Source of the DNA: Candidatus Neomarinimicrobiota bacterium
GTDB taxonomy: Bacteria; Fidelibacterota; UBA2242; B5-G15
NCBI GenBank assembly: GCA_017656425.1
Contig: JACDNV010000007.1
Location: forward strand, 131,821 to 165,253
Direction: 5' to 3'
Length of the DNA: 33,433 nt
The notes below the pieces were generated by a model. That model ran no database searches. It had not been told where the DNA came from and was given only the letters and a program-made list of their open reading frames with translations. The position numbers and the translations under genes are program-made. The first letter of the stretch is position 1. Each line of letters opens with the position of its first letter. Positions 1-33,433 of the stretch are shown here, in pieces.

Positions 1-816
1 AGGTTTATGAAGGAGAATGATAGGCCAGAAGACGTTAGAATCTTATTTAGTGCATTGCCGGCAGAAGTTGCAAGAGAAGTTGAACCAATATTACGAGAAA
101 GGGGGTTTTATATATTTTCCAATGCAAGTGCTATGAGATATGAAGAAGATGTTCCAATTCTGATACCTGAGGCAAATGCTGATGATATTAAAATGATAGA
201 AAGACAGGGATATCCTGATAAGGGATTTGTGGTTACGAATGCTAATTGTTCTACAACAGGACTTGCTGTAGCTTTGGCTCCTTTAAGGAAGTTTGGAATT
301 AGAGAGGTTTTTATTTCCACCTACCAATCAATTTCTGGAGCAGGATACCCCGGATTATCAGCTCTTGATATTATGAATAATGTTCTTCCTTTTATAAATG
401 GTGAAGAGGAGAAAATTATTAAAGAAACAAAGAAAATATTATCTATTGATCCTGAAATATTCCCTTATTGTATTAGGGTACCGGTTGATTTTGGTCATTT
501 GGAAGTAGTATGGGTAAAATTTGATAATGATGTGGATGTTAAGGATGTTATCCATCAGTGGGATGAGCTGAAAGGCGAGAAGTTTGATATACCTACAATG
601 CCCAGGAATCCGGTACAATACCTTAATGATGAGATGATGCCGCAACCTATGCTTGCATTCAAAGGAGAAATTCCAGGAATGGTAGTATTTACTGGCAGGG
701 TCAAGAAGGAAAATGATAGGGTTGGTTTTGTTTTGCTCGTAAATAATATCGTAAAGGGAGCTGCCGGCGGATCAATACAAAATGCTGAAATATTCGTAAA
801 AAATTTTTGGGGGTAA
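1..816 (+). CDS. asd: Aspartate-semialdehyde dehydrogenase, 5' truncated by window edge
   Basis: NADPH-dependent reduction of aspartyl phosphate to aspartate semialdehyde, the branch point to Lys, Thr and Met. The reading frame is open from base 1, and an internal Met lies at 7. The N-terminal Rossmann segment with the GxxGxxG loop is outside the window, so roughly 80-90 residues of a family usually near 350 aa are missing. Visible: SNASAMRYEEDVPILIPEAN, the active-site segment NANCSTTG (Cys at codon 247-249), a segment starting ISTYQSISGAG, and RVPVDFGHLEVVW, which carries the substrate and catalytic histidine region. These spellings resemble the archaeal/fungal class of the enzyme more than the E. 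coli class. It abuts aspartate kinase, the preceding enzyme of the pathway, so the two are probably co-transcribed. Function is confident; the true start is not visible. Confidence 0.93.
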   Translation, partial: RFMKENDRPEDVRILFSALPAEVAREVEPILRERGFYIFSNASAMRYEEDVPILIPEANADDIKMIERQGYPDKGFVVTNANCSTTGLAVALAPLRKFGIREVFISTYQSISGAGYPGLSALDIMNNVLPFINGEEEKIIKETKKILSIDPEIFPYCIRVPVDFGHLEVVWVKFDNDVDVKDVIHQWDELKGEKFDIPTMPRNPVQYLNDEMMPQPMLAFKGEIPGMVVFTGRVKKENDRVGFVLLVNNIVKGAAGGSIQNAEIFVKNFWG

Positions 817-821
817 GGCAA

Positions 822-2198
822 TTGGACAAAATAGTGGTAAAATTTGGTGGCTCGAATTTTAAGAATAAAGATGATATAACCAAGCTGATCAAAATAATAG
901 AAGCTTATAATCAGCCGATCATAATTGTAGTATCTGCTTTCTACGGTATTACGGATTTTTTAATTTCTGCAATTGATCAGGTATCTAAGCGCGTACTTGA
1001 TGCTGATGCCGTTTTAGAAAGGTTAAATAAAACATCTATAGATGTTATAAATACATTAACAGAAGATAATAATATAAGAGAAGAACTCTATTTAAGAGTT
1101 AATGAAAGGATAAAAGAATTAAAAAAGTATTTACTTGGTATACACTACCTTGAGGAGATACCAGATTTTGTATATGATTCAATATTGAGCTATGGAGAAA
1201 GAATCTCTTCCATGGTTTTTTCATTGATACTGAAAAAGAGTGGATTTCCAGCGGAGGAAAAATTACCAGAACAAACTGGTTTATATACCGATGGTGAATT
1301 TGGAAACGCGACAGTGAATTTTAAAAAATCAGCACCACTTGTAAAGAAAAATTTGAACTACGAGAAGATATATGTTATCCCTGGATTTTATGGAATTTCA
1401 GAAAGCGGGAAGGTGACTCTTCTTGGTAGAGGTGGCTCTGATTATTCAGCATCAGCAATAGCATATTGTATTGATGCTAAATATCTTGATGTATGGAAAG
1501 ATGTAAAAGGATTTATGAGTGGTGACCCAAAAATTGTAGATAATCCTATCCCAATATCCAGACTGACATATCAGGAGGCAGCGGAGCTTTCTTATTTCGG
1601 AGCAAAGATATTACATCAGAGAACCGTTGAACCAGTAATGTTTAAAAAAATTCCCATAAGGGTTATGGATATTACTAATTTTAGAGGTGTAATAGAGCCT
1701 GTAACTATTATTGAAGAAAGTCGATTTGTGAAAGAAGAGGTGGTAAAGAGTATAACGTACACAAAAGATATAGGTATTATACAATTGATGGGACCAAGTG
1801 TTGGAATAAAGCCCGGAATACTTTCTAAAGTAACCTCTACTCTAAACAAGTCAAAAGTGAATATTAAATCAATAATAACATCACAAACATGTATTAATAT
1901 TTTATTTTCGAAATCAGATTTATACACTGCATATAAAATACTTAAAGCTCTAGATATACATGCAGTTGATGAAATAATTGTACTGGATGATATATGTCTT
2001 ATTGCCGCAGTCGGAGAAGGTATGCTCGAGGTACCAGGAGTGGCTTCAAGAATATTCAGTGCTGTGGCAAAGGAAAAAATAAATGTGCTGGTTATTTCAA
2101 CAGGAGCATCAAGTGTAGCAATATACTTTGTTATTAATGAAAAGGATTGTGAAAGAGCAATTGCTGCTGTGCATAAAGAATTTTTTAACTCTGTTTAA
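822..2198 (+). CDS. lysC: Aspartate kinase
   Basis: Phosphorylates L-aspartate with ATP, the committed step to Lys, Thr and Met. I place the start at TTG 822: the protein then begins MDKIVVKFGGSN, matching the usual kinase N-terminus, and a GGGGGT Shine-Dalgarno-like run ends 8 bases upstream. An earlier in-frame TTG at 807 would overlap asd further. Domains in order: amino-acid kinase domain with KFGGSN, the nucleotide-binding GRGGSDYSAS near residue 202, DVWKDVKGFMSGDPKIV, and YQEAAELSYFGAKILHQRTV. A C-terminal pair of ACT domains follows (from about residue 310), where lysine or threonine feedback normally binds. Monofunctional length of 458 aa, with no homoserine dehydrogenase fusion. Which amino acid inhibits it cannot be read from the sequence. 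Confidence 0.95.
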   Translation: MDKIVVKFGGSNFKNKDDITKLIKIIEAYNQPIIIVVSAFYGITDFLISAIDQVSKRVLDADAVLERLNKTSIDVINTLTEDNNIREELYLRVNERIKELKKYLLGIHYLEEIPDFVYDSILSYGERISSMVFSLILKKSGFPAEEKLPEQTGLYTDGEFGNATVNFKKSAPLVKKNLNYEKIYVIPGFYGISESGKVTLLGRGGSDYSASAIAYCIDAKYLDVWKDVKGFMSGDPKIVDNPIPISRLTYQEAAELSYFGAKILHQRTVEPVMFKKIPIRVMDITNFRGVIEPVTIIEESRFVKEEVVKSITYTKDIGIIQLMGPSVGIKPGILSKVTSTLNKSKVNIKSIITSQTCINILFSKSDLYTAYKILKALDIHAVDEIIVLDDICLIAAVGEGMLEVPGVASRIFSAVAKEKINVLVISTGASSVAIYFVINEKDCERAIAAVHKEFFNSV

Positions 2199-2265
2199 AT
2201 GTTATTTTTTTAATAATTCGATTTGGTGTATAACTTTAAATTAATTAAATCAATCAAAAATAATT

Positions 2266-3243
2266 GTGAATAGAAGAAGCATATTAATTCTTGGTAAAAA
2301 CAGAATGGATTTAAAATTAATCAGGTATCTATTGAAAATTAAGGAAATTTTTACTGTTGAAGAAATTATTTTGAATGTTAACGTACCTCAATCTATATAT
2401 ATTACCCCTGTATATTACTGGAAAAAATCCGGTTTGAAAATTGCTGCTAATGAGGAAATGAACAGCTGGTGGGCAAGTTTTGGAATTGGGGTTGATTATT
2501 CACTTGACGAGGCTGTTTGTAAAGCAGATGTTCTGGTAATTTTTGATCCTTCAATATATTTAACACAAAGTTTATCAAGGGGGAAAATGATAATAATTTC
2601 CAACGATATAACAGAGAGTGGTGGTATTTACTTTTCCTTTCGTTTAAATGAAGAAATTTTATTAAATAAAAAATTAATTATTCCTGATGGTTTGGATTAC
2701 GCTATTTCCTATTTTAGTAAAGTGTTGTTAGAAAAATTGGAGGAATTTAAGATAAAAACTTTGAGAATTATAACCAATCTGAGCGCAGCAAAAGATAAGC
2801 TTTACAACAGGTTATCTAAGATTTACCCTAATATTGATTTTGATAAGGTCTCCATTGAAACTTCTCATGGTAATTTTAGATCTACAAAGGATAAGAAAGC
2901 AGTCCAATTTGAAGTCATCTCAGAGAATAAAATCGAGACGCAGAAATTTATAAATAGTTTGGAGAAATTGGACTTTATAGCTTTTACTGATAGGAGAAAT
3001 ATTAAAGAGGTTGATGAGGTAGAAAAACTTCTTGTATGTGAATATAATATTTTTTATCCATTTATTATCTCAATTCCTTTTCTGGAAGTCATCAACGATA
3101 ATATGCTACGTGGAACCATTTACGTCAATCCACAACAGAATGAGATCTTTAATGTTATTTTTGCTCTTGTAAAATTCTTTTTTCCTCATTCTGTTAATGA
3201 TAAAATATCTAAGATTCTAAAAAGCAGTATAAGGCGGATATGA
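2266..3243 (+). CDS. GAPDH/semialdehyde-dehydrogenase-fold protein lacking the catalytic cysteine (putative pseudoenzyme)
   Basis: 325 aa, GTG start. No confident named function. Read against type I glyceraldehyde-3-phosphate dehydrogenase, the order of segments fits. An N-terminal beta-strand ILILGKNR stands where the NAD-binding GxGxxG would be, but the glycines are missing. ADVLVIFDPS and GKMIIISND resemble the strands after the Rossmann domain. KLIIPDGLDYAISYFSKVL lines up with the region normally containing SCTTNCLAP followed by a helix ending KVL. In this copy SCTTN is replaced by DGLDY, so the nucleophilic cysteine is absent. KAVQFEVISEN resembles a catalytic-domain strand. It follows lysC after 67 non-coding bases and overlaps the next gene by ATGA. 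A structural or regulatory role derived from a dehydrogenase is inference; an unrelated Rossmann protein is possible. Confidence 0.45.
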   Translation: MNRRSILILGKNRMDLKLIRYLLKIKEIFTVEEIILNVNVPQSIYITPVYYWKKSGLKIAANEEMNSWWASFGIGVDYSLDEAVCKADVLVIFDPSIYLTQSLSRGKMIIISNDITESGGIYFSFRLNEEILLNKKLIIPDGLDYAISYFSKVLLEKLEEFKIKTLRIITNLSAAKDKLYNRLSKIYPNIDFDKVSIETSHGNFRSTKDKKAVQFEVISENKIETQKFINSLEKLDFIAFTDRRNIKEVDEVEKLLVCEYNIFYPFIISIPFLEVINDNMLRGTIYVNPQQNEIFNVIFALVKFFFPHSVNDKISKILKSSIRRI

Positions 3244-3851
3244 GAATAATAAAGGTTGAAAATGGACCTTTTATGGCGAACGCATACATTATTATTGATG
3301 GGATCAAAGCTATTATGATCGATCCTGGACTTGATTATGAATTGTTGAAAAGCTGGATTGATAAATATTCTTTAACACTAACTGGTATAATCGGAACTCA
3401 TGCACACCCTGATCATATCGGAATTGTCAATGATTTGAAGAAAAAGTATGATATACCTTTTTTTATTCACAAAGATGAACAGGCTATTTTGAACTATTAT
3501 GATGATATGCTTAATTTTATTGGATTAAGTAAACTTGAAACTCCGATTCCCGATAGCTATATTGAAAATGAAGGAGAATTAAAAATTGGAAATTTTCAGT
3601 TTGAAATTTTGCATACACCAGGTCATACTCCCGGTAGTATTTGTATAAAAATCGACAAAATTTTATTCACCGGTGATACATTATTCAAGCAATCAATCGG
3701 AAGAGCGGATTTGCCGGGTGGCAATGAAGACCTCTTGATAAATAGTTTGGAAAGATTAAAGAATCTTGATGAGAATATTATAATCTATCCAGGTCATGGA
3801 CCCGAGAGCAATATTCTAGATGAGAAAAAGAATAATCCTTTTTTAATGTAA
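3240..3851 (+). CDS. Metallo-beta-lactamase-fold hydrolase (glyoxalase II-like)
   Basis: 203 aa. The metal-binding signature THAHPDHIG (HxHxDH) lies near residue 57. Further ligands are in ILHTPGHTPGS, LFTGDTLF and the terminal YPGHGPE, which together give the complete binuclear metal set of glyoxalase II/YcbL-type proteins. Short C-terminal region, close in length to single-domain YcbL-like hydrolases rather than to full glyoxalase II with its glutathione-binding extension. The likely reaction is thioester or related ester hydrolysis; the substrate cannot be deduced. The start ATG overlaps the preceding stop (ATGA) with AAGG just upstream, which implies translational coupling. No signal peptide is seen, so it is probably cytoplasmic. 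Confidence 0.8.
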   Translation: MRIIKVENGPFMANAYIIIDGIKAIMIDPGLDYELLKSWIDKYSLTLTGIIGTHAHPDHIGIVNDLKKKYDIPFFIHKDEQAILNYYDDMLNFIGLSKLETPIPDSYIENEGELKIGNFQFEILHTPGHTPGSICIKIDKILFTGDTLFKQSIGRADLPGGNEDLLINSLERLKNLDENIIIYPGHGPESNILDEKKNNPFLM

Positions 3852-3860
3852 GATTATGTT

Positions 3861-5243
3861 ATGAAACTTTGTGATAGAGTAAAAAAGTTTTCCGATGAGA
3901 ACAGATTATTTGATAGGGTCAAAAATATTATTGTTGGTGTTTCCGGCGGTGTAGATTCAATGTCTCTATTACATATTTTAAAATGTTTATCAACAGTTTA
4001 TGGTTTTATTCTTCATGTGGCACATTTAAATCACCTTTTACGCGGTGAGTTAGCAAATAGGGATGAAAACCTGGTTGAGCAGTTTTGTAAAGATAATAAC
4101 ATTGATTTTCATGTTAGAAGAATAAATATAAGAGAGTTTGCTGAAAAAGAAGACCTCTCCTTAGAAATGGCGGGAAGGAAAGCTAGGTATAATTTCTTTC
4201 ATGAGATATCTTTGAAGTTACCTAATTCAGTGATAGCGACAGGACATACCCTTGATGATCATATCGAAACTGTTTTGCTAAGATTTTTCAAAGGTACAGG
4301 GATAGAAGGACTGAGAGGTATTCCAATAAAAGAGGGAAATATTATTAGACCGATCCGTTTTGTTAGAAAATATGAATTATATAGATACGCAAGAGAAAAC
4401 AAAATTCCATTCAACGAAGACCATACGAATTATCTAGAAATATATCAACGAAATATAATAAGGCATGTTATTATTCCTAGAATAATAAAGGATTTAAATC
4501 CTAATGTTGTAACAAGTATTAATAATGTTTCTCAAATAGCTGATGAATTTTGTGATTATGTTAACAATACAATAGATGTAAATAGGATTGGCGATCTGAT
4601 TGCAAGTAGAAAAATGGATTCTGTTGAAGTAAATATAAAAACATTTAAAAACTTACATCCATTTCTGGGAAAGATTGTTTTGAGAAGAATATTATTGGAA
4701 TTTGGATTAAATGCATCAAAGATTTCCTTTGATAAAATTAACAAAACATATAATTTGATTGTAAATGATAATGTTGGTAAACGTTTAGATATAGGTGAAG
4801 GTATAAGAATTTATATTGACAGAGAAAGATTCTGTATTAAAAAGCAGAAGATTGACAGCTGGGAGTGTATAGCTATTTCAGTAAATTCTACAGTAGAAAA
4901 TGAATATTTTATTTTTAAAAGTGAGCTGATTAATAAAAATAGTATTAAATTTGAAAGAGAAAACCTGAATGTGGAATTTATCGATTATGATAAAGTAATC
5001 GGGGATTTGAAATTGAGAAAGTGGAAGCGAGGCGATAAAATAAAACCATTGGGGATGAATGGGCATAAAAAAGTTAGTGATATATATGTTGATAAAAAGG
5101 TACCATTTTGGAAAAAGGACATGATCCCTTTGCTTGTGGATAGTAAAAATATAATTTGGGTGTGTGGACTGGTCTTATCAGAAGATTATAAAATAGATGA
5201 TAAGACAAAAAATGTACTGAAGGTTGAATATTATGAAAAGTGA
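3861..5243 (+). CDS. tilS: tRNA(Ile)-lysidine synthase
   Basis: Uses ATP and lysine to convert C34 of the CAU-anticodon tRNA-Ile to lysidine, so that AUA is read as isoleucine. It is needed in an AT-rich genome that uses AUA heavily, as this one does. The N-terminal PP-loop VSGGVDS begins near residue 27, followed by HLNHLLRG and ATGHTLDDHIETVLLRF of the N-type ATP pyrophosphatase domain. The C-terminal TilS substrate-binding domain carries LRKWKRGDKIKPLGM and ends with IIWVCGLVLSEDYKI. 460 aa is normal length. It overlaps hpt by 11 bases; the order tilS-hpt-ftsH is conserved in many bacteria, notably Firmicutes. Confidence 0.95.
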   Translation: MKLCDRVKKFSDENRLFDRVKNIIVGVSGGVDSMSLLHILKCLSTVYGFILHVAHLNHLLRGELANRDENLVEQFCKDNNIDFHVRRINIREFAEKEDLSLEMAGRKARYNFFHEISLKLPNSVIATGHTLDDHIETVLLRFFKGTGIEGLRGIPIKEGNIIRPIRFVRKYELYRYARENKIPFNEDHTNYLEIYQRNIIRHVIIPRIIKDLNPNVVTSINNVSQIADEFCDYVNNTIDVNRIGDLIASRKMDSVEVNIKTFKNLHPFLGKIVLRRILLEFGLNASKISFDKINKTYNLIVNDNVGKRLDIGEGIRIYIDRERFCIKKQKIDSWECIAISVNSTVENEYFIFKSELINKNSIKFERENLNVEFIDYDKVIGDLKLRKWKRGDKIKPLGMNGHKKVSDIYVDKKVPFWKKDMIPLLVDSKNIIWVCGLVLSEDYKIDDKTKNVLKVEYYEK

Positions 5244-5799
5244 GAAGAAGGAATTTGTATTAACTTCAGAATATGGAAAGTATGCGGGTATTCATTTAAT
5301 TGAGCTAATTTCTGAGGAAGAAATTAAAAATAAGGTTGTAGAACTTGCAAAAAGGATATCCAAAGATTATAAAGATAAAAACCCGATTTTTATCGGTGTA
5401 CTAAATGGAAGCTTTATTTTTATGTCAGATTTAATGAGAGAACTTGATATAGATGCTGAGGTGGATTTCATAAAAATCTCAACTCGCGCTGATAGTACGG
5501 AGTCAAGTGGAACAGTCAGATTGATAAAAGATATAAGCTGTGACATAACTAGGAGAGATGTTGTAGTTGTTGAGGACATTGTTGACTCTGGATTATCGAT
5601 AAGGTTTCTAAAGGCAAGACTTGAGGAAAGTGGTCCAAAGTCCGTCAAATTTGTTACGCTTTTAATTAAAGAAAGTGCAAAACTTGATTTTGATATTGAT
5701 TACGTTGGCTTTAAAATCCCTGATAAGTATGTTGTTGGCTATGGGTTGGATTTAGCTCAACATTTAAGAAATTTAAAATCAATATTTGCTTTTAAATAG
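5233..5799 (+). CDS. hpt: Hypoxanthine phosphoribosyltransferase
   Basis: Purine salvage: transfers phosphoribosyl from PRPP to hypoxanthine or guanine. The PRPP-binding signature VVVVEDIVDSGLS is near residue 110. The family N-terminal metal/substrate segment PIFIGVLNGSFIFMSDLMRE precedes it, and VGYGLDLAQHLRNL closes the protein. ATG 5233 is preferred over TTG 5224 because AAGG at about 5220-5223 lies at a normal distance from 5233, and MKSEKKEF is a usual beginning. 188 aa is typical. It sits between tilS and ftsH in the conserved tilS-hpt-ftsH order. Confidence 0.94.
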   Translation: MKSEKKEFVLTSEYGKYAGIHLIELISEEEIKNKVVELAKRISKDYKDKNPIFIGVLNGSFIFMSDLMRELDIDAEVDFIKISTRADSTESSGTVRLIKDISCDITRRDVVVVEDIVDSGLSIRFLKARLEESGPKSVKFVTLLIKESAKLDFDIDYVGFKIPDKYVVGYGLDLAQHLRNLKSIFAFK

Positions 5800-5818
5800 A
5801 TAAAGAAGGAAAAATAAA

Positions 5819-7801
5819 ATGACGTCAAAGGGAAATAAAAGGAGAAAAAATAATAAAAAGAGGCATCCGGATAATGACTTTAAATGGAAAAAAGCCTCCA
5901 AGACATCTCTTATTTGGATAATAATTTTTATCAGTTCTATATTTTTAATACAGATATTGAGCAGTGGTGGTTATGAGGAATACCCAATTACATATTCACA
6001 ATTTAAAGAGTTGCTAAAAGAAGGAATTGTTGAAGAAGCTACTATAATGGTTGATGAGTTACACGGTAAGTTGAAATCGGAAAAAGAGATGGTTATTGGT
6101 AATAAACCTGTGAAGGTTGAGAGGTTTGTGGTAACACTACCTTTTATTGATAGTGATATGCTGAAAGAATGGGATGAGGCAGGTTTAAAGTATAATTTTA
6201 AGAAGAAACCAGTTCGATGGACAGGATACCTTTTGAATATATTACCTTGGCTATTGTTGATTGGTATATGGATATATTTTTTGAGACGAGTTCAGGGAGG
6301 AGGAACTCAGGGAATATTCAGCTTTGGCAAAAGTCGAGCCAGGTTATGGACTCATGATAGACCAAAGATTACATTTAAAGATGTGGCAGGATGCGAAGAA
6401 GCTAAGCAAGAATTAGAGGAGATTATTGAATTTCTTAAGAACCCAAAAAAGTTTTCAAAATTAGGTGGGAAAATACCAAAAGGTGCATTACTTGTTGGTC
6501 CTCCAGGGACAGGCAAGACACTCCTTGCAAAAGCTGTTGCCGGTGAAGCGGGTGTACCATTTTTCAGTATAAGCGGTGCTGATTTTGTGGAGATGTTTGT
6601 TGGTGTTGGAGCCTCAAGGGTAAGAGATCTATTTGATCAGGGCAAAAGGAATGCCCCATGCATTATATTTATTGATGAGATAGATGCTGTAGGAAGGTAT
6701 AGGGGAGCTGGCCTTGGGGGTGGTCATGATGAGCGGGAGCAAACTCTAAATCAGCTATTAGTTGAGATGGACGGATTTGATGAAAATACCAATGTTATAG
6801 TTCTTGCTGCAACCAATAGACCTGATATACTTGACCCGGCTCTTTTAAGACCCGGTAGGTTTGATAGAAGGATAGTAGTAGATATTCCTGATGTCAGAGG
6901 GCGTGAAGAGATATTAAAGGTACACGTTAAAAATATTCCGTTGGATAAAGATGTTGACCTGAGTGTAATTGCTAAGTCAACGCCAGGAATGGTAGGTGCG
7001 GATTTAGCTAACCTCGTTAATGAAGCAGCACTACTCGCTGCAAGAAAGAATAAAGATGCTGTCAGTATGGATGATTTTGAGGAGGCAAAAGATAAAGTTA
7101 TAATGGGTGTAGAAAGGAGAAGCTTAAGAATTCCACAAAGAGAAAGAGAACTAACTGCATATCATGAATCGGGTCATGCGCTCGTTGCTATAAATGTACC
7201 AGAGGTTGATCCAGTACATAAAGTGACAATTATTCCACGAGGGCGAGCACTTGGTATGACGGCACAGCTGCCATTGGATGATAGGCATAATTATTCTGAA
7301 AAATATATCCGGGGGCAGTTATGTGTATTATTGGGTGGAAGAGCTGCAGAAAAGTTAATATTTAATGAACTGACTACTGGTGCGGGTAATGATATAGAAA
7401 AAGCGACTGAATTAGCAAGAAGAATGGTTTGTGAATGGGGTATGAGTGAGCGACTTGGACCTCTTACATTCGGCAAAAAAGATGAAGAAATATTTCTTGG
7501 AAAAGAATTAGCACGACATCGTGATTATAGTGAAGAAACTGCGAAATTGATTGATAGCGAAATAAGACGTATAGTTGAGGAATCAGAACAGGAAGCGACA
7601 AAAATATTAAAAGAACATTTGGAGGCATTAAAAATATTGGCAGAAACGCTACTGGAGAAAGAGGTTATGGATGGCGAGGAGATAAAGAGAATTGTAAAAC
7701 GAATTGAAAATAAAAAGACAAAAAAGGTTAAAAGGAAACCAAAGGCAAAACCGGTTAAAGAAGAGATCGATGTCCCAAAAGTTCAAAATAAGGCAAATTG
7801 A
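5819..7801 (+). CDS. ftsH: ATP-dependent zinc metalloprotease FtsH
   Basis: Inner-membrane AAA+ protease that extracts and degrades misfolded membrane proteins and short-lived cytosolic regulators. A very basic N-terminus precedes TM1 (about residues 30-48). A roughly 85-residue periplasmic FtsH-extracellular domain follows, then TM2 (about 135-153). Walker A GPPGTGKT is at 227-234, Walker [12 protein letters not shown] and the arginine-finger region [11 protein letters not shown] come next, and the zinc site HESGH is at 449-453 with the later acidic ligand in [11 protein letters not shown]. The C-terminus is a lysine-rich tail. 660 aa is normal length. RBS AAGAAGGA precedes ATG 5819. The 3' end overlaps folP by 32 bases. 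All catalytic residues are present. Confidence 0.97.
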
Positions 7802-8999
7802 TACCTCTCATGAGGAACATATAGTTTTCGAGATGAAAAAAATAGGTGTCGAAGAAAAAGGGATTCAAATTATGCTCCCTAAATCCCGAAATATCACTTT
7901 AAAAATAAAGGATTTACCATATCCGGCGGCAAACATCTTAAAACAGCAGATGCTATCAGTAGGCGGTGAATGTGCAGTCTCAAAACATGCATTATTAAAT
8001 AGTGGTGGAAAAACAGATGTCCTATTAATTGGGGATAAAAGGCATTATTCTGTATTAATTGAGAAATTGAAAAATCAATATTTTGCCCTTGACGAACTCG
8101 GCGAAGAGATTAGGAAATTTATAAATAGTGAGAATAAAAAAAGAATATTCAGATGTCGAGATAAATATCTTGATTTATCAGAGAAAACATACATAATGGG
8201 CATAATAAATGTTACACCGGACTCTTTCTCCGATGGCGGAAAATATAAGTCGGTTGATGAAGCAGTTGAATCTGCATTACGTATGGTTGATGAAGGAGCG
8301 GATATTATAGATATTGGTGGGGAATCAACACGCCCTGGAGCTGAACCGGTTCCATTAGAAGAGGAACTAAATAGAGTGATCCCTGTAATAAAAAAGTTAA
8401 GAGAGCAAACTGATGCTGTAATTTCTATCGATACATATAAATCTGAGGTAGCAGAAGAGGCACTTAAATATGGGGCAGATATAGTCAATGATATAAGTGG
8501 TTTTCATTTTGACAAAAGAATGCCGGAGATTGTTTTAAAATATAATGCTGGAGTAATACTGATGCATATTAAAGGTACTCCAAGAGATATGCAGAAAAAT
8601 CCTGCCTATGAAAATTTGGTAGAGGAGATTATTGATTATTTTGCGTATTCAATAGATATTGCAAAAGAAACAGGAATAGATAATGGAAGTATCATGATTG
8701 ATCCAGGTATTGGATTTGGTAAAAAATGGCAGGATAATTACCTAATAATTAGATATTTGAAAGAATTCAAATCCCTTGGTTATCCCATTCTGATTGGTCC
8801 TTCAAGGAAGTCCTTTATTGGTTATCTCCTTGATTTACCGGTTGAGGAGAGGTTAGAGGGAACGATATCGGCAGTAGTATGTTCTATTTTGAATGGTGCA
8901 GATATAGTAAGAGTACATGATGTAAAAGAGGTAGCAAGGGCAGTTGCTGTTGCTGATGCAATTGCAGGTAAGAATAAAAAATTTTACGAGGAAATATGA
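7770..8999 (+). CDS. folP: Dihydropteroate synthase with N-terminal accessory domain
   Basis: Condenses p-aminobenzoate with 6-hydroxymethyl-dihydropterin diphosphate to make dihydropteroate, the sulfonamide target step of folate synthesis. The TIM-barrel domain starts near residue 140 with [16 protein letters not shown]. It continues through [45 protein letters not shown] and [12 protein letters not shown], and ends with [13 protein letters not shown]. About 125 residues precede the barrel and contain [30 protein letters not shown] and a TDVLLIG strand. Such an extension occurs in FolP of some Firmicutes and Deltaproteobacteria and is absent from the E. coli enzyme. The start ATG 7770 lies inside ftsH and retains the [10 protein letters not shown] beginning; ATG 7833 is the alternative. 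The stop overlaps the cdaA start (ATGA). Confidence 0.93.
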
Positions 9000-9775
9000 C
9001 ACTGTTTACAATAAAATTTTTAAGCTTCACTATATGGGATATATTTGATATCTTAATTGTATATTTTCTTCTATATCAGCTCTATAAATTTTTTAAGGGA
9101 ACAAGGGCTTCATATATGCTTGGAGGTCTGGTATTAATATTTTTATTCTCCTTTGTGGCACGTCTTATAAATTTGCAGGCTATCTCATGGCTACTTGGGC
9201 AGTTACAAACAGTATGGGTTATAGCGTTTGTTATCATATTTCAACCTGAGCTGAGAAGAATGTTATATTATCTCGGCCAAACACAGCTTGTCAGAAGATT
9301 TATCAGGGAGGGTGTCACAAAAACTATAGATGTGGTAGTGGAAACTGCCGAGGAGCTAATAAGAAGGAAATGGGGCGGATTAATTGTGTTAGCAAAGGAA
9401 ACGGGAGTAAAGCACTTAAAAGAGTATGGGACACCTTTAAATGCTGAGTTAACTACCAGTCTGCTGGTATCAATATTCAATCCTAACTCACCACTTCATG
9501 ATGGAGCTGTTGTAATAAATAATGACATCGTTGAGGCTGCGGGTTGTATTTTACCTTTATCTGAGAACCCTGATCTTGACCCAATTCTTGGTACACGTCA
9601 TAGGGCAGCGCTAGGAGCTTCCGAGGAGTCAGATGCTGTAGTTGTTGTAGTTTCAGAAGAGACCCAGAAAATTTCTGTAGCTTACAAAGGTGTGCTCTAC
9701 AGAAGTATTGATATTGATAACCTGAAGGAATTGCTGACGACTCTATACATGAAAGAGAGAGAAAGTAACGAATAA
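8996..9775 (+). CDS. cdaA: Diadenylate cyclase CdaA (membrane c-di-AMP synthase)
   Basis: Makes cyclic di-AMP from two ATP; in other bacteria this messenger controls potassium and osmolyte transport and wall homeostasis. Three hydrophobic segments occupy about the first 90 residues, followed by a short linker and the DAC domain. The catalytic motifs LHDGAVVI (DGA, near residue 168) and GTRHRAALG (RHR, near 201) are both intact, so the enzyme should be active. 259 aa is typical for CdaA/DacA. It is translationally coupled to folP by ATGA with GAGGAA upstream. In Firmicutes cdaA is usually followed by cdaR and glmM, but here a surface peptidase gene follows after 5 bases. Confidence 0.95.
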   Translation: MTLFTIKFLSFTIWDIFDILIVYFLLYQLYKFFKGTRASYMLGGLVLIFLFSFVARLINLQAISWLLGQLQTVWVIAFVIIFQPELRRMLYYLGQTQLVRRFIREGVTKTIDVVVETAEELIRRKWGGLIVLAKETGVKHLKEYGTPLNAELTTSLLVSIFNPNSPLHDGAVVINNDIVEAAGCILPLSENPDLDPILGTRHRAALGASEESDAVVVVVSEETQKISVAYKGVLYRSIDIDNLKELLTTLYMKERESNE

Positions 9776-9780
9776 ATTAA

Positions 9781-12700
9781 GTGCGGCTTATACTTATATT
9801 TATCTTTATCTACTATTTCCATGTTAATGCTATCTTTCCATGTACTCTTGTTAAAGAGGAGAAAGTAAATAATCGATTAATAATAACATTTATCAATGAT
9901 TTTCCCGATTACATTTATAAAAATGGTTTGATTTCAGGGATAAAACCTTCGAAAGACTTATCTACAACTTATATCAATGGTTATTTAGTCCCGATCTATG
10001 TCAAAGTATTGAATGCGTTATCAAATGATATTATTGTTAATGTAGAGAAAAAAGATCTAAAGATTATAAATGTTGATGATCTTTCATGTCCTGGTAAGGA
10101 ATATTTCCTTGAGGATAATGATATTACAGGTATTGATAATAAAATCAGACATGGTAATTTGAATGTTTATAAAGAATTCAAAGGTTTCTTTAATGGTTTA
10201 CCTATTACAGCTGTTTATGTTATACCATACATAATTGATTTTGATCAGAGAAAAGTTAAATACTTTAAGGATTTAAGGGTAACAATACAATTACTCGGTG
10301 CATGTAAAAAATCATTATTTGTCGATTTGAATGATAGAATGTTAATGGGGATATTCAAAAATTCAAAAAATTTACACGCTGGTAGAGTTGAGAAGAAAAT
10401 TTTAAGTAAAAATATTCAGAAAAATGTTAATGAAGTTATAAAAGCTGTAATCAATAAAGACGGAATTTATAGAATATATGGGCGTGATTTTAAGAAACTT
10501 GGTATAAATATAATGGAGATCAATCCTTTAAACATACATCTGGAAAATAAGGGGAGGGAATTCCCAATTTATGTAAAAGGATGTGTAGATGGTAAGTTTG
10601 ATTTATCAGATTATATAGAATTTTTTGCAGAGATGAAAAAAAATGAGTCAGATGCATATTATTATGATCCTTTTACTAATAATAATATATATTGGATTTA
10701 CTGGGATGATAATCCAGGACTAAGATATGCCACTGAAGATGCCTCTTTAACAAAGGAATTTGGCGAAGCTATTGTCCCAAGAAATTACCAGTATGACTTT
10801 CATTTTGAGGAGAATAACACTTTTTTTCAATTGGGGCAGGCAGATACTGATAGATCATCATATGTGAGAGATCACTGGTTTTTTGATTATGGAATAATGG
10901 GTGGTTCCACTAATGTGTATACATTTAATCTTATATACCCTGATATGGGAGTGACCAATAGCTTTAACTTTAAAGCTTGCTTTCACGGTCTTACAAAACA
11001 AGATAGGGTGAATAAAATTACAATTTATATTAATGATATAAAGGCTGGTGAAGGGCAATGGAGTGGGCAGAAAAAATTCATTATAAGCAGCAGTAGTAAT
11101 GAAACCGTCTTATTTAATAAATATCTAAAACATGGAGAAAACACAATACAAATAATATCTGAAAGTGAGGATCAATTAAATCCATACACAAAAGTACTTT
11201 TTGACTGGCTTGATCTTAAATATTATAGAGAATATAAAGCTTTTAATGATGAGATTATTTTTAAGAAGCCAGAAAATTTTCCAGCGGGATTGTATCAATT
11301 TAAAGTTGAAGGGTTCAATAGTTCTGATATAGTGATATATGAATTAAACAAGATTAGATTAACTAATTTTGAAACAAGGGGTGATCTTTATACTGGTAAT
11401 TACTATGTATTATTTGAAGATTATGTAGGATCGGATACTGTTGAGTTTTACGCTGCTGGACTATCTGCAATAAAAAGCCCAGTAAATATAACTATAGATA
11501 CACTAGGTCTTGCTGTAAACGCAAACCAGGGAGACATTATAATTATCTCATCAAATGAATATATGGACAATTTAAAGAAATTAGAGGATTTTTATACTAC
11601 GTTGGGGTATACCCCGGTGACTATCTCCATTAAGAATATTTACAATGATTTTAACTATGGAATTGTGAGTCCGTACGCAATAAAAAACTTTTTATTGTAT
11701 GCCATGGAAAATTGGGCGATTAAGCCAAAGTATTTGATAATAGTTGGTGATAGCAAAATTAGAGAGGAGGAATCGGTACCCACTTACTTTTTCCAGACTT
11801 TTAAATATGGAGCTAGTGCGTGCGATTATTGGTATTCACTAATTGACACATGCGATGTAGTACCAGACATAATTGTCGGAAGAATACCATGTAGAAATGA
11901 AGAGGAATTTGACTTATACGTTGAAAAAAGAATCCGCTATGAAAAGAATAGATTAAATACTCCATGGATAAATAGTATCATGCTTATTTCAGGTGGAACG
12001 GAAGCTTTTAATCAACAGACGGATTATATAGCTGAGAATGTGATTGATATGAATACTTTTGTTGATAAATTGATATGTACACCTACAATGGATTATACCG
12101 ACAGTCTAACCTATAAGATGAACAATACAGGATACAATCTAATAAACTTTTTTGGGCATGGAGGAGGAGCAATCTGGTCTGATCGCTCATTGATGTCAAT
12201 CGAAGATGTATATAAATTGCATAATTTTAACATGTTACCAATAGTTACGAGTATGACATGCTTTACAGGTGATTTTGCTGGAGGTGATAGGCTCTCTCTC
12301 GGCGAAAAAATGGTTATGTATGAAAATGGAGGAGCAATTGTATTTATTGGGTCTTCAAGTGTTGGATGGGTCATAAATGATTTTCTTTTTATTAAAGAAT
12401 TTTACAAAAGGATTAAAGAAGGATATACTGTTGGAGAGGCTATTAATCTGGCGAAGATTGATTATTATATAAACAATGTGGATTTTAGCTATCTATCGAA
12501 ATCTATAATGTTTTCTTACAATATTCTGGGTGATCCGACAGTTAAAATCGGTTTTCCATCCGTGGATAATACGATTAATGTTTTAGATGGTACATCTCGA
12601 AGCGATGATAGCGTGAGGTTAACTTTTAATAATTATTCTGGTATTGATGAAATTTACTGCCAGTTATATGGGGATAAACGTGATGCAATATATAAAGAAA

Positions 12701-14523
12701 TATTAAGAATAAAAAATGATGGTAATGGAATGTTTAAATTTGACATTCCTATGAACTATACTGGAAAGTATCTTCTTTTGACTTATTTTATCCCATCGGA
12801 AATCGAGACTAAATCAGGGCACACTATTTTGTGGAGAAATGAGGTTGATTTTGAAAATTTTTTTGTGCTTCCTGAAAATCCAGAGAAAGGTGATAGTATC
12901 TATATAGGAATTAACGTAATAGGAAAAGGCATTGATTCTGTATTATGCCTCGTTGATACTCTTAATACCGTGGTTTATACAAATGAATATGGCTTGCGGA
13001 TTATAAATGGATTTAATGATGAATCTGTAATAAAGGCAATGAGTATGTCTAATAGTTTCAGCTTGGGGAAGTGGATTACAAATGAGGCTTTGATATTGTC
13101 TAAGTTAAATAAAGTAGTAGGGGTGAAATTTATAGCATATAAACAGGATTGCAAATTTGAAAGCCCAATATATACATTTAAAACAGCTGGAAGTATTGAT
13201 CTGAGTGTAGCAGATTTGATACTAACTTTGGGGAAACTACCTAAAATTAAAGCAAAGGTACATTACACTGGTGATAAAACAGTAAATACGAGTGTTGTAT
13301 TTTCAGAGGTAATTGGAAATAAAAATGAAGTACTTGATAGTTGTACTTTAACGATTGATAAGCCAGGGGAATATTATTGTGATATTGAGAGAATTTTGGG
13401 ATTTGGTATAAAAAGATTAAGTGCGGTAATAGATAAAGATAATAAGTATGAAGAAATTAATGAAACCAACAATAAGATAATTAAGAATATACAGGTAAAT
13501 GTTTTTCCTTTGATACCGGGAATAGGTACTACAATTGATGGTAAAAATTATGCAATGATTACACTTGATAGTATTTTTTTCATTGGTGTTAATGGTAAGG
13601 ATGTGCTGGATTCGAGTTCTTTTTCTATAAATATCCAGTGTAAATTAAGGGATAAGATTCACAATCAACCAGGTTTTATTCCTATACATGATTCATTGTG
13701 GAATGTAATCTTTTATGATCGAAATTCTATAGAAGATATCCATTTAAAATATGATAAAGAGATAAAAGATAAAGCTTTATGTAAATTTGATGCAAGATTT
13801 AATAAATGGTATGTTCTAGATGGTCAGAATAATTTTACAGATAGAGTTGTACGTGATAAAAATGTATTCGCTCTGTTTAAGATTTATGATAATAAAATCC
13901 CATCGATTGAAATTAATTCGGAAGGAAAGAATATTTATGATGATTCGTATGTTTCGCCAAATTCAAGCTTGTCAATAATTATTGAAGACGATAATGGACT
14001 TATTGGGAATTGGGAGTTTTTAAAGCTTTTTATGAATAATGTTCTCATTGATACAGGTTCAATTGAGATAATAGATTATGTGCCGGATGAAAATAAACTG
14101 GTCTTGAAACTTAGTCCTGAATATAATTTCGGGATTAATAGTTTAAAGGTTATAGCAAAAGATGTTGCCGGGAATGTAAATGAATCCTTGTTGCGGTACA
14201 GAATAGAAAAGGATCTTAAGCTACTCGATTATGGGAACTATCCTAATCCATTTCAGGCGGAAACTTATTTCATATATGAATTGACGCAGGATGTTGAATC
14301 AGTTGATATTAAGATTTATACAGTGGCGGGTAGACTTATTAAAACAATAAATAGTGAAATAGATAGGTTAGGTATAAATCTAGCTGGTTACCATGAGGTG
14401 TGCTGGGATGGGAAGGATGATGAAGGGAATTATATTGCAAATGGTGTATACTTTTACAAGATAATTGTCAAGCAAGATGATAAAAAACTAACATCTCAGG
14501 GTAAAATTGCAAAAGTGAGATGA
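9781..14523 (+). CDS. Secreted C25 (gingipain/PorU-like) cysteine peptidase with FlgD-like C-terminal domain
   Basis: 1580 aa, GTG start followed at once by a hydrophobic leader (MRLILIFIFIYYFHVNA), which supports export. An N-terminal beta-rich propeptide-like region of about 560 residues leads to a C25 caspase-fold domain (about 580-920). This has the catalytic pair in FFGHGGG (His793) and SMTCFTGDF (Cys827), plus YLIIVGDSK, VGRIPCRNEEEF and the typical domain end NILGDPTVKIG. A CARDB-like module (about 1141-1245, ending EINETNNK) and further beta domains follow. The last ~95 residues (YPNPFQAETYF, IKIYTVAGRLI, WDGKDDEGN, IANGVYFYKI) match the FlgD-Ig-like/type IX sorting-type tail. PorU, the type IX sortase, has the same C25 core, but substrate peptidases do too, so the exact role is open. 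Only 5 bases separate it from cdaA. Confidence 0.82.
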   Translation: MRLILIFIFIYYFHVNAIFPCTLVKEEKVNNRLIITFINDFPDYIYKNGLISGIKPSKDLSTTYINGYLVPIYVKVLNALSNDIIVNVEKKDLKIINVDDLSCPGKEYFLEDNDITGIDNKIRHGNLNVYKEFKGFFNGLPITAVYVIPYIIDFDQRKVKYFKDLRVTIQLLGACKKSLFVDLNDRMLMGIFKNSKNLHAGRVEKKILSKNIQKNVNEVIKAVINKDGIYRIYGRDFKKLGINIMEINPLNIHLENKGREFPIYVKGCVDGKFDLSDYIEFFAEMKKNESDAYYYDPFTNNNIYWIYWDDNPGLRYATEDASLTKEFGEAIVPRNYQYDFHFEENNTFFQLGQADTDRSSYVRDHWFFDYGIMGGSTNVYTFNLIYPDMGVTNSFNFKACFHGLTKQDRVNKITIYINDIKAGEGQWSGQKKFIISSSSNETVLFNKYLKHGENTIQIISESEDQLNPYTKVLFDWLDLKYYREYKAFNDEIIFKKPENFPAGLYQFKVEGFNSSDIVIYELNKIRLTNFETRGDLYTGNYYVLFEDYVGSDTVEFYAAGLSAIKSPVNITIDTLGLAVNANQGDIIIISSNEYMDNLKKLEDFYTTLGYTPVTISIKNIYNDFNYGIVSPYAIKNFLLYAMENWAIKPKYLIIVGDSKIREEESVPTYFFQTFKYGASACDYWYSLIDTCDVVPDIIVGRIPCRNEEEFDLYVEKRIRYEKNRLNTPWINSIMLISGGTEAFNQQTDYIAENVIDMNTFVDKLICTPTMDYTDSLTYKMNNTGYNLINFFGHGGGAIWSDRSLMSIEDVYKLHNFNMLPIVTSMTCFTGDFAGGDRLSLGEKMVMYENGGAIVFIGSSSVGWVINDFLFIKEFYKRIKEGYTVGEAINLAKIDYYINNVDFSYLSKSIMFSYNILGDPTVKIGFPSVDNTINVLDGTSRSDDSVRLTFNNYSGIDEIYCQLYGDKRDAIYKEILRIKNDGNGMFKFDIPMNYTGKYLLLTYFIPSEIETKSGHTILWRNEVDFENFFVLPENPEKGDSIYIGINVIGKGIDSVLCLVDTLNTVVYTNEYGLRIINGFNDESVIKAMSMSNSFSLGKWITNEALILSKLNKVVGVKFIAYKQDCKFESPIYTFKTAGSIDLSVADLILTLGKLPKIKAKVHYTGDKTVNTSVVFSEVIGNKNEVLDSCTLTIDKPGEYYCDIERILGFGIKRLSAVIDKDNKYEEINETNNKIIKNIQVNVFPLIPGIGTTIDGKNYAMITLDSIFFIGVNGKDVLDSSSFSINIQCKLRDKIHNQPGFIPIHDSLWNVIFYDRNSIEDIHLKYDKEIKDKALCKFDARFNKWYVLDGQNNFTDRVVRDKNVFALFKIYDNKIPSIEINSEGKNIYDDSYVSPNSSLSIIIEDDNGLIGNWEFLKLFMNNVLIDTGSIEIIDYVPDENKLVLKLSPEYNFGINSLKVIAKDVAGNVNESLLRYRIEKDLKLLDYGNYPNPFQAETYFIYELTQDVESVDIKIYTVAGRLIKTINSEIDRLGINLAGYHEVCWDGKDDEGNYIANGVYFYKIIVKQDDKKLTSQGKIAKVR

Positions 14524-15527
14524 GAAGGTTGTTTTTGATATTGTCATTAATTTTTTGCATCAACTTTCATGCTGAGGGTGGAGAATATATTGATGATTTT
14601 TTACAATTAGGTGTAAGTGCTCGTTCTCTTGCGATGGCTAATTCTACTGGAGCTGTTGACACAACGCTATCTTCTTTTTTAGTGAGTCCTTCGGGGATAG
14701 TATATGTGGAAAATTTTGAAATAAATTTTATGTATACAAGTGTCTTTAGTCTTGCAAATATGAATTATGTGGGTATTGCAAAAAGGTTTAGAAAGCTTTG
14801 TATAGGACTTAATTGGGTGAGTTTATCCGTCGATGGTATTCCCATAAGACCGGATGTAGTTAATGCAATAGATGAGGAATTATTTAGAAGGGATACGGTA
14901 AGAATATTATCTAAGTCGAAATTAAAGACATTTAATGATTACGAGGGTGCTATTTTTATTACAATTGGAAGAAACTTTTTGAAAAAATTTGATCTTGGCT
15001 GGAAATATGTTCCCATAAGACTTGAGATACCTGTCGGTGTGAATATTAAATTAATCAGAAAGAGGTTATACGGAGAAAGCGGTGATGGTATTGGTCTGGA
15101 TATAGGATGCAGAATAAAAGTATCTGCATATGATATTTTTGATGTCAGAAATGCGGGTTACGTTATATTCGGGTATACCCTGAGGGATGCCTTTGGCACA
15201 ACTATATATTGGTCCACAAAATCCCGGGATTTAGTAAATCCTTACAATGTTATTAGTTTTGGTTATATCATGGATATTAAAGATAAATTAAATCTCACAC
15301 TTGCGATTCATAAGGAATACAGATATAGTGAAAAGTTTAGATTTGGGTTAGAGGCTACTTACAAAAATGTGCTTTCAATTCGGTTTGGATTACGTGACTA
15401 TGGATGGTCAACAGGGGCAGGAATAGTATTTAAGCTCGGGGATATCAAAACATCAATAGATTATTCTATATTGAAACACGATGAACTTTCAGTGGGACAG
15501 AGGATAAGTTGTGGTATTTTATTTTAA
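14520..15527 (+). CDS. PorV/PorQ-like outer-membrane beta-barrel protein
   Basis: 335 aa with an N-terminal signal sequence (hydrophobic LFLILSLIFCINFHAEG). The segment after the signal, DDFLQLGVSARSLAMANSTG, resembles the start of PorV/PorQ/UPF0164-family barrels, which usually read FL-IG-GARA-GMG followed by N/SPAG; SPSGI here takes that position. The rest alternates short hydrophobic and polar stretches with repeated aromatic ends, as in a beta-barrel, and it ends with a short strand (GQRISCGILF) near the C-terminus. PorV and PorQ act as outer-membrane partners of the type IX sortase PorU. A barrel directly downstream of, and overlapping by ATGA, a C25 peptidase with a sorting-type tail fits that pairing by inference. 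The match is to a divergent member; another barrel family cannot be excluded. Confidence 0.62.
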   Translation: MRRLFLILSLIFCINFHAEGGEYIDDFLQLGVSARSLAMANSTGAVDTTLSSFLVSPSGIVYVENFEINFMYTSVFSLANMNYVGIAKRFRKLCIGLNWVSLSVDGIPIRPDVVNAIDEELFRRDTVRILSKSKLKTFNDYEGAIFITIGRNFLKKFDLGWKYVPIRLEIPVGVNIKLIRKRLYGESGDGIGLDIGCRIKVSAYDIFDVRNAGYVIFGYTLRDAFGTTIYWSTKSRDLVNPYNVISFGYIMDIKDKLNLTLAIHKEYRYSEKFRFGLEATYKNVLSIRFGLRDYGWSTGAGIVFKLGDIKTSIDYSILKHDELSVGQRISCGILF

Positions 15528-16275
15528 AAGATTATATATATTATCTGTATTTTTGATTTTAAATCTTGTAATTTCCTGCGGATTGAATGTCGAGGATCCA
15601 TTTCCTCCATCACGACCTCGGTGGGTTGAGAAGAGTGCTCCTGAGGATACTATTGAAAAGGGAATCGATGCATATCATGAAAACAATTCAATTTTTCTTC
15701 AGTGGTATCTAAATGATGAAGATGATATAGCTTTTTACGAGATATACAGAAAAAAAGTAGAGCCTGATAGTGAGGGTAATTTTGTCAGAATAGTTACTAT
15801 CGAAATTATCTCACTAATTAATCCAGATACTTTTTATTACGATCAGGGAATCAAAATAAATAAGAATTATTTTTATTATTTAAGGGCAATAGATAGGGCC
15901 GGAAACAAGAGCATCCCCTCTGATACAATAAGATATAGGATTATACCAAAGCCAATCGTTGCAAAACCTCTTGGTCAAATAACAGATACAATTCCTTTGT
16001 TTCAGTGGAATGATTTTTCAAATCTATCGTATGAGTATGTTATAAGAATAGAGGAAGCTGAGACTGGCAATCTAATCTGGATATCGAGGTTTCTTCGACC
16101 CAATTATGGCGATTTTGAACAGAGCAAATTATACAATTTTGATGGGAAAGCAATAGCATCTTGTCTGGAAAGGAATAAACTATATAGATGGAGAGTGGAC
16201 GCAATTGCAGAAGAAGCAAGGGGCGTAGAAATTGCTGGTTCAGAATCTGAATGGGGCTATTTCAAGATAAAATAA
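15511..16275 (+). CDS. Lipoprotein with fibronectin type III-like domain
   Basis: 254 aa, GTG start with AGAGG about 8 bases upstream, overlapping the barrel gene by 17 bases. The leader ILSVFLILNLVISC ends in a lipobox with Cys23, so lipid anchoring is predicted. Residue +2 is Gly, and the mature N-terminus continues GLNVEDPFPPSRP. The mature part contains a fibronectin-III-like segment (about 55-145): SIFLQWYLNDEDDIAFYEIY, then NYFYYLRAIDRAGNKS. A second beta-sandwich-like part follows (PLFQWNDFSNLSYEYVIRI, then LYRWRVDAIAEE). No enzyme motif is seen. Its place behind the C25 peptidase and barrel suggests a structural or adaptor role in the same surface complex. Function unknown beyond that. 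Confidence 0.68.
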   Translation: MVFYFKRLYILSVFLILNLVISCGLNVEDPFPPSRPRWVEKSAPEDTIEKGIDAYHENNSIFLQWYLNDEDDIAFYEIYRKKVEPDSEGNFVRIVTIEIISLINPDTFYYDQGIKINKNYFYYLRAIDRAGNKSIPSDTIRYRIIPKPIVAKPLGQITDTIPLFQWNDFSNLSYEYVIRIEEAETGNLIWISRFLRPNYGDFEQSKLYNFDGKAIASCLERNKLYRWRVDAIAEEARGVEIAGSESEWGYFKIK

Positions 16276-16501
16276 TTTATTTTATAATTGAGCTGATAAG
16301 TTTGAAAAATTATTTTTGTTAATAAATTTTACTGATATTCAAAGAAAATTCAATGTAATTTGAATATTTTTAGTAAATAAATAAAAAAGATATTTGGAAT
16401 TTTCAATTTAGAAAATCAAATTACATAGATATTTCAACAGTGTTGTTATGATATTATCGATTAATAATTTTTAACTGGGTATAAAGGCGGAGGAATTCTA
16501 G
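16276..16501 (+). promoter_or_regulatory. 226-bp leader region upstream of the SLBB gene with competing inverted repeats
   Basis: This non-coding, very AT-rich stretch separates the surface cassette from the SLBB gene. It holds the 9-bp hairpin at 16335-16367 and a second inverted repeat, ATGTAATTTGA (16353-16363) with TCAAATTACAT (16416-16426). The two share bases 16359-16363, so only one can form at a time. A strong Shine-Dalgarno sequence, GGAGGA at 16489-16494, precedes GTG 16502 by 7 bases. I see no confident -35/-10 pair and no known riboswitch. Confidence 0.4.
16335..16371 (+). terminator. Possible intrinsic terminator or attenuator hairpin after the lipoprotein gene
   Basis: ATATTCAAA (16335-16343) pairs perfectly with TTTGAATAT (16359-16367) over 9 bp with a 15-nt loop, followed directly by four T residues. 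The stem is all A-T but for one G-C pair, so termination would be weak. The 3' arm also belongs to a competing 11-bp inverted repeat (16353-16363 with 16416-16426). Confidence 0.35.
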
Positions 16502-17017
16502 GTGAGGAATATTTTGAAAATTGTATTAATAGTAGCTGTATTATTTAGTATCTCTGTTCCACAGACTGGTTCAGTAAAAAGAGGGCGCCCTGAAGCTGTG
16601 CAACCAAAAAGTGCAGCTAGATATATTTTTGCACCTGGTACGGAATCATTTATGATGACGGTGAAAATATGGGGAGAGGTGAAATACCCTGGTATATACG
16701 AGGTTCCTGTTGATCTGAACCTGATGGATGTAATTTCGGCAGCTGGTGGACCGACTGATAGGGCAAAACTTTCAAAAATACGCTTAATAAGGGAAAACCC
16801 TGATAGTACTGGTGATGCGATAATCGAGGTTGATATAAAAGAGTATATAAAGACTGGTAATAAAGAATTGATACCTATTGTAAAGCCAGGGGATACTATT
16901 GTCGTCCCGATGAAACCTATTGAATATGTTTTAAGAACGATGAGCTGGTCGCAGCAGTTAATCAGTATTTATTATTTAGGGGCAATGATTCAATATTATC
17001 TGTCAAGAAGTAGGTAG
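16502..17017 (+). CDS. Exported SLBB-domain protein (polysaccharide-export-like)
   Basis: 171 aa. GTG start placed 7 bases after a strong GGAGGA. An N-terminal signal sequence (ILKIVLIVAVLFSISVPQTG) is followed by a short linker and one SLBB domain (about 55-140): VKIWGEVKYPGIYEV, NLMDVISAAGGPTDRA, KIRLIRENPD, and the closing VKPGDTIVVP. These are the usual SLBB landmarks. The Wza-type Poly_export domain that normally precedes SLBB in capsule export channels is absent. A hydrophobic C-terminal segment (LISIYYLGAMIQYYL) may anchor the protein or be an amphipathic helix. It is followed by an Lrp-type regulator 25 bases on. A role in envelope polysaccharide or surface assembly is inferred from the domain only. 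Confidence 0.75.
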   Translation: MRNILKIVLIVAVLFSISVPQTGSVKRGRPEAVQPKSAARYIFAPGTESFMMTVKIWGEVKYPGIYEVPVDLNLMDVISAAGGPTDRAKLSKIRLIRENPDSTGDAIIEVDIKEYIKTGNKELIPIVKPGDTIVVPMKPIEYVLRTMSWSQQLISIYYLGAMIQYYLSRSR

Positions 17018-17042
17018 TATAAGATGGAGGAGAGAAGATATT

Positions 17043-17534
17043 ATGTTAAAGAAAAGAACTGATTTAATATTAGATGAGATTGATTGTAGGATTCTTGAGA
17101 TTTTGCAAAAAGATGGAAGGATTCAGCGCAATAGAGTAGCGGAGATGGTTGGTCTTACTATCCCAGCTGTTAGTGAACGAATGAAAAAGCTGGAGAAAAA
17201 AGGTATAATTGATGCTTACCGTGCAAAAGTAAATCAGGCTGCTATAGGTAAGGATGTTACTGCATTTGTTTTTATAATGACATCACCGATGAAGACTTAC
17301 GAAGAGTTTATTAAGAATTCTCGTGAAGAGTATGATATTATTGAATGCCATTCTATAACAGGTGAGGGTACATTTTTATTGAAGGTAGTAACGGAAAATA
17401 CGTCATCTCTTGAAAATTTACTTTCAGAGATACAATCCTGGCCAGGTGTATTGCAGACAAGGACATATATCGTCTTATCTACATACAAGGAATTTTCACC
17501 TTTAAGACCAGCTGATTACGTTGTAAAGAAATAA
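17043..17534 (+). CDS. Lrp/AsnC-family transcriptional regulator
   Basis: 163 aa DNA-binding regulator. The winged-helix part (about 10-60) reads LDEIDCRILEILQKDGRIQR, then VAEMVGLTIPAVSERMKKLE and KKGIIDAYRAKVN, the standard Lrp order. The C-terminal half (about 70-155) is the RAM/ACT-like ligand domain with AFVFIMT, YDIIECHSITGEGTFLLKVV, LENLLSEIQSWPGV and TRTYIVLSTYKE. Family members sense amino acids and form dimers to octamers. GGAGG lies upstream at about 17026-17030. The target is unknown; the adjacent prfB and SLBB genes are neighbours rather than proven targets. Confidence 0.9.
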   Translation: MLKKRTDLILDEIDCRILEILQKDGRIQRNRVAEMVGLTIPAVSERMKKLEKKGIIDAYRAKVNQAAIGKDVTAFVFIMTSPMKTYEEFIKNSREEYDIIECHSITGEGTFLLKVVTENTSSLENLLSEIQSWPGVLQTRTYIVLSTYKEFSPLRPADYVVKK

Positions 17535-17578
17535 TTTGTATTTGTAAAAATTTATCGAAATATAGATAAAGGATAAAA

Positions 17579-18710
17579 ATGGTGGGTGGATCTATTGCCA
17601 CAGATATAAAAAAAGAATTAGATGCTATTTTACCACGCTTAGAAGATATACGGAGGTACCTTTGACGTTGAGTCAATGAAGAAGGAGCTAGGTGAATTAA
17701 AGATTGAGGTACAAAAAGAAGGAATATGGAATGATATAGATACATATAAGAAAATTACTCGTAGAATAAGCTACATTGAAGAATTATTAGACGAATACTT
17801 TTCATTGGGCAGTTTATACAAAGATATAAAAGATCTGGCTGAACTTCTGGAAGAGGAACCGGATGAGTCTTTATATCCTGAGCTTTTAGATATGCTCGCT
17901 ACGCTGAAGAAAAAAATAGATGAGATTGAATTAAAAAATATTTTGAGTGATGAAGATGATATAAAAAATGCAATTTTAACTATTCATCCTGGGGCCGGAG
18001 GTACAGAGTCTCAGGATTGGGCGGAAATGCTTCTGAGAATGTATTTAAGATGGGCTGAACATTCGAAATTCGAAACTAACATCATTGACATTCAGGATGG
18101 AGATGAAGCGGGGATTAAGGATGCCACGGTGGAGATAAAAGGCAAGTACGCTTACGGATTTTTAAAAACTGAAGTGGGAATTCATCGATTAATAAGAATA
18201 TCGCCTTTTGATGCAAATAAAAGAAGGCACACGAGTTTCGCTTCAGTTTTTGTCTACCCTGAAATTGAAGAAGATGTTGAAATAGAGATAAAGCCTGAAG
18301 AACTTAGAATTGATACTTTCAGAGCCAGCGGTCATGGTGGACAACATGTAAACAAAACAGACTCTGCTGTCAGAATTACTCATATTCCGACTGGTATTGT
18401 AGTGCAGTGTCAAAACGAAAGGTCACAATTTAAAAATAAGGAAATGGCTCTAAAAATATTAAAATCCCGTTTATATCAGCTTAAAAAAGAAGAAAGAGAA
18501 AAAGAAAAGCAGAAATACGATAAGCAGAAAAAAGATATCTCTTGGGGTAATCAGATAAGAACATATGTTTTCCATCCATACAAGATGGTAAAAGATCATA
18601 GAACAAACTTTGAAAAGCGGAATGTAGAAGATGTACTTGATGGTAAAATCGATGATTTTATACGTGCGTATTTGCTTGAATATACAAAGAAGGAGAAAAA
18701 ACAGTCATGA
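17579..18710 (+). CDS. prfB: Peptide chain release factor 2, expressed by programmed +1 frameshift
   Basis: Recognises UGA and UAA stop codons and releases the nascent chain. Translation begins at ATG 17579, reads 28 codons (MVGGSIATDIKKELDAILP to IRRYL) and meets in-frame TGA at 17663-17665. A +1 shift on CTT (17660-17662) continues as D-VESMKKELGEL to the stop at 18708-18710, giving about 376 aa. The downstream protein has the codon-recognition SPF motif (RISPFDANKRRHTSF) that marks RF2 rather than RF1. It also has the catalytic GGQ loop (ASGHGGQHVNKTDSA). Without the shift the gene would look as if it started at an internal codon near 17676 and would lack its N-terminal helix. It overlaps lysS by ATGA, an adjacency also seen in E. 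coli. Confidence 0.95.
17652..17666 (+). promoter_or_regulatory. prfB programmed +1 frameshift site
   Basis: The sequence GGAGG TAC CTT TGA C reproduces the E. coli prfB shift site (AGGGGG UAU CUU UGA C). It has a Shine-Dalgarno-like GGAGG, exactly three bases of spacer, the slippery CTT, and the UGA stop followed by C, the weakest context. When RF2 is scarce the ribosome pauses at UGA and slips +1, so RF2 autoregulates its own synthesis. Frame continuity was checked codon by codon on both sides. Confidence 0.95.
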
Positions 18711-20209
18711 GACGGGTGGAAATGGGTAAATCACTGTCAGAAATAGTCAAGCATCGTCTTAAAAAACTTGATAATATCAGGAAATTGGGATTTAATCCTT
18801 ATCAATACAGTTTTGAAAAGAGCCATATTTCAAAGCAAATAATAGAAAATTATGATTCTATAGCTGAAAAAGTTGATATTTCGATTGCTGGTAGGGTAAT
18901 GTCCATCAGGAGAATGGGTAGAGCTTCTTTTTTTCATATTCAAGACGAAGGAGGGAAAATTCAGGCTTATATTCAGGAAAATAAAGTTGGGAAAAAGGTT
19001 TACCAGCTGTTTGATAATATGGATATAGGTGATTTAGTTGGTATTCGAGGAAAAGTTTTTAAAACCAAAACTGGCGAAATTACTGTATTTGTAGAAAAAT
19101 TGGAAATTCTAACAAAAAATATTCGACCTATTCCTGTAATTAAAGAAAAGGAGGAAAAAATTTATGATGCTTTCACTGATAAAGAACAGAGATATAGACG
19201 CAGGGAGGTAGATTTAATAGTTAATCCTGAAGTTAAAAATGTGTTTATACTACGCAGTAAAATAATACAGTGGACTCGTGAATATCTAAATGAAAATGGT
19301 TATCTTGAGGTGGAAACACCTATTTTGCAAGCAATCTATGGTGGAGCAGCAGCAAAGCCATTTAAAACATATTACAATGCCCTTGATCAGGATTATTATT
19401 TGCGAATTGCTCTCGAAATTTATTTAAAAAGGTTACTTGTGGGCGGGTATGAGAAGGTATATGAGATAGGTAGATGTTTTAGAAACGAAGGTATCGATAG
19501 AAATCATAATCCAGAATTCACCTTACTCGAATTCTATCAAGCTTATGTAGACTATTTTTATATGATGGATTTTGTTGAGAATTATTTTAAGTATATTGCG
19601 GAAAGGATAGGTAAAAAGGTTTTTATATTCGAAGGATACGTAATTGATCTAAGTAAAAAATTTAAGAGGGAGAGTTTTTTTGATTTGTTGAGTGAAAAAA
19701 TTGGAATAGAATTACAAAATTTAACCGAAGATGAACTAAAAAATATTTGTAATAAGTATGAAATAAATACAAAACCACAATGGAACAAAGGGAAGCTAAT
19801 GGATGAGATTTTTAAAGAGCTTGTTGAACCAGAGCTGATTGAACCAACATTTGTAATGGACTATCCAATAGAGATTTCACCGTTTGCAAAACCAGCAAGA
19901 CATGGTAGAAATGATATAGTAGAGCGATTTGAGCTTTTTATCGGTGGGCAGGAGTTTGCTAATTCCTTTAGTGAATTAAATGATCCTATCGACCAAAGAC
20001 AAAGGATGGAAGAACAAAAAAAGTTAAAAGATAGAGGGGATGAAGAGGCTTGTGATATAGATTATGACTTTTTAAACGCCATGGAATATGGAATGCCACC
20101 AGCAGGTGGAGTAGGAATAGGAATAGATAGAGTTGTTATGTTGTTTACAGAGCAACGTTCCATAAGAGATGTCATTTTCTTTCCGCAACTCCGGACAGCA
20201 TCTCAATGA
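18707..20209 (+). CDS. lysS: Lysyl-tRNA synthetase, class II
   Basis: Charges tRNA-Lys. The N-terminal OB-fold anticodon-binding domain (about 55-150) includes ISIAGRVMSIRRMGRASFFH. The class II catalytic core has motif 2 (VYEIGRCFRNEGIDRNHNPE) and motif 3 (GGVGIGIDRVVMLF, then SIRDVIFFPQLR). Substrate-site landmarks YLRIALEIYLKRLLVGGYEK and EFTLLEFYQAYVDY are present. 500 aa is normal length. ATG 18707 overlaps the prfB stop and has AAGGAG 11 bases upstream; ATG 18722 is a possible alternative. The stop TGA overlaps the start of the next gene. This is the bacterial class II enzyme, not the class I form. Confidence 0.96.
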   Translation: MRRVEMGKSLSEIVKHRLKKLDNIRKLGFNPYQYSFEKSHISKQIIENYDSIAEKVDISIAGRVMSIRRMGRASFFHIQDEGGKIQAYIQENKVGKKVYQLFDNMDIGDLVGIRGKVFKTKTGEITVFVEKLEILTKNIRPIPVIKEKEEKIYDAFTDKEQRYRRREVDLIVNPEVKNVFILRSKIIQWTREYLNENGYLEVETPILQAIYGGAAAKPFKTYYNALDQDYYLRIALEIYLKRLLVGGYEKVYEIGRCFRNEGIDRNHNPEFTLLEFYQAYVDYFYMMDFVENYFKYIAERIGKKVFIFEGYVIDLSKKFKRESFFDLLSEKIGIELQNLTEDELKNICNKYEINTKPQWNKGKLMDEIFKELVEPELIEPTFVMDYPIEISPFAKPARHGRNDIVERFELFIGGQEFANSFSELNDPIDQRQRMEEQKKLKDRGDEEACDIDYDFLNAMEYGMPPAGGVGIGIDRVVMLFTEQRSIRDVIFFPQLRTASQ

Positions 20210-21423
20210 AATTCCCATTTTTTATTGCATTGAGACATATATTTTCAAAACATAAATTAAGCTATACCTCTTTTTTATCTATTCTATCAGTTATTGGCTT
20301 ATCCATAGGCGTATGTGCATTATTGTTGACGATGGGTATTTTAGATGGCTTTGAAAGGGAGCTAGTAAAAAAGGTTGTAGGATTCGATGCTCATATAAGA
20401 ATCCGGACAATGTATCAATTTACGCTGGCTAATCCAGAAAAGGTTGATTCTATGTTGGAAACTATGCCTGAAGTTAGGTATATAATACCGTATGTACATG
20501 CAGGAGCGATGATAAAACATGAAAACAAATTGGAGGGTGTTATAGTAGAAGGGATTGATCCTGATGATATATCAAAAAGTGTCAGCGTATTGGATTATAT
20601 AAATGAAGGTGGTTTTGAAAAAGAAATAAATGGGAAACCTTGTATATTATTAGGAATGAAGTTAGCTGAGAAACTGGGGGTAAATATTGGGAATAAAGTT
20701 TTACTCATTTACCGAAGCAAAGATGCAGGGATATTTTCGAAGATGAAAATAAAGGAATTTGTTGTAGGTGGAATTTATGAATCGGGGATGAGCGATTATG
20801 ATGATGTATTTGTATATGTCCCCCTCAAAAGTGCTCAGAGCTTATTTAATTTAGGTGATAAACTTTCAGGTTACCAACTTATTCTTGTGGATCCAATGAA
20901 AGCAAAAAAAATCTCTAGGGAAATAAACAATGAACTTGGATTTCCATATATTGCATTGTCATGGATGGATTTACATCAAAATCTAATCAGATGGCTTGAA
21001 GTTCAGAGACTTCCAATAATGATGGTATTCAGTTTGATATTAGCTGTCGCTTTGTTCAATCTATCAAGTTCTCTTACCATGATAATAACAGAGAAAAAGA
21101 GGGATATTGGAATTCTAAGAAGTTTTGGTTTGAATAGTAGACAACTGATATCAATATTTGGAATAGAGGGTCTTATCATTGGGTTATTGGGTTTCGGAAT
21201 AGGTTGTATCTTAACAATTATTTTAGCATTCATTCAAAATAGATATGGAATAGTACAAATTCCTCAGGAAGTCTATTTTATGAGCAAATTACCAATACAT
21301 TTAAGCGTAGAGAATTTTGTAATAGGTGGTTTTATAACAATAGTATTGTCTTTGATTTTTACTATTTATCCAACTAAAAAATCAACAAAGCTATCACCTG
21401 CTGATTGCGTCAGATATGAATAA
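20206..21423 (+). CDS. Lipoprotein-releasing ABC transporter permease, LolC/LolE type (first copy)
   Basis: 405 aa inner-membrane permease. TM1 is near residues 20-45 (SILSVIGLSIGVCALLLTM, then GILDGFERELVKKVVGFDAH, the usual LolC/E start). A periplasmic MacB-like domain follows (about 50-255), then three C-terminal TMs. The cytoplasmic coupling region after TM2 reads MIITEKKRDIGILRSFGL, as in LolC/LolE. It sits directly before a second paralogous permease and a LolD ATPase, so the three probably form the machine that moves lipoproteins from the inner membrane toward the outer membrane. Which permease corresponds to LolC and which to LolE cannot be decided from sequence alone. It starts within the lysS stop (ATGA). 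Confidence 0.87.
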   Translation: MKFPFFIALRHIFSKHKLSYTSFLSILSVIGLSIGVCALLLTMGILDGFERELVKKVVGFDAHIRIRTMYQFTLANPEKVDSMLETMPEVRYIIPYVHAGAMIKHENKLEGVIVEGIDPDDISKSVSVLDYINEGGFEKEINGKPCILLGMKLAEKLGVNIGNKVLLIYRSKDAGIFSKMKIKEFVVGGIYESGMSDYDDVFVYVPLKSAQSLFNLGDKLSGYQLILVDPMKAKKISREINNELGFPYIALSWMDLHQNLIRWLEVQRLPIMMVFSLILAVALFNLSSSLTMIITEKKRDIGILRSFGLNSRQLISIFGIEGLIIGLLGFGIGCILTIILAFIQNRYGIVQIPQEVYFMSKLPIHLSVENFVIGGFITIVLSLIFTIYPTKKSTKLSPADCVRYE

Positions 21424-22642
21424 AAAGTTAATTAGATTGATTGTTCTTAGATATTTTAGAAATAAGAAAAAAATTGGTCTTATAAGTTTTACCTCTTGGG
21501 TTTCAATTCTGGGGATAGGATTGGGTAGTTTTGCGCTTGTTATTACAATGAGTATTTTGAATGGATTTGAAAGTGAAGTTATAAAAAGGGTCATCGATAT
21601 TGATGCTCACATGAGGATCACAGGAAAAAACATTGGTTATGAAACTATTGATTCTATTAAAAGTAAACTAAAATATATTAAATATATTAAATCAATATAT
21701 CCTTATATTTATTCAAAAGTAATATTGTCCTATAATGGGCAAGAAAGTGTAGTAAGAGTAAAAGGAATTCCTGAAAAGACATTAAAAGAAATCTTTGCTG
21801 TTGAAGGTTCATTTGTTAAAGGATATCCAGGATTTAAAAGCTATACATCTGATTTGCCAGGTGTAATTGTTGGAGCAAGATTAGCAGATAAACTTGATCT
21901 GTATGTTGGTGATACAATCATTCTTTATAATCCTTCAACCTTAAGAGGATTATATTCTCTACCTGACGCAAAAAAGTTTGTATTAACCGGTGTCTTTGAG
22001 TTAAATATTTTTGATTATGATGAAAATCTTATATTTATGGATGTTGCTATAGCCCAAAGATTCTTAAGGCGTGGTGCAAATGTTGATGGTCTAGAAATAA
22101 AATTAAGCGATTTTAATAAAGTGAGTTCTTTCAAGGAAAATGTCACAAAATTAGTTAGAAATGATATGTCAGTAAAGTCATGGGATGAGACACATAGGGT
22201 ACTTTTTGGTGCAATGAAACTTGAAAAATACGGCAGCTTAATTGCACTCTTATTAATAATTCTGGTAGCTGTTTTCAATTTAACAAGTTCTATTATAATG
22301 TTAATCGTTGAGAAGATAAAGGAAGTCGGTATTTTAAGAACAATGGGAATGCCGTCAGATTCTATTAGAGAAGTATTTATTAGGCTTGGCCTTATGAATG
22401 GTATAATTGGACTTGTTACAGGTATTGTGATAGCTACTTGCTTATGTTTGGTTCAACAATATTACAAAATAATCCCACTGCCCTCTGTTTATTACATTCC
22501 ATATCTCCCTGTGATAGTAAGAGTTTTTGATATAATTTTAATATTTATTGCTGGATTATTTCTTATATTTTTGGGTTCGTTCTTACCAAGTAGTAGAATT
22601 AGTAAAATAAATGCCATAAGGGCTATTAATTATGAAAAATAA
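21416..22642 (+). CDS. Lipoprotein-releasing ABC transporter permease, LolC/LolE type (second copy)
   Basis: 408 aa, paralogous to the preceding permease: SWVSILGIGLGSFALVITMS and ILNGFESEVIKRVIDIDAHM in the TM1 region, a periplasmic domain, and three C-terminal TMs. The coupling helix is LIVEKIKEVGILRTMGMPSD. The two permeases are clearly diverged from one another in the periplasmic part, which suggests a heterodimeric transporter like LolC-LolE rather than a recent duplication. It overlaps its upstream neighbour by 8 bases and lolD by 11 bases. Alternative: a MacB/FtsX-like permease for another substrate, but the two-permease plus ATPase arrangement favours Lol. Confidence 0.87.
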   Translation: MNKKLIRLIVLRYFRNKKKIGLISFTSWVSILGIGLGSFALVITMSILNGFESEVIKRVIDIDAHMRITGKNIGYETIDSIKSKLKYIKYIKSIYPYIYSKVILSYNGQESVVRVKGIPEKTLKEIFAVEGSFVKGYPGFKSYTSDLPGVIVGARLADKLDLYVGDTIILYNPSTLRGLYSLPDAKKFVLTGVFELNIFDYDENLIFMDVAIAQRFLRRGANVDGLEIKLSDFNKVSSFKENVTKLVRNDMSVKSWDETHRVLFGAMKLEKYGSLIALLLIILVAVFNLTSSIIMLIVEKIKEVGILRTMGMPSDSIREVFIRLGLMNGIIGLVTGIVIATCLCLVQQYYKIIPLPSVYYIPYLPVIVRVFDIILIFIAGLFLIFLGSFLPSSRISKINAIRAINYEK

Positions 22643-23324
22643 TAAAGAAAATATACTAAAAGTAAATAATATTCATAAATCCTATAAAAATGGAGAAACG
22701 GTTATTGAGGTATTAAAAGGAGTGGACTTTAGTGTGAAAAGAGGTGAAGTGTTGTCTATTATGGGTCCTTCCGGGGCAGGTAAATCTACATTGCTTAATA
22801 TAATTGGAACGCTGGAATTACCTGATAATGGGGAAATTTTGTATAACAACATAAATCCATTTGATTTAGATGAAAAAAGACTGGCAAAATTTAGAAATGA
22901 GAAGATTGGTTTTGTATTTCAATTTCATCATTTATTACCAGAATTTACTGCTCTTGAGAATGTAATGGTTCCTTCGATAATATATAATGATGACTTTGAA
23001 AAGGCGAGAGAAAAGGCTCATAGATTGCTTGATAGAGTAGGATTGGGTGACAGAATAAACCATAAACCGGCTCAACTGTCAGGTGGTGAGAGACAAAGGG
23101 TTGCAGTTGCTAGAGCGATGATTAATAATCCTGAGGTCATTTTAGCAGATGAACCAACTGGCAATCTTGATATAGAGAATGGAGAAAATTTGTTGAAGCT
23201 AATACTTGATTTAAATACTTCTCTGGGTGTTACCTTCATAATTGCTACTCATAATTTAGAAGTTTCAAAAATCTGTGCCAGAACAATATACCTTAGGGAT
23301 GGTAAAATTGTTCATGATAAATGA
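22632..23324 (+). CDS. lolD: Lipoprotein-releasing ABC transporter ATPase
   Basis: 230 aa ABC ATPase that would power the two permeases encoded just upstream. Walker A GPSGAGKST, Q-loop FVFQFHHLLPEFTALENV, signature LSGGERQRVAVARAM, Walker B VILADEPTGNLD and H-loop ATHN are all present. The FQFHHLLPEF spelling is typical of the LolD/MacB/FtsE branch. Overlap of 11 bases with the second permease implies coupled translation. The operon ends here; a 71-base gap follows. Confidence 0.9.
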   Translation: MKNNKENILKVNNIHKSYKNGETVIEVLKGVDFSVKRGEVLSIMGPSGAGKSTLLNIIGTLELPDNGEILYNNINPFDLDEKRLAKFRNEKIGFVFQFHHLLPEFTALENVMVPSIIYNDDFEKAREKAHRLLDRVGLGDRINHKPAQLSGGERQRVAVARAMINNPEVILADEPTGNLDIENGENLLKLILDLNTSLGVTFIIATHNLEVSKICARTIYLRDGKIVHDK

Positions 23325-23395
23325 TTAGTTGATTTAGCTAAATTTTGGTTTTAATTTAATGGTGTGAAATTGAAATGAAAGGTCATTAAGAAATT

Positions 23396-25858
23396 ATGAG
23401 GGAAAATTTTTCAAGGAAAATTCAACAAATTATCAAATATGCAAAAGAAGAGGCGGTAAGATTAGGACATAGTTATATAGGTTCAGAACATTTATTACTT
23501 GGAATGTTGAAACAAACAAGGAGTATTGGAATCGACGTATTATTGAATCTCGGTGTAGATATAGAGTACCTGAAAAAGGCAGTTGAGGATGCAATAAGAC
23601 CATCTGGTGGTACAATGACACTTGGTCATTTACCTCTTACAAAAAGAGCAGAAAGAATTTTACGCAATACATATAATGAAGCAAAGCAATTGGATGCTGA
23701 AGAAATTGGTGATGAGCATTTGCTTCTTGCTATGTTGAAGGAAAATGACGGCATAGCATATCAAGTGCTAACAGAGATGGGTATAGATTATGAAACAATA
23801 AGAGAAGAGTTAACAGACCCATTTTTTAAGAACCAGTACCAGAGTGAAAAAGAAGAAAGAAAATCCAAGACTCCTGCACTTGATCATTTTTCCAGGGATA
23901 TTACGAAACTGGCAGAAATGGGAAAGCTTGATCCTGTCATTGGTAGGGATAAAGAAATTGAAAGAGTGGCTCAAATTCTTACAAGACGCAAAAAGAATAA
24001 TCCTGTATTAATTGGAGAACCCGGTGTTGGTAAAACAGCCATTGCTGAAGGTCTTGCATTAAGAATTGTTAAAAAACAGGTTCCACGCCTGTTATACAAT
24101 AAGAGAATTGTAGACCTAGATCTTGCAGCCATCGTTGCAGGGACAAAGTATAGAGGCCAGTTTGAGGAAAGAATGAAAGCAATAATGCAGGAGTTAGAAA
24201 AGGCGAAAGATGTAATACTGTTTATTGATGAGCTTCATACAATTGTAGGTGCTGGCGGAGCTTCTGGATCTCTTGATGCTTCAAATATGTTCAAGCCTGC
24301 TCTTGCGAGAGGTGAAATACAGTGCATTGGTGCGACTACTCTTGATGAATATAGAAAATATATTGAGAAGGACGGTGCACTGGAAAGAAGGTTCCAGAAA
24401 ATTGTTATAAATCCACCTACGAAAGAAGAGACATTTGATATTTTAAAGGGATTGAAAAAAAATTATGAAGAGCATCACAATGTTATATATACAGAAGAAG
24501 CCTTATGGGCTTGTGTAGAGCTAAGTGATCGATACATAACCGATAAATATCAACCTGACAAAGCGATAGATGTAATGGATGAAGCCGGATCCAGAGTACA
24601 CTTGAGAGAGATTATAGTCCCTAAGGAAATTCTGGATATTGAGCGAAAGATAGAAGAGATAAGAAAAGCAAAGGAGAAAGTTGTAAAGGAACAGAACTTT
24701 GAAGCAGCTGCAGAATTAAGAGATAAAGAAAGAAGGCTTAAAGAAAAACTAAGGTTGCTGCAGGAAAAATGGGAAAAGTCGGATAAAAAGAAGACGGTAT
24801 ATGTTACCGACGAAGATGTTGCAGATGTTGTTGCTATGATGACTGGTATACCGGTCAATAAACTGAAGGAAACAGAGAACAAGAAACTCCTTGAAATGGA
24901 GGAAAATTTAAAAAAATGTATCGTGGGACAGGATGAAGCAATTGAAAAAGTATCTTCTGCGATAAGAAGAGCGAGAGTTGGAATTAAAGATCCAAGGAGG
25001 CCAATAGGGTGTTTCCTGTTTTTAGGACCTACTGGTGTTGGTAAAACGGAATTAGCAAAGGTTCTCGCTGAGTATCTATTTGGGAGTAGAGATTCATTAA
25101 TAAAGATAGATATGTCGGAATATATGGAGAAATTTGCTATCTCAAGATTAATAGGAGCTCCACCCGGTTATGTAGGATACGAAGAGGGGGGAGAGTTAAC
25201 TGAAAAAGTCAGAACACATCCTTATTCAGTAGTTCTCTTTGACGAAATTGAAAAGGCACACCCCGAGGTATTTAATCTGTTACTACAAATATTTGACGAT
25301 GGTGTATTGACAGATAGTTTTGGAAGAAAGGTGGATTTTAAAAATACTATAGTTATTATGACATCGAATATAGGGACAAGAAACATTTACTCTGGGACGA
25401 TTGGTTTCGAAAAAAGGTCTTTAAACGAAGGTTTTGAAGCTATTAAGAAAATGTTGCTGGCTGAAGTGAATAAATTATTGCCACCTGAATTTCTAAATAG
25501 GATTGAAGAGCCAATTGTTTTTAAGCCTCTTACGAAAGAAGATATACTAAAAATTATTGACATTCAGATAAGAGAAGTGCAGGAGAATATAAAATCTTCA
25601 GGCATAGAAATAAGGCTCAGTGACGAAGCTAAGAAATATATACTTGAAAGAGGATATAATCCTGAATATGGTGCCAGACCAATAAGGCGAACTATTCAGG
25701 AATTGATTGAAAATGCTATAGCTGAAGAGATTCTAAGAGGTAATATTTCAAGAGGACTACCAATATTTGTCAGAGTGAAAGATAATAAAATAGTTTTTGA
25801 TCAGAATAAAGAAATTTTGCCAGCATCTCCGGATAAAGAACCTAAAGGGGAAAAATAA
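23396..25858 (+). CDS. clpC: ATP-dependent Clp protease ATP-binding subunit ClpC
   Basis: 820 aa Hsp100 unfoldase that feeds substrates to ClpP. Duplicated Clp N-domains lie at about 1-145 ([17 protein letters not shown] and [13 protein letters not shown]). AAA1 has Walker A GEPGVGKT (207-214) and the [16 protein letters not shown] segment. The short middle region contains a UVR-type motif ([20 protein letters not shown]) and lacks the long coiled-coil of ClpB, which identifies ClpC. AAA2 has Walker A GPTGVGKT (544-551), the pore-loop [13 protein letters not shown] and the [12 protein letters not shown] sensor region. A ClpP-binding loop cannot be pinned down confidently. No ctsR, mcsA or mcsB neighbours are present, unlike in Bacillus. 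Confidence 0.93.
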
Positions 25859-25924
25859 ACTCTGAATAAATATCATACATCTATCAATTAGTATGTCATA
25901 TCTGTATTTAAAAAAGGTAAATTT

Positions 25925-25945
25925 TAGTGTGGCACACTATTTGTA
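25925..25945 (+). promoter_or_regulatory. Palindromic operator-like site / possible sigma-54-like promoter upstream of dnaK
   Basis: TAGTGTG-G-CACACTA (25925-25939) is a perfect 7+7 palindrome around one base. Overlapping it, TGGCAC (25930-25935), five bases, then TTGTA (25941-25945) match the -24 element and spacing of a sigma-54 promoter, but the -12 element reads TTGT instead of TTGC. It lies 56 bases before dnaK ATG 26001. It is not the CIRCE element of HrcA. Binding factor unknown. Confidence 0.4.
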
Positions 25946-26000
25946 AAAATATCTGTCGATTTTTTTGAATTTAATGATTTGAAAGCAAGGAGGAGAAAAT

Positions 26001-27947
26001 ATGGGTAAAATAATTGGAATAGACCTTGGAACGACAAACTCATGTGTTGCCGTTGTTGAAGGAAATAAACCAAGGGTTTTGGAAAATTCTGAAGGAAGAA
26101 GGGTAACACCGTCTGTTGTTGTATTTAAAAAAGAAGGTGAAATAGTCGTTGGTGATCCTGCAAAAAGACAAATAGTGACAAATCCAGGCAGAGCTGTCTA
26201 TTCTATAAAGAGATTTATGGGTAGACAATATGATGAGGTGAAAAGAGAAGCTGAAATGGTTCCTTACAAAGTTGTAAAAGGACCCAATGGAGATGCAAGG
26301 GTTGAGATAGAAGGTAGGGTTTATTCTCCACCAGAGATTAGTGCAATGATATTACAGAAAATGAGACAAACTGCTGAGGAAAAACTTGGTGAAAAGATAA
26401 CAGATGCAGTGATAACTGTCCCTGCATATTTTAACGATTCACAGAGGCAGGCAACTAAGGATGCTGGTAGGATTGCGGGATTGAATGTACGTAGAATAAT
26501 TAATGAACCAACAGCTGCTTCTCTTGCATACGGACTTGATAAGAAAAAAGAAGGTATTGTAGCAGTTTATGATTTGGGTGGAGGTACTTTTGATATATCA
26601 ATTCTTGAACTGGGGGACGGAGTTTTTGAGGTTAAATCCACAAGTGGTAACACTCATCTTGGTGGTGATGATTTCGATCAAAGAATTATTGAATGGCTTG
26701 TTGAGGAATTTAAAAAGAAAGAGGGAATTGACCTGACAAAAGACCCAATGGCAATGCAGAGACTAAAAGAAGCTGCAGAGCGTGCAAAAATAGAGTTGTC
26801 TTCAAGTATGGAAACTGAGATAAACCTACCATATATAACTGCCAGTGCAACTGGGCCTATACATTTACTTGAAAAGTTGACCAGAGCAAAATTTGAATCA
26901 CTGATAGCTGATCTTGTGGAGAGTACGAAGGAACCATGCTATCAGGCTTTGAAGGATGCAGGATTAAAATCTGAAGATATTACAGATGTAATTCTTGTTG
27001 GTGGATCAACAAGGATTCCAATGGTTCAGAAGCTAGTGAAGGAGATCTTCGGAAAAGAGCCAAGTAAAGAGGTTAATCCAGATGAAGCTGTGGCAATAGG
27101 TGCTGCTATCCAGGGAGCGATTCTGGCTGGTGAGGTTCATGATGTACTATTACTTGATGTTACTCCATTATCTCTTGGAATAGAGACATTGGGGGGAGTA
27201 ACCACTGTACTAATACCAAGAAATACAACAATACCTACCAGAAAGAGCGAGATATTCACAACAGCTACGGACAATCAGACTACCGTTGAGATACATGTGC
27301 TTCAGGGAGAAAGACCACTTGCAAAGGATAATAAGAGTATAGGTAGATTTTATCTGGATGGTATACCACCTGCACCAAGAGGTGTACCACAGATCGAGGT
27401 AACATTCGATATTGATGCCAATGGTATATTGAATGTTTCTGCAAAAGATAAAGCTACTGGCAAGGAACAAAGTATCAGAATTCAGACATCTAGTGGTTTG
27501 TCTGAGGAAGAAATTCAAAGAATGGTGAAAGAAGCTCAGGAACATGAACAAGAAGATAAGAGAAAGAAAGAAGAAGTTGAAACAAGAAATCAATGTGATG
27601 CGCTTATATACCAGACCGAAAAGAACCTTAAGGAATATGATAATAAATTAAGTGCTGAAGAGAAAAGTAAGATCAATTCTGCTCTTGATGAATTAAAGAA
27701 GGCTATGAATACTTCCGATTTAAAGGCGATGAAGGATGGAATGGAGAATCTGAATAGAGTATGGGCTGAGGTGTCGAGTAAGATGTATGAGAGAATTAGA
27801 GCAGAAGGGGCAGGAGCATCTACTGGAGCTGAAGCAGGAGCATCCGCTGGTAGTTCTTCGGGTAGCGCATCCACAAAAAAGGAGACAAAAGGTAGCGATA
27901 ATGTGGAAGACGCTGATTTTGAAATTGTAGATGATGATAAAAAGTAA
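26001..27947 (+). CDS. dnaK: Chaperone protein DnaK (Hsp70)
   Basis: 648 aa ATP-dependent folding chaperone. Nucleotide-binding domain landmarks: [16 protein letters not shown] at the N-terminus, [19 protein letters not shown], and [14 protein letters not shown]. The linker and substrate-binding domain include [14 protein letters not shown] and [13 protein letters not shown]. The tail is Ala/Gly/Ser-rich and ends EIVDDDKK, near the common EEVD-like acidic end of bacterial DnaK. AAGGAGG lies 7 bases before the ATG, giving strong translation. Neither grpE nor dnaJ nor hrcA is adjacent; clpC lies upstream but is separated by 142 non-coding bases. It is probably transcribed alone, ending at the terminator 31 bases downstream. 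Confidence 0.98.
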
Positions 27948-27977
27948 TCTTTTGCACCTCATATAGATTTATGGACG

Positions 27978-28010
27978 GGGGACTTAAAAATAGTCCCCTT
28001 TTATTTTCTT
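27978..28010 (+). terminator. Rho-independent terminator after dnaK
   Basis: GGGGACT (27978-27984) pairs with AGTCCCC (27992-27998) around a 7-nt loop, followed by a T-rich run TTTTATTTTCTT. This is the clearest intrinsic terminator in the window and marks the end of the + strand gene series. Confidence 0.9.
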
Positions 28011-28416
28011 TATAATAGAGTGTAACTATGTTTTAATAATAGAGAAATTAGCAGTTTGCAAAGCTTCATAATGATTATTTAATTTAATATTTACTAGTTA
28101 TTGTAACAAAGATGTCACAATTAAGTATAAAATCCAATTATTAGATCTCCCATGACTGAGTGGAAATTAAAATAGATTAAAGAGAAATTTGATAATATGA
28201 AAAATAATTTAATATATACTGAATTTGATAAATTCGGTTTTTTACGAACTCACCTTATTTAATCATTTCATAAAAATTTCATTCTATGATTAAGGTCGGA
28301 AATGTTTGAGGAGATTGCAATTATTTAGGAAACTTATCATATAAATAATTTTTATATGTACTTAATTAATCTTTAAGATTTAATATGATGATGCTAAATT
28401 AAGATGTATTATTGAT
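28011..28416. other. AT-rich intergenic region with inverted repeats, no supported gene
   Basis: About 400 bases between the dnaK terminator and tRNA-Arg with no convincing coding potential. Two inverted repeats stand out. A 9-bp stem (28218-28226 with 28230-28238, one T-G pair, 3-nt loop) is followed by five T, like a weak terminator. TTAATCAT (28259-28266) is complementary to ATGATTAA (28286-28293). A TATGAT box at 28384-28389 is placed plausibly as the tRNA -10 element, but no good -35 accompanies it. Confidence 0.5.
28218..28243 (+). terminator. Weak terminator-like hairpin
   Basis: A 9-bp stem with a three-base GAT loop (28227-28229), largely A-T, directly followed by five T (28239-28243). 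It would terminate a transcript from 28011-28217, but no gene is seen there, so any product would be a small RNA or read-through from dnaK. Confidence 0.3.
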
Positions 28417-28490
28417 GCCCCCGTAGCTCAGATGGACAGAGCACCGGCCTCCGGAGCCGGGTGTCGCAGGTTCAAATCCTGTCGGGGGTA
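28417..28490 (+). tRNA. tRNA-Arg (anticodon CCG)
   Basis: A complete cloverleaf can be drawn. The acceptor GCCCCCG (28417-28423) pairs with CGGGGGT (28483-28489), with a G-T first pair. D-stem GCTC/GAGC. Anticodon stem CCGGC/GCCGG encloses the loop CTCCGGA, with anticodon CCG at 28451-28453. The variable loop is GTGTC, and the T-arm is GCAGG TTCAAAT CCTGT. Discriminator A is at 28490. The CCA end is not encoded. It reads the CGG arginine codon. The gene is far more G+C-rich than its surroundings, as expected for a tRNA in an AT-rich genome. It is isolated, with no other tRNA nearby. Confidence 0.97.
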
Positions 28491-28772
28491 CTAATACTGC
28501 ACAAAGAAAATTAATGGTCAATGATTCGATAGCGATTAAAATATTTATCTCAACTAGTGGTAAAAATATAACTGAGTAAAAAATAAAATTTTTAGTTTGA
28601 TAAAATTATCCTCTTCCGTCTTATTCATTAAGAAAGGTAATTATTTTGTCACATGAAATCAAATTGCTTTATAGTATATTAAAAAATTAAAATTCATCTT
28701 TATAACCATCTGAGTACCTATGGGATGTAAGCTAAAATTAGAATAAACTTATTTTAGTTATAAACTAACTTA

Positions 28773-30533
28773 CTATTTTTCTAGTAATTTTATTAATTCC
28801 CTTGCTGATTCTTCTGGTCCTTTTTTCTCAAAACCTTTGATTCCCAATCGAGTTCTTATTTGCCCAACGAATAGATTGTTCCTGAAAAAATGGTTGAAAT
28901 ACTTAACAGCTATTTTTTCATGTAGATCTTTGTATTGTGGTGGACCGAATATATTTGCAAAATAGGAATGTACTATTCCAGTAGAGGTTGTAGTTCCCTT
29001 GCTCATTACGGTTCCTTCACGGAAAACTTTTAACGCCTCTTCTGGAGTATTAAACCTTTCAATAGTTGGATGATCCTCATCAATCTCCTCGTAATTATTG
29101 GCGTAGAAAAGGAGGTCTACTTTATGCCCTTTTATTACTGTTTCATAGGTAGTTACCGGGATTACAATCCTTGCATTTACTTTTGTAGGAGACATTATTA
29201 TGGCTCTATCAATCTGACCAAAAGCATAGCCAGTTGGCAAGTCATCGAGTCTTAAGAAAGCACCAATTTCTGTGCCGTATGCTATTATCTCGCCATCGTC
29301 TTTTATTTCTATTGATCCCATATCATCAGCAATTACTATCATATCTTTAATCAATTCTTCGCCTAATATTCGCATCGCTTCTATGGTTTCGGATTTCCCA
29401 CTGCCAGAGTCACCTATGATTAAAATGTTCGATTCTCTATTATTTTTGAGAATTATTTTAAAGAAAGCTCCGTGGTAGGGTAGCAATCCCTTTTTCATTA
29501 CGATTACATTATGTAAGGTAAGCACCATTTTCTTCAGATATCCAAAGTAGCCAAATGTATCATCATTTGGAATTGTTGCAATCAAAATATTGTTATCTTT
29601 ATCATCATAGAAAACAGTAGGGAGTTCCGAAAGCCTGTATAGCGACTTTCCAGGGACACCAAAGAGGTAAATCGCATCGGGCCTTCTTTTTAAATATTCA
29701 TCGTTAGCAAGTTCAAATAGATTGCTTAATGAAAATCCCAATTCATAAAATTTTTGGTGAAAGTATATAAAGATTAGATAATGTCCTACATTGGCTGGAT
29801 AGCAGAGCCATTCATCTGGGTCTATATTTTCAATATAGTTGAGTGGATTTTCATTTACTTTCTGAAATCTACCTGTTCTTTTATTCATTGGGGGGTCTAA
29901 TATTAATGGAGGATTGAGCAAAACCTGCCGTATAACTTTTATATTTTTCAATATTTCATAACTATTTCCAGGTAAGTTTAATTGGCGCTGTATGGCAATT
30001 GAGGAAAAATTAGCACCAGCTGCAACCTGTCTATAAATGCGTGGATGTTTTCCAGTTATATTTTCCTGAAGATCCCTGTATATCTTTCTTACAAGATGAG
30101 TTAGCGTTTCATTTGTATCGTTAAATGTACGGTAAGGTCTTTTATCGAGCCTGTCTCCCTCGGAATCTGCGATTATAAATCTATCAAAGCTTCTCCAGTA
30201 GTTATATAAAAACTCGACGAGGTCATTTAAAAGGTGTATATCCCTGAAAAATACTGAGTATTCAGGATTTATTTTTATAATATATTCATAAGGCATTTTT
30301 GTTAGCATTAAAAATACTTTGGTCAAGTCATCTAAATCTTGTTTTTTTATATCTTTTGTACCAAATATGCCAAGGAGACGAGATTCACTTTGTTTCAATC
30401 TTTCTATAGCAATCGACAAAAACTTTTTGAAAAATGGGCTATTAAATAACTCTTCTTCTGTTTCACACATTCGGCCCCTTATCCTTAGTATAACTTTTCT
30501 ACCTATTATCGAAAAAATGTTTTTTTCAATCAT
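28773..30533 (-). CDS. PEP-carboxykinase/HPr-kinase-fold ATP-binding protein, substrate unknown
   Basis: 586 aa. Start ATG at 30533 (MIEKNIFSIIG) chosen over an in-frame ATG 27 bases upstream because GGAGG lies 7 bases before it. The N-terminal ~340 residues are of unknown function. The C-terminal part carries a P-loop NILIIGDSGSGKSET (GDSGSGKS at 374-381), followed by VIADDMGSIEI, where PEPCK and HPr kinase place their metal-binding acidic pair, and then GTEIGAFLRLDDLPTG. Further on GTTTSTGIVHSYFANIFGP recalls the ATP-PEPCK C-terminal region. Full ATP-PEPCK motifs (GLSGTGKTTLS) are not matched exactly, so gluconeogenic PEPCK activity should not be assumed. No signal peptide or TM is seen. 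It lies on the - strand with the P5C dehydrogenase 156 bases upstream. Confidence 0.65.
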   Translation of the reverse strand: MIEKNIFSIIGRKVILRIRGRMCETEEELFNSPFFKKFLSIAIERLKQSESRLLGIFGTKDIKKQDLDDLTKVFLMLTKMPYEYIIKINPEYSVFFRDIHLLNDLVEFLYNYWRSFDRFIIADSEGDRLDKRPYRTFNDTNETLTHLVRKIYRDLQENITGKHPRIYRQVAAGANFSSIAIQRQLNLPGNSYEILKNIKVIRQVLLNPPLILDPPMNKRTGRFQKVNENPLNYIENIDPDEWLCYPANVGHYLIFIYFHQKFYELGFSLSNLFELANDEYLKRRPDAIYLFGVPGKSLYRLSELPTVFYDDKDNNILIATIPNDDTFGYFGYLKKMVLTLHNVIVMKKGLLPYHGAFFKIILKNNRESNILIIGDSGSGKSETIEAMRILGEELIKDMIVIADDMGSIEIKDDGEIIAYGTEIGAFLRLDDLPTGYAFGQIDRAIIMSPTKVNARIVIPVTTYETVIKGHKVDLLFYANNYEEIDEDHPTIERFNTPEEALKVFREGTVMSKGTTTSTGIVHSYFANIFGPPQYKDLHEKIAVKYFNHFFRNNLFVGQIRTRLGIKGFEKKGPEESARELIKLLEK

Positions 30534-30689
30534 TTCAAGGCCTCCATCTAATGCACGCAATTATAAAGAATTTATAAATAAATACAAAGTGATTTATATT
30601 CTACGTGATATTATTTAGGAACGATAAATTACCTACTATTATTGCTAAACATAAATATGTGTGTTCGATAAAATTGTAAAGTAAAATTT

Positions 30690-32321
30690 TTATTCCTTTT
30701 CCATAAAAGGATATCTGTAGTCTTTGGGTGGTACTAATAGCTCCTTGATTGCTCTTGGTGTTACCCACCTGTATAAATTCAATATACTGCCTGCTTTATC
30801 ATTTGTGCCAGAAGCTCTACTGCCACCGAATGGTTGTTGTCCAACAACTGCACCTGTCGGTTTGTCATTAATGTAGAAATTACCAGCTGCATATCGAAGT
30901 TTGTCTTCCGCTAACTGAATGGCTTTTCTATCTTTTGCGAAAATAGAGCCAGTAAGACCATAAGGGGATGTATTATTACAGATTTCAAGAGTTTCTTCGT
31001 ATTTATTATCGTCGTAAACATAAATTGTAACAACGGGTCCAAATATTTCTTCTACCATGGTTTTGAAATATGGATTGTCAGTTTGAACAACTGTTGGTTC
31101 TATAAAATATCCCTTTGAATCATCGCAATTACCGCCTATTAATATTTTTGCTTCATTCGAATTCCTTACAAATTCAATATAGGATTTTATTTTTTCAAAA
31201 GCAGGTCTATCTATTACTGCATTCATGAAGCATTCGAAGTCTCTCACATCACCTATCTTAATTGTTTTAATAGTTTCAATAAATAGTTCTTTAAATTTTG
31301 CCCAGATTGATTTAGGAATATATGCTCTAGATGATGCGGAACATTTTTGTCCCTGATATTCAAAAGAGCCTCTTACAACGGCAGTATTTAACTCATCTAG
31401 GTCTGCACTTGAATGAGCAAAAATGAAGTCTTTCCCACCTGTTTCACCAACTACGCGAGGATAATTCTTATAAATTTTTATGTTTTCCCCAACTGTTTTC
31501 CAAATATACTGAAATGTTTCGGTACTACCGGTGAAATGTACACCAGCAAGATCAGGACTGTTCAAAACTATTGAGCCGACCATAGTACCGGGACCGGGAA
31601 TAAAATTGATAACACCATCTGGTAAACCAGCTTCTTTCAATAGCTTCATAAGGTAATATGCAGAAAAGATAGCTGAAGATGCTGGTTTCCAGACAACTGT
31701 ATTTCCCATAATGGCTGGTGAAGTCGGGAGGTTTCCTGCAATGGAAGTGAAGTTAAAGGGTGTTATCGCAAAGATAAATCCTTCAAGTGGCCTATATTCA
31801 ACCCTGTTCCATTGTCCTTTTGGGGAGATAGGTTGTTGTTCGTATATCTCTTCCATGTATTTTGTATTAAAGTTCCAGAAATCTAGTAATTCGCATGTAG
31901 AGTCTATTTCAGCCTGAAATACATTTTTACTCTGATTTAGCATTGTAGCGGCATTGAGAATATATCTCCATTCGTTTGAAAGAAGTTCCGCCGCCTTTTT
32001 GAAAATGCTGGCTCTTATCCACCAGGGTGTGTTCGACCATTCTTTCCAGGCTTCTTTTGCACAGTCGATTGCCATTTGTATTTCTTTATGGCTGGCTATA
32101 TGGTATATCGATAATATATGATTATGATCATGGGGCATGACGCACTTGGCTGTATTGCCTGTCCTTATTTCTTTACCTCCAATTATTAACGGTATTTCGA
32201 TTTGTTCAGATGAAAGTTTATCAAGCGTTTGTTTTAGAATTTCTCTTTCTTTTGTGCCGGGGGCGTAACTGAGTATTCGTTCGTTTTTTGGATCTGGTAA
32301 TGTAAATTTTGCGTTACTCAT
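30690..32321 (-). CDS. pruA: L-glutamate gamma-semialdehyde (1-pyrroline-5-carboxylate) dehydrogenase
   Basis: NAD-dependent oxidation of glutamate semialdehyde to glutamate, the second step of proline catabolism and also the end of ornithine/arginine degradation. 543 aa, as in the stand-alone eukaryotic/Bacteroidetes-type P5CDH (ALDH4 branch) and not fused to proline dehydrogenase as in PutA. Catalytic Glu293 lies in VVGETGGKDF and the nucleophile Cys327 in GQKCSASSR. NAD-site segments ITPFNFTSIAGNLPTSPA, NTVVWKPA and GVHFTGSTETF are present, with EEIFGPVV near the end. AAGAGG lies upstream of the ATG. The N-terminus (LPDPKNERILSYAPGTKERE) also fits P5CDH. No proline dehydrogenase is in the window. 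Confidence 0.93.
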   Translation of the reverse strand: MSNAKFTLPDPKNERILSYAPGTKEREILKQTLDKLSSEQIEIPLIIGGKEIRTGNTAKCVMPHDHNHILSIYHIASHKEIQMAIDCAKEAWKEWSNTPWWIRASIFKKAAELLSNEWRYILNAATMLNQSKNVFQAEIDSTCELLDFWNFNTKYMEEIYEQQPISPKGQWNRVEYRPLEGFIFAITPFNFTSIAGNLPTSPAIMGNTVVWKPASSAIFSAYYLMKLLKEAGLPDGVINFIPGPGTMVGSIVLNSPDLAGVHFTGSTETFQYIWKTVGENIKIYKNYPRVVGETGGKDFIFAHSSADLDELNTAVVRGSFEYQGQKCSASSRAYIPKSIWAKFKELFIETIKTIKIGDVRDFECFMNAVIDRPAFEKIKSYIEFVRNSNEAKILIGGNCDDSKGYFIEPTVVQTDNPYFKTMVEEIFGPVVTIYVYDDNKYEETLEICNNTSPYGLTGSIFAKDRKAIQLAEDKLRYAAGNFYINDKPTGAVVGQQPFGGSRASGTNDKAGSILNLYRWVTPRAIKELLVPPKDYRYPFMEKE

Positions 32322-32432
32322 AATAACCTCTTGGTTTTTCTTGTTTTTAATTAATTTATCATACTTTTAAGTTAAGAAATAGATAGGTTAATTGGTAGTG
32401 TTAAATTTAAAGGATTTAGGATAGGAAATATC

Positions 32433-32986
32433 TTGATTGTTTTTGTAGATGGGCTTGGTATTGGCGAGAAAAAAGATACAGATCCTTTATATAAGAATTA
32501 TTATGAGGTATTGAAATATTTTACAATTGAAAATAATTGATTATATTTTCTAATAACATGTATTTTAAAGAAATAAATACCAGGATTGGATTAGAAGGTT
32601 TGCCTCAGAGCGCTACCTGTCAGACAGCGTTATTTACTGGTTATAAACTTTATAATACGATGGAATGTCATATACCTGGATTACCGAATAAAAGACTAAT
32701 TTCGATAATCTATAGAACAAATTTATTACAAAGGCTTGAGAATAGGGGATTAGAAATTGACTTTATAAATGCCTATCATGAAAATTATTTTAAAAGAAGA
32801 TTTAATAATTTGTCATTAACAACACATCTAGTATTGAATCTTAGTAAATCACATTTTTACTTCCTTGAAGATATAAAATCTGGGAATGCTATTTTTGCTG
32901 ATATTACGAATGAGCACCTTAGGAAAGAGGGATATAATATTGATTTAAGCGCAAAGGCTCAGTGCAAAATGCAGAATGAAAATTGA
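32433..32986 (+). pseudogene. Broken AlkP-superfamily metalloenzyme (phosphomutase-like), frameshifted and 3'-truncated
   Basis: The first part starts at TTG 32433 with AGGAA 5 bases upstream and reads ILIVFVDGLGIGEKKDTDPL to ENN, then stop TGA (32538-32540). The Asp of VFVDGLG is a metal ligand in this superfamily. The continuation lies in the -1 frame from 32537 (IIFSNNMYFKE, IGLEGLPQSATCQTALFTGY, HIPGLPNKRLIS, NAYHENYF, FADITNEHLRKEGYNIDL). The two halves join naturally if one base was lost near 32537. The protein then runs into repeat-encoded SAKAQCKMQNEN and stops at 32986. A family member would continue for roughly 100 more residues with the second metal site. I conclude it is inactivated; a sequencing error at the shift would remove the frameshift but not the truncation. 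Confidence 0.7.
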
Positions 32987-33433
32987 AAAATGCAAAATCG
33001 CCTTTTGTCAGATTTGGCTTTTGTACTCAAAATGTATACAGAAATAAATTTGACTTTTGCACTTTGCAATCTTCATTTTGCAATTGCCGTAAGGCTATCT
33101 TGCCCTTCGGGAAATCGCCTTCGGCGACTTCGTGAATACAAGACGATAAGCGCAAAGGCTCAGTGCAAAATGCAGAATGAAAATTGAAAAATGCAAAATC
33201 GCCTTTTGTCAGATTTGGCTTTTGTACTCAAAATGTAGACAGAAATAAATTTGACTTTTGCACTTTGCAATCTTCATTTTGCAATTGCCGTAAGGCTATC
33301 TTGCACTTTGGGAAATCGCCTTCGGCGACTTCGTGAATACAAGACGTTAAGCGCAAAGGCTCAATGCAGAATGCAGAGTGCAAATTGAAAAATGCAAAAT
33401 CGCCTTTTGTCAGATTTGGCTTTTGTACTCAAA
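32946..33433. repeat. 201-bp tandem repeat array, 2.4 units, continuing past the window
   Basis: Units start at TAAGCGCAAAGG: 32946, 33147 and 33348 (86 bases before the edge). Units 1 and 2 differ at four of 201 bases: GTATAC/GTAGAC, two changes in the GCCCTTCGGG hairpin, and ACGATA/ACGTTA. Unit 3 differs from unit 2 at four of 86. The period is a multiple of three. Each unit has an imperfect inverted repeat with 30-base arms (unit 1: 32968-32997 and 33055-33084, 25 matches) and small hairpins. The array begins inside the broken metalloenzyme gene. No transposase is seen. Confidence 0.9.
32968..33084. repeat. Long imperfect inverted repeat within repeat unit 1
   Basis: The left arm at 32968-32997, ending GAAAAATGCAAAA, is complementary without gaps to the right arm at 33055-33084, beginning TTTTGCACTTTGCAATC, at 25 of 30 positions, plus one G-T. 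The 57-nt loop holds a smaller hairpin, TTTTG-TACT-CAAAA (33019-33032). The right arm is followed by GCC-GTAA-GGC, CCC-TTC-GGG and TCGCC-TTC-GGCGA mini-hairpins. Both arms are built from degenerate TGCAAAA-like words. Confidence 0.8.

Follow-up and report, generated by a model that had tools for sequence, protein, structure and literature searches.

Structure of the array at the contig end

The right end of the 165,253-bp contig C7 of this Candidatus Neomarinimicrobiota genome is occupied by a densely folding tandem repeat, which raises the question of whether it is a local satellite, an RNA-forming sequence or a mobile element. The region analysed, hereafter the window, comprises 33,433 nucleotides (C7:131821-165253). 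As the first-pass annotation had described, a repeat at positions 32946-33433 was recovered by TRF, with a period of 201 bp, 2.4 head-to-tail copies and a 97% match; the contig end cuts the array, and 2.4 is the copy number up to that end only. Adjacent units have zero bases between them, and units 1 and 2 differ at four of 201 positions, in agreement with the 197 identities counted earlier. The other side of the array very probably corresponds to the start of contig C25 (locus L046). The features of the array are listed in Table 1.

Table 1. Coordinates of the array, its parts and the interrupted gene in the window
Feature	Position	Strand	Remarks
Decayed host gene, left part (metalloenzyme/phosphatase-like)	32432..32944	+	Interrupted by the array after ...GYNID; intact homologues 43-45%; right part at the start of C25
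Element unit 1, TTAAGCGC...AAGACG, 201 nt	32945..33145	+	
Unit 1 5' arm, TGCAAAA-type words with 7-nt period	32970..32997	+	
Unit 1 loop, 57 nt	32998..33054	+	Four-helix-bundle ORF at the equivalent position of four other loci
Unit 1 3' arm, complementary to the 5' arm	33055..33082	+	
Unit 1 tail, small hairpins GCC-GTAA-GGC and CTTG..TCGCC-TTC-GGCGA..CAAG	33086..33143	+	
Element unit 2, directly abutting unit 1	33146..33346	+	
Element unit 3, cut by the contig end	33347..33433	+	Array probably resumes at the start of C25 (L046)

In the predicted fold of unit 1 the two arms form 25 pairs (32970-32997 with 33055-33082) around the 57-nt loop, which reproduces the long imperfect inverted repeat proposed in the first pass. 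The loop folds further, as had also been proposed, but the MFE structure contains a 19-pair extension and not merely a hairpin of 5 bp. Two of the three serial mini-hairpins suggested for the tail, GCC-GTAA-GGC and TCGCC-TTC-GGCGA, are present in the MFE structure, while CCC-TTC-GGG competes with a larger hairpin (CTTG...CAAG / CGAAG...CTTCG). The energy of unit 1 is -63.1 kcal/mol, compared with -42.0 +/- 4.0 kcal/mol for 200 shuffled sequences (z -5.3), none of which folded as well. The period had been said to keep the reading frame, and it is divisible by three; however, stop codons are present in every 201-nt unit, and therefore no reading frame runs through the array. The search of the window against Rfam produced a tRNA as the sole match, and no rRNA. 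The units are contiguous and have no spacers, unlike those of a CRISPR array. Elsewhere in the window, positions 9781-14523 encode a 1580-residue Peptidase_C25 (gingipain-type) protein with an FlgD-like C-terminal domain and a weak match to the CHU_C type IX secretion signal.

Dispersed copies in the genome

The copy number of the unit amounts to 52 matches at about 19 loci of the genome (2.8 Mb in 50 contigs, 99.66% complete), present as single copies or in runs of up to six. Many of these loci are located at contig ends, where the assembly broke. The placement of the array at such an end would fit a simple satellite or an assembly artefact, but the same units occur with distinct flanks in the interior of contigs C3, C5, C7, C9, C22 and C26, and this explanation, of negligible probability, was ruled out. 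Nearly all complete copies have the same ends, TTAAGCGC... and ...AAGACG, and the rare variants of the left end are ATAAGCGC, TTAATCGC and TTAGGCGC. Apart from one trivial 25-nt match, the unit is absent from 60 relatives.

The distance between units averages 4.2% within arrays versus 5.6% with permuted labels, a value as low being obtained in one of 10,000 permutations, and for 14 of the 26 array units the nearest relative lies in a different array. Thus, units have been duplicated locally and have also been exchanged or newly inserted. Several copies in this genome are antisense to the nearest gene, and the sense bias is weaker than that found elsewhere.

Insertion sites

The interrupted genes for ferritin (L034) and PepF (L041) align without gaps to solved homologues across the junction when the element is left out, and in the host gene of the window the C25 piece aligns to the homologue L156 directly after the break, with no residue lost. 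Since no residue is gained or lost at any of these three junctions, in these cases no bases were duplicated or deleted on insertion. No target-site duplication of the kind that marks a MITE was found; the joins are precise and the arms subterminal. The left flank ends in G at 12 of 15 sites (background 0.19; p 1e-6), and the 3' end of the element, ...ACG, recreates this 'G|' target, so that new copies could land beside old ones.

The elements L039, in sat/cysC, and L038, in an N-acetyltransferase-like gene, lie just downstream of the start codon. Both in ferritin and in sat, the 3' part of the element provides an ATG with an open frame into the host gene, and re-initiation there might, judging from the reading frames, allow expression of the downstream host part. 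In ferritin and PepF the reading frame is open to either side of the element, which together with the precise joins would suit an intron-like element that is removed from the mRNA or bypassed by the ribosome, leaving the interrupted genes functional. The open frames are equally well explained by recent insertion, however; the interrupted genes for Dus and the window metalloenzyme are decayed, and in other genomes the elements lie between genes rather than within them, so an intron-like element is very unlikely. A Shine-Dalgarno-like purine run followed by an ATG, with a frame leading out of the 3' end, was seen at L034 2215-2508 and L039 2404-4410 (reverse-complement coordinates).

The ORF-bearing version and its four-helix-bundle protein

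At four loci (L034, L037, L038 and L039) the same ends and arms as in the unit enclose an ORF of about 124 codons. Its product belongs to the families PF05635 23S_rRNA_IVP (E 9e-15) and TIGR02436 four helix bundle protein (E 1.5e-21). At L037 and L038 ORF-less units stand in tandem behind the ORF-bearing copy. The window unit is most simply interpreted as an ORF-less derivative of an 'IVS-like' S23 element located outside rRNA, because the ORF-bearing versions are those found across phyla. The reverse direction, in which the unit captured the ORF, would be compatible with the data from this genome and is not favoured as the simplest.

The closest cross-phylum pairs of ORFs have a dN/dS of ~0.12-0.22 at a dS of ~0.8-1.4; this low ratio indicates that the four-helix-bundle protein is maintained under purifying selection across phyla. 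We know of no demonstrated biochemical role for S23/IVP proteins apart from Avd. In Coxiella, S23p is apparently not made in vivo (PMC4990558).

The AlphaFold2 model obtained from 24 close relatives of the ORF (pLDDT 94.9) matches the S23 structures 2rld and 2gsc and, at a lower score and ~10% sequence identity, Avd of diversity-generating retroelements (4dwl and 8ub entries), with which the product shares the four-helix-bundle fold. In those retroelements Avd works with a reverse transcriptase (PMC10053308). An RNA-mediated element, moved by reverse transcription or reverse splicing through an Avd-like protein and a reverse transcriptase acting in trans, would agree with this fold relationship, with the precise insertion without duplication and with the sense bias. 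However, unlike in diversity-generating retroelements, no reverse transcriptase (RVT_1) was found in this 99.66%-complete genome, nor in 30 of 46 genomes with PF05635 genes, including a single-contig genome with 16 copies; across relatives a reverse transcriptase is present in 17 of 61 genomes. The window and loci L034, L036 and L038 gave no Rfam intron match, and hence no group I or II intron core. RNA-mediated movement is therefore regarded as improbable.

Complementary arms composed of 7-nt words

Comparison of the sequences upstream and downstream of the gene at 86 four-helix-bundle loci gave a median inverted score of 38, versus 18 for 122 control genes from the same loci, and 93% of the 86 loci exceeded the control 95th percentile (p 5e-30). 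Among 79 5' arms, 64 have a period of 7 nt and 11 one of 8 nt, while control windows have no preference. The words vary from locus to locus, yet they match across each gene: among phylum relatives, the own partner arm was matched better than 95% of the arms of other loci for 87% of genes. Within the TGCAAAATG subfamily, tandem copies inflate the direct-orientation score of this own-pair comparison, and the loci concerned were left out. Other four-helix-bundle subfamilies carry other arm words, both in the relatives and on plasmids of cyanobacteria, Bacteroidota and Chloroflexota; the arms in Nostoc sp. ATCC 53789 are (AATTCGC)n/(GCGAATT)n.

In 278 kb of genome-contig loci 64 arrays of period 7 were found, whereas every other period between 4 and 12 gave 0-6. 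Merging left 53 period-7 arrays; 36 of these lay within 400 bp of the gene and seven of the remaining 17 had a complementary arm nearby, although these loci were selected for the four-helix-bundle gene and the share is that of such loci, not genome-wide. The sole period-7 array found in a 50-kb stretch of a Nostoc plasmid is the arm of its four-helix-bundle gene.

The first-pass annotation had considered an RNA-forming element and covarying pairs among its copies. The strong fold is in line with the former, but comparison of the genome's own 30 units revealed no covariation (0 double changes), and G.U oppositions in the arms at the other loci are no commoner than A.C (81 v 80), so that this part of the proposal is weakly supported. 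Given these two results, the complementarity of the arms serves DNA as well as RNA. Fold-back copying of one arm from the other would be one simple idea of how it is kept while the words change.

Relatives in other Bacteria and Archaea

A scan of 84,980 species genomes for the ORF yielded 56 loci. These relatives, at most 78% identical, belong to archaea such as Methanophagales, to Chloroflexota (73%) and Bipolaricaulota (78%), and to further groups that include WOR-3/Stahlbacteria, Nitrospinota and Planctomycetota. Almost all ORF-relative loci read, from many phyla and archaea, have TGCAAAATG-type arms; the TGCAAAATG repeats mentioned in the first pass for other uncultured phyla proved to be the arms of this four-helix-bundle subfamily. 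The cross-phylum dS is unsaturated, which points to horizontal transfer of the ORF between phyla. No relative was detected in a scan of viral contigs, whereas phage records contained two weak matches and plasmid records 23.

In the other genomes the intergenic elements are in sense between co-directional genes in 25 of 28 cases (p 1e-5), and typically start tens of bases past the upstream stop codon. Selection against harmful insertions could account for part of this sense bias.

Several individual loci deserve description. Four-helix-bundle elements at L146 and L147 (Anabaena and Nostoc plasmids), L148 and L150 occupy the gap between cas2 and cas1, neighbour further cas genes, or separate drmD from pglX in defence operons. 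At L151 and L152 (Gloeocapsa and Chlorohelix plasmids) the gene has the same DUF1156 / Swt1-HEPN context, so that the insertion may be old and shared, or the gene a genuine partner in an operon. On a Hydrogenedentes contig (L120 3426-3588, at the contig end), ORF-less tandem copies with a period of 81 and the same kind of arm pair are found beside a four-helix-bundle gene. On an archaeal contig, the Rfam group II intron domain RF00029 (L094 4931-5005) was identified at a distance of ~1.6 kb from the element.

Nature of the element and its possible mobility

The 201-bp unit probably represents a non-autonomous form, lacking the ORF, that derives from a mobile hairpin element; the full version of the latter consists of an S23/IVP four-helix-bundle gene between complementary 7-nt word arrays. 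The first-pass annotation had preferred a non-autonomous mobile element to a satellite, and this is borne out by the ~19 dispersed loci, the precise insertions into genes and the ORF-bearing copies that share these ends. It had overlooked the protein partner, the organisation into 7-nt words and the spread of the unit through the genome. From the sequence comparisons we infer with high likelihood that the element is mobile.

HUH transposition leaves no target duplication, prefers a particular base at one flank and is associated with hairpins close to the 3' end and with arrays of head-to-tail copies. All of these traits are seen here, and one Y1_Tnp match is present in the genome. The unit could thus be a MITE moved in trans by a conventional transposase, likeliest one of the HUH group (IS200/IS605-like Y1 or rolling-circle), and the four-helix-bundle gene would then be a passenger. 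However, the lone Y1 match has its own, unrelated flanking hairpin (GTAGCACAGACATTC...), and no element with the ends of this family was seen to carry a transposase, although the contig-end copies are incomplete. Four-helix-bundle ORFs are the only ones seen to share these ends, and the gene that is found time and again between the arms is this one, which purifying selection maintains across phyla; movement by a conventional transposase is therefore considered unlikely. The search of the genome for Y2 (IS91-type) transposases gave no match, but neither did any control genome, so that this search carries no weight; no resolvase was found in the genome. The Y1_Tnp-like stretch (L145, C5:26438-26671), with its facing GTAGCACAGACATTC hairpins, looks like a REP-associated transposase or a remnant of one.

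For the hairpin element with its S23/IVP gene, the four-helix-bundle protein may act on the hairpin ends, probably together with host factors, and move both the ORF-bearing and the ORF-less versions. New copies would land at the edge of old ones, where ...ACG recreates the 'G|' target, and such edge landing together with unequal recombination could build the head-to-tail arrays. The hairpin would be tolerated in operons if RNase III cut it from the transcript, by analogy with 23S rRNA intervening sequences.

Comparison with known elements

The intervening sequences (IVS) of 23S rRNA that carry an S23p ORF are cut out by RNase III and have been called selfish; their mobility, present or past, has long been proposed and discussed since 1990 (PMC4990558). 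The elements described here resemble the IVS of Coxiella burnetii (PMC4990558) in having an S23/IVP ORF in a loop closed by terminal inverted repeats, in their sporadic distribution and in their suspected mobility, and the lengths are 428 nt for the Coxiella IVS (PMC4990558) and ~500 nt for the ORF-bearing element. As for the features that define such an IVS, the terminal inverted repeats are present and the S23/IVP ORF occurs in the four long copies, while the window units have no ORF and the location is not within 23S rRNA. Unlike 23S IVS, the elements are dispersed in multiple copies outside rRNA, between or inside protein genes, their arms are arrays of 7-nt words, and the copies that lack the ORF are arranged in tandem. 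In the open-licence literature searched, no earlier account of PF05635/TIGR02436 elements located outside rRNA was found. The widespread and little-studied S23 element is apparently the origin of the hairpin family to which the array belongs.

Rickettsia palindromic elements are palindromic inserts within protein genes that keep the frame open, whereas the 201-bp unit brings stop codons. The unit is similar to MITEs and to REP elements with RAYT in being short, non-autonomous, hairpin-forming, dispersed and sometimes tandem, but no transposase partner with the same ends and no target duplication were found. Heptameric simple-sequence repeats occur in Xanthomonas and Nostoc, with 70-75 facing inverted pairs per genome in Xanthomonas and no general association with mobile elements there, and are over-represented in bacteria with little follow-up (PMC4692102), while Beggiatoaceae have TAACTGA repeats (PMC4679880). 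These repeats share with the present arms the mostly intergenic tandem words of 7 nt (PMC4692102, PMC4679880), and the passages searched contain no link of heptamer repeats to four-helix-bundle genes.

Significance

In a broader and tentative interpretation, which we hold to be possible but doubtful, S23/IVP elements would constitute a distinct class of transposase-free mobile elements spread over Bacteria and Archaea, the 7-nt arms of which are written by copying and not merely selected, and the ORF-less leftovers of which account for much of the heptamer excess in prokaryotic genomes. S23/IVP proteins are common and structurally solved, and the element family gives a handle on their function, with dispersed copies having exact boundaries and both ORF-bearing and ORF-less versions in one genome. 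The complementary arms of 7-nt words represent a general signature that can be searched for anywhere, and they provide a testable explanation of where heptamer repeats, so common in the genomes of microbes, come from.
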